This document shows positions 1 to 64,000 of a DNA stretch of 64,000 nucleotides, piece after piece. The DNA is from Marinomonas lutimaris (GTDB lineage: Bacteria; Pseudomonadota; Gammaproteobacteria; Pseudomonadales; Marinomonadaceae). Positions within the stretch are counted from its first letter, which is position 1. The number at the start of each line of letters is the position of its first letter. The translations under genes were made by a program, and so were the position numbers. The notes under the pieces were generated by a model. That model was not told the DNA's origin and made no database searches. It saw only the letters and a list, made by a program, of their open reading frames with translations. The DNA lies in assembly GCF_019426345.1 (NCBI RefSeq), contig NZ_JAHLLW010000008.1, positions 62,001 to 126,000 on the forward strand, given 5' to 3'.

Positions 1-606
1 ACCACCAGCTCGGAACATAGCCGCGGCGATTTCTGCACCAATTTCATTTTCTGTAATACCGGGACGACAAATCTCGATGCCTGCTTTCATGCCAGCTTCT
101 GTCGCCAATGCAGCACGGCGCATTATCATGATTTCTTCTTGAGATTTGCAGATACGGCCTTCTTCGACGATGCCGAAGCAATCCATCAATTTGGCATTTT
201 TCAATGTCGTGTGAATACAATCCTGCTGATAAGCTGGGAAGAAGTAGCTATTGCGTTCGTAACCAATACGCTTGTCAGCTAAACCAAATTCCCGCAGCGC
301 ATCAACGAGCATTTGAATCGCATCGCCTGTATCAGGGTAAGGTCGAGTTAGTTCAACCCATGTGCGAGCAAATATATTAGATTCTTCCAACGCTCGGGTG
401 ATCATAAAAGGCTCTTTTTCGAGCGGGATCACCAGTGCTTGAAAGAAAGAATAACCCGTGGTTTGGTAATCGGTTAAATAAGTAATGTTTTCTGGGTCTG
501 TGATTACAATCGCATCTAAGCGGCGCTCGGCAATGCGAGCGCGCAATTCACCCAAGCGACGCTGATACTCAGCGAAAGTAAATGTCATATCATCGCGTTC
601 AATCAT
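1..606 (-). CDS. doeA: Ectoine hydrolase DoeA, 3' end outside window
   Basis: The first 202 codons of an M24 (creatinase/Xaa-Pro peptidase-like) protein are read from an ATG at 606. The N-terminus (MTFTFAEYQRR..., then TDPENITYLTDYQTTGYSFFQ) is typical of DoeA/EutD, which opens the ectoine ring to N-acetyl-diaminobutyrate in the cytoplasm. Only the N-terminal creatinase-like domain and the start of the catalytic domain are present, so metal ligands cannot be checked. The ATG overlaps the stop of the upstream aminotransferase gene (ATGA), implying translational coupling. The neighbouring deacetylase and transaminase genes support the assignment. The gene is truncated by the window edge, not by mutation. 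Confidence 0.85.
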   Translation of the reverse strand, partial: MIERDDMTFTFAEYQRRLGELRARIAERRLDAIVITDPENITYLTDYQTTGYSFFQALVIPLEKEPFMITRALEESNIFARTWVELTRPYPDTGDAIQMLVDALREFGLADKRIGYERNSYFFPAYQQDCIHTTLKNAKLMDCFGIVEEGRICKSQEEIMIMRRAALATEAGMKAGIEICRPGITENEIGAEIAAAMFRAGG

Positions 607-1862
607 GCGGCTTCCTCCATTACAAAACGTACGGCATCTTTTAAAATATCCAAACCTACGATTAGATCTGCGTCAGGAATGGTTAATGGTGGAATGATCT
701 TCAACACTCGACCACCACTGCCGCAAGCGCCCAGCATCAGGCCGTTATGGAAACAACGTTGTACGACTTTCGCTGCCACTTCGCCACTGCCCATGTCTAA
801 ACCAAGGATTAGACCTTTACCACGCAATTCTTTTGCGCTGTTTTCGCTAACCAGTGGCTCTAACGCATTGCGTACCGTTTTGACTTTTTCTTTAACTTCG
901 TTCATCAGCTTGTCATCGTCAAAGTAGCTTAAGGCCACTTCACCGGCGACGAAGGATAAATTCTGTCCACGGAAGGTGCCGGTGTGTTCGCCTGGTGACC
1001 AATGTTTGTCTAAATCAGGGTGTACCAAATTCATTGCCATTGGCGTACCCGCGCCACCAATGCCTTTGGCTAAAGTAATGATGTCTGGATTGATGCCCAT
1101 GTCATCAAAGCTGAAATACGAGCCAGTGCGCCCGCAGCCCACTTGTATGTCATCGACGATTAGTACAGAACCAAACTCTTTAGCGAGTTTTTCCAGTTTT
1201 TGCATCCATTCTTTACTAGCGACATTCACGCCACCTTCTGCTTGGATGGTTTCCACCATGAATGCGGCTGGTGGTTTTATGCCACTGGATGGATCTCGGT
1301 ATTGGCTTGCTAATGCATCTAATGCTGCAAGTGAAGCCTCTTGGTCGTGCTCTTGGTCGAATAATTCATGGCTGACATGCAGCAAAGGCACACCGGAAGC
1401 TTGACGGAAATACTCGTTGGCGGTTGCTGCCAATGCGCCCAACGTCATGCCGTGAAAGCCTTGGCTAAAGGCGACAATGTTGTGTCGTCCTGTGGCGTTA
1501 CGCGCCAGCTTCATGGCCGCTTCTACCGCGTTGGTGCCTGTCGGTCCCATGAATTGCATGCGATGAGGCATGTTTCTAGGGGTAAGAATGACATCGGTAA
1601 ACTTCTGCATAAACTTGGCTTTGGCTTGGGTTTGCATATCCAAGCTGTGAAGCACACCATCTTTTTGCATGTAATCGATCATTGCTTCTTTCATGTGTGG
1701 GTTATTGTGACCAAAGTTAAGCACCCCAGCGCCAGCGAAGAAATCAATGTATTCCTTACCATCTTCATCAATCTGACGTGAGTTTTTTGCCGTAACAAAA
1801 ACCGTTGGGTACGTGCGAGCGTAAGCTCGAATGTTGGATTCTCGTTGTTCGAAAATAGTCAT
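603..1862 (-). CDS. doeD: Diaminobutyrate transaminase, ectoine catabolism
   Basis: A class III PLP-dependent aminotransferase of 419 residues. The PLP lysine lies in LAKGIGGAGTP, the cofactor-binding Asp in VLIVDDIQVGCGRTG, and the glycine-rich GPTGTNAVEAAMKLAR segment is near residue 106. It resembles EctB-type 2,4-diaminobutyrate transaminases. Its position between an M20 deacetylase and doeA indicates the catabolic direction, converting diaminobutyrate to aspartate semialdehyde, rather than ectoine synthesis; no ectA or ectC is nearby. It is the middle gene of the leftward operon, 56 bases after doeB2 and overlapping doeA by 4 bases. Family assignment is firm; the DoeD role is inferred from context. 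Confidence 0.82.
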   Translation of the reverse strand: MTIFEQRESNIRAYARTYPTVFVTAKNSRQIDEDGKEYIDFFAGAGVLNFGHNNPHMKEAMIDYMQKDGVLHSLDMQTQAKAKFMQKFTDVILTPRNMPHRMQFMGPTGTNAVEAAMKLARNATGRHNIVAFSQGFHGMTLGALAATANEYFRQASGVPLLHVSHELFDQEHDQEASLAALDALASQYRDPSSGIKPPAAFMVETIQAEGGVNVASKEWMQKLEKLAKEFGSVLIVDDIQVGCGRTGSYFSFDDMGINPDIITLAKGIGGAGTPMAMNLVHPDLDKHWSPGEHTGTFRGQNLSFVAGEVALSYFDDDKLMNEVKEKVKTVRNALEPLVSENSAKELRGKGLILGLDMGSGEVAAKVVQRCFHNGLMLGACGSGGRVLKIIPPLTIPDADLIVGLDILKDAVRFVMEEAA

Positions 1863-1918
1863 GTCGTCTCCTTATGAAACTTCTGTTCACTTGCTGTTTT
1901 GTGGTTGTGCTTTTGGTT

Positions 1919-3091
1919 TTATCGTTTTGGTAGTGATTGATTGGCAAGGCCTGCAAGCTGGCAAAACCAACGACAGACATCGGCAATCAATCGATCATTG
2001 AAATCGTAATGTGGACTGTGACAAGCCACGTTGTGACCTGCGCCATCGTCACTGCCTATCAAGGCAAACGCACCGGGAATCGCTTGCAAATAGTAGCTAA
2101 AATCTTCCGACGCCATGATTGGTAAGGCTTGTCCGTGATTAAGTGTTTGTTCGCCATAAAGCGATTGCCACACCTCGCGAGCGTTTGTGGCTTGGGCTTT
2201 ATGATTAATGGTTGCCTGATAGCGCATGTCGTGTTGTACAACGCATTCCACGCCATAAGCCGCTGCAGTTTGCGTGGCGACTTCGGTAATATGTTGATTA
2301 ATTAGTTGGCGAGTTGCTTCGTCAGGCACACGAATGCTGCCGCTTAATGTCGCCGTTTCTGGAATCACCGTAGGCGCGGTTCCGCCATGTATTTGCGTTA
2401 CGCTGATCACTGCTGTGGCTTGTGGTGCAATACGTCGACTGACGATTTGCTGTAACGCCACATTCACCGCGCTGGCTGCTAACAAAGGATCGGCGCAGAG
2501 TTCTGGTTGGCTGGCGTGCCCGCCACGGCCTTTGAATTCCATGCTGAAAGTTCCATTGCCGCACATGACAATATCGTCAGGACAAGCAATCGTGCCATAA
2601 GGCAGAGCGGGCCAGTTGTGCCAGCCGTAAATTTCTCCGACATTTTCCAATGCGCTATCTTTGATCATTTCACGCGCACCGTGAAAACCTTCTTCGGCTG
2701 GCTGAAAGATGAGTACCACGGGCTGAGGTAACTCTTTTTCAAATTGTTTTAACCAACGTGCTGTTGCTAGCAGAGTGGCCGTATGTCCATCATGACCACA
2801 AGCGTGCATGCAGCCTTGGTTCACCGATTGCCATTCCTTGCCTGTTTGCTCGTCAATTGGCAAGGCATCCATATCTCCACGCAAAGCAATCGCTTTACCT
2901 TTAGCGTTTTTGTTCAACCATGCGATGGTTCCTGTATCGGCACAAGTGCGCCATGGAATATCCAAGGCATCGAGCTGGCTGCGAACCAATGATGCAGTGT
3001 TTTTTTCTTGCCAACTAAGCTCGGGATGAGCGTGTAACTGCTTACGCAAGTTTTCTGCGAAGATAATATTCTCTTGCCATAAATTCTGCAT
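1919..3091 (-). CDS. doeB2: M20 amidohydrolase, probable N-acetyl-diaminobutyrate deacetylase DoeB2
   Basis: A 390-residue M20 family amidohydrolase (hippurate hydrolase/IAA-amino acid hydrolase group). Metal-binding motifs are visible: LRGDMDALP, the Cys-His pair in GCMHACGHDGH, QPAEEG, and the late MASEDFSYY. A dimerisation domain lies in the middle (GRGGHASQPE). It is the first gene of the leftward operon with doeD and doeA. The expected role is removal of acetate from N-acetyl-L-2,4-diaminobutyrate, a step done in other bacteria by the unrelated AstE-like DoeB. The ATG at 3091 follows a purine-rich GGGAGGC stretch. Substrate is inferred from neighbours; a general aminoacylase cannot be excluded. 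Confidence 0.72.
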   Translation of the reverse strand: MQNLWQENIIFAENLRKQLHAHPELSWQEKNTASLVRSQLDALDIPWRTCADTGTIAWLNKNAKGKAIALRGDMDALPIDEQTGKEWQSVNQGCMHACGHDGHTATLLATARWLKQFEKELPQPVVLIFQPAEEGFHGAREMIKDSALENVGEIYGWHNWPALPYGTIACPDDIVMCGNGTFSMEFKGRGGHASQPELCADPLLAASAVNVALQQIVSRRIAPQATAVISVTQIHGGTAPTVIPETATLSGSIRVPDEATRQLINQHITEVATQTAAAYGVECVVQHDMRYQATINHKAQATNAREVWQSLYGEQTLNHGQALPIMASEDFSYYLQAIPGAFALIGSDDGAGHNVACHSPHYDFNDRLIADVCRWFCQLAGLANQSLPKR

Positions 3092-3723
3092 AACGCCTCC
3101 CTTAAAACTCTGTGTAATTTGAAAAACTTCATACAGTAGTAATTAAATATTTATGGTGTTGCAAGAGCGAAAAATAAAAAGAACACCAATAAAAAGTATA
3201 AAAGACAGAAAATAAAACATAAAAACATCAAAAAAAACGCTCAAAACAAACACATAGAGAAATATGTAAAAAAATCATAAAAAGCTGAAAATTCACATTT
3301 CAATCAATAAAATAGGCGTTTTAGTGTGCTCCAAAAATGCGCGGTAGCGCCCTAAAAATAAGCGTTCAGCTCAAAATTGGCGCTTATAAATAACTGTCAT
3401 GTCTAATGATTAGTTATGTAAGCGTTTTGATTGATATAAGTTACATATCTAACGATTAGTGTTGTAGTTTTATTTATCTATTGTTGGGCTGATTTATAAA
3501 ATAAAAGACTAAGGTAATAGAGAAAATAAGAGAGGGAAGAGTAGGTGGGGATAGCATTTTAAAATGAAGAAGTGTTGACGTTGAATAAATATGAATATTG
3601 TTTTTAATCTAAAAAATGCACGCTTTATTCGTTTCCTAATTTGGGAATTAAATTATTTTGCTCCCATTTTAAATTGAATTTAAGCTAAGGTAGATCCGTC
3701 TTTTTATCTTTCTTAGGTGACTT
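3092..3723. promoter_or_regulatory. Divergent AT-rich control region between doe operon and lysR
   Basis: No gene is seen in these 632 bases. The sequence is very AT-rich and must carry the promoters of the leftward doe operon and the rightward LysR gene. It contains several inverted repeats, including TAAGCG-N16-CGCTTA (3359-3386) and the paired palindromes listed separately. Exact -35/-10 elements could not be fixed. Confidence 0.5.
3390..3460. promoter_or_regulatory. Two related palindromic operator candidates
   Basis: The palindrome TCTAATGATTAGT (3402-3414) is repeated with one change as TCTAACGATTAGT (3448-3460), 46 bases apart. The first copy sits inside a wider inverted repeat, ATAACT-N16-AGTTAT (3390-3417). 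Two copies of one dyad in a divergent promoter region are what a dimeric regulator would use. The protein is unknown; the adjacent LysR or an ectoine regulator (DoeX/EnuR type) encoded elsewhere are the obvious candidates. Confidence 0.5.
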
Positions 3724-4638
3724 ATGCATAAACTCCCGCCTCGTGCGTTGGAATACCTTAATGCTATTGCTCGGTATAAAACTTTGCGAAAGGCTGCTGC
3801 TAGGCTAAATGTTGATCCTTCTGCCGTAAGTCGTTTGTTGTCACAGTTAGAAGAAAGTTTGCTTTTGCCCGTCTGGGATCGAACAAATAACCGCAATCCT
3901 ATAACGCCTGCAGGCGAGGAGCTGCTTCAGTACTATCGAAAAATGTTTGCCAGCGAGCAAGCCACGTTATCTAGAATCGATGACTTACTAAATTTGAGAA
4001 CGGGTGAAGTACGAATTGCGGTAGGAGAGGGGATTTTAGGTGATCTTATTTCATCTTCATTGCAGTCATTTTTGGAAAAGCATAAAGGGATTCAACTTTC
4101 GGTAGAAATGGCTGGAGCACAAGATGCAGTACAGTTACTTCAGGAGGAGCATATTGATTTTGCGTTAACCTATGCGTCGGTGAATAACCCTAAATTATAT
4201 TGTCATTTGGAAACCAGTCATCCTCTTGAGCTGATTGTGCCGCCGGGACATGCTCTAACCAAGCAAGAAAACCCTGTTACTTTCCATTCTGTTGCTGAGT
4301 ATCCATTTGCTCTTCTTGATAAGTCGACTGGTATGGGGCGTTTAGTTACGCTTGCAGAAGAATTGAATCATCTAAAGCTAACGCCGCGTTTGCGAACCAA
4401 CTCCGTGGCAGCTTTGAAGAATTTTGTGATGTCAGGTCTTGGCATTACTTTTATGCCATTACTAACAGTACGGGAAGAAATTGAACAAGGGAAAATCATT
4501 GTTATTCCTATGGAAAGTAATATCTTTTCTCAAGCGAAAGTTCAAGTTTTAAGCATAGAGAGTAGAGAGCTAACTTTGGCTGCTCAGGCTTTATTGAATC
4601 ATCTTAGCGAAACAATGGAATTCTTAGCCCATAAATAG
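3724..4638 (+). CDS. LysR family transcriptional regulator
   Basis: A 304-residue LysR-type regulator. The N-terminal winged helix-turn-helix is at about residues 5-63 (ALEYLNAIARYKTLRKAAARLNVDPSAVSRLLSQLE spread over this stretch). The substrate-binding domain follows from about residue 94, with the usual late FVMSGLGITFMP motif. It is transcribed in the same direction as the TRAP-dipeptidase genes that start 146 bases downstream, and divergently from the doe operon, so it probably controls one or both. The inducer is unknown. The ATG follows an AGGTGA ribosome-binding site. Confidence 0.88.
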   Translation: MHKLPPRALEYLNAIARYKTLRKAAARLNVDPSAVSRLLSQLEESLLLPVWDRTNNRNPITPAGEELLQYYRKMFASEQATLSRIDDLLNLRTGEVRIAVGEGILGDLISSSLQSFLEKHKGIQLSVEMAGAQDAVQLLQEEHIDFALTYASVNNPKLYCHLETSHPLELIVPPGHALTKQENPVTFHSVAEYPFALLDKSTGMGRLVTLAEELNHLKLTPRLRTNSVAALKNFVMSGLGITFMPLLTVREEIEQGKIIVIPMESNIFSQAKVQVLSIESRELTLAAQALLNHLSETMEFLAHK

Positions 4639-4704
4639 AGCGATAGGTATTGTTTTATTTTATGTGTTGACTTAATTGCAACGCTTTGGTGCTTGTGATG
4701 TCAA

Positions 4705-4722
4705 CAACTCAAGTTTAAGTTG
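4705..4722. promoter_or_regulatory. Candidate LysR operator upstream of the TRAP operon
   Basis: The inverted repeat CAACT-N8-AGTTG contains the T-N11-A spacing usual for LysR sites and lies about 65 bases before the solute-binding protein gene. A further GTTGAC/GTCAAC pair sits just upstream, and GATAAT at 4731 could serve as a -10. Assignment rests on symmetry and position only. Confidence 0.35.
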
Positions 4723-4784
4723 GTTGTGTGGATAATAAAATGATAGAAAAAACACATGACTTTAAATCATAAAGGAACTCAAAA

Positions 4785-5819
4785 ATGACAGTTATCAATC
4801 AAATATTAGGTAAAACTCGTTTGTTTAAAGCAATGGCATTAGGAGCGGCGATTTCATCCATGTCGTTTGCCGTCCAAGCTCAAACAATCAACCTAAGTTA
4901 TAACGGTGCGGCTGATGTAGATAAGAATGCCGTACATTTATTTGCGACAAATCTGCAAAAATTAGTCGATCAGAAAACCAATGGTGAGCTGACCTTAAAG
5001 CTTTATCCAAATAGCATGTTGGGTGAAGAGGAAGAGCGCATGGAGCAGGTATTAAATACGCCAAGTCTAAATGTTGCTTCTTTTGGTGGTGTTTCTCCTT
5101 TATTTCCTGAAATTTTTGTCAGTGCAATACCTTTTCTATTCAGTGATTTTGATCAAGCCCGTCAGTTTTTTGATGAAGGTAGTTACTGGAAAGCAGTGCA
5201 GAGCGAGTTTTATAAGCGCACTGGTGGACACCTAATGGCCGTAGTGGAAGAGGGCGGTTTTCTTGCCTTTACCAATAACAAGCACCCAATTAAATCTCCG
5301 AAAGATTTTGAAGGTCTTCGTTATCGTGCCATGGATAAAAGTCAGGTTGCTCTTTACAACGCATTTGGTGCGTCTGGTACGCCAATCCCTTGGACAGAAG
5401 TTTATCTTGCACTAAAAACAGGTGTCGCTGATGGTCAGATGAATCCGCCTATGTACATTATTTTAGGCAGTTTATTTGAGGTGCAAAAATACGCAACTTT
5501 GGCAAATATCCAATATTCAGACCAGTTCTTAGTAGGTAATGATGAATTGCTAAAAAGCTTATCAGCTAAAGACAAAGCTGCTTTATTAGAGGCTGTGAAA
5601 GAGGCTAATGACATCAATAGAAAAGCGGTGCAAAGTCAGGTTGAGTCTCGTATTGCTTTCTTGGAAGAGAAGGGGATGGAAGTATATCGCCCTACGGCTG
5701 CAGAGTTAGAAGAGTTTCGTACCGTAGGTCAGCCTTCTTACTTTAAGTGGTTAGAAGAGGAAGGTATTGATCAAAAATGGGTCGATTTAGCATTAAAAGA
5801 TGTAGGTTTTAAAAAGTAA
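4785..5819 (+). CDS. TRAP transporter solute-binding protein (DctP family)
   Basis: A 344-residue periplasmic binding protein. A signal peptide covers about residues 1-32, ending in SFAVQAQ. The DctP fold signature is clear: LYPNSMLGEEEERMEQ, the substrate-carboxylate arginine region LRYRAMD, FGASGTPIPWTEVYLALKTGVADGQMNP. It delivers an organic anion to the QM permease encoded immediately downstream. Its substrate cannot be read from sequence. Ectoine is possible because the doe genes are next door, and a D-amino-acid or dipeptide-like compound is possible because a VanX-type dipeptidase ends the operon. It has a strong AAAGGA-type ribosome-binding site. Confidence 0.88.
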   Translation: MTVINQILGKTRLFKAMALGAAISSMSFAVQAQTINLSYNGAADVDKNAVHLFATNLQKLVDQKTNGELTLKLYPNSMLGEEEERMEQVLNTPSLNVASFGGVSPLFPEIFVSAIPFLFSDFDQARQFFDEGSYWKAVQSEFYKRTGGHLMAVVEEGGFLAFTNNKHPIKSPKDFEGLRYRAMDKSQVALYNAFGASGTPIPWTEVYLALKTGVADGQMNPPMYIILGSLFEVQKYATLANIQYSDQFLVGNDELLKSLSAKDKAALLEAVKEANDINRKAVQSQVESRIAFLEEKGMEVYRPTAAELEEFRTVGQPSYFKWLEEEGIDQKWVDLALKDVGFKK

Positions 5820-5832
5820 ATCCCATTTAGTT

Positions 5833-5850
5833 CGGCGCCTTCGGGCGCCG
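5833..5850 (+). terminator. UUCG hairpin between binding-protein and permease genes
   Basis: A perfect 7-bp stem, CGGCGCC/GGCGCCG, is closed by a TTCG tetraloop in the 44-base gap between dctP and dctQ. No T-run follows, so this is more likely an mRNA-stabilising or attenuating hairpin than a full terminator. It would favour a high ratio of binding protein to permease. Confidence 0.6.
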
Positions 5851-5863
5851 TTACGAGGCAATT

Positions 5864-6349
5864 ATGACCCTGAATTCTATACGTGCATCAGCGTATCGCT
5901 TGTTGTTGCTTATATCTGCATCCATTCTCGCTATGAATGTATTGCTTATTTTGTATAGCGTATTTACTCGCTATATTTTAAATCATTCGCCTATTTGGTC
6001 GGATGAACTTTCTCGGTATGGAATCATTGCCAGTGTCATGTTGGCGATGTCTTGCGCTTATGTAGACTCCCGGCACATGAGAGTCTCTTTTGTCGAACAA
6101 AATGTCGGTCGTACTGCTCGTCATTTGATTCGTATGTATCAATGGTTGGTCGTGTTGTGCGTCTCGCTATTTTTTACTTACGTAAGTGCACGTTACTCAA
6201 TATCCATGGGCAAGTTTGCCAGTATGAGTCTTGGCGTGAGTAAATCGATTCCTTTGTTATCTGTGCCTATTGGCTTTGGTGCCTTATTTCTGATGGTATT
6301 TATACAAGGGCCATTCCCGCAGAATCAAGAGAGGAATGAAGCATGTTGA
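5864..6349 (+). CDS. TRAP transporter small permease (DctQ family)
   Basis: A 161-residue membrane protein with four predicted helices (about residues 12-34, 47-64, 90-108 and 126-149). The DctQ signature is present: a R-Y-I-L-N-H-S-P stretch and W-S-D-E-L-S-R-Y near residue 45. It forms the small subunit of the inner-membrane TRAP complex with the large permease, whose gene overlaps its 3' end by 7 bases. The short hydrophilic tail is unremarkable. Confidence 0.85.
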   Translation: MTLNSIRASAYRLLLLISASILAMNVLLILYSVFTRYILNHSPIWSDELSRYGIIASVMLAMSCAYVDSRHMRVSFVEQNVGRTARHLIRMYQWLVVLCVSLFFTYVSARYSISMGKFASMSLGVSKSIPLLSVPIGFGALFLMVFIQGPFPQNQERNEAC

Positions 6350-7620
6350 TTGCTATTGTTGTTACCTTTTTAGTGAACATATTATTAGGCGTGCCATTAT
6401 TCATTTGTCTTTTATTGGCATCATTAATCGGCTTTTATTTTGTCGATTTTTCGTTAGCTTATCGCATGGTTCCACAACAGTTTTTTGGCGGTATTAATTC
6501 CTTTGCTTTAATGGCCATTCCGCTCTTTATCTTTGCCGGTAACTTGATGAATTCCTCAGGATTGACGTCACAGTTGATTCGTTTAGCGAACTCATTGGTC
6601 GGACATCTACGTGGTGGCTTGGGTTACGTTAATGTGGTCTCTAGCGTGTTTTTTGCCGGTGTGAATGGTTCAGCCGTGGCAGATACCTCTGCTCTTGGGT
6701 CGTTGCTGGTTCCCGCGATGAAAAAAGAAGGCTATTCAACTAGCTATGCAGCAGGTTTAACCGCAGCCAGTTCTTTGATTGGGCCGATTATTCCACCCAG
6801 TATTTTCATGATTCTTTATGCGTCTTTGACCAATACATCAGTGGGGGATTTGTTTCTTGCAGGCGTCATTCCAGGTCTATTGCTTGGCGGTGCATTTATC
6901 GTTATGAATTATCTGTATGCCAGAAAAGCGGGTTTACAAAGTCAAACAGAAAGGTCCAGCTTTAAAGGCATTTTACAGGCTTTTTGGTATTCGGCCCCAG
7001 CCTTGATTGCGCCTTTTATCATTGTCTCTAGTATTGTTTTTGGTTTTGTTACGCCTACAGAGTCGGGTGCTTTAATTGTTGCTTACGCTTTGTTGCTGGG
7101 TTTGTTGAATCGTAGCTTATCCTTTACCAAGCTTCGTGAAGCTCTGGTTGACACTGCTATTTTGACTGGCACCATCTTTGTCATTATTGCTGCGTCGTCT
7201 GTGGTTAGTTGGTTATTGGCTTATGCGCAATTACCGTCGCAGCTTGTTGTCTACTTAGAGCCCTTTAAAAACAACCCAACCATCGTGCTTTTGATCCTCA
7301 GTTTGATAACTTTTTTCATTGGTATGTTAATGGAAGAAGTCTCTGCGCTAATGTTGCTGACGCCCGTATTCTTTCCGGTCGCTATTGCCTCTGGAGTGGA
7401 TCCTGTGCATTTAGGTGTGGTGATTACTATTAATATCACCATCGCATTGATTACTCCGCCAATGGGGGCGTGTGTCTTTGTTGCCGCTGCGGTGAGTAAG
7501 ATCGAAATCACTGAGATGTTTAAAAGTATTTGGCCGTTTGTGATGGTGGCTATTTTGGCTCAGATCTTTGTGATTTGCTTTCCGAGTTTAACCTTATTAT
7601 TGCCGAGTGTTTTTAATTGA
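6343..7620 (+). CDS. TRAP transporter large permease (DctM family)
   Basis: A 425-residue protein with about twelve hydrophobic segments, typical for DctM. Conserved features include FVSSVFFAGVNGSAVADTSALG in the first half, IGPIIPPSI, and a second-half repeat ending in ALITPPMGACVFVAAAV. It is the ion-coupled transport subunit of the TRAP system. The gene overlaps dctQ and is followed at once by the VanX-like dipeptidase gene, so all four are probably one transcript. Confidence 0.9.
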   Translation: MLIAIVVTFLVNILLGVPLFICLLLASLIGFYFVDFSLAYRMVPQQFFGGINSFALMAIPLFIFAGNLMNSSGLTSQLIRLANSLVGHLRGGLGYVNVVSSVFFAGVNGSAVADTSALGSLLVPAMKKEGYSTSYAAGLTAASSLIGPIIPPSIFMILYASLTNTSVGDLFLAGVIPGLLLGGAFIVMNYLYARKAGLQSQTERSSFKGILQAFWYSAPALIAPFIIVSSIVFGFVTPTESGALIVAYALLLGLLNRSLSFTKLREALVDTAILTGTIFVIIAASSVVSWLLAYAQLPSQLVVYLEPFKNNPTIVLLILSLITFFIGMLMEEVSALMLLTPVFFPVAIASGVDPVHLGVVITINITIALITPPMGACVFVAAAVSKIEITEMFKSIWPFVMVAILAQIFVICFPSLTLLLPSVFN

Positions 7621-7621
7621 T

Positions 7622-8377
7622 ATGAGCAGTTACAGACCACAAAATCAGATTCCTCCGTCAAATGATTTTTCTTGGGATAATTATAGGCAAATTACCATTG
7701 AGGATAACGGGGAAGTATTAATTCCCCTGAGTACATCGAACCGGTTGGTGACGTATCCTTTCTACGCAAAAATGGGTATTGCCAATGCTATTCCAGAGTG
7801 TTTTGTGCGGGAAAGTGTGTTTGATAAATTACACCAAGTAACCAAGCTTATGCCGTCTGGTGTAAGGCTAGTTGTGCTAGATGGTTGGCGTCCTTTTTCG
7901 GTACAACAATATTTGTTTGATACTTTAATTAACATCTTGAAAAAGTCGTTCCCTACTCATTCTGAACAATATTTGCATGAAAAGGCAAAAAGCCTAGTCT
8001 CGCCGCCTAGCACTGATGTTAAAGCTCCCAGCCCACATCTCACAGGAGGATCGGTCGACGTGACCTTGTGTGACGATATGGGGCGTTTTTTGGATATGGG
8101 GACTCACTTCGACGAAGCCAGCCAGTATTCATGGACGGATGCACTTGAAGCACCCGGTTGGAACAATAAAGTACCACAGGAGAATCGTCGGATTCTTTAT
8201 AACGCAATGATCGAAGTAGGTTTTACTAACCTACCTAGCGAGTGGTGGCACTATGATTTTGGCAATCAGTTATGGGCTTATCGTACAAAAAGTGAGAAGG
8301 CGATTTATGGCGTAACACGACCAAGAGACATTCTCAAACAATGGGAAAGTGAAATCATAGAAAATGGTTTCATATAG
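7622..8377 (+). CDS. VanX-type D-alanyl-D-alanine dipeptidase (M15D)
   Basis: A 251-residue M15D zinc dipeptidase. Visible active-site features are the transition-state arginine in LDGWRP, the zinc ligands in SPHLTGGSVDVTL (S-x-H-x6-D pattern), and the general base and third ligand in SEWWHYDFG. There is no signal peptide, so it should act in the cytoplasm on imported D,D-dipeptides, as DdpX and VanX do. The ATG lies one base after the dctM stop; an alternative GTG at 7607 would overlap dctM. No vancomycin-resistance ligase or dehydrogenase is nearby, so a catabolic or peptidoglycan-recycling role with the TRAP importer is more likely than resistance. Confidence 0.82.
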   Translation: MSSYRPQNQIPPSNDFSWDNYRQITIEDNGEVLIPLSTSNRLVTYPFYAKMGIANAIPECFVRESVFDKLHQVTKLMPSGVRLVVLDGWRPFSVQQYLFDTLINILKKSFPTHSEQYLHEKAKSLVSPPSTDVKAPSPHLTGGSVDVTLCDDMGRFLDMGTHFDEASQYSWTDALEAPGWNNKVPQENRRILYNAMIEVGFTNLPSEWWHYDFGNQLWAYRTKSEKAIYGVTRPRDILKQWESEIIENGFI

Positions 8378-8411
8378 CTTTTTTGGATGTTCCTGTGCAA
8401 ATAATAAACTT

Positions 8412-8447
8412 AGTTGCCCTAGATAATCTTTGTTATCTAGGGCAACT
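8412..8447 (+). terminator. Strong hairpin after the dipeptidase gene
   Basis: A perfect 15-bp stem (AGTTGCCCTAGATAA and its complement) with a 6-base loop lies 34 bases after the dipeptidase stop. The downstream T-run is weak (ATTTGAAT). It most likely ends the TRAP-dipeptidase transcript. Confidence 0.7.
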
Positions 8448-8554
8448 ATTTGAATAAAACGCTCCTGTATAGTCATTCAAGCGCTTTTACACGAACATTG
8501 TCTTTTTTAATTAATCGAATGACTCTATTCATTTTAGTGCTGCTTTATTTGGCT

Positions 8555-8905
8555 CTATCGAACCGTTGATTCATTTACATACCAGGTATCATTTTTGTGA
8601 TGGATACCAATGACGATCAGAGCTTCGCGTTTCTCGTAAATACCTTTTCACACAAAGCGAAAGCAACCGTCATGATTGCCATCCCGATAGCCTTGTAAAG
8701 CCCCAAAATACTCGTAACCCACGTTTCGACCATTTTTGGCTTGCATGTGTTTGATGTCATACTCAAAACGCTCTGGAGAGAAATCGACAAGATCCTCCTC
8801 TTCGTAATGTTTAATAAACAACTCATAGTTGCCCGTGTCATCGGCTTTCAGCATTTCTTGAAGAAATTGCTCCGCAATGTGTTTCTCATTTTTGAGCTCA
8901 AGCAT
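8555..8905 (-). pseudogene. Small conserved-looking protein gene interrupted by in-frame TGA
   Basis: The ATG at 8905 opens an 85-residue frame ending at TGA (8648-8650). The same frame continues after that TGA with protein-like sequence (KGIYEKREALIVIG, then a run ending YVNESTVR) to a TAG at 8555-8557, giving 116 codons in all. A tryptophan codon (TGG) changed to TGA fits the context FRFV-x-KGIYEKRE. The product would be a small acidic soluble protein, perhaps NTF2/SnoaL-like, but this is not certain. It may be a truncated functional protein, a fresh nonsense pseudogene or a sequencing error. It is monocistronic, with ATGs and stop on the minus strand. Confidence 0.6.
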
Positions 8906-9012
8906 AGTCGTATCCTTACTAGAGTTTAAGGCTAAATGAATGCACTAGAGGTTATTATTTCATCATGCTTGGAGCAAATTATTTGGGATAAGCTACTTTT
9001 TAAGCACAAAAA

Positions 9013-9040
9013 AGCCAAGGCCGTATCGACGGTCTTGGCT
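9013..9040 (-). terminator. Rho-independent terminator of the MFS gene
   Basis: The stem AGCCAAG.CCGT/ACGG.CTTGGCT has one G-T wobble and a 4-base loop. On the minus strand it is followed by TTTTTT, directly downstream of the transporter stop. Confidence 0.8.
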
Positions 9041-9064
9041 ATTATTGATTAATCCTATAAAGGA

Positions 9065-10402
9065 TTAGGCTGGGTTGGCAGCCACATCCAAGCGTACTCG
9101 AAAACGCATAACAGCAAGGCTTGCCAAAACACCTACGCAACAAACAAGCGTGACGTAATACGCAGGAGCTAATGGATCTTCATTTATTAACGTACTCACC
9201 ACCAGTGGCGTTGTACCACCAAAAATGGCATAAGCCAAATTATAAGAAAACGACAGACCCGTGAAACGAATCGCAGGAGGGAAGCTTTTCACTGCAATCG
9301 CAGGGACAACACCCACTAAGCCGACAAAGAAACCAACCAAAGCGTATAATGGAAAGAGCAAGGATGTATCTTGCAGCATAGTGCTATAAAACACCCAATA
9401 ACTTGCACCAAGACCAACGCTAAAAATTGCCAGTATTGGGCCATTTCCAAAACGATCTGCTAAAGCGCCACATACCAGCGCGCCAATTAAAACGAAAATA
9501 ATCGCCACGCTATTGGCTTCTAATGATGTTTGAGGATCTAGCTGAATAAGTTTTTGCAGCAAAGCTGGCGTCATCAATATAGTTACCACGATAGCTGCCG
9601 TTAAGACCCAAGTAACGGCCATGGAAACCACAACCGAAGGAATATGCCCTTTTAGTACTGTCTTAAGAGGCAGGTCTTCGGCTAACTCTTTACGCTGTTC
9701 CATTGCCTTAAAAACTGGCGTCTCGTGCAACCAACGACGTAAATACATAGTCACAAAGCCAGACAAACCACCTAGAATGAAAGGGTAACGCCATGCAAAA
9801 CTGTGGATCTCTTCCGCTGAATAGACAGCGTGTAAGAAGGTTGTCACCAAGGAACCAATTAAAATACCCGCAACAAGGCCAGCAGACAGCACACCACAAG
9901 CGAACCCCACATGACGCTTAGAAACGTGCTCTGTTACAAATACCCAAGCTCCTGGAGCCTCACCACCAATAGCCGCACCCTGTAGAATACGAAACAGCAA
10001 AAGCAATAGAGGAGCGGCAATACCAATCGTCTCGTAGGTTGGCATTAAACCAATCGCTAACGTCGGTACAGCCATCAGGAAAATACTCATCATAAACATG
10101 CGTTTACGACCAAGTTTATCGCCGAAATGAGCCATGATAACGCCGCCGAGAGGACGGGCTAAGTAACCCGCCGCAAAAATGCCGTAGGTTTGTACTTGGC
10201 GAAGCCATTCAGGCATATCGGCAGGGAAGAATAAGCTACCAACCACGTTGGCAAAGTAAACGAAGATGACAAAATCGTAAAATTCTAACGCGCCACCAAG
10301 AGCGGACAAACTTAAGGTTTTGGCATCACTTCGATTTAAGCGGCGATGAGGAGCGTTTCCATCATCAGCACTATTGGGCTGAGTGTGTATTTTTGTATTC
10401 AT
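9065..10402 (-). CDS. MFS transporter, metabolite:H+ symporter (MHS) family
   Basis: A 445-residue protein with about twelve membrane segments. MHS signatures include SALGGALEFYDFVIFVYFA at the first helix, the loop motif GDKLGRKRMF, and RILQGAAIGGEAPGA in helix 4. It has an unusually long hydrophilic N-terminus (about 25 residues). The family takes up carboxylates, betaines and similar solutes with protons (ProP, KgtP, ShiA). Substrate is unknown. It stands alone with its own terminator. Confidence 0.88.
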   Translation of the reverse strand: MNTKIHTQPNSADDGNAPHRRLNRSDAKTLSLSALGGALEFYDFVIFVYFANVVGSLFFPADMPEWLRQVQTYGIFAAGYLARPLGGVIMAHFGDKLGRKRMFMMSIFLMAVPTLAIGLMPTYETIGIAAPLLLLLFRILQGAAIGGEAPGAWVFVTEHVSKRHVGFACGVLSAGLVAGILIGSLVTTFLHAVYSAEEIHSFAWRYPFILGGLSGFVTMYLRRWLHETPVFKAMEQRKELAEDLPLKTVLKGHIPSVVVSMAVTWVLTAAIVVTILMTPALLQKLIQLDPQTSLEANSVAIIFVLIGALVCGALADRFGNGPILAIFSVGLGASYWVFYSTMLQDTSLLFPLYALVGFFVGLVGVVPAIAVKSFPPAIRFTGLSFSYNLAYAIFGGTTPLVVSTLINEDPLAPAYYVTLVCCVGVLASLAVMRFRVRLDVAANPA

Positions 10403-10694
10403 GATTATTAGACAACTACTTATTAAGGGCTACTTTTGTTTAAAGAGGACCTATCCAACGCCACTACGATTTTTGTTTTTATTCATGAAAATTCAGACAT
10501 GAGGGTAGAAAGAGATGTTTTCTGACAGGAATGAGAATTTTACTGGTGGTATTGTGCAAAATAAAGGTGTTTTGACGAATATTGCAGCAACTTCGGAAAT
10601 ACTGACTATTTGGCAAATTTTTTATGCGGACTGATAAGCTGGGATCAATAAAGTCACATGCTCTTTTTATGCTGTTAGCAGCTCTTATCACAGC
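10403..10694. other. Intergenic region without a convincing gene
   Basis: A 70-codon open frame on the minus strand (10479-10691) has no ribosome-binding site and a composition unlike a protein, so it is not called. The region should hold the promoter of the MFS gene and the end of the DUF2867 transcript. No clear terminator is seen. Confidence 0.4.
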
Positions 10695-11165
10695 TTAGAC
10701 GCTGTTAGAAAAATTTAACCTCTGAACGCGAGCCAACGCATTCCGAACAATTAAAACATGAAAGGGAAGAATGGTTTTAAGGTAAATTTTTCCACCAATA
10801 TTATGGGGATGAACCCAAGTCGATAAAAATACTCGACCATCTTGAGAAATTACGGAAACCCTAAAGTTCAAATGCTTATCGTTAAACCCAGCGATTAGTT
10901 CATGATCATTCTCTGATTCAACTGGGAAAAAACCAACCTTATCGGAGGCTTCCGGTCCATCGCTTGATAATCCAAATTTAGAAACAACAGCATTGCGTAT
11001 TTTTACCAAGAAGCGTGCCCATCCGGGGAAGTTAGTAATGATTTCCGCTGCTTGGCGTGTAGATAGATTGGACTGAACAGAGTAGCAGTCTATGAAATCC
11101 GATTTATTAATACGATCAGTAAGAAGACTGTTTAGAGGAAGTTCCGTTTTTATCACTTTACTCAT
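10695..11165 (-). CDS. DUF2867 domain protein
   Basis: A 156-residue soluble protein matching the DUF2867 pattern: a central PGWARFLVKIRNAVVSKFGL segment, then a beta-rich half with DKHLNFRVSV and STWVHPHNIGGKIYL, and a C-terminal PFHVLIVRNALARV helix. The domain is found alone or fused to NAD-binding epimerases; its activity is unknown. It lies 38 bases after the MOSC gene on the same strand and may be cotranscribed with it and the LysE exporter gene. The ATG follows AGGATGATTA. Confidence 0.75.
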   Translation of the reverse strand: MSKVIKTELPLNSLLTDRINKSDFIDCYSVQSNLSTRQAAEIITNFPGWARFLVKIRNAVVSKFGLSSDGPEASDKVGFFPVESENDHELIAGFNDKHLNFRVSVISQDGRVFLSTWVHPHNIGGKIYLKTILPFHVLIVRNALARVQRLNFSNSV

Positions 11166-11203
11166 TGTTAATCATCCTGTTGATTTTAGTACTAGCTAAC
11201 AGT

Positions 11204-11854
11204 CTATCTGTGTTTTTGCATACGCTCAGATAGGATATTTCTCCATTCTGGTGCTAATTCATCAATCATAAGTGCTTTGGAAAATATAGCATATGTGTCG
11301 TGATAATCCTTATCAAAAAGGGCTCTAAACAAGGTTTTAACGCTCACTGAATTAGGGTGTTTACTGATTTTTTTGACCTCATCACCCGTTTGAATTACAC
11401 CTTCTTTTATGACTCTGAAATAAACACCAGTGCAATAGCTTTTAGTAAACAGTTTAGGTGCTTTGCTGTTGTTTAAAGCAATGCCGAGTTTATAGCAGGG
11501 CACTCTAGGTTGGCTGACTTCTAAAATGCATTCCCCAATACTAAACCTATCGCCAATGTTTATATCGGACTCGTCTAAAGACGATATTGTAAGGTTCTCA
11601 CCAAAAGCACCTGAGGTTAGGCTGTTGTCGTTAAATGCTCCACGCCAATAATCATAGCGATCATGGGCAAAGGCATACACGGCTTTGTGAATACCTCCAT
11701 GATTCACTAGGTCCGCTTGCTCATCGCCTTCTATGTTTTCCTTTTTTACGACTAATTTGCCTTGTATAGGCTTTTTTAAAATGCCTGTTTGTATAACCTC
11801 GCCGTTATATTCAACGTCTTTTGGCTTGGACACGTTAATGGATACTAGATGCAT
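11204..11854 (-). CDS. MOSC domain protein, YiiM-like
   Basis: The ATG at 11854 is preferred over the upstream one at 11905 because GGAGATAAT lies just before it; the product is 216 residues. The MOSC core is clear: VNHGGIHKAVYAF, GAFGENLT, and the sulfur-binding-type cysteine in SQPRVPCYKLG. YiiM-like proteins reduce or handle molybdenum-dependent N-hydroxylated substrates, such as 6-hydroxylaminopurine detoxification. The exact reaction here is inferred from family only. The C-terminal 3-alpha extension is present. Confidence 0.8.
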   Translation of the reverse strand: MHLVSINVSKPKDVEYNGEVIQTGILKKPIQGKLVVKKENIEGDEQADLVNHGGIHKAVYAFAHDRYDYWRGAFNDNSLTSGAFGENLTISSLDESDINIGDRFSIGECILEVSQPRVPCYKLGIALNNSKAPKLFTKSYCTGVYFRVIKEGVIQTGDEVKKISKHPNSVSVKTLFRALFDKDYHDTYAIFSKALMIDELAPEWRNILSERMQKHR

Positions 11855-11882
11855 ATTATCTCCGAAAATCGCTTCTTTACTA

Positions 11883-12494
11883 TTAATCAACATTTTTAAC
11901 CCCAAGAATAATGGCGGCCGAAATCATAAGGGAGCCTGATATTTTGTTGAAATGGCGCCCAATGTTAGACTGGAACTTCTTTGCAAAAATAGCTGCTGAC
12001 TTGCCATAAAAACATAGGAATAAACCATCTATAAAAAGATACGTGACGCTCAAGGCGATAAACTGTGGCAGCAAAGGCTCTGATGCAAAGATAAACTGAG
12101 GGAACAGCGCCGCAAAGAAAATAACGGCTTTAGGGTTGGACGCCGACGTGATAAATCCTTGCCAATACAAAGACCTAATGGAGCGAGACGGAGACGCCTG
12201 AAAGCTAGATTTATTCGAAAAAATCAATTTTAGTCCCGAGTAAACAAGATAGGCAACGCCTGCCCACTTAATTACTACAAAAATCTGCTGCGAAGACTGA
12301 AGGCTTGCGGCTAAGCCAAGAGAAGCCGCTGTCATTTGCAAAAAGTTAGCGGAAAGATCGCCACAAGCGGTCGCGATTGATTTTTTAAAACCGCTCCCAA
12401 TGCTGTTAGACAGCATAAGAATATGACTTGCCCCCGGTGGAAACATGAACGCCAACACTGTTCCAAAGTACACTAACCATAATTCAATACTCAT
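11883..12494 (-). CDS. LysE/RhtB family amino-acid exporter
   Basis: A 203-residue membrane protein with about six hydrophobic segments. The LysE/RhtB pattern is seen in FPPGASHILMLSNSIGSGFKKSI near the N-terminus, KWAGVAYLVYSGLKL, and the mid-protein GFITSASNPKAVIFFAALFPQF. Such proteins export amino acids or homoserine lactones from the cytoplasm. It is divergent from an AraC-type regulator 104 bases away, which is the usual arrangement for a regulated exporter. Confidence 0.85.
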   Translation of the reverse strand: MSIELWLVYFGTVLAFMFPPGASHILMLSNSIGSGFKKSIATACGDLSANFLQMTAASLGLAASLQSSQQIFVVIKWAGVAYLVYSGLKLIFSNKSSFQASPSRSIRSLYWQGFITSASNPKAVIFFAALFPQFIFASEPLLPQFIALSVTYLFIDGLFLCFYGKSAAIFAKKFQSNIGRHFNKISGSLMISAAIILGVKNVD

Positions 12495-12598
12495 AAACCT
12501 TACCTGCTGATAATTTACTGGGTGAAGGCATATGCTATTCCAAATCCTAATGGCTTAATTTATTCTATATGACATAAAACATAGATAAGTAGCCAATC

Positions 12599-13375
12599 AT
12601 GAATGCAAACGAACTCATTCAACATTTCTCTGATCATCAAGTCACTTCCAAAATAATTAATATGCCAGCGAATGAAGTCGAGGATTTACACGCGCACCCA
12701 TGGCATCAGGTATTGTTTCCTATTTCAGGACTACTGCAATCCACTATTGAGAACAAAAGCATTATCGTTCCACATAACGGAATGCTCTTCATACCAGCCA
12801 ATGCTATTCATAAGTCAGTATCCGTATCGAAAACACAGTTTTTAGCGGTGTATTTAAACCCAAAGAGCAGAGTTAATTATGGGGACGAAGCAAAATCCTG
12901 TTTAGTCACGCCATTCTTAAAAGAGCTGATTGTATTGTTGGTTGAGCAAGGTTTGGACAATCACATGGAGCAAATCACAACTAATTTGCTTAACGTATTG
13001 CAAGATCAAATCGCCATAGCGGAGAGTTACGAAATTCCCTTGCTGATCCCAAGTGACAGAAGGTTGATGACGATCTTTATGGAATTGAACCAGCAGCCAG
13101 ATTTGCCATTCACTCTTGCAGAGTGGGCAATAAAAGTCGGCGCATCACCGCGAACGCTGACGAGGCTTTGTGCGAAAGAATTTAATCAATCATTCGCAAT
13201 GTGGCGACAAAACATCAGACTGGTTTTATCGCTACAGTTACTCGAAAAAAGCCTGTCCATTCAAAACATCGCCTTAGATTTAGGCTATCAATCTGATTCC
13301 GCCTACATCCATGCCTTTAAAGGTTTGTTTGCTCAAACGCCCAGCCAATACCGTAAAAGGTGTTTGTTGGGTTAG
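12599..13375 (+). CDS. AraC family transcriptional regulator
   Basis: A 258-residue protein with an N-terminal cupin domain (HAHPWHQVLFPISG, then MLFIPANAIHKSV) and a C-terminal double helix-turn-helix at about residues 160-255. The second helix-turn-helix reads IQNIALDLGYQSDSAYIHAFKGLF with the closing P-S-Q-Y-R-K-R. It is divergent from the LysE-type exporter and is its likely regulator. The first codon is an ATG preceded by a weak ribosome-binding site. Confidence 0.88.
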   Translation: MNANELIQHFSDHQVTSKIINMPANEVEDLHAHPWHQVLFPISGLLQSTIENKSIIVPHNGMLFIPANAIHKSVSVSKTQFLAVYLNPKSRVNYGDEAKSCLVTPFLKELIVLLVEQGLDNHMEQITTNLLNVLQDQIAIAESYEIPLLIPSDRRLMTIFMELNQQPDLPFTLAEWAIKVGASPRTLTRLCAKEFNQSFAMWRQNIRLVLSLQLLEKSLSIQNIALDLGYQSDSAYIHAFKGLFAQTPSQYRKRCLLG

Positions 13376-13400
13376 ATCATTTTTTTTTGGCTTAAAAAGC

Positions 13401-13433
13401 AAAAAGCCAGCCATTAGACAAGACTGGCTTTTT
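13401..13433. terminator. Bidirectional terminator between convergent genes
   Basis: The inverted repeat AAAAAGCCAG/CTGGCTTTTT has T-runs on both strands. It separates the rightward AraC gene from the leftward ATPase gene. Confidence 0.85.
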
Positions 13434-13453
13434 TAGGGATGGGATTTGATAGA

Positions 13454-15724
13454 TTATTGATACTTTATTGCCAACTCATCAACCCTCGCTAATATTTCTT
13501 TGACCGTTTCCTCTAGCTCTGACCCCATTCGTAAATATTCATTTGGATACTCATCCTTCATTAGAAACATGACTGCATAATAAATAGGCTTGAGTTGCTC
13601 GGTTAACTCAAGTTTTTTTAACCATTTAGCAACAAAGTGAGTTTGTTTTTTAGCTAAAAATAATGCGAATAAAGCAGCCATACCATTGGCACTTTCTTTA
13701 AACGTTTTCGACCATGTATCGTTATTAAATATTTTTTCCGTTACTTTTATTGCAGTATCAAGTTCATTGTTCCATAACGAAATAGACGCTAAAAAATATA
13801 AATTAATGTAATCTTCACTATAGCTAACACCTTGTTTGGCATAGTTAAAAGCTTGTTCTTTTTTATCATTTAATGCTTGTAAAAAATACAGTCCAGCGAT
13901 AGAGACGTAAGCTCTGTTATCACCGTATTCGATGGCTTTAAGCAAAACTTCTTCTGCTTTAGAAAGGTCTTCTAATTTATCTATATATAAACCACCAAGC
14001 TGAAAGTAAGCTTTGTTATCGCCATGCTCAATAGCCCTAAGGTAGCTTTGTTCTGCTTTCAGAAAGTCTTCTAGCTCATTTTCATATAATTCCCCCAGAT
14101 ATTTATAAGCCTCAATAACTTCATTATTAGCTGCATTCAGAAAGCTCTCTTCCGCTAATTGGAGGTCACGAAGTTTATATTGGTATGTTACACCTATGGC
14201 AATATAGGCCACAAAGACTCCTTTAGAGGCAGCTTTTTCGAAATAGATGATTGCATGTGTGAATTCTTCTTTTTCTGCATAAGTGAATGCTTGTTCAATA
14301 TACTCATCAAGCTCTATTTCAGGCAGTGAGTTTAAAAAACTGGTATCGTCTTGCTGTTGAAAAAAATTGTGAGCTTGCTGATATATCAGTTCTTTTTCAT
14401 TAATAGATATGTTCTTACAAGCCAGTAATGCCGATGTGTAAGCTAGGGTGCCGGGTAAATAAGCATCTTGGCTTAATCCGACAGAAAATTGAGCTACTCG
14501 ATGAGTCAAGTCTTCTTGGGTGCACCACATTTCAATAAATCGGGTAAGCCAAAGCAGTTTGTTTTTATCTCGGCGACGGCCATAGCGCATGAGATACCAA
14601 ATATTGAAAAATCGCTCTTGGATGCGGTACAGGTGGTTTTTATTGTCGGTGGGAATTTTTTCAACGATCCATTGCTTTTGCAGTTGGGATAATTGAGCCG
14701 ATATGGTTTTGCTGTCTATACGAGTTTTTTGGGCGATCTCTTTTACGGAGATGGCATCCCAGTGTTTGGCAATGGCGTGAACGATGGGTTTTTGTTGTTT
14801 ACTTAGGTCGTCCATTCGATGTTTGTAAATGGGAGAGGCCATGTCGAGGGTGTCATCTAAGTAACCAAAAGTAGTGCCGTGGGGGCCTTCGGCTAAAATG
14901 TCGAATAATAACGCCATGGTTCTTGGTACGCCGCCCGTGAGTCGGCGAATAGATTCAATTTTCTCAGGTTGTTGTTTGATGGCGAGTTTTATTTGTTTAA
15001 CGGCCTCTTCTCCAGCGGCTTCTGCCAGTGCTAATAACAAGTCTAAGGTTTCATCTTTCGTTAGATTACCTAAAGTGATGACGTTGAAAAACTGGTAAAA
15101 AGGATGTTTGTGATCATAGAAATTCTCAAGAGAAACCGCAGAGCCGCCAATAATTCTCAGGTTAGCATTTTGACTTAATACTTCTCTGAGTATTGCTAAA
15201 TCGACTTTAGAGAAGTGATCAAATAGTTCGGCGATATTGTCGATAAATATAATGATTTTTTGCTGATGCTTGTTCAGGGCATTGTTTAGTAGTTTAAAGG
15301 CCTCTTTTGCGTCTTCGCCATCCTCTGGTTCAATGTCTTCTATTGTTTCTGCTAGACCTTTAAAGTTTGCCCCGTATAAAGGATGCTCTTCTAAATCTTC
15401 CGCGATACGCAGCCAAAAGCTAAACAAAGAGCTAATGCCATACTCTTCTTCTTTTAGTTGAATCGGAATTAACCAAGCTGATAATGCATCGCTTTCTTCA
15501 ACTTCGATACATAATCGAGTGAGTAAGGTGGTTTTCCCCGCACCTCTTACACCTTGAATAATGTAATGTTGTTCGGGCGACTCCATTTTTGACTGCGAAA
15601 TTTCTTTCCATAAGCGTTTGAATTCCTTCAACCTGATGGCAAAGGTTTTCTTTAATACGGCTGTGGACGTATTTTGCGGATTGTACTTTTTTGGTATTTC
15701 GTTTTTATAAGGCGCGGTTGGCAT
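13454..15724 (-). CDS. Large STAND-like ATPase with C-terminal TPR/Sel1-like repeats
   Basis: A 756-residue protein. A Walker A motif, GVRGAGKTTLL, is at about residues 58-68 and a Walker B-like KIIIFIDNI near 175-183. A winged-helix segment (ISVKEIAQKTRIDSKTISAQL) lies around residue 330. From about residue 480 to 640 there is a series of Sel1/TPR-like repeats containing A-I-x-x-G-D-N-x-A-Y units. This order (P-loop, winged helix, repeats) is that of STAND signalling or sensor ATPases, some of which act in phage defence. No effector domain is evident. Its start overlaps the end of the partner ATPase gene by 20 bases, so the two are co-expressed. Function unknown. Confidence 0.75.
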   Translation of the reverse strand: MPTAPYKNEIPKKYNPQNTSTAVLKKTFAIRLKEFKRLWKEISQSKMESPEQHYIIQGVRGAGKTTLLTRLCIEVEESDALSAWLIPIQLKEEEYGISSLFSFWLRIAEDLEEHPLYGANFKGLAETIEDIEPEDGEDAKEAFKLLNNALNKHQQKIIIFIDNIAELFDHFSKVDLAILREVLSQNANLRIIGGSAVSLENFYDHKHPFYQFFNVITLGNLTKDETLDLLLALAEAAGEEAVKQIKLAIKQQPEKIESIRRLTGGVPRTMALLFDILAEGPHGTTFGYLDDTLDMASPIYKHRMDDLSKQQKPIVHAIAKHWDAISVKEIAQKTRIDSKTISAQLSQLQKQWIVEKIPTDNKNHLYRIQERFFNIWYLMRYGRRRDKNKLLWLTRFIEMWCTQEDLTHRVAQFSVGLSQDAYLPGTLAYTSALLACKNISINEKELIYQQAHNFFQQQDDTSFLNSLPEIELDEYIEQAFTYAEKEEFTHAIIYFEKAASKGVFVAYIAIGVTYQYKLRDLQLAEESFLNAANNEVIEAYKYLGELYENELEDFLKAEQSYLRAIEHGDNKAYFQLGGLYIDKLEDLSKAEEVLLKAIEYGDNRAYVSIAGLYFLQALNDKKEQAFNYAKQGVSYSEDYINLYFLASISLWNNELDTAIKVTEKIFNNDTWSKTFKESANGMAALFALFLAKKQTHFVAKWLKKLELTEQLKPIYYAVMFLMKDEYPNEYLRMGSELEETVKEILARVDELAIKYQ

Positions 15725-16886
15725 ATCGATTCCACCAGTCTTTTAATAGGGGCGAGGTAAAACGGTAAGTATTTGGTTCTGATTCAAAAATGTAGCCATC
15801 ATGCTCTAAGCAATTGATGACATATCCATGGTTGGTATCTTGATATTTTTCTTGTTGGCTAATATTAAAATAATCGTTAAATGAAACTTGTTCAGACTGA
15901 GCCAATAGATGTAAAAACTCTTTTGCTAATGCTTTTTCTGACTTTTCAAGGCGATTCAGTCGTTCAACCCAATGATTAAAATTGGAGCGATAAGCTTGGT
16001 CAAATAAGGCGGTATAAGCGGTGTCAACGTCGCTGCATGTTGGGTTAAGGTTTTCAATTTCTAAGCAGTGGTCTTCAAGTCTCTCCCATAGAATTTCAAT
16101 ATAGTAAGGCATCAACCATTGCACTTTTTCCAGCATGTATAGAGCAACGTCTGGCGTAATGTTTAATTCGCTGTCATTTTTGTCATTTAGAAAATCAATA
16201 AACGCCAATCCATTAGATTGGCTTAAAGTAGAGAGACTTAATTTTTCTTGATCGTTAATGAGATTTGACACGCCGAGTCGATTGGCTAATGAATCTAAGC
16301 CAATGGAGCCAGTAAAGATAAACTGCACCATTTCGTTCAATGATGTGTCTTGGCACAAGGTGCGGGTGTTTTTCATGAAGTTTTTGACCGCGGTTAACCC
16401 GCCATCTTCATGAATCGCTTCGATTACATCGGGATATTCATCAAAAACAATGACCAGCTTTTTATCCAATTGAAGTTTACGAATCACTGTTGCTAAGTCT
16501 TGGTGGGTGATATGCCGAGTTTTGTCGGTTAACTTGATACCTGAACCAGCGATGCTTATGTTATCAATCTTACTTAATATAGAACTAAGCCACTCTTTGC
16601 TTTTTTGGCTGTTTTTTTCTAGGTTTTTTATAAAATCCGTGTCGTACAATTGATCAAATATTTGCTTGTAGAAAGCCTGTTCTGTGGTGCAGGATTGAAC
16701 CATGGTGTATAAAAAAATGTAGTCTTCTTTAGGGTTTTGTTCTAAATGCCTGAGCATTGACGTTTTGCCAGATCGCCTTGGGGCAAGCAGAATAATGTGG
16801 GCGCCTCTATCCAAGTATCGCCATACTTTTTGTTGATCTTTGTGGCGTTCGAAATACTTCTTCCCGAATACAACCTGACCTGACAT
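15705..16886 (-). CDS. AAA/archaeal-type P-loop ATPase, partner of the downstream STAND-like protein
   Basis: A 393-residue protein with Walker A LAPRRSGKTSML at residues 34-45 and Walker B LVIVFDEYPD near residue 150. A sensor-like FIFTGSIGLDSLANRL follows, as in the archaeal ATPase/AAA_14-type families that share this layout. The C-terminal part is helical and ends in a winged-helix-like segment (GYIFESEPNTYRFTSPLLKDWW). No transmembrane segment or nuclease motif was seen. It is the first gene of a two-gene operon behind a region rich in inverted repeats. The pair has no recognised function. Confidence 0.75.
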   Translation of the reverse strand: MSGQVVFGKKYFERHKDQQKVWRYLDRGAHIILLAPRRSGKTSMLRHLEQNPKEDYIFLYTMVQSCTTEQAFYKQIFDQLYDTDFIKNLEKNSQKSKEWLSSILSKIDNISIAGSGIKLTDKTRHITHQDLATVIRKLQLDKKLVIVFDEYPDVIEAIHEDGGLTAVKNFMKNTRTLCQDTSLNEMVQFIFTGSIGLDSLANRLGVSNLINDQEKLSLSTLSQSNGLAFIDFLNDKNDSELNITPDVALYMLEKVQWLMPYYIEILWERLEDHCLEIENLNPTCSDVDTAYTALFDQAYRSNFNHWVERLNRLEKSEKALAKEFLHLLAQSEQVSFNDYFNISQQEKYQDTNHGYVINCLEHDGYIFESEPNTYRFTSPLLKDWWNRYANRAL

Positions 16887-16903
16887 ATAACCTCCGTGTT
16901 CTT

Positions 16904-16954
16904 TTTGACAATGAATATTTTGTCAATATAGATAACTATAAAATCATTGTCAAA
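16904..16954. promoter_or_regulatory. Cluster of inverted TTGACAAT/ATTGTCAA repeats upstream of the ATPase pair
   Basis: TTTGACAATGA (16904-16914) is exactly inverted as TCATTGTCAAA (16944-16954). A further TGTCAA half-site at 16921-16926 makes a TTGACA-N10-TGTCAA dyad with the first copy. The block ends 18 bases from the ATPase start codon, which fits an operator cluster or a regulated promoter. The binding protein is unknown. Confidence 0.5.
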
Positions 16955-17035
16955 TATTTTGGCTATAAAAAAATAGTCAAAATCAGTTTTGTATTCTTTT
17001 TAAGTGTTAGGAAAGTGTTTAGGCTAAATAGAAGG

Positions 17036-17671
17036 TCATTCCATAACCCCCAACTCCAAACATTCTCCTTCCATGGCTTTTGCATCCTCAGGATCGTGTG
17101 TGACAAGCAACGCGGGTATGTTCGCTTGGCGTATTTCGTTTAGCACAAAGGCTCGTACGTCACGCCTTAGTGCTGGATCAAGTTTGCTGAAGGGTTCGTC
17201 CAATAGTAAATAATCCGGTTTGGAAAGCAGGGTTCGCAGCAAGGCAACACGAGCCTGTTGACCGCCAGACAGTTCTTTCGGTAGGGCATTGGCTTTGTCG
17301 GGAATGCCGAGTTTTTCCAAGGCGTTTTGCGCCATGTTGATACGTTCTTGCTTATGGATGTCAGCAGGAATAGCGAACATGAGGTTTTCAGTGATGCTCA
17401 TGTGCGGGAACAGCAAGGGCATTTGTTGTAACAAGCCGACTTTTCGATCTTGAGTGGCTTTTGTGTGCAAAGCTTCGTCGTTTAAAAAGGCTTCGCCAGT
17501 GGTAGTTAAATTCGCTGATAAAGATCCGCTTAAAAAATGCAGTAGGCTGGATTTGCCAATGCCGCTTGGCCCCATGATGGACAAAACCTGACCATCGGCG
17601 ATTTCGAAGCTCAAATCTTTAATAAGTGTCTTATCGCCCAAAGACAAAGAAAACGCATTTACACTGAGCAC
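17036..17671 (-). CDS. ynjD: ABC transporter ATPase, YnjD-like
   Basis: A 211-residue ABC ATPase: Walker A GPSGIGKSSLL, signature LSGGQQARVALLR, Walker B YLLLDEPFSKLDP and switch His in LLVTHDPEDA. It pairs with the large permease whose gene overlaps its start by 13 bases, and with the periplasmic protein gene further upstream. The family is related to thiamine and iron importers; the YnjBCD substrate is not established. It is the last gene of the leftward operon. Confidence 0.85.
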   Translation of the reverse strand: MLSVNAFSLSLGDKTLIKDLSFEIADGQVLSIMGPSGIGKSSLLHFLSGSLSANLTTTGEAFLNDEALHTKATQDRKVGLLQQMPLLFPHMSITENLMFAIPADIHKQERINMAQNALEKLGIPDKANALPKELSGGQQARVALLRTLLSKPDYLLLDEPFSKLDPALRRDVRAFVLNEIRQANIPALLVTHDPEDAKAMEGECLELGVME

Positions 17672-19392
17672 GATGTATTCCTTCTGCTAAACAAATTTTT
17701 TAATACCAATCGCCACCTAGTCCAGCGCGGTGGAATGAATTGTGCGAGCCAAAATACCATGATGGGAAAGAAGGCTTGCAACATCGCCATGCTGCCCACT
17801 TGTTTTCTGTCGCCCGATGCAGCTTGGGCAACGGCTTCGGTAGTTAAAGTGCTGTAACGGCCTTCACCCGCAATGAGCGTAGGCAAATATTGGGCGATGC
17901 TGACGGAAAAACCAATGGCAAAGGCGGTGAAGATAGCGGGTTTTAGCATGGCGATTTTAACCACAAGATAATTGCGCCAAGGGCGATGGTTGAGTCGATT
18001 GGCTTGCAGCAAGTATTCTTCTTGGTAGGCCAAGTAGGGGCCTTTTAGTGTTAAGTAAACATAAGGCAAAACGTACATCAGATGCAGAGCAATAATGGCG
18101 CACAAGTCGCCATTTAGGTTCAGATAAATCAGCAGCACGTGCAAACCAAACAAAAAACCAATCTGTGGCAAGAGAATCGGCACGTAAATCAGCCAATCGA
18201 ACACATGCGGTTTGCTTAAGCTTGAAACTTTACTGCTGTGGCGCTTTGTTTCTAACATGACAAGGCTTATGACGCACGCCATGAGCGTGGCAATCAAGGC
18301 AATGGTCAGGGTGTTTAAGGTAAGGTCCATTAGTAGCGGTGTGGCGCGTTCTATATTGTCCCATGTCCATTGACTCGGTAACGCATCGGGAAAGCGCCAG
18401 CGCCGAGTAAGCGACCAAATCGGCAGCAAAGCCAGAGCCACAAAGGCATTCAATAAGGCGAGCAACCCCAAAACTACGCCTAATCGAAGCAGGTTGTCGG
18501 TTAAACCAAAACGCTTGCCGTTACTGCGTTCAGCTCGGCTTAGTTTGCTGAATGACAAATGCGCCACTTCCCAGCCTGCTAAAACGGCAACAATGATCAA
18601 CATAAGGGAAATTGCGCCAGCGCTTGCCATTAAGCGCATGGATAAATCGGGATCATTAAACCAGCGTAATAAAGTCACCGCCAGTGTTGACGGTGTGTTG
18701 GGGCCGATCACCAAAGCCAAATCCACTACAGTCAAACTAAAGGCGACAACGATAAAAATAGGCAAACGAATAATTGGATACAGCTGAGGAATTAACACCT
18801 TGCGCCACAAGGTAAAACGGCTGTAACCGAGGGCTTGGCCGACTTGTAAGCTTTCTCGAGCCTTGATGCTTCTCATCGTGGCGAGCATGACAAACAATAG
18901 ATAAGGCATTTCTTTTATCACAAGGGCGAGAATCAGTGAAACGCCATAAGGATCTTGTACGGTAATCCAGTTAGGCGGTCGATCAAATCCTGTTAGCCAT
19001 GGGCTGAACAAGCGAACTAACCAACCGGACGGACTCAATAGAAACAATAGACCAATGGCAATGGCTGCATGGGGAATCGCCAAAATCGGTGATAAAAGTG
19101 CTTCGATTTTTTGGAAAAACGGACGCTGATAACCCCAAGCCAACAGCGACAGGGCGAACCAAAGAGCGAGCAGAGGTGCAGCGATACCGGTAATTAGCGT
19201 GAGTTTTAAGCTGGCGTAAAATTCCCCTTGAGCAAATAGATTATACCAAGGAGTGAAAGAAAGATTGTATTCACCAAGAGGCGGAAAATATGCAAACGCA
19301 GGAAGCAAGGTGCCGATCAAGCCTACGGCAACAGGAAATACCAATAATAGACTGATAGTCCCAGTGATCCATTTAGCGTGTTTTAACGGCAT
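17659..19392 (-). CDS. ynjC: ABC transporter permease, fused double-domain YnjC-like
   Basis: A 577-residue membrane protein with about twelve segments. It is built from two permease halves, each with an EAA-type loop: GYSRFTLWRKVLIPQL near residue 190 and NRLNHRPWRNYLVVKIAMLKP near residue 470. This fused form is the same as in thiamine (ThiP) and ferric (FbpB) systems. It works with the adjacent ATPase and solute-binding protein. The gap to the binding-protein gene is 63 bases with no terminator, so they form one operon. Confidence 0.85.
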   Translation of the reverse strand: MPLKHAKWITGTISLLLVFPVAVGLIGTLLPAFAYFPPLGEYNLSFTPWYNLFAQGEFYASLKLTLITGIAAPLLALWFALSLLAWGYQRPFFQKIEALLSPILAIPHAAIAIGLLFLLSPSGWLVRLFSPWLTGFDRPPNWITVQDPYGVSLILALVIKEMPYLLFVMLATMRSIKARESLQVGQALGYSRFTLWRKVLIPQLYPIIRLPIFIVVAFSLTVVDLALVIGPNTPSTLAVTLLRWFNDPDLSMRLMASAGAISLMLIIVAVLAGWEVAHLSFSKLSRAERSNGKRFGLTDNLLRLGVVLGLLALLNAFVALALLPIWSLTRRWRFPDALPSQWTWDNIERATPLLMDLTLNTLTIALIATLMACVISLVMLETKRHSSKVSSLSKPHVFDWLIYVPILLPQIGFLFGLHVLLIYLNLNGDLCAIIALHLMYVLPYVYLTLKGPYLAYQEEYLLQANRLNHRPWRNYLVVKIAMLKPAIFTAFAIGFSVSIAQYLPTLIAGEGRYSTLTTEAVAQAASGDRKQVGSMAMLQAFFPIMVFWLAQFIPPRWTRWRLVLKNLFSRRNTSCSV

Positions 19393-19455
19393 CTTGCTTC
19401 TTATTTAGATAATTATAGAGTTTTTCACGACGTGACGAGCGCAGTAGTCGTGTGA

Positions 19456-20685
19456 TTATTGTGCGTAACGCTTACGCCATTCCGCTTCTAATGCTCCAAC
19501 CCAGCTACTGTGTGGCTCGGGTAACGTTTGGCCTAACTCTTCAATGCTTAATGTGGCGATACCACGAGGCAGAGCGTCAAATTTGGCTTGTTCAGACGCA
19601 GGTAATTTTGCGTAAGATAAAACACTTAAGTCGCCCCAAATGGTTGGCGTTTGCTTTTTAATTTGCGCTTCTGGTGACAACATAAAGTTTGCCACGACTT
19701 GTGCTCCCGCTTTTGCGCCACTGTTATACGGAATTGCTAGAAAGTGTGTATTGCCAATGGTGCCGTTGGTGAAAACGTAAGAGCGCACCGAGTCTGGTAG
19801 ATTACCTTTGTCGATCTGAACCGATGCCGCGGAAATGTCGAAGCTTAATGCTACATCGATTTCTTGGTCATCGAGTAAACGCATCATTTCTTCTGAGCTG
19901 GATGGAAAGGTTTGACCATTGCGCCATGCGACCTTATGAAGCTGATCTAAATAGGCCCACAAAGGTGCGGTAATCTTGTCGAAATCCACACTGTCTGCGG
20001 GTTGTGCTAGCGCTTTGCGGTAAGGTGTTAATTCGTACAAAGCTTGTTTCAAAAATGTTGAACCAAGGAATTGCGGTGGTTCTGGATAGGTGATTCGTCC
20101 AGGATGTGCTTTGGCGTAGGTGAGTAAATCGGCAATCGACTTTGGCGGATTGCTCAAGGTCGCTGTGTCGTACATAAAGATGACCTGCGCCATGCCCCAA
20201 GGGGATTCCATGCCATCAACAGGCGTACCGAAGTCTTGGGTTAAGCTTTGGCGAGCATTTTCATCCACGTAAGTCATGTAGTTTGGTAGTGACTGGCTGA
20301 ATGGACCAAAGAGTAAATTATTGTCTTTCATAGCGCGGAAGTTTTCGCCATTGAGCCAGATAAGATCGATGGAACCATTGTTGTTTTTGCCTGCTGCTTT
20401 TTCGGCCAATACTCTGTTTACTGCGTCGGACGTGTCTGTCAGCTTCACTTGTTTAAGGGTGACATCGTATTCCTCTTGAATACGATCGGCGGCCCACTGA
20501 ATGTAATCGTTAATGTTGTCGGCACCACCCCAAGCATTGAAATACACGGTTTGGCCTTTGGCTTGTTGAAGCGTGTCTTGCCAGCTTTGTTGGCTTGCGT
20601 TGTTTTGAGTTGAAGTGGCTAGTGTAGGCAAGCTTGATAAGGCTAGGGTGGCAGCGATGGAAGCCGCGACAAACGATTTTCTCAT
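19456..20685 (-). CDS. ynjB: ABC transporter substrate-binding protein, YnjB-like
   Basis: A 409-residue periplasmic binding protein. A signal peptide is at about residues 1-23 (ALSSLPTLAT). YnjB-type features are GQTVYFNAWGGADNINDYIQWA, SIDLIWLNGENFRAMK, and SPWGMAQVIFMYD. Substrate is unknown; homologues resemble thiamine and polyamine binding proteins. It is the first gene of ynjBCD, with AGGAGAAAGGA directly before the ATG at 20685. It is divergent from the AstE/AspA-like gene. Confidence 0.85.
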   Translation of the reverse strand: MRKSFVAASIAATLALSSLPTLATSTQNNASQQSWQDTLQQAKGQTVYFNAWGGADNINDYIQWAADRIQEEYDVTLKQVKLTDTSDAVNRVLAEKAAGKNNNGSIDLIWLNGENFRAMKDNNLLFGPFSQSLPNYMTYVDENARQSLTQDFGTPVDGMESPWGMAQVIFMYDTATLSNPPKSIADLLTYAKAHPGRITYPEPPQFLGSTFLKQALYELTPYRKALAQPADSVDFDKITAPLWAYLDQLHKVAWRNGQTFPSSSEEMMRLLDDQEIDVALSFDISAASVQIDKGNLPDSVRSYVFTNGTIGNTHFLAIPYNSGAKAGAQVVANFMLSPEAQIKKQTPTIWGDLSVLSYAKLPASEQAKFDALPRGIATLSIEELGQTLPEPHSSWVGALEAEWRKRYAQ

Positions 20686-20861
20686 TCCTTTCTCCTGATG
20701 TTCTTTAGTTGTTTTAATCTTTACGAAAGCTTAGACGTAAATAGATCCTTGTTTCTTACAGTCCTTTATTTAAGGAATTGTTTTTTATTAAAAATTGGTT
20801 TTAGCGTACCATGTTGCAGGCTCAAATTGGGCGAATGTTTTACAGCTTTTTTCGAGGTGTT

Positions 20862-22004
20862 ATGTCTTACCAAATTTACTCTCATGTATTACCGAGCGCT
20901 ACACCAGGCACTCAGCGTGTGTTAAAAGCCCATCACTTTGGTGAAGCAGGTGCGCGTCCTAAAGTGTATTTTCAGGCGGGATTACATGCAGACGAATGGC
21001 CGGGGTTTTTGGTGCTTAACACCTTGCTGAGAAAACTGAAAAAAGCCGACGATGCAGGTTTGATTCAAGGCGAAATTGTCATCGTTCCTGTGGCGAACCC
21101 GATTGGTTTGGCGCAAAATTTTCACGGTTATATTCCGGGCCGCTTTGCGTTTTCTGACGGTGGTGGCAACTTTAACCGTAACTGGCCGCAGTTAGGTGCG
21201 AAAGTTGAAAAACGCATCAAGGGCGATGTGACTGGCGATATTCAAAGTAATATCGAACTAGTTCGCCAAGCGATTCATGACGAGTTGGTGTTGCTGCCAG
21301 AAACCACCGAACTGCAAGGCATGAAGAAAACCTTGTTGGCTTTGTCTATGGATGCAGATGAAGTTATCGATCTGCATTGTTCTGGGGAAGCCAGCATGCA
21401 CGCCTATGTAGCGCAAGAATTTGAAAGTCACTTTAAGCCTCTGTTGGCTTTGTTAGGTGCTAAGGTTGGCTTGTCTGAATTAGAAACGGGTGCGGCCTCG
21501 TTTGATGAAACCAATGTCAGTGTGTGGCGTGATTTAAAAGCCCATTATGCCCATTTGATTCCTTGGGGAAGCCGCTCTTTAACGGTAGAATTACGCGGCG
21601 AAAATGACATTTCTAATGAGTTTGCTCAGCAAGATGCACAAGCTTTATTTGATTATCTTGTGCTGCGAGAAGTGATTGCTGGTAAGTCACCCGCGATTGA
21701 TGACAGCGACGTTGAATATTATCCACTGGATGCCATGGATTTAGTCAAAGCGCCGTGTGCTGGCATTGTCTGTTATCACAAAGCCATTGGCGACGAAGTA
21801 GAAGAAGGCGAAGTGATTGGTGAAGTGGTGAACCTAATGGACGATGACGTGGAAAGCTCCAGTTATCCTTTGGTTTCACGCACCAATGGCGTGTTTTTTG
21901 CCCGTGTGCAGCGCCGTTTGGTGGTGTGTGGCGAATCCATTGCCAAGATCGCTGGCAGAGAACATCTGGCGTTTCGTGAGATCGGCAAGTTGTTTGAAGA
22001 CTAG
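20862..22004 (+). CDS. Succinylglutamate desuccinylase/aspartoacylase (M14) family protein
   Basis: The ATG at 20862 is preferred because GAGGTG precedes it; an upstream in-frame ATG at 20811 would add 17 poorly conserved-looking residues. The product has 380 residues. The M14 zinc site is visible: H42-A-D-E45, GGGNFNRNWP, DLHCSGE with the third ligand, and a late E in LTVELRGEND that fits the catalytic glutamate. The C-terminal part (residues 290-380) looks like a barrel-sandwich domain (APCAGIVCYHKAIGDEVEEG). It should remove an acyl group from an amino acid derivative. Substrate is unknown; it does not resemble canonical DoeB. Confidence 0.8.
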   Translation: MSYQIYSHVLPSATPGTQRVLKAHHFGEAGARPKVYFQAGLHADEWPGFLVLNTLLRKLKKADDAGLIQGEIVIVPVANPIGLAQNFHGYIPGRFAFSDGGGNFNRNWPQLGAKVEKRIKGDVTGDIQSNIELVRQAIHDELVLLPETTELQGMKKTLLALSMDADEVIDLHCSGEASMHAYVAQEFESHFKPLLALLGAKVGLSELETGAASFDETNVSVWRDLKAHYAHLIPWGSRSLTVELRGENDISNEFAQQDAQALFDYLVLREVIAGKSPAIDDSDVEYYPLDAMDLVKAPCAGIVCYHKAIGDEVEEGEVIGEVVNLMDDDVESSSYPLVSRTNGVFFARVQRRLVVCGESIAKIAGREHLAFREIGKLFED

Positions 22005-22076
22005 AAAAACTAATGACTTAAAAGTCGATAATTAGTAATTGAAGATCCAATCGTATAAATACTAGGCAAGATTATT

Positions 22077-24383
22077 TTGACACAAGCGCAACCCAATACA
22101 GAGGTGACCACCTCGTTAACCGATGAGCAAACGCTTGTTGTAAATCATGATCTCACGTCACCAGCGAAAGTCATTGCCGTGGCTGGCGCGGGTAAAACCA
22201 CCACCTTAATTTCTCGTATCGAGCATTTGTTGGCTCAGGGTGTGGACCCGTCTCACATTGGCGTATTTATGTTTAACAAAAGCGCGCAAGAAGAATTCTC
22301 CGAGCGTTTGAGTAAGCGGCTCATGGCCGCTGGGCATTTACGCTCTCCCAGTGTGATGACCTTTCATGCCTTTGGTATGAAGTTTTGTCGTCGTTTGGAA
22401 CAGCAAGGTTGGTTGTCTGCCGCCAAGCTCATTACCGATGATTTTAGTTTGGTAAAAATGTTGCGCGAGGCGTTACAGCGTCTGGTTCGCAATGGCGAGA
22501 AAATCGCTATGCTAGATGAGAAAGACTGGCTTGAAGACGTGCTGTTGTTTGTCGATCAAGTGAAAGCTTCTGACCAACCCGCGCAGATCGTTTTTGAAGC
22601 TTTGGGCTGGTCTAACGAGCGTAAGTTTTTCCCGGCGTTATACGATGAGTTAGAGAAGCTACGCAAACGTAATAACATACGCTTTTTTGCTGATTTGCTC
22701 AGTGACCCTTATGAATTAATCAGTGAATTAGACGAAGCTGAACGCGTGAGAGTGCGTGGCTTAGTACCTGATTTCCGTTATTTGTTAATTGACGAATTTC
22801 AAGATATTAATCCTTGCCAATACGAGCTATTAAAATTGCTTTATCCTGCGCCTTGTCAATGGATGATTGTGGGCGACGTACAGCAATGTATTTACGAATG
22901 GCGCGGTGCCAGCCCAGAGATCATGGCAAGTCAGTTTGACCAAGACTTTGCTGGTGTGGCGACTTATCCGCTAAGTACCAGTTTTCGTTTCGGTCATGCG
23001 GTCGGTTTAATGGCGTCGAGCGTGATTAGTGAAAATGATCCTGATGCCTTGGTAATTGGTGCCGGCGAGCGCACGCGAGTGTCTTTTGCCCGCGCTCCGA
23101 AGACAGGTAAGGCGTTGTTGGGGGAGCTGAAATCTTGGGTGGACGAAGGTCGTGCATTGAGCGATACCGCGGTGCTGGTGCGCTTGTACAGTGACATGGT
23201 TCCAGTGCAACTCGCCTTGATGCACAAAGGTGTGCCGTATCAATTACATGGTGATTCGCCATTGTTGGAAAATCGCCAAATTCGTATGTTGATGGCGTAT
23301 CTTGCTGTGATTGCTGGTGGTTTGGAAACGTCGAACACCTTTTTTCATCCGGATGATATCGAATACTTGCTGACGGTACCGAGCCTTGGTGGTTCCATGG
23401 CACAGCGTAAAACCTTGATCCAACAAGCCAAACAATCGCCGCATTTGTTGCCGCAGATTATAGAGTCCGTGGCTGACGCGACAGATGGTTGGCGTGCTAA
23501 AAAACTATACGAACGTGCTGATTGGTTGCGCAGCTTAAGTATTTATCGCACCGATCCGGCGCAAGGCTTGGCGCACACTTTAGAAAAGTTAGGCATTTAT
23601 CGTTATTTCGAAAGCACCAGCAGTAAAGATATTCAGACCCAAGAAAAGATAGCTACTTGCGATGCCTTTATGGCTTATGTGCGTGGTGTTGGCGGTGATG
23701 CAAAATCGATTTTAGAACAACTCGCCACCTTGAATGAAAAACAAACGGACGATGTTCATGGCGTGCATTTGATGACGATCCATAAATCGAAAGGTTTGGA
23801 GTTCGATCAGGTGTTATTGTCTGGCTTACAAGAAGGGCGTTTCCCTTATTACGATGAGGATTTGAGCGCCATAGACAAGCAGGCCGCCAGTGATATGGCG
23901 TCGGAGCGACGTCTGTTTTATGTGGCCATAACGCGGGCAAAACAGAAATTAGTTCTGCTCGAATCCCCAAGTGCTGATGAGCACAAACGTATGAAACAGG
24001 GCGACATTCCCCGCGCTGCCTTGAAAAGCTTGTCCTTGTCGCGCTTTGTGTTCGAAGCACAGCCTTACGCGGTGAGTCGTATTTGCGAAGCTTGGTATGT
24101 CGAGAATGTTGGCACGCCAATTGATACGGAAAAAGGTTCGGTCTTTCAGCGTTATTTGAACGCGGTTGATCCTTCTCCGTCGCTGACCTTTCGTCATCGC
24201 GTTGAAGGAAAGAGCCTTTTGCAGCCCGGCGACAAAGTTCGCCACGATCAGTTCGGTCAGGGTGTTGTCGTTCGACAAGAACAAGACGCCAAACAAATGA
24301 TTTTTGTGGATTTTGGTGAAATGGGTCTAAAACGCTTTAATCCCAAGCACACACAACTTATTAAACTGTCTTCCAGAGCCTAA
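22077..24383 (+). CDS. UvrD/Rep-type superfamily 1 DNA helicase
   Basis: A 768-residue helicase. Motif I is AVAGAGKTTTLISRI at about residue 37, motif Ia is FNKSAQEE, motif II is LLIDEFQDINPCQY, motif III is VGDVQQCIYEWRGA, motif V is VHLMTIHKSKGLEFDQVLL, and motif VI is YVAITRAKQKL. A C-terminal Tudor-like segment (GDKVRHDQFGQGVVVRQE) resembles that of PcrA/UvrD. The start is TTG at 22077, since no suitable ATG precedes the conserved Q-motif (LTDEQTLVV). It lies 11 bases before the oxygenase gene, suggesting cotranscription. It is one of several UvrD-like helicases such genomes carry and not obviously UvrD or Rep itself. Confidence 0.88.
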   Translation: MTQAQPNTEVTTSLTDEQTLVVNHDLTSPAKVIAVAGAGKTTTLISRIEHLLAQGVDPSHIGVFMFNKSAQEEFSERLSKRLMAAGHLRSPSVMTFHAFGMKFCRRLEQQGWLSAAKLITDDFSLVKMLREALQRLVRNGEKIAMLDEKDWLEDVLLFVDQVKASDQPAQIVFEALGWSNERKFFPALYDELEKLRKRNNIRFFADLLSDPYELISELDEAERVRVRGLVPDFRYLLIDEFQDINPCQYELLKLLYPAPCQWMIVGDVQQCIYEWRGASPEIMASQFDQDFAGVATYPLSTSFRFGHAVGLMASSVISENDPDALVIGAGERTRVSFARAPKTGKALLGELKSWVDEGRALSDTAVLVRLYSDMVPVQLALMHKGVPYQLHGDSPLLENRQIRMLMAYLAVIAGGLETSNTFFHPDDIEYLLTVPSLGGSMAQRKTLIQQAKQSPHLLPQIIESVADATDGWRAKKLYERADWLRSLSIYRTDPAQGLAHTLEKLGIYRYFESTSSKDIQTQEKIATCDAFMAYVRGVGGDAKSILEQLATLNEKQTDDVHGVHLMTIHKSKGLEFDQVLLSGLQEGRFPYYDEDLSAIDKQAASDMASERRLFYVAITRAKQKLVLLESPSADEHKRMKQGDIPRAALKSLSLSRFVFEAQPYAVSRICEAWYVENVGTPIDTEKGSVFQRYLNAVDPSPSLTFRHRVEGKSLLQPGDKVRHDQFGQGVVVRQEQDAKQMIFVDFGEMGLKRFNPKHTQLIKLSSRA

Positions 24384-24393
24384 GGAACGCGTA

Positions 24394-25350
24394 ATGTCTA
24401 TTCCATTAATTGATTTATCCAAGCTGATTCATGAGAGCGAATTGGTACGTCAGAGTGAGATAGTTGCCCTAGATAAGGCATGTCGTGAGATTGGTTTCTT
24501 CTACCTTACCAATACAGGTATTCCAAAAACATTGATGGCGGCGTTGATGCGCGAAGCCAAGCGTTTCTTTAATCAGCCGCAAGATGTGAAAAACACCATC
24601 GATATTAAAAACAGCATTAATCATCGTGGTTACGGCAATATTGGTGAAGAGCAGCTCGACGAAATTGGTCATGCGGATTGGAAAGAAACCTTTGATATGG
24701 CGTTGGACTTTCCTAAGGATCATCCTTTGGCGATTAAATATCCGACGGCTTACGGCCCTAACCAGAATCCAAGTGATCCTACGACACTAGAAGTGCTGCA
24801 AGAATACTATGTAGAGGCTTTCCAAGTGGCGCAGAAGCTGCTGACGGCTATGGCGCAAGCCTTGTCCTTAGAGGATGACTTCTTTACGCGCGGCTTTAAA
24901 GATCACGTGACTGTTTTGCGCATGATTCACTATCCACCACGCCCAGCCAACGACCATGACAATGGCGCGGGTGCGCATACGGATTACGGTTGTGTCACCT
25001 TGCTATTGCAAGATCAGATTGGTGGTTTACAAGTGAAAAACCGCCAAGGTGAGTGGGTCGATGCGACGCCAATCGACAATGCCTTAGTGGTCAATATTGG
25101 TGATTTGATGCAGCGTTGGACTAATGACGAATACGTTTCTACAGCGCATCGAGTGCGTGCTTCATTGCCAGATGTGCATCGCTACTCGTTCCCATTCTTT
25201 GTGGAACCAGATTACGAAACCAACGTTGAGTGTGTGCCAAGCTGCGCGACCGCTGATAAACCTGCCAAATATGATGGGATCTTGAGTGGCGACTGGATTC
25301 AGTCGCGCTTTGATGCAACCTATGCGTACCGAGAGAAAGAAAAAGCTTAA
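24394..25350 (+). CDS. 2-oxoglutarate-Fe(II) oxygenase, isopenicillin N synthase-like
   Basis: A 318-residue protein with the N-terminal DIOX_N domain (IPLIDLSKL..., ACREIGFFYLTNTGIP) and a jelly-roll catalytic domain. The iron triad is H-x-D in GAHTDYGCVTLL with the distal His in STAHRV. The 2-oxoglutarate-binding Arg-x-Ser lies in HRYSFPFF. It probably oxidises a small molecule in the cytoplasm; substrate is unknown. Translation likely starts 11 bases after the helicase stop, with AAGGAA before the ATG. Confidence 0.85.
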   Translation: MSIPLIDLSKLIHESELVRQSEIVALDKACREIGFFYLTNTGIPKTLMAALMREAKRFFNQPQDVKNTIDIKNSINHRGYGNIGEEQLDEIGHADWKETFDMALDFPKDHPLAIKYPTAYGPNQNPSDPTTLEVLQEYYVEAFQVAQKLLTAMAQALSLEDDFFTRGFKDHVTVLRMIHYPPRPANDHDNGAGAHTDYGCVTLLLQDQIGGLQVKNRQGEWVDATPIDNALVVNIGDLMQRWTNDEYVSTAHRVRASLPDVHRYSFPFFVEPDYETNVECVPSCATADKPAKYDGILSGDWIQSRFDATYAYREKEKA

Positions 25351-25447
25351 TCTGGGTGACTGACAAGTCGTGAAGATAACGCGCAATGATATAAAAGATA
25401 AAATATTTACTAAAACAAGAAGGGTTCAAAAAAAGAAGAGCCAAAAA

Positions 25448-25468
25448 AATGACCGCTAGGCGGTCATT
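25448..25468. terminator. Terminator overlapping the amidotransferase stop codon
   Basis: The 9-bp stem AATGACCGC/GCGGTCATT has a 3-base loop. An A-run lies on one side and a T-run on the other, so it can act on both strands. The last codons and stop of the leftward gene lie inside the stem. Confidence 0.75.
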
Positions 25469-26241
25469 TTTAATAATTCAGACAAAGGTTGGATTTGGTA
25501 ATTTTGACCTTTGATTCTGGCAATATGTCCTGCTGGCACTTGAGTCCAGCTGTCACTGGAATGGTCTAGCGGTTCTGAGCCAATCACGATGTGTTTTTCA
25601 AATTGCTTGCAGTATAAGCTTGGTGCTAGTTCGTCACTAGAAAAGCGAATGGCGGTGATTTCTTCCCCATCTGAAAAAACCGCTGTGAAACGCAACGGAT
25701 CTTTGATGTTTTTCTGCTTCATCATCTCCATAATTTGCGCTAGGGTCATTTCTATCGCAGCTTCAGGATTAGCTTCTAATCCATTGGCAATCATCAATAA
25801 GAAAATAACTTCGGAATCGGTTGCGCCATGTCGATGGCTATAAAGATGTTCAGGTATCAAGCGATCCAGTTGCCAGCGTAAAGACTCATAGCCACCAATT
25901 TGTCCGTTGTGCATGAATAGCCAGTTTTTGTAACTGAATGGATGGCAGTTTGAGCGATTGGTTTCTGTGCCAGTGGAAGAGCGCACATGGGCGAAAAACA
26001 AGCCGCTTTTAATATGTCTCGCTAGGCTTTTTAAATTACTATCACTCCATGCAGGCAATACTTCATGATAAAGGCCTGGTTCCTCGCGTTCATCGTACCA
26101 GCCCAAACCAAAACCGTCTGCATTCACTGTCACTTCCGATTTTCTAGCGCTTAAGCTTTGATGAATTAAAGAATGCTCTTGTTTGAAAAGTAATGACTCA
26201 AGGTAAACCGCGTCACCTTGATACGCCATCCAACGACACAT
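25456..26241 (-). CDS. yafJ: Class II glutamine amidotransferase, YafJ-like
   Basis: A 261-residue protein that begins M-C-R-W-M, so after Met removal Cys2 is the N-terminal nucleophile of a class II (Ntn) glutaminase domain. Conserved elements are GFGLGWYD, FAHVRSSTGTET, NCHPFSYKNWLFMHNGQIGG and ATDSEVIF. No synthetase domain is attached, as in YafJ/EgtC-type proteins. Acceptor and pathway are unknown. It is monocistronic and faces the convergent oxygenase gene. Confidence 0.85.
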   Translation of the reverse strand: MCRWMAYQGDAVYLESLLFKQEHSLIHQSLSARKSEVTVNADGFGLGWYDEREEPGLYHEVLPAWSDSNLKSLARHIKSGLFFAHVRSSTGTETNRSNCHPFSYKNWLFMHNGQIGGYESLRWQLDRLIPEHLYSHRHGATDSEVIFLLMIANGLEANPEAAIEMTLAQIMEMMKQKNIKDPLRFTAVFSDGEEITAIRFSSDELAPSLYCKQFEKHIVIGSEPLDHSSDSWTQVPAGHIARIKGQNYQIQPLSELLKMTA

Positions 26242-26262
26242 GATTTTCTCCTAGGAATGAAA

Positions 26263-26285
26263 AGGGGAAGTGACTAACTTCCCCT
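26263..26285 (-). terminator. Terminator of the chemoreceptor gene
   Basis: The 9-bp stem AGGGGAAGT/ACTTCCCCT with a 5-base loop is followed on the minus strand by TTTTC. It lies between the chemoreceptor stop and the amidotransferase start. Confidence 0.7.
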
Positions 26286-26319
26286 GAAATCTTAATCTAA
26301 AAAGTATACTCCTGTAACA

Positions 26320-27987
26320 CTATACTTTGAAATAACTGATCTTAGCTGAAAGTTGTGTTGCCAATGAGGCCAGTTGTTCTGCAGAGTTGCTAATAGAATG
26401 AATCGACTTCGTTGTACGTGAGGCAATTTCGGTAATATTCTCGACGTTGCGGCTTACTTCAGCGGTTACCGAGGCTTGTTCTTCGGCGGTTGCTGAGATT
26501 CTGTCATTCATATCGCGAATCTTAGACACGGATTGGTTGATATGATGAAGCGAGTCTTCCTCATGTTTGACCTGATTCACTGCATCGGTAGAGCGCTGAT
26601 GACTTGATGTCATGGCTTTTACCGCAGAGCTAGTGCCGCTTTGTAGCAAGGCGATCATTTTCTCGATCTCTTGCGTGGCATTCTGGGTGTTTTGTGCAAG
26701 ATGGCGAACTTCATCGGCTACTACGGCAAAGCCACGACCTTGCTCGCCAGCACGTGCTGCTTCAATCGCTGCGTTTAAAGCGAGTAGGTTGGTTTGTTCT
26801 GCAATACCTAGAATGACGTTAAGAATATTACTGATTTCTTTAGTATTGGTTTGCAATTCATTAATAGTATCCGCAGAGCTGGCAATTTCGCTTGCTAACT
26901 CCTGAATGCTATTAATTGTTTTTGTGACAATGGTTGTGCCTTCGTTCGCTGCTACTTCTGCTTCGTGCGCAGCTTGGCTTGCGTCTGTCGTTGATTCAGA
27001 AACATGTACCGCCGTGGCTTGTATTTCTTGTATCGCTTGAGAGATAAAATTGGTTTCTTGTTGCTGGCGATCTACCATTTCAGAGGATTCGTCGGTAATG
27101 CGATTAAGATCGTTAGCGGCAGTTGTTAGCATCGAGCTGGATTCTGCTACGTCATGCAAAATGCTACTAAGTTGTACAACGAGTTTGTCCATTGCTGTTT
27201 CTAGCATGCCGATTTCGTCTTTGCGTGTGCTGGTGATTTTAGATTGAACCAAATCACCTGAGGCAATTTCTTCTGCACGTCGAACTGCTTTAATAAGTGG
27301 TCTACAAATGCCGTTAACAATGATGATGCTGATGGCGATACCAATCACAATAAGCACGGCAGCGAGTATGCCACTAGTGTAAATGGTTTGGTCTAGTTTG
27401 TGATTTTGATTATCAGCCACGGCGCTGCTGTATTCATTTATAGAGGCAATAATGTCCTCCATTTGCTTGTTCACCGTGATTAGGCTCTCGTCGGCAGCGC
27501 GACGAGATTTACTTGCTTTCATGGTATTTAACTTTACCCACCAGCTGTAGGTTTCTGTGCTGGCTTCTAAGAAAATAGCTTGTTGCTCTTCTAGGGCTTT
27601 AATTTGTTCTAGTAGGTCACCTAATCCATCATGAACTGGCATGGTGGCAAGAATGCTTTTTACATTCTCTATACTGGTGACTAGTTCACCAGTATAAGTT
27701 TTGAATTTTGCGGCAGACTCAGCAATCTGTTCAGTGCCATATCCACCAATAGATTTTGCGATAGAGACTTGGAAATAACCACGCTCAAATTCAACAGATT
27801 GTTGCAGTAAAAGCTGGCGGCTTTTTTCTAGATTTTTAACGAGTTGAAGGCTTTGATAAGAAAGGCTTTGTAATTCGGAAGAAACGGATTTACTGGTCAG
27901 TGCAGAGCTAATGCTGATGCCAATAATTACTAACGAAAAGAGTGCAATAAGTGAGAGTATTTTGGTGCGTACGGACAGATTTAACAT
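26320..27987 (-). CDS. Methyl-accepting chemotaxis protein
   Basis: A 555-residue chemoreceptor. TM1 is at about residues 11-31 and a helical periplasmic sensor domain of about 170 residues follows, probably a four-helix bundle. TM2 lies near 205-227, a HAMP domain is at about 228-282 ([16 protein letters not shown]), and the cytoplasmic signalling hairpin carries the near-invariant tip [20 protein letters not shown]. It feeds CheA/CheW. Ligand is unknown. No pentapeptide CheR tether is present at the C-terminus. Confidence 0.92.
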
Positions 27988-28309
27988 AGTTAATCCAATG
28001 AATTAAGAGTGTTGGTCGATATCTCTAGTACAGCAATACTTATGCCAATCAAGTTGCATTATCTCGTACGAAGGATGTTGGCTTATATCGTCCCCGCAAC
28101 CTGTACTTTATTTGATCTAAAGCTTGGCAAAAATATCCACGTGTTTAGAGAGGATCTAATTTATTTTGTTTTTTTTATTGCTCAAGCTTGAATATGCACT
28201 CTGTAGGGAATGTGCAAGCAAAGCTGGCGAATAGTAAGATAACGTAAAAAGGGAGGAGAAGCATAGCGGTTTTTCCCGTTATGCTCTATTTTTGTGCATT
28301 CTTGAGGGC
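27988..28309. other. Intergenic region with a hisI terminator hairpin
   Basis: No gene is seen. It should hold the promoter of the leftward chemoreceptor gene. A hairpin at 28260-28285 (AGCATAGCGG/CCGTTATGCT, 6-base loop, one G-T type mismatch) lies downstream of hisI on the minus strand and is followed there by a CT-rich stretch ending TTTTT, so it is a plausible terminator of hisI. Confidence 0.45.
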
Positions 28310-28723
28310 TTAATTGTTCTCTGATGGTGCGGAGCTGATAACCACGTCATTGCCGTCAACAGTAAAAAAGAAGCAGTCGCGTCGATTTGTGTGGCAGGCT
28401 GGACCTTGTTGATTAACCTTGATTAGAATCGCGTCACCATCACAGTCAAATGACATGGATACTAGCGTTTGGCGATGCCCTGAGCTTTCACCTTTACGCC
28501 AGTAAGTTTGGCGTGAGCGAGACCAGTAACACACTTGGCCCGTTTCTAACGTCTCACGAATCGATTTCTCGTTCATGTACGCCAGCATCAAAACTTCACC
28601 AGTATCATGTTGTTGTGCGATGGCCGCGATTAAACCATGCTCGTCTGTTTTTAGATTCGCTAATACTGTATCTAGAGATAGCTTCTCGCCTTTGGCGAGG
28701 TTTTCGTATTCTTGTAAGCTCAT
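28310..28723 (-). CDS. hisI: Phosphoribosyl-AMP cyclohydrolase
   Basis: A 137-residue HisI. Characteristic motifs are VLMLAYMNEKSI, the GQVCYWSRSRQTYWRKGE segment, the metal site DCDGDAILIKV, and the zinc cysteines of GPACHTNRRDCFF. It opens the ring of PR-AMP in step 3 of histidine synthesis. It is the stand-alone form without the HisE domain. Its ATG overlaps the stop of the upstream PTPS-like gene by 4 bases. The other his genes in this window (hisG, hisD) lie 20 kb away. Confidence 0.93.
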   Translation of the reverse strand: MSLQEYENLAKGEKLSLDTVLANLKTDEHGLIAAIAQQHDTGEVLMLAYMNEKSIRETLETGQVCYWSRSRQTYWRKGESSGHRQTLVSMSFDCDGDAILIKVNQQGPACHTNRRDCFFFTVDGNDVVISSAPSENN

Positions 28724-29601
28724 ATTCTGGCCTTTATTTTTTCTGAAATTGCGCCTTTACCAATGCCCTCAAAACCGTGGGCTTCAATGTGCACACCTGG
28801 ATTCTCTTCTGCTAATACATCGGCAATGTGTGCGGAAAGCGATTCAACTGTGGTATCGCAATCCAGCATGTAGACTTGATTGCTGTCGATTTTTAGCTCA
28901 AACAAACCTTGCTGGCTTGTGTAGCTAAAGCAGTGATAATTTACACCGTTTTCAGTGACCTGACTTATCAAATCTTCTTGGGTGCCTAAATAGATGTCTT
29001 CCCAACGCTTTGCCCAATCGTGTTCCATTGCAGCATTACGTGCGCCATCGGCGTAAATCTCAACCGTAGAACGATGACCATGAGCAATACGTTGGCAATT
29101 ACCTGCGTGTTTTTTCAAACCATGGCTGTATTGATATTGTGCGCCAGTAATTTGCTCTGGTGAAAAACGCACGCTAACGGCTTCTAATTCCGCTGGCAGC
29201 AGATTAAGAATTTGCGACTCAACCCATTTAGCAACCGCTTCTGGTGTGATTTCGGTCATTGGCAATACGCAAATGGCTTGAGTAGGTGTGTCACATTGAA
29301 ACACGCGTTTGTCGTCAGCTGTGGTTTTACTATGATCAAAGTGAAAGGATACGCGATCATCAGCTAATGGAGTCATAGTTGATCCGCTGTGCTCAGCAGG
29401 AATCGCCAGCATGTGATCAATGTTGTCATCCAGCCATTTCTTGATTTGTTTTTTCACGATACTGAAATCACAAATCATGCTTTCATCGTTTAACTTGCCG
29501 GTCAGCACAATGTCTGTCTGCCAGCTTTCGCCCAACAAACCACGTGTGGCGTCAAAGTAGGAAAAATCCACGTGGGTTAGGTTTTTTACAAATAGCTTCA
29601 A
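28720..29601 (-). CDS. 6-pyruvoyl-tetrahydropterin synthase-like protein with two PTPS-type halves
   Basis: The start is taken as TTG at 29601, because GGAG lies 7 bases before it and the protein then begins K-L-F-V-K-N-L-T, as expected for this family; the upstream ATG at 29694 adds 31 unlikely residues. The product has 293 residues. Both halves recall PTPS/QueD units: residues 1-80 hold VDFSYFDATRG and CDFSIVKKQIK, with DHMLAIP resembling the conserved D-H-x-x-L motif. Residues 150-290 hold HGHRSTVEIYADG and a late EAHGFEGIGKGA. It may act in pterin or 7-deazaguanine metabolism. The 4-base overlap with hisI points to cotranslation. Confidence 0.7.
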   Translation of the reverse strand: MKLFVKNLTHVDFSYFDATRGLLGESWQTDIVLTGKLNDESMICDFSIVKKQIKKWLDDNIDHMLAIPAEHSGSTMTPLADDRVSFHFDHSKTTADDKRVFQCDTPTQAICVLPMTEITPEAVAKWVESQILNLLPAELEAVSVRFSPEQITGAQYQYSHGLKKHAGNCQRIAHGHRSTVEIYADGARNAAMEHDWAKRWEDIYLGTQEDLISQVTENGVNYHCFSYTSQQGLFELKIDSNQVYMLDCDTTVESLSAHIADVLAEENPGVHIEAHGFEGIGKGAISEKIKARI

Positions 29602-29755
29602 CTCGCTACTCCTATGATTCTTAATGGCGCGTATCTTACCGTAAATAGAAGCAGCGTTATAGCTCGATACTAAAAAGCGCAAGCATAGGAACAAGAGTAG
29701 GAAGGGGCTTATAAGCAGAAAGATTTAAGTATTTGAAAATACATAAGAAAGGCGG

Positions 29756-29783
29756 TTGATATTTCGATTTGGCTGCGTATAAT
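29756..29783 (+). promoter_or_regulatory. Sigma-70 promoter of the 4.5S RNA gene
   Basis: TTGATA (29756-29761), a 16-base spacer and a perfect TATAAT (29778-29783) lie just before the SRP RNA. Transcription would begin near 29790, so the RNA 5' end needs processing. Confidence 0.65.
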
Positions 29784-29813
29784 TGCGCCCCAAGGTCAAC
29801 AAGCCTCCTTTAT

Positions 29814-29926
29814 GGTGTCTCTGCTGGTCCCCTCGCAACGATAAACCGTTAATCTGGTCAGGTCCGGAAGGAAGCAGCCACAGCGGTGGACTTGTGTGCC
29901 GAGGTGCGGCTGGTAGAGATGCCACC
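29814..29926 (+). ncRNA. ffs: Signal recognition particle 4.5S RNA
   Basis: The hallmark apical sequence is present: GTCAGGTCCGGAAGGAAGCAGCC, here at about 29857-29879, containing the GGAA tetraloop and the symmetric loop bound by Ffh. The flanks pair into one long hairpin: GGTG-TCTCT at the 5' side with AGAGATGCCACC at the 3' side, as in E. coli 4.5S RNA. Ends are set by the outer stem and may be off by a few bases. Confidence 0.93.
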
Positions 29927-30022
29927 TTAATCTCCCCAAAGTTCTAAACTCTGCCTTTTTCACATCATTTTTATTTCTTTGTATTCTCTTGCGTTAGCGA
30001 TATTTTTATTTTGCTTATGTCA

Positions 30023-30220
30023 TTACGGCCAATAAGATTCAGGCTCTACTCTTTGTTTTTCTGCTTCAATGCGTTTATAAATTTCTTCGCGATGTACTGT
30101 CACGTCTTTGGGTGCCGCCACACCGATTCGGACTTGTCCGCCTTTTATGCCTAGAACGGTTATTTGAATGTCATCGCCGATATTGATGGTTTCATTAGAG
30201 CGTCGAGTCAGAATTAGCAC
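30023..30220 (-). CDS. csrA: Carbon storage regulator CsrA
   Basis: The GTG at 30220 is the start: AAGGA lies 8 bases upstream and translation then gives the canonical M-L-I-L-T-R-R opening. The product has 65 residues. CsrA elements [20 protein letters not shown] and [10 protein letters not shown] are intact, including the RNA-binding Arg near residue 44. CsrA is a dimeric mRNA-binding repressor. The usual partners alaS and lysC are not beside it. It lies between the SRP RNA and a prophage-type repressor, so it may be an additional, island-linked copy. Confidence 0.92.
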
Positions 30221-30346
30221 GTTAGATATCCTTAAAAAGTTTATTTTCACAAACTCAAAGTTTAGTTAAATGTACTTTATTTTGTCAATAAAAATATACT
30301 TAGGTTGGAGGGGGTAGGAATATAAACGCGGAAAGATTGGAAAAGA

Positions 30347-30365
30347 AGCGGGCTGACTACCCGCT
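30347..30365 (-). terminator. Terminator hairpin at the end of the CI-type repressor gene
   Basis: The stem AGCGGG/CCCGCT with a 7-base loop overlaps the repressor stop codon. On the minus strand it is followed by TCTTTTCC. Confidence 0.5.
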
Positions 30366-31017
30366 AAAAGAGATATTTAGCTTCTATCACGACACCAATG
30401 ATCTGGCAGTGCTCATTAAATTCAATAGGACGATAATCTGGGTTTAATGGTTTTAAATACATTTGTCCCGCATCAATAATAAGCTTTTTAAATGTGATGT
30501 CGTGGGTGTTATTGAATTTTGCTACCACGAGGCAGTCGTTTTTTGCTGGAAGCTGTGGATCGACTAAAATCAAATGGCCTTCGCCAATACTTGGGCCATT
30601 GGGGGAGATCATGCTGTCACCAACCACTTCTAGCCAAAACGCTTGCAGGCTAACTGACGATGGCCCATGTTCCCATAGTACGTCTTTTCCTAAAGATGAA
30701 TAATCGCTGTCTTTACCCCATATAAAAGCCATTTCATGGCTAATAACTGGTATGAGCTTGGTGGTTGGTTGAGTGCTTTCGTGTGAGGGGCTCAACGCAT
30801 GTGTATTTCTTGGTGCAGCGGCGATGCCTGAAAATAACCAGTTTGCATCACAATGTAGCGCCTTTGTGAGAGATACAATGTACTTTCCGCCAGGCGAAGA
30901 AATACCGTTGAGCCATTGACTGACAGACCCTTTGGTCGCACCCGTCATTCTCGCTATGTCGACGGCTTTTAGATTTTGCTCCGTCATTTTTTGTCTGATT
31001 CTATCTGAAATATCCAT
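30364..31017 (-). CDS. CI-type phage repressor, HTH plus S24 peptidase domain
   Basis: A 217-residue protein. An XRE-type helix-turn-helix lies at residues 15-55 (DIARMTGATKGSVSQWLNG) and a LexA/CI-like S24 domain at about 90-217. The catalytic Ser135 is in V-G-D-S-M and the Lys partner in T-F-K-K-L near 177. No Ala-Gly or Cys-Gly cleavage dipeptide is seen in the linker (residues 62-95), so RecA-stimulated self-cleavage is uncertain. It is divergent from a Cro-like gene, the classic immunity arrangement, and opens the prophage-derived island. Confidence 0.88.
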   Translation of the reverse strand: MDISDRIRQKMTEQNLKAVDIARMTGATKGSVSQWLNGISSPGGKYIVSLTKALHCDANWLFSGIAAAPRNTHALSPSHESTQPTTKLIPVISHEMAFIWGKDSDYSSLGKDVLWEHGPSSVSLQAFWLEVVGDSMISPNGPSIGEGHLILVDPQLPAKNDCLVVAKFNNTHDITFKKLIIDAGQMYLKPLNPDYRPIEFNEHCQIIGVVIEAKYLF

Positions 31018-31029
31018 GTTAAGAATACT

Positions 31030-31084
31030 AAACTATCTTGAGTTTATTTTTATTTACTTGTAATGTTTATAAAAGTGAACTTTT
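31030..31084. promoter_or_regulatory. Candidate CI/Cro operators
   Basis: Two dyads lie in the 91-base CI/cro gap: AAACT-N6-AGTTT (31030-31045) and the near-perfect palindrome AAAAGTGAACTTTT (31071-31084). Their position between divergent repressor genes fits operator function. The two sequences are not clearly the same motif. Confidence 0.45.
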
Positions 31085-31108
31085 GGTGGTTTTTCGTAAG
31101 GATTGGTT

Positions 31109-31288
31109 ATGTATAAGGAAAAAGTGATTAAACACTTTGGGAGTCAGCGGCGTTTAGCGCAGTCATTAAACATTACTCGAAGCTCGGTTTCTCAATGGGG
31201 ATCTGTGATTCCAGAGAAGCAAGCCTTGAGAATAGAAAAGCTAACTTGTGGTGCATTGAAATACGATGCCAAGCTTTATTCGCGTTAA
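31109..31288 (+). CDS. Cro-like DNA-binding protein
   Basis: The ATG at 31109 follows AAGGAT at a good distance; a TTG two codons upstream is less likely. The 59-residue product closely follows the Cro pattern of lambdoid and Vibrio phages: M-Y-K-E-K-V-I-K-H-F-G-S-Q, the helix-turn-helix LAQSLNITRSSVSQWG, and VIPEKQALRIEKLT ending K-Y-D-A-K-L-Y. It is divergent from the CI-type repressor and should oppose it at shared operators. Confidence 0.88.
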   Translation: MYKEKVIKHFGSQRRLAQSLNITRSSVSQWGSVIPEKQALRIEKLTCGALKYDAKLYSR

Positions 31289-31320
31289 GCCTAGTCAATC
31301 ACTGGAAAAGGTGCTTTTTT

Positions 31321-31701
31321 GTGTTGTCAGGAAAGAAGACTGCGAACGATCTGCTTTTGGGTATTCAGGCCGCCCCAAATTTATTACGAACGGCTAAGGC
31401 TTTATCAAGATTAAGTAGCGAATGCTCATCGGTTATTCGTGAGTTTTACCGTGCCGGTTTGCAAGAGACACCAAACTGCCAACAGCTTGTTACTACCTTG
31501 AAGCTAATAGACAACGCCATGAAGGATATAGGCACACTGAAAGCGGTATCCCATATACTTGAAGCACTCACGGCGGATATCCAGTTTCACCATCCTAACT
31601 TTGACGTACAGCTTGCCATGTGCGTCCGTGAACACTTTTTTAAACAGAAGAGTAATGTTTGTAAAGAAAAGGGTGTTCGAGAAGAGTGCTTAAAATCTTA
31701 A
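31321..31701 (+). CDS. Small protein of unknown function in the phage early region
   Basis: The frame is open from 31195, but the stretch before 31321 overlaps cro. GTG at 31321 behind AAAAGG is therefore the likely start, giving 126 residues. The product is helical, soluble and basic at its C-terminus (KQKSNVCKEKGVREE), with no motif I recognise. Its place right after cro is where phages keep CII-like or early regulatory genes. It ends exactly where the integrase remnant begins, so its 3' end may be a recombination junction. Confidence 0.5.
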   Translation: MLSGKKTANDLLLGIQAAPNLLRTAKALSRLSSECSSVIREFYRAGLQETPNCQQLVTTLKLIDNAMKDIGTLKAVSHILEALTADIQFHHPNFDVQLAMCVREHFFKQKSNVCKEKGVREECLKS

Positions 31702-32266
31702 CTGTGGCGCTATAAAACCCCACGATTTACCCGCATTACTGGCTTCCATCAATAAGCAACCAAAGCAACGTCGCGTCTTCTTCATGACCCAACTGCTCCA
31801 CGCGACCCGCGAGGGCGAAACCAGTCTTGCCGAATGGAAACATTTTTTCTCCCAACCAACTGGAATGGTACATCCCGCCAGAGAACACCAAAAACGGCAA
31901 AGAGCACCGCTTGCCCATCACCCAACACGCCATAGACCTCATCAACAGCCTGCCCAAACGTGGCACCTACATATTCAGCGTGAAAAGGCATCAAACCCAT
32001 TACCACACGCACCATAGAGCGTTGACACCAAAGCCTCAGCGACGACGTCGGCATCAAGTTTACAAGTCACGACATATGCAAACGCGCCTGTGACAGCTGG
32101 CAAGACAAGAAGAGCAGGGATCGACCGGGCTTTCTTATTAATGGCAAGAGGGGGAGTGCTACTCAACCACGAACGTGACGGACTGGACAAACGCTACATG
32201 CACACCCATTCGAGAGAACAGATGCGCAAAGCGTTGGGGGAGTGGGGGTTGGTGTTTTCACAGTGA
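31702..32266 (+). pseudogene. Decayed tyrosine-recombinase (phage integrase) fragment
   Basis: Pieces of one integrase catalytic domain lie in order but in different frames. They are GAIKPHDLPALLASINKQ and LLHATREGETSLAEWKHF (with the first catalytic Arg in A-T-R-E-G-E), then WYIPPENTKNGKEHRLPIT with LINSLPKRGTYIF, then DVGIKFTSHDICKRACDSW (the H-x-x-R-like box reads HDICK), and finally LNHERDGLDKRYMHTHS holding the terminal Tyr region, stop at 32264-32266. A T6 run at 31843-31848 marks the first frame change. The N-terminal DNA-binding part is absent. The enzyme cannot be made, so the island is probably no longer self-mobile. Confidence 0.82.
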
Positions 32267-32307
32267 AATGGTTATATTCGAGTCAAGATTATGTAAATTT
32301 TTAAATA

Positions 32308-32327
32308 TACTGTACATGCATACAGTG
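32308..32327 (+). promoter_or_regulatory. LexA (SOS) box in front of the two-gene cargo operon
   Basis: CTGTACATGCATACAG (32310-32325) matches the gammaproteobacterial CTGT-N8-ACAG LexA consensus at all eight fixed positions. The flanking T-A before it extends the match to TACTGT; the right flank reads ACAGTG rather than ACAGTA. TATACT (32306-32311), a plausible -10, overlaps the left half-site, so bound LexA would block RNA polymerase. It lies 53 bases before the first cargo start codon. Confidence 0.85.
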
Positions 32328-32379
32328 TTATTCTATTCTGAATAAAGCATGGATGCGGTGTACGAAACAGGAGGTTTTA

Positions 32380-33453
32380 GTGCCAGTTATTTCTTATGGT
32401 CATACATTACATAAATTAAGTGTACATGCTACAGACCCAGTTGATGTTGCATTCCCTGCAGACACAAGTTATTTAGAGCAATATATTAATATGGTTGTTG
32501 AGGATGTGATTGCTAGCCCTAGAAGTTGTAAATTTAGGTTTGTTGAACCCTTCGAATTGGTCCCATCTAGACTTTTATCACTTATTAATAAAAGTGAAAC
32601 TTTTGAAGCTATTTCAGAAGATATTGTTAAGAAGCTGCATTCTGAAGAATTGGAAGTACAAAAGATAATTAAAAAGTTAAAAAATGAAGTAAGTAAAGGG
32701 GTCTTAATTCAAGTTTACTTTAATCATGATGGTTTAAATAAATATCTCATAATAAAAGTTGATGATAATGAGTTTCTAGACTTGACAACTCTGAAACTTA
32801 CTGATGGATTGCCCTCAGAAAAAACTAGAACACAAAAGACTGCTTTAATTACATTTGACGGAAATGAAATTTCAGAACTCTTGGTTTCCGATAGTAATAG
32901 TAAGATCTCAAAGTTTTGGTGTGATAGATTTCTTTGTGCTGAACCATTGGTTTCATCTGAAATAAATACTTTTGAATCTTATACATCGATAGATAAGGTT
33001 TTAAACAAAGTTAAAAAAGATTCAAGATATGATTATCTTTTACTTAAAAATGGAATGATTAATTATTATAGAAATAATGATGGCTTTGTTTTCGATGATG
33101 TTGTATCGATGATTAAAAACCATACAGTTGAAAATAAAAATATTTTAAATAAGGTTGAAAATTATGACGAAATTAAGTCGTATAAATTTGGTGAGATTTT
33201 CCCAGATATAATAACTGAAATTGAGTCTCTTCCTGATATAAAAGGCTTTGATAGAGCCTTTGATATTACTAAAAGTGCGATTAAGTCAAGATTAAGTAGC
33301 ACTGTTGTTTTGGATGAATTTTTTGATTTGAACATTAAAGGTGATCTTAAAGATTTGAAAGGGAAAATCAAAGCTGGGATAGAGACTGATGGTCGTAAAT
33401 TTATTAAAATATATTCTGAACTTGGATATAGAGAATTTGAGAAAGGTGAGTAG
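32380..33453 (+). CDS. Unrecognised soluble protein, first gene of SOS-boxed pair
   Basis: GTG at 32380 is the start, since a perfect AGGAGG lies 5 bases upstream (32369-32374); an ATG at 32353 would place that site inside the gene. The 357-residue product is Lys/Glu/Asp-rich with no signal peptide or membrane helix. I do not recognise the family. The middle part (LNKYLIIKVDDNEF, then KFWCDRFLCAEP) and a C-terminal FIKIYSELGYREFE recall, weakly, nucleoid-associated NdpA-type proteins. Base composition is clearly more AT-rich than the core genes, a sign of acquired DNA. Its TAG shares one base with the next gene's GTG (TAGTG), so the two are translationally coupled. Confidence 0.75.
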   Translation: MPVISYGHTLHKLSVHATDPVDVAFPADTSYLEQYINMVVEDVIASPRSCKFRFVEPFELVPSRLLSLINKSETFEAISEDIVKKLHSEELEVQKIIKKLKNEVSKGVLIQVYFNHDGLNKYLIIKVDDNEFLDLTTLKLTDGLPSEKTRTQKTALITFDGNEISELLVSDSNSKISKFWCDRFLCAEPLVSSEINTFESYTSIDKVLNKVKKDSRYDYLLLKNGMINYYRNNDGFVFDDVVSMIKNHTVENKNILNKVENYDEIKSYKFGEIFPDIITEIESLPDIKGFDRAFDITKSAIKSRLSSTVVLDEFFDLNIKGDLKDLKGKIKAGIETDGRKFIKIYSELGYREFEKGE

Positions 33454-35063
33454 TGATTAACTCTTTTGCTAATGATCTTATAAGGTTGTTTTTTGCTTCT
33501 GATTTTAAAGTTTACATTAGTAGCTTTGATAGCTTTCAAGTGAAAGCTAAAGTAAAAGCTGAGGAAATTTTCTATCCTAATGTTGACGAGTTGTTTGATT
33601 TATTTAAATTAGTTGAGGGGAAAAATTTACAGATTTCATTTGGTGGCTTTGGGAGTAGTGTAAGGTTTTCTACAAACAAAGATGATTACTCTGAAAAAAT
33701 GAGTGAATTGAAACAAGAAGTTCAAGCTTTAGATGATGATGAATTAGTTGAATTTGAGTTGGAGGTTTTAGATTTACGCAGTGAATCATCTGTTGATATA
33801 TTTGATAAAACAGCTTTCTTTTTATACTTATCTACCTTAAAAGCCCAAGCTCTTTTGGAAGAGTTTTCTAAATTTAACTTCAATGAAAAAATTGAGTTTA
33901 GGTTTTGGGAAGATATGAGTTCTTTTAATAGTGATTCAATTTATTTTTTCTCGACTTATCCACGCTCTGAACATTATCCAGCTTCGCATTCTGTTAATAA
34001 GCAAAAAAGAGAGCGTTTCATAGCAGATAGGGCCAAAGTAAGCCACTTTGTTAATGCTAAAAATAACTTTTTAATTCCTGATGATTTTAAGATTATTAGT
34101 GGTGATGCTTATGATGGGATATCTGATATTTTAAATGGTATTCTGGGGTGGTTATGTCTTATTTTTATATCGGATTTTTCTTCTGTTCATGATGATGATT
34201 TAGAAATACAGATTAAAGGTTATAAGAAAGTTCTTGATACACTGTCGTTTATTGAAATGAAGGAGTCTAAACATGATGAGATTTATAATGTTTTTTCATG
34301 GGCTTATTCAGACGGGAGTTTTGTCGATAAAATTGGAGTGGCTAGAAATGTAATATCAATACATCTGGTTCAGGGGCGTCTTCTTAATATGGAAGGTGGC
34401 GTTTTAGACTCTATTTTATCCGGTTATGATCTTTATCTTAAGGAAAACGTCAAGCAATATATCGAGATAAAAAACAAAATAAATGAGTTCTTATATGGAC
34501 AGTCGGATAAAGCGCTTGATTTGACTAAAAGTGTATTTTCTACCGTAAAAGCTGGGATCTGGACTTTTATGACCTTCTTTGTGACTGTATTCTTACTAAG
34601 AGCTATCAGTGGTAAGAGCTTGGGAGGTACTATAAGTTATGAGGTTCTTGTAGTTGCTTTCCTATTAGTCATTATTTCAAGTATTTACTTTGGGGTGTCT
34701 ATTTTTGAAATTAATGTTGACAAAAAAAGACTTCTAGAGCGATATGCTGAAGTTAGGAATAGATATAAAGATCTTCTGAATGAGTCGGATCTTAATAAAA
34801 TTATCAATGTGGATTTAGTATCTAAAAAAGAATCTACATATATTGATAGGAAAAGAAATTTATATTGTTTTGTTTGGTTTTTGATCTGTGCTTTTACGCT
34901 GATTACAGTTTGTTGGTTGTATAAATCAACTAATGAAGCCGTTGCGCCTTTACCAGCTAATACGAATATAGAGTCTGAGGAAATTATTTTGAACTTAAAT
35001 AATGCCCATATAAATTTTGGTTTAGAAAAAGACAATAGCTTTTTGACCCCTCCTAAATCCTGA
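33453..35063 (+). CDS. Unrecognised protein with three C-terminal membrane helices, second gene of SOS-boxed pair
   Basis: A 536-residue protein starting at GTG with AAAGGTGAG upstream. Residues 1-360 look soluble and mixed alpha/beta, rich in acidic and aromatic residues. Membrane helices are predicted by eye at about 368-385, 396-420 and 469-490, with a charged coiled-coil-like linker at 422-465 between the second and third. A 45-residue tail follows the last helix. No nuclease, NTPase or TIR motif was found. A soluble partner plus a membrane protein is an architecture shared by several abortive-infection systems, but no homology is claimed. It has the same AT-rich composition as its partner. 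Confidence 0.75.
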   Translation: MINSFANDLIRLFFASDFKVYISSFDSFQVKAKVKAEEIFYPNVDELFDLFKLVEGKNLQISFGGFGSSVRFSTNKDDYSEKMSELKQEVQALDDDELVEFELEVLDLRSESSVDIFDKTAFFLYLSTLKAQALLEEFSKFNFNEKIEFRFWEDMSSFNSDSIYFFSTYPRSEHYPASHSVNKQKRERFIADRAKVSHFVNAKNNFLIPDDFKIISGDAYDGISDILNGILGWLCLIFISDFSSVHDDDLEIQIKGYKKVLDTLSFIEMKESKHDEIYNVFSWAYSDGSFVDKIGVARNVISIHLVQGRLLNMEGGVLDSILSGYDLYLKENVKQYIEIKNKINEFLYGQSDKALDLTKSVFSTVKAGIWTFMTFFVTVFLLRAISGKSLGGTISYEVLVVAFLLVIISSIYFGVSIFEINVDKKRLLERYAEVRNRYKDLLNESDLNKIINVDLVSKKESTYIDRKRNLYCFVWFLICAFTLITVCWLYKSTNEAVAPLPANTNIESEEIILNLNNAHINFGLEKDNSFLTPPKS

Positions 35064-35309
35064 TCTACCATTACCTTGCACTGGCAAAATCCAGTGCTCA
35101 GAAACTCACCCCGTTTTTACCATGGCAGCCTAAAACACGCACCGCGTGTTTTTTTGTGGCCGAGATTCGCCTGTTATGGTGGGTCTGCTTCAGGCCAACT
35201 TCGGTTGGGCCGTGCCTTTGGGCGGTTGTTGCAACCTGAACTTAGATCCACCACCTTATTGAGATTGCAACCTCACGAGGTGGTCAAATAGACTCGCAGG
35301 AGGCCATAG
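35064..35309 (+). other. Phage-type leader region with Icd/Ash-like coding pattern
   Basis: The sequence before the KilA-N gene has the look of the leader that precedes P4-like satellite and prophage genes. One frame reads FACYGGSASGQLRLGRAF and then PELRSTTLLRLQPHEV, as in Icd-like/Ash family entries (TTG 35076 to 35291, 71 codons, no good start). GCAACCT occurs twice and the CCTCACGAGGTGG hairpin element lies near 35271. Whether it is translated or acts as RNA is unknown. Confidence 0.4.
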
Positions 35310-35900
35310 ATGGCTCATTTAATTATCTCTTCAAAAGACATCCGCACACTCGACGGATTGTATTCTCTTAATGATCTTCATAAAGCGGCTGGCAGTGAAA
35401 AGCGCCATGAACCGAATCGTTTTATTCGAATAGAAAAAACTAAAGAGTTAATAGAAGAAATTGAGCGTTGCCCAGAAATGGGTATCGGTGCAAAAGCAAT
35501 AAGAGGTGGCGAAAATCAAGGCACTTGGGTGTGCAAAGAATTGGTTTACGCTTACGTCATGTGGATCAGCCCGAAGTTCAACTTAGAAGTCATCCGCGCC
35601 TTTGAGCAAGCCCAACGGCCAGAACCCGAACTGGTGCAACAATCCTTACCCGCCCCTATCCAAGACGACGAAAAGCTCAAACTCATTAACGATGTCGCCA
35701 AATCCCTAGGAATAACAGAAAGCATCGCCGTCGTATCCGCCACCGACATCATGGCTATGATCCAAACCATCCGAAACTACCAAGAACAACTCGCCAGAAT
35801 CCAAACCAACCCCGCATGGGTTGACCAAACCATCGCGCGCGTCAAGGGCGCTATGATCGTCTTTATTGTCTTTTTTTCGAATGTACAAAGCCTAGATTAA
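35310..35900 (+). CDS. KilA-N domain phage protein
   Basis: A 196-residue protein with a KilA-N DNA-binding domain in residues 1-105: GLYSLNDLHKAAGSEKRHEPNRFI, the GTWVCKELVYAYVMWISPKFN segment, and VIRAFEQAQ. KilA-N proteins act as phage antirepressors or regulators. AGGAGG lies 6 bases before the ATG. The last 20 residues (from about A-M-I-V-F-I-V-F-F) switch abruptly from hydrophilic to hydrophobic. This suggests a 3' truncation or frameshift near an island junction. Confidence 0.8.
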   Translation: MAHLIISSKDIRTLDGLYSLNDLHKAAGSEKRHEPNRFIRIEKTKELIEEIERCPEMGIGAKAIRGGENQGTWVCKELVYAYVMWISPKFNLEVIRAFEQAQRPEPELVQQSLPAPIQDDEKLKLINDVAKSLGITESIAVVSATDIMAMIQTIRNYQEQLARIQTNPAWVDQTIARVKGAMIVFIVFFSNVQSLD

Positions 35901-36020
35901 AAACATTTAAGTGAAATAACTGAAAAATCTGGATATTTTCAGATGTTTCATTTATGTTTGCTGTTACTGAGGCTGGCTTTTAGCTTGCCTTGATAGTGTT
36001 AAGGGTGAGAGGTTACTCGA

Positions 36021-36485
36021 ATGATTAAAACAAATTTAAATGTTGAGCCGGATACCAGTGCAATAATCAAAGCGCAGCAGTACCTGAAGCTGCATCAAGC
36101 GGATCTTGATACGTTAAAAATTGATGTGTTACTCAAAAATGGTCAAAAAGCTGAATTTGAATTACCCAAATTGACGCTTGATGCACTTGTTCAAGTGTTA
36201 GGTCAATTGGCTAAGGATGGCGATGATCAGTTCTTTGAACAGCAGATTGACTTTGATAAAATGGTTAGTCCTGCAGTGGCGGCTAAATTTCTTGGGATGT
36301 CACGACCAAAGGTAACAGGCTATATTTTAGCTGGGCAAATTCCATCTATGAAAGTGGGTACACATCATCGTGTAAAAATGGCAGATGTGTTGTTATTTAA
36401 AGAGAAGCTTTCTAGTGCCAAGGGATCAAGAGAAGAGACTCTTAGTTTAATTGCTAACTTTGAGCAAGAGTCAGATTCTATGTAA
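36021..36485 (+). CDS. Excisionase-family HTH protein, probable antitoxin
   Basis: A 154-residue protein with an acidic helical N-terminal half and a MerR/Xis-type helix-turn-helix at about residues 82-135 (VSPAVAAKFLGMSRPKVTGYI, then G-Q-I-P-S-M-K-V-G-x-H-H-R-V). It is followed 9 bases later by a PIN-domain gene. Known two-gene modules pair such an HTH antitoxin with a PIN ribonuclease, so it most likely neutralises the toxin and represses its own promoter. Confidence 0.78.
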   Translation: MIKTNLNVEPDTSAIIKAQQYLKLHQADLDTLKIDVLLKNGQKAEFELPKLTLDALVQVLGQLAKDGDDQFFEQQIDFDKMVSPAVAAKFLGMSRPKVTGYILAGQIPSMKVGTHHRVKMADVLLFKEKLSSAKGSREETLSLIANFEQESDSM

Positions 36486-36494
36486 GGGATTGTT

Positions 36495-37049
36495 ATGGAC
36501 GATAAAATTTTGCTGGATGCAAATGCCCTGTATTCACAGCCATTGAGGATGGTGTTTCTTAATTTGGTGCAGTTAGATGAGTGTACTACTCAGTTCTTTT
36601 GGACTGATAAGATAGATGCAGAATGGTCTAATGCTTTAATTCGCAGGTATCCCGAAAGTAAAGACGTCATTATTAAGCAGGTAAATTCGATTAAGGCGTC
36701 CTTTTTTGATCGCTATGTTTTAGGCTACGAGCCATTAATAAATCAGTTTGATCTTCCTGATCCAGATGATCGTCATGTTCTGGCCGCCGCAGTAAAGACG
36801 GGTTGTAATATTATTGCGACAGATAACATTAAAGACTTTCCAGCAAAATTATTGGCTGAGTATGGGGTTAGGGCAATGACAAGAGATGAGTTGATGTGTT
36901 TCTTGTTCACGAATGAGAAAAAGGGTGTCATGCTGGCTTTAGATAATTTTGCTCGTGTATATAAAGATCCGGAGATCACAGTCGAAGATTTGCTAATAAA
37001 GCTTGATCGTTCAGTGCCAAGTTTTACGCATTTAGTAAGAGGGTCATGA
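36495..37049 (+). CDS. PIN-domain ribonuclease toxin, VapC-like
   Basis: A 184-residue PIN-domain protein. The expected acidic residues are present: D8 (LLDANAL), E43 (DAEWSNAL), D91/D92 (DPDDRHVLAAAV) and D110 (IIATDNIKDFP). This belongs to the larger PIN group with a C-terminal helical extension. It should cleave RNA when free of the upstream antitoxin, and such modules often stabilise islands. Start ATG has a GGGATTG site before it. Confidence 0.8.
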   Translation: MDDKILLDANALYSQPLRMVFLNLVQLDECTTQFFWTDKIDAEWSNALIRRYPESKDVIIKQVNSIKASFFDRYVLGYEPLINQFDLPDPDDRHVLAAAVKTGCNIIATDNIKDFPAKLLAEYGVRAMTRDELMCFLFTNEKKGVMLALDNFARVYKDPEITVEDLLIKLDRSVPSFTHLVRGS

Positions 37050-37135
37050 TTTAAGAGCTGTCTTGTGTTGTTTTTAAAGTACCGGCTTCAGATGATTTTT
37101 TGTATTTCAGACGCCACCAATAAAACAGTCATAGA

Positions 37136-37170
37136 AACAATAAAACCGCCACTTGGGCGGTTTTATTGTT
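37136..37170. terminator. Bidirectional terminator at the right end of the island
   Basis: A perfect 15-bp stem (AACAATAAAACCGCC and its complement) with a 5-base loop has T-rich ends on both strands. It separates the toxin gene from the convergent msrB. Confidence 0.85.
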
Positions 37171-37191
37171 TTCGCGCTTTGAACTAAGTGA

Positions 37192-37560
37192 TCAATCTTG
37201 GCTTACGAACTTCATGGAGATGGAGTTAACGCAATGACGGATGTTGTTTTCGGTCAGTCTTTCCCCTTCAAATACGTGACCTAAGTGGCCTTCGCAATTG
37301 GCGCAGACGATTTCTATACGTCGGCCGTCGGCGTCAGGGACACGTTTTACTGCATTGGGAATTTCGTCGTCAAAGCTTGGCCAGCCGCAATGAGAGATGA
37401 ATTTGTGTTCTGAGGTATAAAGTGGTGCGTCACATTGGCGGCAGATGTATAGGCCGCCTTCCATGGTGTCGGTGTATTCTCCAGTAAATGGGCGTTCTGT
37501 ACCTTTATCAAGGATTACACTGGCTTCTACAGGTGTAAGTTTGTTGTATGGTTTACTCAT
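37192..37560 (-). CDS. msrB: Peptide-methionine (R)-S-oxide reductase MsrB
   Basis: A 122-residue MsrB. The catalytic Cys is in [11 protein letters not shown] near the C-terminus. Two zinc-binding CxxC pairs are present ([10 protein letters not shown] and [12 protein letters not shown]), and the conserved [10 protein letters not shown] supplies the resolving Cys and tryptophan. It repairs methionine-R-sulfoxide in cytoplasmic proteins. It has its own bidirectional terminator. Confidence 0.95.
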
Positions 37561-37693
37561 AAGACTTGTTCTCCTGTCGCTATGGTGGGCGTTGTTAGCA
37601 TAATTATGTCATGCCTTATTGTTGTAGAGTAAGACAATAAATTGCACTGTGAGTTCGAGTTTTTATGAGTGTTGTTTTTTTTTGATGATAAAA

Positions 37694-37714
37694 AGCCCGT
37701 CTTAAAGACAGGCT
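37694..37714 (-). terminator. Terminator downstream of darP
   Basis: The stem AGCC-GTCTT/AAGAC-GGCT is interrupted by one mismatch and followed by TTTTTATC on the minus strand. It lies 46 bases after the darP stop. Confidence 0.65.
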
Positions 37715-37759
37715 CTTTTATGTGTCAACGCTTCATTTTGGGTTGGGTTGGGTTGGAAT

Positions 37760-38299
37760 TTATTCAGTTAACCCTAGACGCTTTTCTTCGGCTTCGCGTA
37801 AGAAGCGGAAAAGCTTTTTACGGTTTGTGGTGTTGCCTGCTTGTGATACTTCTTTTTGAGATTGGCGGATTAGCTGTCTAAGCAGTTGAATGTCTTCAAC
37901 TTGAGGATTTTCCTCTAAATATTGCGACAGCTCTTCTTTGCTGTTTTCGCCAATTAGTGCATCGCGCTTAATTTCAAGCTGATGAAATAGCTTGTTGTAA
38001 GCGGCAGATGTTGAGTCGAAAAGTGCGACACGATGGGCTATAGCTTCATGGTCTTCTGTGCGCATTACCTTGCCGATGTATTGCAAGTGTCTTCTCATGG
38101 CTTCATGTTGCTTTATGCGGCCAGCTTCAACGAATGCTTCGCGTAATGTGTCAGACATTTCCACTTTTTTAAGTTGGTTTTTACTTAGGCCTAATAGTTT
38201 TTTTCCAAGATCTTGCAGGGCTTCCATTTCACGCTTGATCTGGGTTTTGCTTTTAGGGATTTCTTCTTCGTTGTTTTCAAATTGATCAAAGTCTGTCAT
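37760..38299 (-). CDS. darP: Ribosome biogenesis factor DarP (YjgA, DUF615)
   Basis: A 179-residue, highly charged helical protein that matches YjgA/DarP: SKTQIKREMEALQDLGKKL near the N-terminus, LREAFVEAGRIKQHEAMRRHLQYIGK in the middle, and RKKLFRFLREAEE at the end. DarP helps late maturation of the 50S subunit. It lies 6 bases after the mgtE stop and is the last gene of the leftward rpoN-ptsN-ptsO-mgtE cluster. Confidence 0.92.
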   Translation of the reverse strand: MTDFDQFENNEEEIPKSKTQIKREMEALQDLGKKLLGLSKNQLKKVEMSDTLREAFVEAGRIKQHEAMRRHLQYIGKVMRTEDHEAIAHRVALFDSTSAAYNKLFHQLEIKRDALIGENSKEELSQYLEENPQVEDIQLLRQLIRQSQKEVSQAGNTTNRKKLFRFLREAEEKRLGLTE

Positions 38300-38305
38300 G
38301 GGAAC

Positions 38306-39658
38306 CTATATTAGAAAAATAGTAGCGAGACCAAGGAAGGATAAAAATCCAACCACGTCGGTCACGGTAGTCAAAATTACGCTGCCAGCTAAGGCAGGGT
38401 CGATACCGATTTTTTTTAGCAAAATCGGCAGAAGTGTACCAGTGGCTGCAGCAAATAGCAGATTTATTATGATGGCGCCCGCAATGATATAGGCAATCTT
38501 GATGTTGTCAAACCAAAGTGCGGTGAGGGCGGCGATAACCGTTGCCCAAAGAAGGCCATTTATGAGTCCAACGATGAGCTCTCTGTTGAGTAACCAGCGA
38601 GTATTGGTGGAGCCTATCTGATTGAGTGCGATACCGCGAATAACCAGTGTGAGTACTTGAGAGCCAGCTATACCGCCCATGCTAGCAACGATTGGCATGA
38701 GTATAGCTAATGCAACAACTTGGTCTAGCGTCTCTTGGAATAAACCTATGACGTAGGATGCGGTAAAAGCCGTTATTAGGTTTATGCCAAGCCACACTGC
38801 GCGTCGCTTAGTGGTTTTCATGATGGGTGCGAAGGTATCTTCATCATCATCAAGACCTGCCATGCTTAACATGGAGTGTTCGGCTTCATCTCGGATAACA
38901 TCTACAACGTCATCGATGGTGATGCGGCCAAGTAGCTTTTTGGTTTTGCTGTCAATAACAGGTGCAGAAACCAAGTCCATTTTTTCGAAAAGCTGTGCTA
39001 CTTCGCTGGCTGGTGTCTCTGCATCAATGACCGTGAATTCTGTTTCCATGATGTCGCGCACGGTTGCGCTAACATCAGATACCAATAGTTTGGTGAGGGG
39101 GAGGGTGCCTAATAAGCGATCTGATCGGCTAACAACAAGTAGGTTATCAGTCATGTCAGGCAGGGTTGAGTGCCTGCGTAGATAGCGGAAAACCAGATCG
39201 ACGGTGATGTTTGGACGTATGGTGATGGTGTCCGTGTTCATCAAACCGCCGGCGGAATCTTCCGAGTAGCTTAATAGTGCTTCAACTCTTGTTCTGTCTT
39301 GCGAGGACATTGACGCAAGAACTTCTTTTACGACCTTTTCTGGTAGGTGTTGAAGTAAGTCGGCAAGGTCATCGCTTTCAAAGTGTTCGGATACGGCGAT
39401 GAGTCGCTCTGTATCCATGTTTTTCATGAACTGTACACCAATATCTTCGCTTAGATATTGAAGTACTTCACCTTCGTTTTTTGCTTCGATTAACTCCCAA
39501 AGAAGCTTACGCTCTTTGGGAGGGGAGGACTCTAATAGACGAGCAACATCTTGTGCAGGCAAAGCCCCGTTAAGTAGATAACGGATTTGCATGGTGGCAC
39601 CGGATTCAAGCGATTCAGTAACCGTTTGAAGGTGATTAAGCGTGTTTTGCTCTGACAT
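38306..39658 (-). CDS. mgtE: Magnesium transporter MgtE
   Basis: A 450-residue protein with the MgtE layout: N-terminal superhelical domain (residues 15-130), two CBS domains (about 135-255, MNTDTITIRPNITV, then GRITIDDVVDVI), a plug helix, and five membrane helices from about 285. The pore motif PIVASMGGIAGSQ is clear. It is a Mg2+-gated channel of the inner membrane; the CBS/N domains sense cytoplasmic Mg2+. It lies 8 bases downstream of ptsO. Confidence 0.93.
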   Translation of the reverse strand: MSEQNTLNHLQTVTESLESGATMQIRYLLNGALPAQDVARLLESSPPKERKLLWELIEAKNEGEVLQYLSEDIGVQFMKNMDTERLIAVSEHFESDDLADLLQHLPEKVVKEVLASMSSQDRTRVEALLSYSEDSAGGLMNTDTITIRPNITVDLVFRYLRRHSTLPDMTDNLLVVSRSDRLLGTLPLTKLLVSDVSATVRDIMETEFTVIDAETPASEVAQLFEKMDLVSAPVIDSKTKKLLGRITIDDVVDVIRDEAEHSMLSMAGLDDDEDTFAPIMKTTKRRAVWLGINLITAFTASYVIGLFQETLDQVVALAILMPIVASMGGIAGSQVLTLVIRGIALNQIGSTNTRWLLNRELIVGLINGLLWATVIAALTALWFDNIKIAYIIAGAIIINLLFAAATGTLLPILLKKIGIDPALAGSVILTTVTDVVGFLSFLGLATIFLI

Positions 39659-39666
39659 AGAAGGTT

Positions 39667-39936
39667 TTACTCGTCTTCACCAAAGCGATTGTTGATTAAT
39701 TCTATCACCGCCTTTATTGCGTCTTTTTCGTCTTCACCATTGGTTTTGACACGAATTTCTGTGCCTTTACCAGCGGCCAGCATCATCATTGCCATAATGC
39801 TTTTGCCGTCAACATTGCGGCTGTCTTTTTCTATGGTGATGTCGCAAGAGAAGCGAGTGGTTGTTTCAACTAGTTTGCCGGCAGCGCGAGCATGCAAGCC
39901 AAGTTTGTTTATAATTGTGACGGACTCTTCCTGCAT
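39667..39936 (-). CDS. ptsO: Nitrogen PTS phosphocarrier NPr
   Basis: An 89-residue HPr-fold protein. The phosphoacceptor His15 is in KLGLHARAAGKLV. A regulatory Ser site lies in DGKSIMAMMMLAA. NPr passes phosphate from EI-Ntr to EIIA-Ntr, whose gene lies 9 bases upstream. In Pseudomonas and E. coli, rapZ sits between these two genes; here it is absent. Confidence 0.93.
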   Translation of the reverse strand: MQEESVTIINKLGLHARAAGKLVETTTRFSCDITIEKDSRNVDGKSIMAMMMLAAGKGTEIRVKTNGEDEKDAIKAVIELINNRFGEDE

Positions 39937-39945
39937 GCTGTTTCC

Positions 39946-40395
39946 CTATATTAATGAGTCAAAAATATTGAATAGTTCTTCATTGGTTTGTGCTGTACGC
40001 AGCTTGTCCAATGCTTCTGGAGACTGAGCAAGCTCGGCGATTTGGGCTAAAGTTGCAAGGTGTTGATCGCACTCATGAGGTGGAACAATTAGAGCAAATA
40101 TTAGGTCAACCGCTCTTTTGTCGATGGAGTCGAAATCAATAGGCGTTTGTAGAGACATAACAACGATAGCGGTGTGGTTTGCAGACTCTAGACGGCAATG
40201 TGGAATAGCGATGCCGTTGCCAATGCCTGTGCTGCCTAGTTTCTCTCGACCAAGTAATGCGTCATAGATGGCTTCGTTGTCGCAATGTAGTCGATTTGAA
40301 GCGACTTCCGCAATGCTTTCAAGGACACGTTTCTTACTAACAATATCTTGTTTTGCGAGAACGAGTTCCGCTTTTAATAATGATTTCAAGGACAT
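39946..40395 (-). CDS. ptsN: PTS IIA-like nitrogen-regulatory protein
   Basis: A 149-residue EIIA-Ntr. The active His66 is in GNGIAIPHCRL. The DFDSIDKRAVDLIFALIVP segment is typical. It regulates potassium, nitrogen and stress functions depending on phosphorylation state. It starts 17 bases after the rpoN stop; the usual hpf gene between them is missing. Confidence 0.94.
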   Translation of the reverse strand: MSLKSLLKAELVLAKQDIVSKKRVLESIAEVASNRLHCDNEAIYDALLGREKLGSTGIGNGIAIPHCRLESANHTAIVVMSLQTPIDFDSIDKRAVDLIFALIVPPHECDQHLATLAQIAELAQSPEALDKLRTAQTNEELFNIFDSLI

Positions 40396-40412
40396 GATAA
40401 AATGGTTTCCGT

Positions 40413-41885
40413 TTAGATCAGTCGTTTTCGTTCATTGGAAGGAGGGATGTTCATCGCCTCTCGATATTTGGCAACAGTACGTCGAGCAACCTGTATGCCT
40501 TGGTCTGCTAAAATAGCAGCTAGCTTGTTGTCACTTAGTGGTTTTTTTGCTGGTTCATCTGATACAAGCTTTTTAATCATAGCTCGTATTGCTGTAGAAG
40601 AACATTCTCCGCCAGAGGCTGTGTTGACATGGCTGGAGAAGAAGTACTTTAGCTCAAAAATACCTTTAGGTGTGTGCATGTATTTCTGGGTTGTTACCCT
40701 AGATATAGTTGATTCATGCATGCCAACTTCTTCTGCAACATCGTGAAGAACCATGGGTTTCATGGCTTCTTCGCCAAGTTCGAAGAAATCAATTTGTCGA
40801 CTTACTATGCAGCTGGCCACTTTTAATAATGTTTCGTTGCGGCTCTGCAAGCTCTTCATGAACCATTTTGCTTCTTGAAGAGAGGTTTTGATGTAGGTGG
40901 CATCTTCGGCGGTTGTTGCTGTGCTAGCCATCGCTGAGTAAGTCTCATTGATTTTGATGGGCGGCAACGCGTCGTTATTTAGTTCAACTTGCCATACGTC
41001 ATGGCGTTTTTTTACGGTGACGTCTGGAATAACGTAGTCGGTGTCATCTGCGTCGATCACTGAGCCAGGGCGTGGGTTAAGCTGTTGGATCAAATTGACG
41101 ACTTCTTTTAGTGCTTCGTCTTTTAATTTTGTTTTGCGGCTTAACTGAGCAAAATCTCGGTTACCTAACAAGGGTAGGTAATGATCAATAAGATTGTGTG
41201 TGCTCTTGTATAGAGGGTGGCTCTGGAAAGCTTCCAGTTGCACAAGAAGGCAGTCGCGTAGGTCGATCGAGCATACGCCAACAGGGTCAAAGCGTTGTAG
41301 TCTGTGTTGTACAGCAATGACTTCGTCTAACTCAAGCTCTTCTAGTTCTGTACAAAGGGACTCACAAATGTCATCGGGGGAAATGCTTAAGTAGCCATCG
41401 GGTTGGACGCATTCAATGATGGCGTAAGCGATTTCGATGTCGCGATCTGACATGTGAGTTAAATTTAATTGCCATATTAAATGGTCTTGTATGCTTTCTG
41501 CTGGTGCATTTCGGCTTTCGAAGTCGCTATCGCCTTCGTAGCTGTTATGATCACTGACGGCCGCAGAGCTTTGGTAGGTGTCATCCCAGTTACTGTCGAT
41601 GGACAGTTCTTCTGGGATACTTTCTGTCCACTCGGACTCTACGCGTGCTTCTTCGCTATTGTTGTCGACTGTTGTATCTGCAGCACTTTTTGATTCTATA
41701 CTGGCAGGGATGTCGCTATGAATTTGTTCGTCGTCGTCGAGCTCAAGTAGTGGATTAGACTCAAGGAATTCGTGAATTTCTTGTTTTAAATCCAACGTAG
41801 AAAGCTGCAGCAAGCGGATAGCCTGTTGCAGTTGTGGCGTCATGGTCAGCTGCTGACCGAGCTTTAATTGTAAAGACTGCTTCAT
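40413..41885 (-). CDS. rpoN: RNA polymerase sigma-54 factor
   Basis: A 490-residue sigma-54. The Gln/Leu-rich region I is at residues 1-50 (LGQQLTMTPQLQQAIRLLQLS). An acidic region II follows (55-120). Region III includes the core-binding domain (LNPRPGSVI), HTH (VAEEVGMHESTISRVT) and the RpoN box ARRTVAKYRE near the C-terminus. It directs transcription at -24/-12 promoters. The 5' neighbour is lptB, 78 bases upstream on the same strand, as in Pseudomonas. Confidence 0.96.
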   Translation of the reverse strand: MKQSLQLKLGQQLTMTPQLQQAIRLLQLSTLDLKQEIHEFLESNPLLELDDDEQIHSDIPASIESKSAADTTVDNNSEEARVESEWTESIPEELSIDSNWDDTYQSSAAVSDHNSYEGDSDFESRNAPAESIQDHLIWQLNLTHMSDRDIEIAYAIIECVQPDGYLSISPDDICESLCTELEELELDEVIAVQHRLQRFDPVGVCSIDLRDCLLVQLEAFQSHPLYKSTHNLIDHYLPLLGNRDFAQLSRKTKLKDEALKEVVNLIQQLNPRPGSVIDADDTDYVIPDVTVKKRHDVWQVELNNDALPPIKINETYSAMASTATTAEDATYIKTSLQEAKWFMKSLQSRNETLLKVASCIVSRQIDFFELGEEAMKPMVLHDVAEEVGMHESTISRVTTQKYMHTPKGIFELKYFFSSHVNTASGGECSSTAIRAMIKKLVSDEPAKKPLSDNKLAAILADQGIQVARRTVAKYREAMNIPPSNERKRLI

Positions 41886-41963
41886 AGAGCAACTCTTTCT
41901 TCTAATTGAATGAATTGGAACGAGTTGTGCATACTACTCCCTTTCTACAGCAATGATAAGGGG

Positions 41964-42689
41964 TTACAGACGGAAGTCGTCGCCTAAATAGACCTTTTTT
42001 ACTTGTTCATTGTTGATGACGGTACTGGCATCGCCAGATGCAATGATGTAGCCATTACCAACAATGTAAGCTTTATCGCAGATGTCTAATGTCTCTCTGA
42101 CGTTGTGATCGGTAATTAGGACGCCGATTCCACTCTCTTGGAGGTGTTTGATAATGTGCTTTATATCACCAACGGAAATAGGGTCTACGCCAGCAAATGG
42201 TTCATCAAGTAAGATGAATTTTGGGTTCATGGCAACAGCTCTCGCTATTTCGACCCGGCGTCTTTCTCCTCCTGATAAGGCCATTCCTAGGTTGGTGCGA
42301 ATATGAGTGATATGGAACTCTTCTAAGAGCTCTTCTAGTCTTTCTTGTTGTTGCGCTTTTGTTAGTTTTTTGCGTGTTTCTAAGATGGCTAGAATATTAT
42401 CCTCTACAGACATTTTTCTAAAAATAGATGCCTCTTGAGGAAGGTAGCCAACGCCTTTTTGAGCACGTGTGTGCATCGCGTCATGAGTAATATCTTGGCC
42501 GTCAATAAATATGCCGCCAGCATCGTTTGCTACCATGCCAACTATCATATAAAAGCAGGTTGTCTTACCCGCGCCATTAGGGCCGAGTAGGCCAACGGCT
42601 TGGCCTGACTCAACGGAAATAGATACATCCTTTACGACTTGGCGTTTTTTGTAACTCTTTGCAAGGTGTTTTGCCTCTAGTATAGCCAT
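41964..42689 (-). CDS. lptB: LPS export ABC ATPase LptB
   Basis: A 241-residue ABC ATPase: Walker [12 protein letters not shown], signature [14 protein letters not shown], Walker [14 protein letters not shown], switch His in [12 protein letters not shown]. It powers LPS extraction with LptFG from the inner membrane. It starts one base after the lptA stop, so the two are coupled. Confidence 0.95.
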
Positions 42690-43217
42690 CTATTTTTTGG
42701 TCTCAGGTGCTTGTTTATCTTTTGGCGCTTGTGGCTGTAAAGTCATTGAAACGCGCCCTGAATCTTTTTTCTCAGCACTGAAAGTGCCGTCATCGACCAT
42801 ATAAAGGATGTAGTCTGCAGTGATGGAATTTTGCATTCTACTTAAATAGCCGTCGCCGATGATTTCTAGTTTTGATTCGCTTGTTAGGTAATGTATTTCG
42901 TTACCTTTGCTAATAACAATGTTGCCGCTCCAATCTATTTGCTGGCTAAATTTCGCAGGCTTTCCTGTGGCTTCTAGGCTGCTGAATTGTCGAGTCTTTG
43001 GATCGGTTGTTACTTTAAGGTATTGCGCTTGAATTTCAATGGTACCTTGTTTAACAAATACATTACCTTTGTATATTGCTTCGCCTGAGTTTTGGTCGAA
43101 TAATGCTTCATCTGCCTGTATTTCTAATGGTTTACTTGTGTCGTCAGGCAGTGCGTATGCGTATTGGCCAATTAGGGCCGAAGTGAGCAACACGCTGATG
43201 TTAATGAATCGTTTCAT
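42690..43217 (-). CDS. lptA: LPS transport periplasmic protein LptA
   Basis: A 175-residue protein. The signal peptide is at about residues 1-22 (LLTSALIGQYAYA). An OstA-like beta-jellyroll follows, with PLEIQADEALFDQNSGEAIYKGNV, and a Lys/Pro-rich tail. LptA forms the periplasmic bridge for LPS between LptC and LptD. Its start overlaps the lptC end by 17 bases. Confidence 0.92.
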   Translation of the reverse strand: MKRFINISVLLTSALIGQYAYALPDDTSKPLEIQADEALFDQNSGEAIYKGNVFVKQGTIEIQAQYLKVTTDPKTRQFSSLEATGKPAKFSQQIDWSGNIVISKGNEIHYLTSESKLEIIGDGYLSRMQNSITADYILYMVDDGTFSAEKKDSGRVSMTLQPQAPKDKQAPETKK

Positions 43218-43779
43218 ATTTTCCTCGTACAGATCCTGTCATCACGACTTCTTCTGAATTGATATAAGTTTTAATTTCTCCAGCAGAAGTCTCTCCTTGA
43301 GTGGAGATAAGTGTCGCGTTTCCATAGCTGGTTAGTGATTGATCTTTATCTAAGTAATGTATGTTGTCTGCACTGAGCTTTATATCTTCAGATTGGAGGT
43401 ATTTTTTAGTTGCTCTAGCGTTTTCGGTTAATAGAATATCATTACTTCCGTCTTCAATAACCCCTTTATCTGCTTTTGCGCTCCATTGACCTGATTTTGT
43501 GTAGCGTTCAATGCTCGGAGTTTCTAATAAGGTTCTGGATTTAGCTATATAATGCAGTGTTTGTTCTGCGTCGAGTGTTTCAATTAGAACTCCATCGGTA
43601 TCAAACTCTTTCACTTTGACTTTAGTGATGAAATAGTCGGGTGAGCTGCTTAGTGATTCAGTTTGAACCAAGTTTTGCATAGGTGTCGTCCCATACCATC
43701 CTAAAGAAGCCGCTAATAGTAAAGCAGCCCCTATGATCGAGAGGTTTTTGGGTTTTATTAGTTGTTTAAGCGAAAGCAT
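43201..43779 (-). CDS. lptC: LPS export protein LptC
   Basis: A 192-residue protein with a single N-terminal membrane anchor (about residues 12-30) and a periplasmic OstA-like domain, e.g. DGVLIETLDAEQTLHY and QSLTSYGNATLIS. It couples LptB2FG to LptA. It overlaps yrbG by one base. kdsC, normally directly upstream, is absent. Confidence 0.9.
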   Translation of the reverse strand: MLSLKQLIKPKNLSIIGAALLLAASLGWYGTTPMQNLVQTESLSSSPDYFITKVKVKEFDTDGVLIETLDAEQTLHYIAKSRTLLETPSIERYTKSGQWSAKADKGVIEDGSNDILLTENARATKKYLQSEDIKLSADNIHYLDKDQSLTSYGNATLISTQGETSAGEIKTYINSEEVVMTGSVRGKYETIH

Positions 43780-44777
43780 TACACCGAACCGTTTGTGCTA
43801 ATGATAAATAAATAAACGCCATAAGAAGCAATCAGCGGTATACCTACCCATCGAGGGATGCTGTTGTTCTTCGTTCTTTTGAAGATGAAAATGGCAAGAG
43901 CAAGAGCGACGGTTAAGCCTAATACCCAAGGGAAGTCTCGGCTTGTTACGCTTCCATCAATTAATCCTGGTGCAATTAAGCCCGGTAGAGGAAGTACAGT
44001 TGCCAAGTTGAAGATGTTTGACCCTAAGATGTTACCAATTGCTATGTCGTGATGACCTTTTCGTACGCTGCTAACTGAAGCTGCAAGCTCTGGTAAGCTG
44101 GTTCCGACAGCAACGATAGTAAGGCCTATAACCAATTCGCTTACGCCTAAAGCGGTCGCTATGCCAATTGCTCCCCAAACAAGTAATTTTGAGCTACCTA
44201 TTAAGACAGCAAGACCAATAAAGGCAATCAACAAAGATTTGCCAATAGAAGAGCCATCATCTTCGGGAAGGTCTGCTTTTAAATCATTTTCTAAATCTTT
44301 ACTGCCTTTCAATAAAATCACCAAAATAATGATAAAAGCAGCAATTAATATGATTCCATCCCATACGCCAAGGGTCTGATCAAACAGTAAAAATCCTGCT
44401 AGCAGTGTGATTGCCAATACAAGAGGGACTTCTTTTGATGATAGGCCCGACGCTATTGGGATCGAGGAGAATAACAATGTGATACCGAAGACAAGAGCGA
44501 TATTAGCAATGTTAGATCCGAGGACGTTGCCGACGGCAATTTCAGGGGCGTTATCCAGTGCGGCAATGGCTGAAACGACCATTTCTGGTGCTGATGTGCC
44601 GAACGCGACTAATGTAATGCCTATTATCATTGGATTAACATTTAGTTTCTCTGCTACAAGTGCAGAGTGTTCTATAAATTTGTCGGAACTCATTACGAGT
44701 AAAATTAAGCCTAGAATTAGGGCGATTGAAAACAACAGCATGGTATTGATATTACTCATAGATACAGGGAGTACCAT
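43779..44777 (-). CDS. yrbG: Calcium/sodium antiporter, YrbG-like
   Basis: A 332-residue member of the CaCA family with about ten membrane helices. The two internally repeated alpha motifs are present: LVAFGTSAPEMVVSAIAAL, NVLGSNIANIALVFG in the first half and VAVGTSLPELAASVSSV, NILGSNIFNLATVL in the second. The ATG at 44777 is used; another at 44759 is equally possible. It heads the lpt operon and is divergent from mlaF. kdsD and kdsC, which follow yrbG in E. coli, are not here. Confidence 0.9.
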   Translation of the reverse strand: MVLPVSMSNINTMLLFSIALILGLILLVMSSDKFIEHSALVAEKLNVNPMIIGITLVAFGTSAPEMVVSAIAALDNAPEIAVGNVLGSNIANIALVFGITLLFSSIPIASGLSSKEVPLVLAITLLAGFLLFDQTLGVWDGIILIAAFIIILVILLKGSKDLENDLKADLPEDDGSSIGKSLLIAFIGLAVLIGSSKLLVWGAIGIATALGVSELVIGLTIVAVGTSLPELAASVSSVRKGHHDIAIGNILGSNIFNLATVLPLPGLIAPGLIDGSVTSRDFPWVLGLTVALALAIFIFKRTKNNSIPRWVGIPLIASYGVYLFIISTNGSV

Positions 44778-44904
44778 TTAATGAGGTTTGACGTTGAAAT
44801 TCAAGGCTTGATCTTATAAACAAAATGGATTTGGCTGTGTCGCGATTTTATTTATCGGGGGGCGATGTTAGTATCTGGCAATATTTTATAGGGATTAAAA
44901 AGGT

Positions 44905-45705
44905 GTGTCAGTGGTAGATGCTTATATAAAAGTCCAAAATGTTAGTTTTTCAAGGGGGGAGCGGTCTATTTATGAGAACGTTTCCCTTACTATTCCACGA
45001 GGTAAAATTACTGCGGTAATGGGGCCTAGTGGAACAGGAAAAACGACGCTGCTGCGTTTGATTGCGGCACAGCTTGCGCCAGATTCGGGCAAGATTTTAG
45101 TGGATGGTCAAGACGTTCATGCCTTGTCTCGCTCCGAACTTTATAAGGTGCGAAAGAAAATGGGCATGCTTTTCCAAAGTGGTGCTTTATTTAGTGATAT
45201 GACCGTTGCTGAGAATATTGCTTTTCCAATGGAGGAGCACACTAAGTACGATGCAAAGAAAATCGCGGATATTGTGGCTGATAAGCTTTACAGCGTTGGT
45301 TTGCGAGGTGCTGTTAATTTGATGCCATCGGAATTGTCTGGCGGTATGGCTCGTCGTGTTGCTTTGGCTCGCGCGATTGCTTTAGATCCAGAGCTTGTTA
45401 TGTACGATGAACCTTTTACTGGACAAGATCCAATATCGAAAGGGGTTCTTGTGAAGTTGATTCGTCAGCTTAATGATTCTGCACATATCACGTCGGTTCT
45501 TGTTTCTCATGATGTTGAAGAGTCTCTTTCTATCGCTGATCATGTTTGTATTTTGGCTGGTGGGCGGGTTATAGCTGAAGGTTCTGCTGATGAGATTCGA
45601 GCATCTGATGATCCAGAGGTAAAACAATTTCTGAACGGTGAGCCTGATGGTCCTGTTCCCTTTCATTATCCAGAAGAAGATGTCTCTGGCAGGGTGGCGT
45701 TATGA
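44905..45705 (+). CDS. mlaF: Phospholipid transport ATPase MlaF
   Basis: A 266-residue ABC ATPase: Walker A GPSGTGKTTLL, signature LSGGMARRVALARA, Walker B LVMYDEPFTGQDP, His switch in VLVSHDVEES. It drives the MlaFEDB inner-membrane complex that maintains outer-membrane lipid asymmetry. The start may be the GTG at 44905 or another GTG two codons on, which is better spaced from AAAGG. It overlaps mlaE by 4 bases. Confidence 0.93.
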   Translation: MSVVDAYIKVQNVSFSRGERSIYENVSLTIPRGKITAVMGPSGTGKTTLLRLIAAQLAPDSGKILVDGQDVHALSRSELYKVRKKMGMLFQSGALFSDMTVAENIAFPMEEHTKYDAKKIADIVADKLYSVGLRGAVNLMPSELSGGMARRVALARAIALDPELVMYDEPFTGQDPISKGVLVKLIRQLNDSAHITSVLVSHDVEESLSIADHVCILAGGRVIAEGSADEIRASDDPEVKQFLNGEPDGPVPFHYPEEDVSGRVAL

Positions 45706-46484
45706 AAAGTATTGGATTGTTAGGGGCGTCGCTGCTGGATTGGCTTGAAGCGGTTGGCCGGGCTGGAATATTTCTAGTGCAAAGTATTTTTAGATTGCCG
45801 GTACGCTTTAAGGAGTCCGTTAATTTATTAGTGAAGCAGCTTTACTCTGTTGGTGTGTTGTCTCTTGTTATTATTATTGTTTCTGGTGCTTTTATTGGCA
45901 TGGTGCTGTCACTTCAAGGTTACAGCATTCTCGCTAAGTTTGGCTCAGAAGAGGCCGTTGGTCAGTTGTTGGCGCTTTCTTTGTTGAGAGAGCTCTCTCC
46001 TGTAGTGACGGCGCTCTTATTTGCAGGTCGTGCTGGGTCTTCTTTGACTGCTGAAATTGGATTGATGAAAGCAACTGAGCAATTATCTAGTTTTGAGATG
46101 ATGGGGGTAGACCCGCTGAGACGAGTGATTGCGCCTCGCTTTATTGCTGGTGTGATTTGTTTGCCTATCTTGAGTTTGATTTTTTCTGCATCTGGTATCC
46201 TTGGTGGACATCTTGTGTCGGTCGAGTGGTTAGGTGTTTACGATGGTGCATTTTGGTCATCAATGCAGCAGTCCGTGTATTTTGATACTGATATTCTGAA
46301 TGGTCTTATTAAGGCGTTATGTTTTTCAGTGGTTGTTACTTGGATAGCAGTTTATCAAGGGTATGAGTGTGTTCCTACTTCTGAAGGGATTGGTAAGGCA
46401 ACCACTCGTACAGTGGTTTTAGGTTCATTGGCTATTTTGGCTTTAGATTTTGTATTAACCGCCGCTATGTTTGGGGATTTTTAG
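45702..46484 (+). CDS. mlaE: Phospholipid transport permease MlaE
   Basis: A 260-residue MlaE/YrbE family permease with about five membrane segments. The conserved GRAGSSLTAEIGLMKATEQLSS region lies near residue 108 and PRFIAGVICLPIL near 146. It is the transmembrane core of the Mla ABC transporter. It is coupled to mlaF by ATGA and followed one base after its stop by mlaD. Confidence 0.94.
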   Translation: MKSIGLLGASLLDWLEAVGRAGIFLVQSIFRLPVRFKESVNLLVKQLYSVGVLSLVIIIVSGAFIGMVLSLQGYSILAKFGSEEAVGQLLALSLLRELSPVVTALLFAGRAGSSLTAEIGLMKATEQLSSFEMMGVDPLRRVIAPRFIAGVICLPILSLIFSASGILGGHLVSVEWLGVYDGAFWSSMQQSVYFDTDILNGLIKALCFSVVVTWIAVYQGYECVPTSEGIGKATTRTVVLGSLAILALDFVLTAAMFGDF

Positions 46485-46485
46485 C

Positions 46486-46950
46486 ATGAGAAGTAAACGT
46501 TCAGAGTTGATGGTTGGGTGTTTTATTGTATTGGGCGTTGCAGCTCTTGTTTATTTGGCTGTTCAGGTTAGTGGTCTTGCTTTTTCAAGTAAGAAAGATA
46601 CTTATCAGGTCGTTGCTAGATTTGATGATATTGCTGGGCTAACAAGCCGGGCTAAAGTGTCTATTGCTGGTGTAGCAGTTGGTAATGTTGAGTCCATCAC
46701 GTTTGATAAGGACTTATATATGGCTTTAGTCACAATGAATATAGATTCAGACGTTAACAATATTCCTACAGATAGTTCTATTGCTGTTTTGACAAGTGGT
46801 TTGTTGGGCGAGAAATATCTGGGTATTTCTATTGGTGCTGATGATGAGATGCTTAAAAATGGCAGCGAGATTTATGACACTCAATCGGCTCTAGTTTTGG
46901 AGACTTTGATTAGTCAGTTTTTGTTCAAAGGTGGCGATTCGGAGAAGTAG
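46486..46950 (+). CDS. mlaD: Phospholipid-binding MCE protein MlaD
   Basis: The ATG at 46486 is used (154 residues); a TTG frame opening at 46471 lies inside mlaE. An N-terminal membrane anchor (about residues 8-27) is followed by one MCE domain, with FDDIAGLTSRAKVSIAGVAVG and LTSGLLGEKYLGIS. It forms a periplasmic hexameric ring on MlaFE. The C-terminal hydrophobic segment (VLETLISQFLF) needed for the central pore is present. Confidence 0.92.
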   Translation: MRSKRSELMVGCFIVLGVAALVYLAVQVSGLAFSSKKDTYQVVARFDDIAGLTSRAKVSIAGVAVGNVESITFDKDLYMALVTMNIDSDVNNIPTDSSIAVLTSGLLGEKYLGISIGADDEMLKNGSEIYDTQSALVLETLISQFLFKGGDSEK

Positions 46951-46953
46951 TAT

Positions 46954-47571
46954 ATGTCTAAGATTTTATCTGGTGTTATTTTTGTTTTTGCTTTGCTCGG
47001 CTCGGGTCTGACTTGGTCTAGCTCTGAAGGTGCAAGGGATGCCGTTATTAAAGTGGTAGATGCCTTTCGAACTGATATTGTCGCTGATAAGGCGGTATTG
47101 TCTAAAGATCCAGCTTTGTTAGAAGAACGAGTTGATAGTATTTTAACGAAAGTGGTCGATTTCGATGATTTTTCTAAAAAAGTGATGGGCAAATATTATC
47201 GAAGAGCGTCGCCTGAGCAGCGTACTCGCTTTGTTAATGTGACTAAAGATACCTTGTTGAAAACATACGGTACTTCTTTGCTTGAGCTTGATGCCGATCG
47301 AATTAAGGTTTTGCCTTTAGGCCCTCAAGGGAGTGGCAGGGAGACAAAGGTTGATGTTGATTTCCAAATGGAGGCTGGTGGTATGTTAAATATCAGTTTT
47401 TATATGGAAGAATCTAAAAAAGGTGTTTGGATGTTGAGTAATGTTGTAATTAATAATATCAACTTCGGCTTAACTTTTCGTAAGCAGTTTGGCGTTATGA
47501 TGCAGCAAAATAAAAACGATATTGACCTTGCTATCTCAGCCTGGAAAGAGTCTTTAGCTAAGAAGTCTTAA
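46954..47571 (+). CDS. mlaC: Phospholipid transport periplasmic protein MlaC
   Basis: A 205-residue protein with a signal peptide at about 1-22 and the Tol-Tol-Ttg2/MlaC fold: VVDFDDFSKKVMGKYYRRASPEQRTRF and W-M-L-S-N-V-V-I-N-N-I-N-F. It shuttles phospholipid between MlaA and MlaD. It ends the operon here; a terminator follows within 60 bases and no mlaB gene is found. Confidence 0.92.
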   Translation: MSKILSGVIFVFALLGSGLTWSSSEGARDAVIKVVDAFRTDIVADKAVLSKDPALLEERVDSILTKVVDFDDFSKKVMGKYYRRASPEQRTRFVNVTKDTLLKTYGTSLLELDADRIKVLPLGPQGSGRETKVDVDFQMEAGGMLNISFYMEESKKGVWMLSNVVINNINFGLTFRKQFGVMMQQNKNDIDLAISAWKESLAKKS

Positions 47572-47604
47572 TTTAGGCGTTATTGTTTTGCAACGATATA
47601 GAAT

Positions 47605-47627
47605 CCGAATCCATTAAGTGGGTTCGG
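47605..47627 (+). terminator. Terminator of the mla operon
   Basis: The 8-bp stem CCGAATCC/GGGTTCGG (one T-G pair, 7-base loop) is followed by GTTTTTT. It lies 33 bases after mlaC. Confidence 0.75.
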
Positions 47628-47782
47628 GTTTTTTGCTTTTTAGGCTCTGAGCATTGTCAGTCTTGATTAAAATCTTAGAAAACAAGTGGTTTTTTATTCA
47701 GAGTTGGGCATAGAGGTGTTAAGTAGTTGGCTGTACTCATGTAGAATAGTGAGATCAAGCATATTTATCTATTGGAGCGACT

Positions 47783-48019
47783 GTGAACGCAGGTGAAGTT
47801 AAAGCACTTTTAGAATCCTCTATCCGTAACTGTGAAGTGGTTGCCGAGGGAGAAGGTTGTAATTTTCAAGTAGTTGTAGTGACAAGTGAATTTGAAGGCC
47901 TGTCTACAGTTAAGAGGCAGCAGCTTGTATATTCACATCTTCAAGAAGCTATTTCTAGTGGCGCTATTCACGCCGTTACAATGAAAACCTATACGCCAGA
48001 ACAAATAAGCAAGCTATAA
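47783..48019 (+). CDS. ibaG: BolA-family protein IbaG
   Basis: A 78-residue BolA-like protein starting at GTG with GGAG upstream. The BolA fold includes C-E-V-V-A-E-G-E-G-C-N-F-Q-V-V-V-V, the class II loop and the helix STVKRQQLVYSHLQEAI; the conserved His in AIHAVTMKTYTPEQ is there. IbaG links to iron-sulfur handling and acid stress through monothiol glutaredoxin. It sits directly upstream of murA, the usual order. Confidence 0.9.
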   Translation: MNAGEVKALLESSIRNCEVVAEGEGCNFQVVVVTSEFEGLSTVKRQQLVYSHLQEAISSGAIHAVTMKTYTPEQISKL

Positions 48020-48031
48020 AAGCTATTATAA

Positions 48032-49306
<1,275 letters not shown>

Positions 49307-49307
49307 T

Positions 49308-49952
49308 ATGAGTAAAACATTAACGATTGCGCTGTCGAAAGGGCGCATTCTTGGTGAAACTTTACCGCTTTTAGAAAAAGCGAATATTGTTCCAGTTGAA
49401 GATATTAGTAAAAGCCGAAAATTAATATTCGACACAAACCATGAACATATTAAGTTGGTGATTTTGCGCGCGACTGACGTACCAACTTATGTAGACCATG
49501 GTGTGGCAGATTTTGGTGTTGCTGGTAAAGATGTGTTGATGGAAGCGTCTACTAAAAACCTTTATGAGCTACTAGACCTCAAAATAGCAAAATGTCGTTT
49601 GATGACGGCTGGCGTTGTTGGTCAACCTTTGCCAAATAGGCGTTTGAAAGTAGCCTCTAAGTTTATTAAAACGGCAAAAGCGTATTTTGCTGAGCAAGGT
49701 ATTCAGGCTGATGTGATTAAGCTATACGGTGCTATGGAATTGGCACCTATCATGGGCTTGGCAGATCTTATTGTAGATATCGTCGATACTGGCAATACGC
49801 TAAAAGCAAATGGTCTTGAGGCTCGTGAATTGATTGCGCCAATCAGTACCCGTTTGGTGGTCAATAAAGCGGCTTATAAAACGAAGTATTCTGAAATCGA
49901 GCCTATCCTAGAAATGATACGTCGTGCGGTTGAAGATAACGAGGGTAAGTAA
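49308..49952 (+). CDS. hisG: ATP phosphoribosyltransferase, short form
   Basis: A 214-residue HisG of the short (HisGS) class, lacking the C-terminal histidine-binding domain. It must partner with HisZ, not in this window. Key segments are [29 protein letters not shown] and the PRPP loop in [17 protein letters not shown]. It catalyses the first step of histidine synthesis. It is followed without a gap by hisD. Confidence 0.95.
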
Positions 49953-51263
49953 TTGAACCTGAATATTCGAGAATTCTCTTCTAGCTCTGATGGTTTTCGC
50001 TCTGAGTTAGAATCTTTGCTTGCATGGGACTCAGTGTCTGATGCTGGTGTGCAAAAAGCTGTAGCAGATATTGTTGAGCAAGTTCGTCTTAATGGTGACT
50101 CTGCAGTAATTGAGTTTACAAACCGTTTTGATCGTCGACAGGTTGATTCTTCTAAAGAGCTTGAAATCTCTCGTGAAGAATTGGCTTTGGCAAAAGGTCG
50201 CGTCAGCGCGGAGCTGGTTGCTAGTTTGGAAGCGGCTGCAAAACGTGTGCATGATTATCATGAGCGTCAAAAACAGCCTTCTTGGCAATATCAAGAAAAT
50301 GACGGCACAGTGCTTGGTCAAAAAGTTACGCCTTTAGATCGTGTTGGTGTTTATGTGCCAGGCGGTAAAGCAGCCTATCCTTCATCTGTATTGATGAACG
50401 TAATGCCTGCTAAAGTAGCTGGCGTTGGCGAAATTATCATGGTGGTTCCAACGCCTGATGGTTTGGTTAATGATATCGTTTTGGCGGCGGCTTATATTGC
50501 TGGTGTGGATCGTGTGTTCACTATCGGTGGTGCACAGGCTGTCGCGGCTTTGGCTTATGGTACAGAAACGATTCCCAAGGTCGATAAAATTGTCGGTCCT
50601 GGCAACATATACGTGGCCACAGCTAAAAAAATGGTATTTGGTGTTGTTGGTATCGACATGATCGCCGGACCTTCTGAGATTTTGGTTGTTTGTGATGGTA
50701 AGACGGATCCAGATTGGATTGCTATGGATTTGTTCTCTCAGGCAGAGCATGATGAAGATGCTCAATCTATTTTAATTTCTCCTGACTTGGCTTTTATTAA
50801 AAATGTAAAAGCTTCCATGGAGCGTTTGATTGAAACGCAAAGTCGTAAAGATATTATTAAGGCGTCTTTGGAAGGTCGTGGTGCTTTTATCCATGTTGAA
50901 AATATGGATGAAGCTATGGATATTGCGAACATTGTTGCTGCTGAGCACCTTGAGTTATCGATCGATGAGCCTGAGAAGTGGGCCGAAAAAATTCGTCACG
51001 CTGGTGCTATTTTTATGGGTCGCCATACGCCGGAAGCATTGGGTGATTATTGTGCAGGACCTAACCATGTTTTGCCAACGTCTGGTACGGCAAGGTTTTC
51101 ATCTCCTTTGGGGGTTTATGACTTCCAAAAGCGTAGCTCTTTGATTTATTGCTCGCCTGAAGGGGCAAGTGAATTGGCGAAAATTGCTTCTCCTTTGGCT
51201 CGTGGAGAGTCTTTGGAAGCGCACGCTATGTCGGCTGAATACCGTATTCTGAAGGATGCTTAA
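49953..51263 (+). CDS. hisD: Histidinol dehydrogenase
   Basis: A 436-residue HisD starting at TTG behind GAGGGTAAG. Signatures are [20 protein letters not shown], the [13 protein letters not shown] region, [20 protein letters not shown] and SQAEHDE with the zinc-binding and catalytic residues, and the late H in GPNHVLPT. It oxidises histidinol to histidine in two NAD-dependent steps. The TAATG overlap couples it to the next gene. Confidence 0.95.
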
Positions 51264-51814
51264 TGGCGAATAATTCTTCGCACCCAGCGGCGCTTTACAA
51301 GCTGCGAAAGGTAACGCGCATTTCTGCGTTGGTTATTTTGCTTTTGGTTGTGGTTGGGTTCTTTATGCCAGCGGATTATCGGGTGGAGCGTAGTGTTGTT
51401 ATTAACGCTCCTCGCGATGTGGTTTATCAAGATATCCTTCAAGGAGATCGTTTACCAGATTGGATGTTTGTGCAAGATGGTAAAGTTGCTTCATTTGGTG
51501 GTGTTTTGGGGAAGGGTGATTCCGTAGCTTTGGTTTATGATAAAACAGCCGACCAAGGGCTTTTGTCTGTGATTGAGTCATCAGAATCTGTTATTCGGTT
51601 TGATGTTCGTCCTAAGCCAAAGGTAAATCTAGTTCATAATGAAATTGTATTGCAAGAAAATGAAGGTAGTACAGTGGTTAAATGGACTATTGAAGGGAAT
51701 CTTAGTGCTGGTTTGTTGAGCCCTTACCTTGCTATGTTTGCAAACAATATTGCGGGTAGTAATTTTGAGCGCAGTTTGCAGAAGCTAAAAGAGCAAGTTG
51801 AGCTTCTGCACTAG
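51263..51814 (+). CDS. Membrane-anchored SRPBCC (START-like) protein
   Basis: A 183-residue protein with one N-terminal membrane helix (about residues 19-36, LVILLLVVVGFFM) and a polyketide-cyclase/SRPBCC domain: YRVERSVVINAPRDVVYQDI, then T-V-V-K-W-T-I-E-G-N. Such domains bind hydrophobic ligands in a helix-grip cavity. It is tightly coupled to hisD by a shared base (TAATG), but a histidine role is not expected. Function is unknown. Confidence 0.75.
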   Translation: MANNSSHPAALYKLRKVTRISALVILLLVVVGFFMPADYRVERSVVINAPRDVVYQDILQGDRLPDWMFVQDGKVASFGGVLGKGDSVALVYDKTADQGLLSVIESSESVIRFDVRPKPKVNLVHNEIVLQENEGSTVVKWTIEGNLSAGLLSPYLAMFANNIAGSNFERSLQKLKEQVELLH

Positions 51815-51831
51815 CAATTATAAATGATGTG

Positions 51832-52884
51832 TTAATAGTTGATGCGCTGCATAGTGGGTTGTTTTTCTAGCATGATATTGGTCTGATAGGATTGCTGCCC
51901 ACGAATACCGACTAGAGAGATATTTGTTCCAGGTTTTAGAGATGCGATTAAGTGTCTTATCTGAAATGGATCTTCACTTGGCGTATTGTTAATTTCAAGA
52001 ATAATATCTCCCACTTCTATGCCAGCTTTCTCTGCTGGGCTTTCTTTTGTTATATCGCTTACTAGTAGTCCATGTTCTGATGGTAGTAGTAAGTTTTCTG
52101 CTAGTGTCTTAGTGATTTTTTGAGCATCCATTCCTAAATATCCTCTTACTACTTCGCCGTGTTTTATAATGTCAGTCATCACATCAAGAGCGTCGTCAAT
52201 CGGTGTTGCAAAGCCTATTCCCTGAGAGCCTCCAGTGCTTGAGTAAATTGCAGAGCTGATGCCAATGAGTTCGCCTCTCAGGTTAACTAAAGCGCCACCT
52301 GAATTTCCAGGGTTTATTGCTGCGTCAGTTTGTAGGAAGTTCTCATAAGTGTTAAGACCTATGCTGTTTCGGCCTTTTGCGCTAATGATGCCAGCGGTGA
52401 CTGTTTGGCCGATCCCGAATGGATTTCCTATGGCGAGGATTTGATCTCCAATAGATATCTCGTCACTGTTACCCATTTTTATGTTGGGCAGGTTGGGCAG
52501 ATCTATTTTTAAAACGGCTAAGTCGGTTGATGGGTCTGAGCCAATTAGCTTTGCTTCAACGCGTCTGTCATCGTTAAGAGCGATAACAATGCTTTGTGCA
52601 TTTTGAATGACATGGTGATTGGTCAGGATGAAGCCATCTTTTGTGGCAATTACGCCGGAGCCTAAGTTGATGCTGTGTTTTGCGGTATTTAAGTCGTTTA
52701 GGCCTTTTTGTTGTAGGACTTGGGTATAGATATTAACAACAGAAGGGGTGGCGATTTTGACTGGTGTTGAGTAGCTTGAAAGTGAGGTTTTTTGTTTCTC
52801 CTGTATAAGTAATACGGCTAGGCCTATACAAGTGCCAGCGAGAATAGCGATAATGATTGGTATCCAGTAATTTTTTTGATTCAT
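51832..52884 (-). CDS. degS: Periplasmic S1C serine protease, DegS/AlgW type
   Basis: A 350-residue protein with an N-terminal membrane anchor (about residues 7-27), a trypsin-like domain and one PDZ domain (about 245-335). The triad is His in LTNHHVIQN, Asp in STDLAVLKI, and Ser in NPGNSGGALVN. One PDZ and a membrane anchor fit DegS/AlgW, which start the envelope stress cascade by cutting the anti-sigma factor RseA/MucA. It is divergent from the Nif3-like gene 18 bases away and faces the SRPBCC gene, as in Pseudomonas algW context. Confidence 0.88.
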   Translation of the reverse strand: MNQKNYWIPIIIAILAGTCIGLAVLLIQEKQKTSLSSYSTPVKIATPSVVNIYTQVLQQKGLNDLNTAKHSINLGSGVIATKDGFILTNHHVIQNAQSIVIALNDDRRVEAKLIGSDPSTDLAVLKIDLPNLPNIKMGNSDEISIGDQILAIGNPFGIGQTVTAGIISAKGRNSIGLNTYENFLQTDAAINPGNSGGALVNLRGELIGISSAIYSSTGGSQGIGFATPIDDALDVMTDIIKHGEVVRGYLGMDAQKITKTLAENLLLPSEHGLLVSDITKESPAEKAGIEVGDIILEINNTPSEDPFQIRHLIASLKPGTNISLVGIRGQQSYQTNIMLEKQPTMQRINY

Positions 52885-52902
52885 AAGGTATAAGGAGTTG
52901 TT

Positions 52903-53664
52903 TTGCTACGCAGTGAATTTGAGTTATTGCTTAATAAGACATTAAGTCCAAGTCGTTTCAAGGATTATGCGCCCAATGGTTTGCAGGTGGAAGGAAAAAA
53001 AGAGATTAACCGCGTGGTGACTGGGGTAACTGCTAGTCAGGCGTTAATTGATGCTGCCATCGAGTATAAAGCGGACGCTATCTTTGTGCATCATGGCTAT
53101 TTCTGGAAGAATGAGGATCCACGGATTGTTGGTATGAAATATCGACGCATTTCTTCTTTGATTAAAAATGACATCAATTTATATGGCTACCATTTGCCTT
53201 TGGATGCCCATCCTGTGTTGGGCAACAATGCTGGATTGGCTGATGCAATAGGGCTTTTAAATCGTTCCAGTTTACAATTTGGTGTGCCTATAGAAGAGTC
53301 TATTGGTGTTGTTGGGGAATTGAGTGAGCCGGTTTCGGCGGTTGTATTTCAAAAGATGGTCGAAGCTGCGGTAGAGCGAGATATACTTTTTGAACGCGTG
53401 AATGATCAACCTATTTGTCGTGTTGCATTGTGTACGGGTGGCGCGCAGAGTTATATAGAGCAAGCGGTAGCCGTTGGTGCAGATGTGTTTATCACTGGTG
53501 AAGTTTCTGAGCAGACAATTCACATTGCGCGTGAGATGGATATTCATTTCATTGCCGCGGGGCATCATGCAACTGAGCGCTTTGGTGCTAGATCTATGGC
53601 TGCGTATTTATCAGATGAGTGTGGTCTTGATGCGGTTTTTATTGATGTGGACAATCCAGCTTAG
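52903..53664 (+). CDS. Nif3-like dinuclear metal-centre protein (YbgI family)
   Basis: A 253-residue Nif3 family hexameric protein. TTG at 52903 is the start, with AAGGAG six bases upstream and the family-typical opening L-L-N-K-T-L-S-P. Metal-binding residues are in IFVHHGYFW, YHLPLDAHP, the late HHATERFGARS. It was once named GTP cyclohydrolase 1 type 2, but its activity is not settled. It shares a short divergent promoter with degS. Confidence 0.88.
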   Translation: MLRSEFELLLNKTLSPSRFKDYAPNGLQVEGKKEINRVVTGVTASQALIDAAIEYKADAIFVHHGYFWKNEDPRIVGMKYRRISSLIKNDINLYGYHLPLDAHPVLGNNAGLADAIGLLNRSSLQFGVPIEESIGVVGELSEPVSAVVFQKMVEAAVERDILFERVNDQPICRVALCTGGAQSYIEQAVAVGADVFITGEVSEQTIHIAREMDIHFIAAGHHATERFGARSMAAYLSDECGLDAVFIDVDNPA

Positions 53665-53684
53665 TGGTGGCGCTGACTAGATAT

Positions 53685-53714
53685 AAAAACGGGCTTTTAA
53701 AAAGCCCGTTTTTA
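53685..53714. terminator. Bidirectional terminator
   Basis: A near-perfect palindrome, AAAAACGGGCTTTT and its complement, lies between the convergent Nif3-like gene and zapG, with T-runs on both strands. Confidence 0.88.
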
Positions 53715-53730
53715 TTAATTTGTTTTCTTG

Positions 53731-54183
53731 TTAGATGGTTCGTTTAGGCTCGATATCGATATTTCTTTCATCAAAACCAAATGTTTCACTTAGCATGCCT
53801 GGCTCTTTATCTTTTTTTAGAGCGTAATCTCGCGGTGGTTCTGTGAAAGTGTGTTCTTCAGTTGTGTCTGCGTTGTTTGTTGTGCTTTTTTCGACTTTTA
53901 TGTTGCTTAATTGACTTGCGTTATCGGCAAGAGAGTTTCTTAAGTCGGCCAAGCGTTTTTCGACGGACATTAGTTGTTCATTACTGTCTGTGAAGAAGTT
54001 GTCGATAATGACTTGTTTGCTGTCTAATTCCTGCTGTAGCGATTTCATAGTGATGATGTTTGAGCTTGAATCAGCTTTCTTGCTGTTATTTTTTGCACTG
54101 TAGCTTTTAAGAGCAAGTGTAGCGACACAGCCAATAATAATGCCGGTAATAAAGATAATAATATTGAATTCTTCTAAGTTCAT
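53731..54183 (-). CDS. zapG: ZapG/YhcB (DUF1043) inner-membrane protein
   Basis: The ATG at 54183 is used because GGAG lies just upstream; an ATG four codons earlier is less well placed. The 150-residue product has one N-terminal membrane helix (about residues 6-24, IIIFITGIIIGCVATLAL) and a helical cytoplasmic domain (LQQELDSKQVIIDNFFTDS). This is the YhcB pattern: the protein links cell-envelope growth and division. It is next to zapE and degS, as usual. Confidence 0.85.
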   Translation of the reverse strand: MNLEEFNIIIFITGIIIGCVATLALKSYSAKNNSKKADSSSNIITMKSLQQELDSKQVIIDNFFTDSNEQLMSVEKRLADLRNSLADNASQLSNIKVEKSTTNNADTTEEHTFTEPPRDYALKKDKEPGMLSETFGFDERNIDIEPKRTI

Positions 54184-54310
54184 GACTTTCTCCAAAAAAC
54201 AGATAATCCATTATAGCGAAACCACCCCTACGATAACAGCTTGATAGGTGTTGTTTAAGATGCAATTTGCTAGAATACTCATAATTTACTAATCGAACGA
54301 AAGAGCGGCG

Positions 54311-55411
54311 ATGACACCCATTACACGTTACAAGCAAGATTTAACAAGAGCAGACTTTAATTATGATCCCGCTCAGGAAGAAGCAGTGGAAGCGCTGCAG
54401 GATTTATTTGACCGCTTAATTGCAAATCAGACTGATAAATCTTCCAGTGGTTTTTTGGGGCGCTTTCTGAAAAAGAAAGCTCCTTCTGTTGAGCAGGGCT
54501 TGTATTTCTGGGGTGGTGTAGGGCGAGGAAAGACCTATCTGATGGATACCTTTTTCGACTGTTTGCCAACGGAAAGAAAAATGCGCCTGCATTTTCATCG
54601 TTTTATGCAGATGGTGCATCAAGAGCTTCGTAAGCTTCATGATGTGAAAAATCCGCTGGAGATAGTCGGGAAAGAAATTGCATCTAAAGCGCAGGTGTTA
54701 TGTTTCGATGAATTTTTTGTAACGGACATAACGGATGCGATGATTTTGGCGGGGCTGCTTGAGGTGTTGTTTGAGAACGGTACGACTCTGGTGGCAACCT
54801 CTAACATAGAGCCTGATGGTTTATATAAAAATGGTTTGCAGCGTGCGCGTTTCTTGCCGGCAATCGATCTTGTGAAGAAGCACACTAAGGTGATGAATGT
54901 TGATGGTGGTGTAGATTATCGATTGCGTACTTTGAAGCAGGCTAAGCTTTATCACTTCCCATTGAGTGAGGAGGCAGATGAGGCGTTGAATGAGCGTTTC
55001 ATGAGTCTAATCTCTGATGCTTCTCATATCGTTGAAGGTGGAGCTGCAGAAATTGAAGGTCGTAATATTCCTCTGCTACGAAGCTGTGAAGGACTTGCTT
55101 GGTTTGATATTAAGGCGTTATGTGATGGGCCGAGAAGTCAGGTTGATTACATTGAGTTGGCGCGTTTATACAGCACAGTTATTATCTCGAATCTACCTCA
55201 AATGGATGCCTCGCGAGATGATCTAGCGAGGCGTTTTATTAACTTGGTTGATGAGTTTTATGATCGTCATGTTAAGGTGATTTTTTCTGCTGAGGTCGCT
55301 ATTCCAGATATTTACACTGGTACGCGCTTGGCCTTTGAATATGATCGTACGGTGAGTCGATTATTAGAGATGCAATCGGAAGAGTATTTGTCTTTAGAGC
55401 ACCGTCCTTAG
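54311..55411 (+). CDS. zapE: Cell division ATPase ZapE (AFG1-like)
   Basis: A 366-residue AFG1/ZapE family P-loop ATPase. Walker A is GGVGRGKTYLMD near residue 70, Walker B is VLCFDEFFVTD near 130, and the conserved LVATSNIEPDGLYKNGLQR follows. ZapE binds FtsZ and modulates the Z-ring under stress. It lies between zapG (divergent) and rplM, the common gammaproteobacterial order. Confidence 0.94.
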   Translation: MTPITRYKQDLTRADFNYDPAQEEAVEALQDLFDRLIANQTDKSSSGFLGRFLKKKAPSVEQGLYFWGGVGRGKTYLMDTFFDCLPTERKMRLHFHRFMQMVHQELRKLHDVKNPLEIVGKEIASKAQVLCFDEFFVTDITDAMILAGLLEVLFENGTTLVATSNIEPDGLYKNGLQRARFLPAIDLVKKHTKVMNVDGGVDYRLRTLKQAKLYHFPLSEEADEALNERFMSLISDASHIVEGGAAEIEGRNIPLLRSCEGLAWFDIKALCDGPRSQVDYIELARLYSTVIISNLPQMDASRDDLARRFINLVDEFYDRHVKVIFSAEVAIPDIYTGTRLAFEYDRTVSRLLEMQSEEYLSLEHRP

Positions 55412-55423
55412 GTGTATTTCGAC

Positions 55424-55452
55424 TTTCATATTTAATTCTGTTGGTATATACT
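55424..55452 (+). promoter_or_regulatory. Probable rplM promoter
   Basis: TTTCAT, a 17-base spacer and TATACT (55447-55452) lie 111 bases before rplM. A hairpin with stem GCGTG/CACGC at 55526-55543 sits in the leader just before the ribosome-binding site, where L13 autoregulation could act. Confidence 0.45.
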
Positions 55453-55562
55453 TCGCTCGCCTTTTTAAAGGTAAGTGTACGTTGATCGAATATTTATATT
55501 TGGCCAACCAATAATAATAGGTATAGCGTGTCATTGAGCACGCGTATTGAAAGGGTTTTTTG

Positions 55563-55991
55563 ATGAAAACTTTTACAGCTAAACCTGCTGAAGTTCGCCG
55601 CGACTGGTTCGTGGTTGATGCTGAAGGCAAAACTCTAGGCCGCTTGGCTACCGAAATTGCTCGTCGTCTACGTGGCAAGCATAAAGCTGAATTCACTCCG
55701 CACGTTGATACTGGCGATTATATCGTTGTTGTTAATGCTGAGAAAATTCACGTTACTGGTAACAAAGCAGCAGCTAAACAATACTACCGCCATACTGGTT
55801 ATCCAGGCGGCTTGCGTTCTATGAATTTCGAGAAGTTGATTGATCACGCTCCTGAGCGCGTTCTTGAAATCGCCGTAAAAGGTATGTTGCCAAAAGGTCC
55901 ATTGGGCCGTGCAATGCACAAGAAAATGAAAGTGTACGCTGGTACTGAGCATCCACATGCTGCTCAACAGCCTCAAGCCCTTAACATTTAA
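55563..55991 (+). CDS. rplM: 50S ribosomal protein L13
   Basis: A 142-residue L13 starting [15 protein letters not shown]. It is complete, with [25 protein letters not shown] and the [10 protein letters not shown]-like stretch ([20 protein letters not shown]). The ATG at 55563 is preferred over the TTG before it. It forms the standard operon with rpsI, 14 bases downstream. Confidence 0.98.
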
Positions 55992-56005
55992 TACGGAAGA
56001 TCATT

Positions 56006-56398
56006 ATGTCAGCTACTCAATACTACGGTACAGGTCGTCGTAAAACGTCTACCGCTCGTGTGTTCCTTAAAGCGGGTTCTGGTAACCTAGTTATCAATAA
56101 CCGTACTCTTTCTCAGTACTTCGGTCGTGAAACAGCTCAGATGGTTGTTCGTCAACCTCTTGAACTTGTTGGCGCTACTGAAAAATTTGACGTTTACATC
56201 ACTGTTAAAGGTGGTGGTATCTCTGGTCAAGCTGGTGCGATCCGTCACGGTATCACACGCGCTTTGATGCAATACGATGAGACTCTACGTCGTACTCTAC
56301 GTTCTGCAGGATTCGTTACACGCGACTCTCGTGAAGTTGAACGTAAGAAAGTTGGTCTACGCAAAGCACGTCGTCGTCCTCAGTTCTCTAAGCGTTAA
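56006..56398 (+). CDS. rpsI: 30S ribosomal protein S9
   Basis: A complete 130-residue S9: [16 protein letters not shown] at the N-terminus, [19 protein letters not shown] in the middle, and the invariant basic tail R-R-P-Q-F-S-K-R that reaches the P-site tRNA. GGAAGATC precedes the ATG. Confidence 0.98.
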
Positions 56399-56420
56399 TT
56401 TTCGCTTTGGAATTATTATT

Positions 56421-56450
56421 AAAACGCTTGGTGTTTTCGCCAAGCGTTTT
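56421..56450 (+). terminator. Terminator of the rplM-rpsI operon
   Basis: The 11-bp stem AAAACGCTTGG/CCAAGCGTTTT with an 8-base loop is followed by a T-run. It lies 23 bases after rpsI. Confidence 0.92.
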
Positions 56451-56797
56451 TTTTGCTTGAAATAAAGTTGGTTACAGAATTCTTGCAACAAAATGTTTTT
56501 TCTAAGAAAAATTGTTTGAAAATAATGCTAGAATAGCCGAGCTTTAAAGTTCATGGTTTCGCAAGTGTGTTTTTTTGTTTGCTGCGTATTGCCTGCCATC
56601 TAGGTTTGAGATATCTCTCTGCTTAGAGTCGAGTGCTAAGTTAAAGCCTTGTTTTATAAAAGGTATGCAAGCGAGCATTCCATGAAAGATTTTCTGTGTT
56701 GACGATATCGTGTAATATTTTTGTTACTTCGTCACCATATTATAGTTTGTCCCCTCCTTTGAAGGGGATGTAGATGTTTTCAATATAGGGGTTAGAC
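56451..56797 (+). promoter_or_regulatory. sspA upstream region
   Basis: No gene is seen in these 347 bases. TTGACG at 56699 and AT-rich hexamers about 17-35 bases on are possible sspA promoter elements, none matching well. A small hairpin, CCCCT/AGGGG, at 56751-56767 lies in the presumed leader. Confidence 0.4.
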
Positions 56798-57430
56798 ATG
56801 GGTGTTATTGCAAAGCGCTCCTCAATGACGTTCTTCTCTGATGGAGAAGATCATTACAGCCATCGAGTTCGTATTGTATTGGCTGAGAAAGCCGTCACAG
56901 TGGACATCATAGATGTAGACCCGTTTAACAAGCCAGACGAGTTGGCGGATGTTAATCCATACAATGAGCTACCAGCTTTAGTTGATCGCGACTTGGTTCT
57001 TTATGAGCCAAATGTGATGATGGAATACTTGGATGAGCGTTTTCCACATCCACCGTTGCTGCCTGTATATCCTGTTGCTCGTGCTGAAAGTCGTTTGTTT
57101 ATGTACCGTATTCAGCGTGACTGGGCCAAGTTGGTTGATTTGATTCTTACTAGTAAAGACAAAGAAGCTGTCGCTAAAGCTCAGAAAGAGTTACGTGAAG
57201 GTTTATTAAACGTTACTCCGATCTTTGAAGAAAAACCTTACTTCATGAGTGATGAGTTTACTATTGTAGATTGCTGCTTAGCTCCAATCTTGTGGCGTTT
57301 GCCTATACTTGGTGTAGAGATTCCAAAAGATCAAGCAAGAGCGTTATACAAATATATGGATCTTGTCTTTGCTCGTGAGTCTTTCCAAGAAAGTCTTTCT
57401 GAGGCTGAACAAGAGATGCGTTTAGACTAA
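56798..57430 (+). CDS. sspA: Stringent starvation protein A
   Basis: A 210-residue GST-fold protein. The N-terminal thioredoxin-like domain ([22 protein letters not shown], then [15 protein letters not shown]) is followed by a helical C-domain. The conserved surface pocket P-H-P motif ([12 protein letters not shown]) that contacts RNA polymerase/sigma is intact. SspA binds RNA polymerase during starvation. It stands between rpsI and sspB, as is standard. Confidence 0.94.
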
Positions 57431-57466
57431 CTGAGGCTTTGTCTCGGTTTTGTTAAGTAGCAAAAG

Positions 57467-57483
57467 AGGAGCTTATGGCTCCT
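57467..57483 (+). terminator. Terminator between sspA and sspB
   Basis: The 6-bp stem AGGAGC/GCTCCT with a 5-base loop is followed by seven or more T. Read-through to sspB, whose start is 36 bases on, is likely partial. Confidence 0.7.
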
Positions 57484-57518
57484 TTTTTTTACGAAATATT
57501 TATTAGGTAGGGGATAAA

Positions 57519-57896
57519 ATGTTACCGAAAAGATCTTATTTATTAAATGCCGCTTATTCTTGGGTTGCTGATAACGATATGACGCCTTATTTGCTGGTAG
57601 ACGCTCAGCAAAAAGATGTCGTGGTGCCTACCGAGTTTGTTAAAGATGGTCAAATAGTTTTAAACATTGGTATGTCTGCTGTTCGCCATTTGATTATGGA
57701 TAAAGAGGCGGTTTCGTTTGAGGCGCGTTTTAGTGGAAAACCTATGCAGGTTTATGTGCCAATGCGAGCGGCGCTGGCTTTGTACGCGAAAGAAAATGGT
57801 GATGGATTTGTTTTTCCAGATGAAGAGTTCTTTGATGAGCCAACTCCAACACCGCCAGAACCTAAAAAAGGTTTTCAGCTGAAAGTTGTGAAATAA
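57519..57896 (+). CDS. sspB: ClpXP adaptor SspB
   Basis: A 125-residue SspB. The substrate-binding domain covers about residues 1-105 (TPYLLVDAQQKDVVVPTEFV, LNIGMSAVRHLIM and FSGKPMQVYVPM). An acidic/Pro linker (PDEEFFDEPTPTPPEP) and the ClpX-binding tail G-F-Q-L-K-V-V-K follow. It delivers ssrA-tagged proteins to ClpXP. Confidence 0.93.
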   Translation: MLPKRSYLLNAAYSWVADNDMTPYLLVDAQQKDVVVPTEFVKDGQIVLNIGMSAVRHLIMDKEAVSFEARFSGKPMQVYVPMRAALALYAKENGDGFVFPDEEFFDEPTPTPPEPKKGFQLKVVK

Positions 57897-57917
57897 AGAA
57901 TATCGTTATATTTTTCT

Positions 57918-57951
57918 AAAAAAAGAGCCACTTCAAAATGGCTCTTTTTTT
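57918..57951. terminator. Bidirectional terminator between sspB and diaA
   Basis: The 13-bp stem AAAAAAAGAGCCA/TGGCTCTTTTTTT with an 8-base loop has T-runs on both strands. Confidence 0.88.
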
Positions 57952-57978
57952 GTCTCAAATATTTTTAATTTAATCTGC

Positions 57979-58572
57979 TTAGTCTTCGTAGCCAAATAGT
58001 TGGCGCTCAAGTAGGTCAACTAGAATGTGAATGACGCTAAGTTGGCACTCATGAACTCTTGCTGTTCCAAGAAGGTTGATCTTTATCTCTGTATCATCCT
58101 GAGAGGTGAGTGACGAGACGTTTTTAGCTTCTGGGCTAGTGAGCGCAACTATACTCATTTTGCGTTCATGGGCGGCTTGAATGGCTTGTATTATTGGCGA
58201 GGTGTTGCCTCGGTTGGCAATGACAAACAAAATGTCGCCTTGGTTACCTAACGCGGTAATTTGCTTCGAAAAAACATCGTGGTAGCTATCGTTGTGAGTG
58301 ATGGCTAAAAGAGCTGAGCCTTCACCGCTCAGGTTTATTGCGGGTAAGCCTGGGCGTTCTCTATCCATTCTGTCCAACAGGAGTGTGCTGAAATACTGTG
58401 ATAGGTGAGAGCCGGTACTGTTGCCGATGCAGATAACTTTCCCACCAGAAGCAATGCTTGAAAAAATCACTTTTGCAGCATGTTCAATATAAGGCGGTAA
58501 ACTTTCCAGAGCTTGTTGTTGTGCTTCAAAACTCTGGGCAAATTGTGTGTAGATTGCTTCTTGAAAATCCAT
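57979..58572 (-). CDS. diaA: SIS-domain DnaA initiator-associating protein DiaA
   Basis: A 197-residue SIS-domain protein of the DiaA/GmhA group: GGKVICIGNSTGSHLSQYFST, then GDILFVIANRGNTSPIIQAI. The yraN-lpoA neighbourhood is that of diaA in E. coli and of the phosphoheptose-isomerase-annotated homologue in Pseudomonas. DiaA binds DnaA as a tetramer and promotes initiation. A GmhA role cannot be fully excluded. Confidence 0.85.
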   Translation of the reverse strand: MDFQEAIYTQFAQSFEAQQQALESLPPYIEHAAKVIFSSIASGGKVICIGNSTGSHLSQYFSTLLLDRMDRERPGLPAINLSGEGSALLAITHNDSYHDVFSKQITALGNQGDILFVIANRGNTSPIIQAIQAAHERKMSIVALTSPEAKNVSSLTSQDDTEIKINLLGTARVHECQLSVIHILVDLLERQLFGYED

Positions 58573-58577
58573 AGTGA

Positions 58578-58961
58578 TTAAAATACTGCTTTAAGCCAAG
58601 TTAAATGTTGTGTGTCTATTTTTTCGTCAAATAGTATCGCATCGAAGCGACTTGCATTGTTTACTTTATTATTCTTTTGTAGCCATAAAGCCGCGCTGTT
58701 GCGTACTTTCTTAAGCTTAGATTGCCCAAGGCTTTCAGCGGCACTTCCATGGGCGCTGTTTGCTCGGAAGCGAACCTCTACAAAAACATAGGTGTTTTGA
58801 TCTAAAAAAATTAAATCAATTTCCCCGATACGGCAGAAAAAGTTTCTTTCTACAAACCGAAGCCCTTGCTTTAGAAGAAAGGCTTCGGCTGCTTGTTCTG
58901 CTTTCTCTCCGTTATTTTTCGGTACTTTCCTTTTGTTCAAAAAACTGATGGCTGGTCGCAT
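58578..58961 (-). CDS. yraN: YraN family (UPF0102) nuclease-like protein
   Basis: A 127-residue protein with the predicted Holliday-junction-resolvase-like fold: GEKAEQAAEAFLLKQGLRFVERNF, the acidic catalytic-type pattern GEIDLIFLDQNTYVFVEVRFR, and LGQSKLKKVRN. Function is unknown. Its 5' end overlaps the lpoA 3' end by 50 bases, and no later start is available. Confidence 0.88.
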   Translation of the reverse strand: MRPAISFLNKRKVPKNNGEKAEQAAEAFLLKQGLRFVERNFFCRIGEIDLIFLDQNTYVFVEVRFRANSAHGSAAESLGQSKLKKVRNSAALWLQKNNKVNNASRFDAILFDEKIDTQHLTWLKAVF

Positions 58962-60768
58962 ATACCAAATTTCCTTTTCGGTAAGTCATGATCTCTGGTC
59001 TTTTATGAAATATGCCATTTTCATCCATGGTGATAATGCCAGTATTTGCAGAAATTTTGGTGCTAGGAAGTAGGGTGAATAGTTGGTATTTGTTTGCTAG
59101 TAAATACGAATCAGCGCCTAGGGCTTGTAGTCTGCGCAAAATATTTGAGCTTTGATTTTTAGGTAAAGCATCTAGCGACGTGTTGTTTGGTGTAAGGGCA
59201 GGGACTTCAGTGAACAGTATGCGCTCAATGTCTTCAGGCTTGGTTGATCTTTCTGGTGCGCTATCGTTCAGCGTGCTGCTGGCCAGCATAGGTATCTTGT
59301 CGGCAAAATAGAAATCTAGCAGAGGTCTGATTTGTTTAGCATCATTAAGTTTGCCAATGTAATAGACATAATCTAGGTCTTCGCGAGATCTTGCAATGCT
59401 ATCTACACTTGTACCTATCCATTTTTCAACGGATCTTTTACGGGCATAACTTTCATTAATCAGTAGCAATTTCTGAATCGCATCCTGTCTGCCTTTTGGA
59501 GTGTTGGCATAAGACTGATTGGAAGTGATTGTGACATTTTCTTTCGCAGCTGCAGCGCGGAATTCATCGCTCTGTTTTAGTGCCCACGTGTCTTGCGTAC
59601 TTAGGATTGCGGCTTTTGTTGCGCCTTCTTGTTTCGCGAAGGTGATTAGCTCATGTATCTCGTCTTCAGCACTTAAAGAGAAGTGGTAAAGATTTTTTGG
59701 ATGTTGATTAACATCAAGCTGATTTAGCGCGATTACAGGGTAAGGAAGATCTAAGTGGCTAACTTGAGCAACATTGTTTTTTTGCAATGGCCCAATAATA
59801 ACATCCGGTTGCTGTTCATTGGCGGCGGCAATTGCTTCATTAATGCTTGGGTAATCGTCTATGTTGACGATACTAACTTGTGGTCTTGCTTCTTTCTGGT
59901 TGTAAAAAGAAGCAAAAAATCCATCTACAATAGCTTGAGATGCACGTTCTAATCTGCCGCTCATTGGTAGCATCAAGACAATTTTTTTCGGTGCCATCTG
60001 TTCAACGGATGACATGACTTTGAAGTCTTGTGGCGGTGAAATTGCAGCTGGGTGACTTGGGTTTTCAGCTTGCCAGTTTTTGAACATAGTTAATTGTTGT
60101 TCGATAGAAAGAGATTGGTCTCTTAATATATTACTGATAGTTAACCAGCCATTAAGTAAAGGCTTCTGCTGCTGATATAATTCATCAATTTCATTCTGTG
60201 TTAAATTCTGGATAGCCATCCATAGTTTTGCTTGATTACCTTCGCCTTCGTTAAGTGGAAGGTTATAAGTCAAATCCATTCGCAGATTCACGACTTCTAG
60301 CCAATTGCCGAAATACTCAAGAATAGACGCTTTTGTTTCTTTCCATCTATTCTGGTTGTCTGGATGGTTTGCTGCTGGCAACTTGTTGGCTTGCTCCAAG
60401 TAGCTCAAAGCATCGGTAGAATTATCTAAGTTTGATGCTGCTAAAGCGGCGAGTAAGTAAGCTTCAAATTGAATAGAAGAAGAGGTAATCAGTACCTTGT
60501 TCTCTAGTACGTCAATAGTTTGTTGGAACTCGCTTTGCTCATAGAAGTTTTTTGCTGCGTTATAAGCATCGGCTAGCTCCTTTGAAACATCAGACGCTTT
60601 CTTTGGATGATAAATGCTAGGTGGCAGAGTTCTTTCCAATGCACCGTTATTGTTGGCGTTCTGAAGTCTGTTTTGAGACTGATCCATATTTAAATTCATG
60701 GAATTACAGGCGCTTAGCAGAAAAGTGCAAAGAGTTAATGATATGATGCGGTAATTAATTAGGCTCAT
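58912..60768 (-). CDS. lpoA: Penicillin-binding protein activator LpoA
   Basis: The ATG at 60768 gives a lipoprotein signal (S-L-T-L-C-T-F-L-L-S-A-C lipobox) and 618 residues; an in-frame ATG at 60810 would place 14 extra residues before it. The N-terminal TPR-like domain (about 45-250) is followed by a periplasmic-binding-like domain from about 262 (KIVLMLPMSGRLERASQAIVDGF). LpoA sits in the outer membrane and activates PBP1a. It is divergent from rsmI. Confidence 0.9.
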   Translation of the reverse strand: MSLINYRIISLTLCTFLLSACNSMNLNMDQSQNRLQNANNNGALERTLPPSIYHPKKASDVSKELADAYNAAKNFYEQSEFQQTIDVLENKVLITSSSIQFEAYLLAALAASNLDNSTDALSYLEQANKLPAANHPDNQNRWKETKASILEYFGNWLEVVNLRMDLTYNLPLNEGEGNQAKLWMAIQNLTQNEIDELYQQQKPLLNGWLTISNILRDQSLSIEQQLTMFKNWQAENPSHPAAISPPQDFKVMSSVEQMAPKKIVLMLPMSGRLERASQAIVDGFFASFYNQKEARPQVSIVNIDDYPSINEAIAAANEQQPDVIIGPLQKNNVAQVSHLDLPYPVIALNQLDVNQHPKNLYHFSLSAEDEIHELITFAKQEGATKAAILSTQDTWALKQSDEFRAAAAKENVTITSNQSYANTPKGRQDAIQKLLLINESYARKRSVEKWIGTSVDSIARSREDLDYVYYIGKLNDAKQIRPLLDFYFADKIPMLASSTLNDSAPERSTKPEDIERILFTEVPALTPNNTSLDALPKNQSSNILRRLQALGADSYLLANKYQLFTLLPSTKISANTGIITMDENGIFHKRPEIMTYRKGNLVYATSHQFFEQKESTEK

Positions 60769-60800
60769 AAGCTTATAAAATGACAAATAAAAGAGGCAAC

Positions 60801-61661
60801 ATGGTACCACATAGTTCTGATGATGCGAGAGGGTCGCTGTACATAGTTGCTACTCCAATTGGCAATCTAGACGATTTTAGTAAGAGAGCGGAGCAAACTT
60901 TACGTGATGTAGATTATATCGCTGCTGAAGACACTCGACACACTCGACGGTTACTCAATCATTTTGCGATTGAAGCGAAGCTATTTTCCATTCATGACCA
61001 CAATGAGAAAGACAAAGCTGACTATGTAGCTAGCTTATTGGACGAAGGCAAAAATGTCGCCTTGGTATCTGATGCAGGAACCCCACTTATTTCCGATCCT
61101 GGTTATCATGTTGTCCATGCATTACGCGAAAAAGGTCATAAGGTTGTACCAATTCCAGGTGCTTGTGCTTTGGTTGCAGCTTTGTGTGCTTCCGGCTTGC
61201 CAACGGATCAGTTCTTTTTTGCGGGTTTTGTGCCAGCCAAATCCAAAGGGCGTTGTGACTTATTTGAATCTTGGAAGAAGCAAGCTGGTACTGTGATTTT
61301 TTACGAATCCACTCACCGTGTTTATGACTCCATTGCTGATGTGCAAAAAGTCTACGGTGACGATGCTCAGCTTGTATTAGCTCGCGAAGTAACGAAAACC
61401 TTTGAAACTTTTTTATCTGGTACAGCAACTGAAATTCTTGCCAAGTTCGATGCAGATGCTAACCAAATGCGCGGTGAGTTTGTTGTTATGCTGAGTTTTA
61501 CGCAAGAAAGCGGTAACGAAGCTGAATTAGAAGCGAAGCGTATACTTACGATTTTGTTGGAAGATTTACCGGTTAAACAAGCAGCCGCTATGGCAGCAAA
61601 ATTAACAGGTGAGAAGAAAAACTACCTCTATAAAATGGCATTGGAAATGCAGGGCGAATAG
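60801..61661 (+). CDS. rsmI: 16S rRNA (cytidine1402-2'-O)-methyltransferase RsmI
   Basis: The ATG at 60801 is preferred (AGAGGC upstream), giving 286 residues; an ATG seven codons earlier overlaps the lpoA leader. Family signatures: LYIVATPIGNLDDFSKRA, AAEDTRHTRRLLNHF, LVSDAGTPLISDPGY, PIPGACALVAAL and FYESTHRV. It is a tetrapyrrole-methylase-fold enzyme that methylates C1402 in the P-site region of 16S rRNA with RsmH. Confidence 0.95.
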   Translation: MVPHSSDDARGSLYIVATPIGNLDDFSKRAEQTLRDVDYIAAEDTRHTRRLLNHFAIEAKLFSIHDHNEKDKADYVASLLDEGKNVALVSDAGTPLISDPGYHVVHALREKGHKVVPIPGACALVAALCASGLPTDQFFFAGFVPAKSKGRCDLFESWKKQAGTVIFYESTHRVYDSIADVQKVYGDDAQLVLAREVTKTFETFLSGTATEILAKFDADANQMRGEFVVMLSFTQESGNEAELEAKRILTILLEDLPVKQAAAMAAKLTGEKKNYLYKMALEMQGE

Positions 61662-61707
61662 ATTTTCGCCTCTTGCCTTTGGTAAACATCCATAGAAAAG
61701 GTGGGTG

Positions 61708-61735
61708 TTTACATTCCGATAAGACTGAGTATACT
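61708..61735 (+). promoter_or_regulatory. Promoter of the thiC riboswitch transcript
   Basis: TTTACA (61708-61713), a 16-base spacer and TATACT (61730-61735). The -10 is the centre of a perfect 14-bp palindrome, CTGAGTATACTCAG (61725-61738). Transcription would begin about 61742, just at the riboswitch. Confidence 0.6.
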
Positions 61736-61743
61736 CAGCTCTA

Positions 61744-61831
61744 CTTGTCGGAGTGCCATTTGGCTGAGATCGCATAATTAAGTGCGGGATCCGCAGAACC
61801 TGATCGGGCTAATACCCGCGTAGGAAACAAG
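61744..61831 (+). ncRNA. TPP riboswitch (THI element)
   Basis: The conserved thi-box is clear: GGAGTGCC-x-TTT-GGCTGAGAT, then the AACCTGATCGGGCTAATACCCGCGTAGGAAA stretch at about 61798-61827. Outer stem P1 pairs CTTGT (61744-61748) with ACAAG (61827-61831). It senses thiamine pyrophosphate and lowers thiC expression when TPP is high. Confidence 0.95.
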
Positions 61832-61851
61832 AAAGTCTCCATTTTTCTTTT

Positions 61852-61892
61852 CTGCATCGAATGAACTCCTGATTTTTATGGAATCGATGCAG
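61852..61892 (+). promoter_or_regulatory. Leader hairpin between riboswitch and thiC
   Basis: The stem CTGCATCGA/TCGATGCAG with a 23-base loop lies just after the aptamer. No T-run follows, so it does not look like a simple terminator; about 130 more leader bases precede the thiC start. It may belong to the expression platform. Confidence 0.4.
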
Positions 61893-61973
61893 TCATATCA
61901 TCTAAAGCATCCTTTCTAATAAAATTCAGGGTTCACGTTTTGCAATTAACGCCAGTAGTGCGTTTGCCTGTGA

Positions 61974-64000
<2,027 letters not shown>

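Follow-up and report, generated by a model that had tools for sequence, protein, structure and literature searches.

A rare mobile gene pair joining a predicted YejK-fold protein to a membrane protein: a candidate phage-exclusion system preceded by LexA boxes in some lineages

Two overlapping genes in an AT-rich part of the Marinomonas lutimaris genome, preceded by a LexA-type box and set among phage-type genes, raise the question of whether they form a functional unit and what such a unit would do for the DNA that carries it. An earlier note on the window (i.e. the whole 64-kb stretch of DNA analysed) had proposed a membrane-acting defence system, induced by infection or DNA damage and acquired as cargo. 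Its description of the genes was borne out: the AGGAGG site is in place, gene 1 ends in a TAG whose last base, 33453, opens the GTG of gene 2, and the products have the lengths given in Table 1, with hydropathy dividing gene 2 into a soluble part and three C-terminal helices. Gene 1 likewise starts with GTG. Acquired, AT-rich cargo also agrees with the base composition (28.6-37.1% G+C per kb over 32001-35000 versus 42.4% for the window) and with the occurrence of relatives in phages and islands. The broken gene upstream, which we take to be a tyrosine recombinase, was assigned by eye from motifs and not by a profile match. Downstream, the KilA-N gene adjoins the pair in the same-genus genome G704 as well (judged by eye).

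Table 1. Coordinates of the gene pair and the features around it (positions in the window).
Feature	Position	Strand	Description
Phage repressor	30364..31017	-	HTH_3 and Peptidase_S24; profile matches
Presumed tyrosine-recombinase (integrase) remnant	31710..32265	+	Broken; broken in the same-genus copy too
Putative LexA (SOS) box TACTGTACATGCATACAGTG	32308..32327	+	Overlaps a TATACT -10-like hexamer at 32306-32311
Ribosome-binding site AGGAGG	32369..32374	+	5 bases 5' of the gene 1 GTG
Gene 1	32380..33453	+	357 residues; soluble; predicted YejK/NdpA (NA37) fold
Gene 2	33453..35063	+	536 residues; mainly soluble part of ~365 residues, then three predicted membrane helices
Phage-type regulator, KilA-N domain	35310..35900	+	Profile matches

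Relatives of the pair were traced from genome G165 and a Photobacterium replicon; an alignment search then gave 11 IMG/VR contigs (L007-L017), and later relatives came from G576, G704 (same genus) and E. coli. Both genes were present and adjacent, in the same order and on the same strand, in all 17 intact loci compared (the window, L023/G704, L005, L006, L020, L007-L017 and L048, with L007 and L008 being near copies). Pairwise distances for gene 1 and gene 2 were correlated (r 0.965 over 136 pairs; 0 of 5000 permutations). When profiles of the two genes were run separately against 369 genomes of the window's class, as an independent search, they picked out the same three genomes with the genes adjacent in each. 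The third of these, G171, is decayed, with a stop within the gene 1 match and a gene 2 frame of 181 residues; it was included in the co-occurrence count and excluded from alignments. Within the window's family, only G704 among 47 other genomes carries the pair. Two biases apply: gene 2 led to most of the loci, and the choice of collection restricts the viral contigs to prophages. Because of the invariable adjacency, the correlated distances and the shared three genomes, the pair is by these comparisons one conserved unit, rare and mobile, and the earlier expectation that the genes would keep company elsewhere held.

The carriers were examined in six loci by scanning ten neighbouring genes against PHROGs. 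In L008 the order is DNA primase, pair, portal, terminase; in L013 the pair immediately follows a CI-like repressor; elsewhere its surroundings include a head maturation protease gene and an HNH gene (L009), an integrase and a metallo-protease (L015) or an endolysin (L016), and in L012 a terminase lies 3.3 kb away. The neighbourhoods of L007, L010, L011, L014 and L017 were judged by eye alone, which placed the pair of L007, the near copy of L008, at the same primase-portal position. This position in L008 corresponds to the gpA-gpQ site of P2, described in PMC9122126 as an anti-phage hotspot that holds old and tin and in which new systems were validated. In E. coli the pair is present in 30 of 5426 complete genomes. 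In the five inspected it belongs to an island that also encodes a recombinase and an integrase, and ffs stands at the island end in four of them, the stretch from the fifth being too short to reach it. Across all 30, identity is at least 99% over the first 2436 bases of the pair; in three, the match takes in two hypothetical proteins, which would fit a split gene 2, and one of these has an IS. Judged by its neighbours, the pair is cargo of temperate phages and genome islands.

The earlier note recognised neither protein, and for gene 1 this has changed. A PHROGs search matched its product only to a family with no assigned function (phrog_30064, E 2.6e-17). However, an AlphaFold2 model built on a 12-row alignment, A3 (pLDDT 80, pTM 0.70), retrieved E. 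coli YejK (9be2) at rank 1 in a Foldseek search of the PDB (E 8.9e-6, prob 1.00), and this was its sole PDB match at E<=0.001. Superposition of YejK on the model gave TM-scores of 0.41/0.43 and an rmsd of 12.5. At the level of sequence, Pfam NA37 (PF04245) did not match the window protein at E<=1. Three of the 12 rows of A3 matched at E<=0.1 (best E 2e-13); in separate scans of nine homologues, L009 (40.8 bits) and L020 (31.8 bits) exceeded the cut-off of 24.6, and no match at E<=0.01 was found in the other seven, the E. coli protein included, although RefSeq labels the latter 'nucleoid-associated protein'. The genome of the window encodes its own chromosomal NdpA as a separate gene; as a control, chromosomal NdpA scored 225.2 bits with NA37, and hhalign of A3 against the same-genome NdpA returned a probability of 0.3, i.e. 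no sequence link. We therefore predict the YejK/NA37 fold for gene 1 with good confidence from the model, while counting the protein only loosely as a member of the NA37/YejK family. YejK itself is a DNA-binding protein and has gyrase and topoisomerase IV as interaction partners (PMC8934667, PMC9927451). For gene 1 DNA binding is not assured, because of the absent hhalign link, the TM-scores of 0.41-0.43 with an rmsd of 12.5, and the mostly negative NA37 scans. In addition, positions 3-78 of the gene 1 profile matched residues 127-203 of AcrVIA1 (PDB 6vrb) at E 6.3e-4, scoring 27.2 bits versus at most 11.5 in 2000 shuffles; phmmer and blastp comparisons of this piece with single family members found nothing.

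Gene 2 matched phrog_32650 (E 1.5e-38), also a family with no assigned function. At a Kyte-Doolittle cut-off of 1.5 its hydrophobic C-terminal helices fall at about 367-385, 399-417 and 471-489; all three pass in 13 of 17 rows including the window, and one or two pass in L010, L013, L014 and L015. Residues 222-240 form an extra hydrophobic stretch, which passes in no other proteins than those of the window and its genus. Directly before the first helix lies a conserved stretch in which S323, K330, N332 and Y336 are invariant in the 17 rows and Y328, L329 and N341 nearly so. The number of Pro-Gln units in the tail varies among five E. coli genomes (25, 20, 8, 19 and 18). An AlphaFold2 model (pLDDT 74, pTM 0.58) represented the membrane half poorly and found no match at E<=0.001 in structure searches of the PDB and BFVD; a profile search of PDB sequences reached E 0.48 at best. 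In the libraries used, neither sequence nor fold links gene 2 to a named protein. The SLATT profile scored 9.4 bits versus a cut-off of 55, and SLATT_4 appeared at E 0.097 in one of 12 homologue rows. The HEPN ribonucleases are marked by an invariant R-x4-6-H pair; this reading was rejected, as the RNxxxxH at 298-304 is not invariant (H in 13 of 17 rows, RN in 16). Since the model has no fold match and its membrane half is poorly resolved, an effector role for gene 2 is a guess.

Coupled mobile genes of which one encodes a membrane protein would also be expected of a toxin-antitoxin system, with gene 2 as membrane toxin and gene 1 as antitoxin. However, the two proteins are of large size, and the YejK fold predicted for gene 1 is not known from antitoxins. 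We consider this explanation highly improbable.

The earlier note placed an SOS box before gene 1, and the box withstood closer analysis. It is the single exact match to TACTGT-N8-ACAGTR in the 64-kb window, and 52 bases separate the end of the 20-mer from the gene 1 GTG. The half-site consensus was rejected as significant by itself: CTGT-N8-ACAG occurs at 49 sites genome-wide versus 48 for the reversed control, i.e. there is no enrichment. The same genome has this core upstream of lexA, recA, three UmuD-like genes and one further S24 gene, at 26-144 bases 5' of the profile match; no such site was found upstream of the island's own repressor, the sixth lexA-profile match. Scored with a matrix of those six sites, the window box ranked 14 of 49 and was equalled by 1.8% of random cores; with a matrix built from 13 E. 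coli LexA sites (own scores 14.5-24.3) it scored 19.2, a value reached by 0 of 1000 shuffles. The box is unchanged in the same-genus copy (G704, L022/L023), which lends it little further weight because the flanking DNA is near-identical too. Given its core and the boxes at lexA, recA and the UmuD/S24 genes, the box is credible, and the window pair would seem to be turned on by DNA damage. The claim that it overlaps a -10 element held in part: the overlap with TATACT is real, but a sigma-70 scan at its strict setting called no plus-strand promoter there.

Among 21 upstream regions scored across the family, strong boxes were found in the window, G704 and five near-identical E. coli copies, and none in the other 14 (11 viral contigs, L005, L006 and L020). 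SOS control is, on this sample of sequences, not a family-wide property; the earlier proposal of SOS induction thus stands for this locus, by sequence, and does not extend to the family. In the two gene trees, E. coli groups with the boxless viral contigs L007 and L008 (support 98/96 and 100/99) and in neither with the window, the proteins of the two box-bearing lineages being 31% (gene 1) and 38% (gene 2, local) alike. Because these lineages lie apart in both trees, the LexA box would have been either gained at least twice or else lost repeatedly. Both are island copies. The family offers a testable case of SOS control being added to phage cargo once it has settled in a chromosome.

The boxes bear on a second explanation, that the pair is an SOS-induced module for growth arrest or persistence. 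TisB, DinQ and SulA act on the inner membrane or on division after DNA damage, and in such a module LexA release would let gene 2 strike the inner membrane or division, with gene 1 as its link to the nucleoid, and any exclusion of phages would be incidental. Strong boxes in two distant lineages, not grouped in the trees and so arisen twice or often lost, are consistent with this, as are the membrane helices of gene 2. However, the 14 boxless upstream regions, which include all 11 viral-contig loci, and the location of several copies at phage cargo sites argue against it, and we regard it as unlikely.

Comparison of the window with G704 bears on how the pair is maintained. For gene 1, dN was 0.018 and dS 0.083; for gene 2, dN was 0.079 and dS 0.475. 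The divergence of gene 2 is uneven: codons 1-100 are 97-99% identical in nucleotides, whereas codons 151-200 are 65% identical with dS saturated and dN 0.31, which looks like allele exchange in the centre of the gene. On average the pair looks to be under purifying selection, although the adjoining integrase is broken in both species. A block from 31715 to 35845 is 88% identical to G704, whereas 28742-31279, which contains a chromosomal PTPS-type gene and the island's repressor, is 72% identical; this difference suggests, without proving, that the block was transferred later between the two species.

A further explanation is a service to the carrying element: gene 1 would act as a mobile regulator or anti-silencer of the NdpA kind, or the two proteins would tether DNA to the membrane so that the element is replicated or partitioned. 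There are precedents: NdpA2 of the integrative and conjugative element PAPI-1 acts with TprA on genes that MvaT silences, and it increases transfer (PMC8565334), Pseudomonas phages carry NdpA/YejK genes (PMC10305613), and NdpA contacts ParB (PMC9927451). However, the pair occurs in different phage types and at different places in them, purifying selection appears to maintain it in an island with a broken integrase, and the membrane partner is left unexplained. A role of this kind appears quite unlikely to us.

Searches of defence and sequence libraries placed the pair outside the named systems. Neither window protein scored above cut-off in Pfam, PADLOC or NCBIfam, and PADLOC-DB 2.0.0 returned 0 matches for both. 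Among the homologues, PADLOC gave JetA (0.0021) and LeoBC (0.26) in one of 12 each, '2TM effector' (0.017) in two of 12 and PycTM (0.2) in one of 12. A match to PD-T4-6 (6.8e-5) was dismissed, as it falls on the low-complexity PQ tail of E. coli gene 2. The neighbourhood survey suggested earlier thus gave a divided answer: the two genes are co-conserved, but PADLOC was empty for the pair and for five neighbour genes in E. coli, and no defence-island enrichment was seen. A tblastn search of 50,697 phage records with window gene 1, window gene 2 and L008 gene 2 found nothing; among plasmids, window gene 2 found one Photobacterium replicon and L008 gene 2 none. A pattern scan for gene 1 found none in the viral contigs although gene 1 adjoins gene 2 in 11 of 11 viral loci, and is therefore insensitive. 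Three candidates were dropped: L002 and L003, in which gene 2 matches of 27-29 residues lie inside unrelated genes, and L021 (E 6.7e-4), by eye an ABC permease beside an ABC ATPase. The surroundings of L002 and L003 look by eye like cytochrome-oxidase loci.

On balance, we lean towards the pair being a mobile two-gene phage-exclusion system, probably abortive, in which one protein works on the DNA side and the other is the membrane effector. The defence role is inferred from its carriage as phage cargo (once in a defence hotspot), its constant partnership, the DNA-side fold of gene 1 and the membrane protein. Purifying selection beside a dead integrase, the E. coli islands and the YejK-domain system of PMC13092281 speak for it as well; the empty PADLOC searches, the prophage bias of the viral contigs and the doubts over gene 2 as effector and gene 1 as DNA binder speak against it. 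According to this model, gene 1 would act on the DNA itself or together with the enzymes of DNA topology, much as YejK does with gyrase and topoisomerase IV; it would sense a foreign replicating genome and then act on gene 2, whose membrane helices would serve as the effector, stopping growth or halting the invader at the inner membrane. LexA would hold the pair low here and in the E. coli islands and DNA damage would raise it, while phages carrying the pair would rely on other promoters. Of the original proposal of an infection- or damage-induced membrane-acting defence, the membrane protein stands and defence is plausible, but SOS control does not apply family-wide. A bolder version, which we hold to be rather doubtful, is that the pair represents a distinct class of immunity: a phage-borne YejK-like protein would read the topology of a foreign genome in replication, or the topoisomerase activity on it, and fire a new three-helix membrane effector. 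Bacterial islands would have acquired this system from phages and then, on at least two independent occasions, placed it under SOS control. With the E. coli copy, tests in a laboratory strain are easy.

Several known systems share a part of this arrangement. AcrVIA1 (6vrb), which we take to be an anti-CRISPR of a Listeria phage, resembles the family only in the N-terminal stretch of gene 1. Kiwa consists of the membrane protein KwaA and the DNA-binding protein KwaB, and the pair would be alike in working with one membrane and one DNA-side protein. However, gene 2 is far larger than KwaA, PADLOC (which presumably includes Kiwa models) did not match the window pair, and gene 1 matched YejK alone in the PDB at E<=0.001. 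The P2 hotspot systems (old, tin and others; PMC9122126) share the primase-portal site with the pair of L008 and L007, but the proteins differ, and neither 'nucleoid' nor 'YejK' occurs in the main text of that paper. A literature search, with supplements and most subscription journals beyond its reach, found nothing on RipA and a single paper tying YejK/NdpA to defence: it lists 'a YejK nucleoid-associated domain' among E. coli systems that reduce phage plating or plaque size (PMC13092281, 2026). This DefensePredictor-validated system, compared by domain name only, shares the YejK domain and the E. coli host with the pair; the strains described there are mostly ECOR, and none of the 30 listed pair-bearing E. 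coli genomes has an ECOR name. The system may or may not belong to the family described here. The closest likeness is to YejK/NdpA itself (PF04245, 9be2), which gene 1 resembles in predicted fold and whose NA37 profile some gene 1 homologues match. The window protein differs in being too distant in sequence to match NA37 or to align with the chromosomal NdpA, and gene 1 has a membrane partner in all intact loci compared; a YejK-like protein paired with a membrane protein unnamed by any library used would give the poorly understood YejK/NdpA family a mobile role.

Using a profile of gene 1, we found that its N-terminal part matched residues 127-203 of the anti-CRISPR protein AcrVIA1 (E 6.3e-4), with a score exceeding those of 2000 shuffles. 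Single-sequence searches gave no match between the gene 1 N-terminus and AcrVIA1. The likeness perhaps reflects a common module or the remnant of a fusion.

In gene 2, codons 151-200 diverged abruptly between the two species compared, while the surrounding DNA was otherwise similar. This pattern resembles what an allele exchange in the central domain would leave. Further downstream, an RNxxxxH sequence at residues 298-304 resembles the HEPN ribonuclease motif; this reading was rejected, the histidine being present in just 13 of the 17 aligned rows. The E. coli gene 2 closes with Pro-Gln units that number 25, 20, 8, 19 and 18 in five near-identical genomes (L048-L052), and the repeat is possibly a length-variable tail beyond the final membrane helix.

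Features in and near the gene pair
Feature	Location	Basis
AcrVIA1-matching part of gene 1	window 32380-32610 (residues ~1-75)	profile match
E. coli gene 2 with terminal Pro-Gln repeat	L048:9804-11552; also L049-L052	repeat count
'RipA family octameric membrane protein' gene	L050:11408-12091; L051:10213-10896	record annotation
HTH_17 protein, then PIN-domain protein	window 36021-37049	profile matches; PIN score slightly below cut-off
umuC/umuD-type pair near island	L023:2632-4361	named by eye

A RipA-family gene, so named in two of the five E. coli records, lies within the same island as the E. coli pair, a few genes downstream; a literature search for this protein family gave no paper. In the window, the HTH_17 and PIN genes possibly constitute a toxin-antitoxin pair, the PIN score being slightly below the cut-off, whereas L023, the same-genus locus with a copy of the gene 1-gene 2 pair, carries in their place an umuC/umuD-type pair, as judged by eye.
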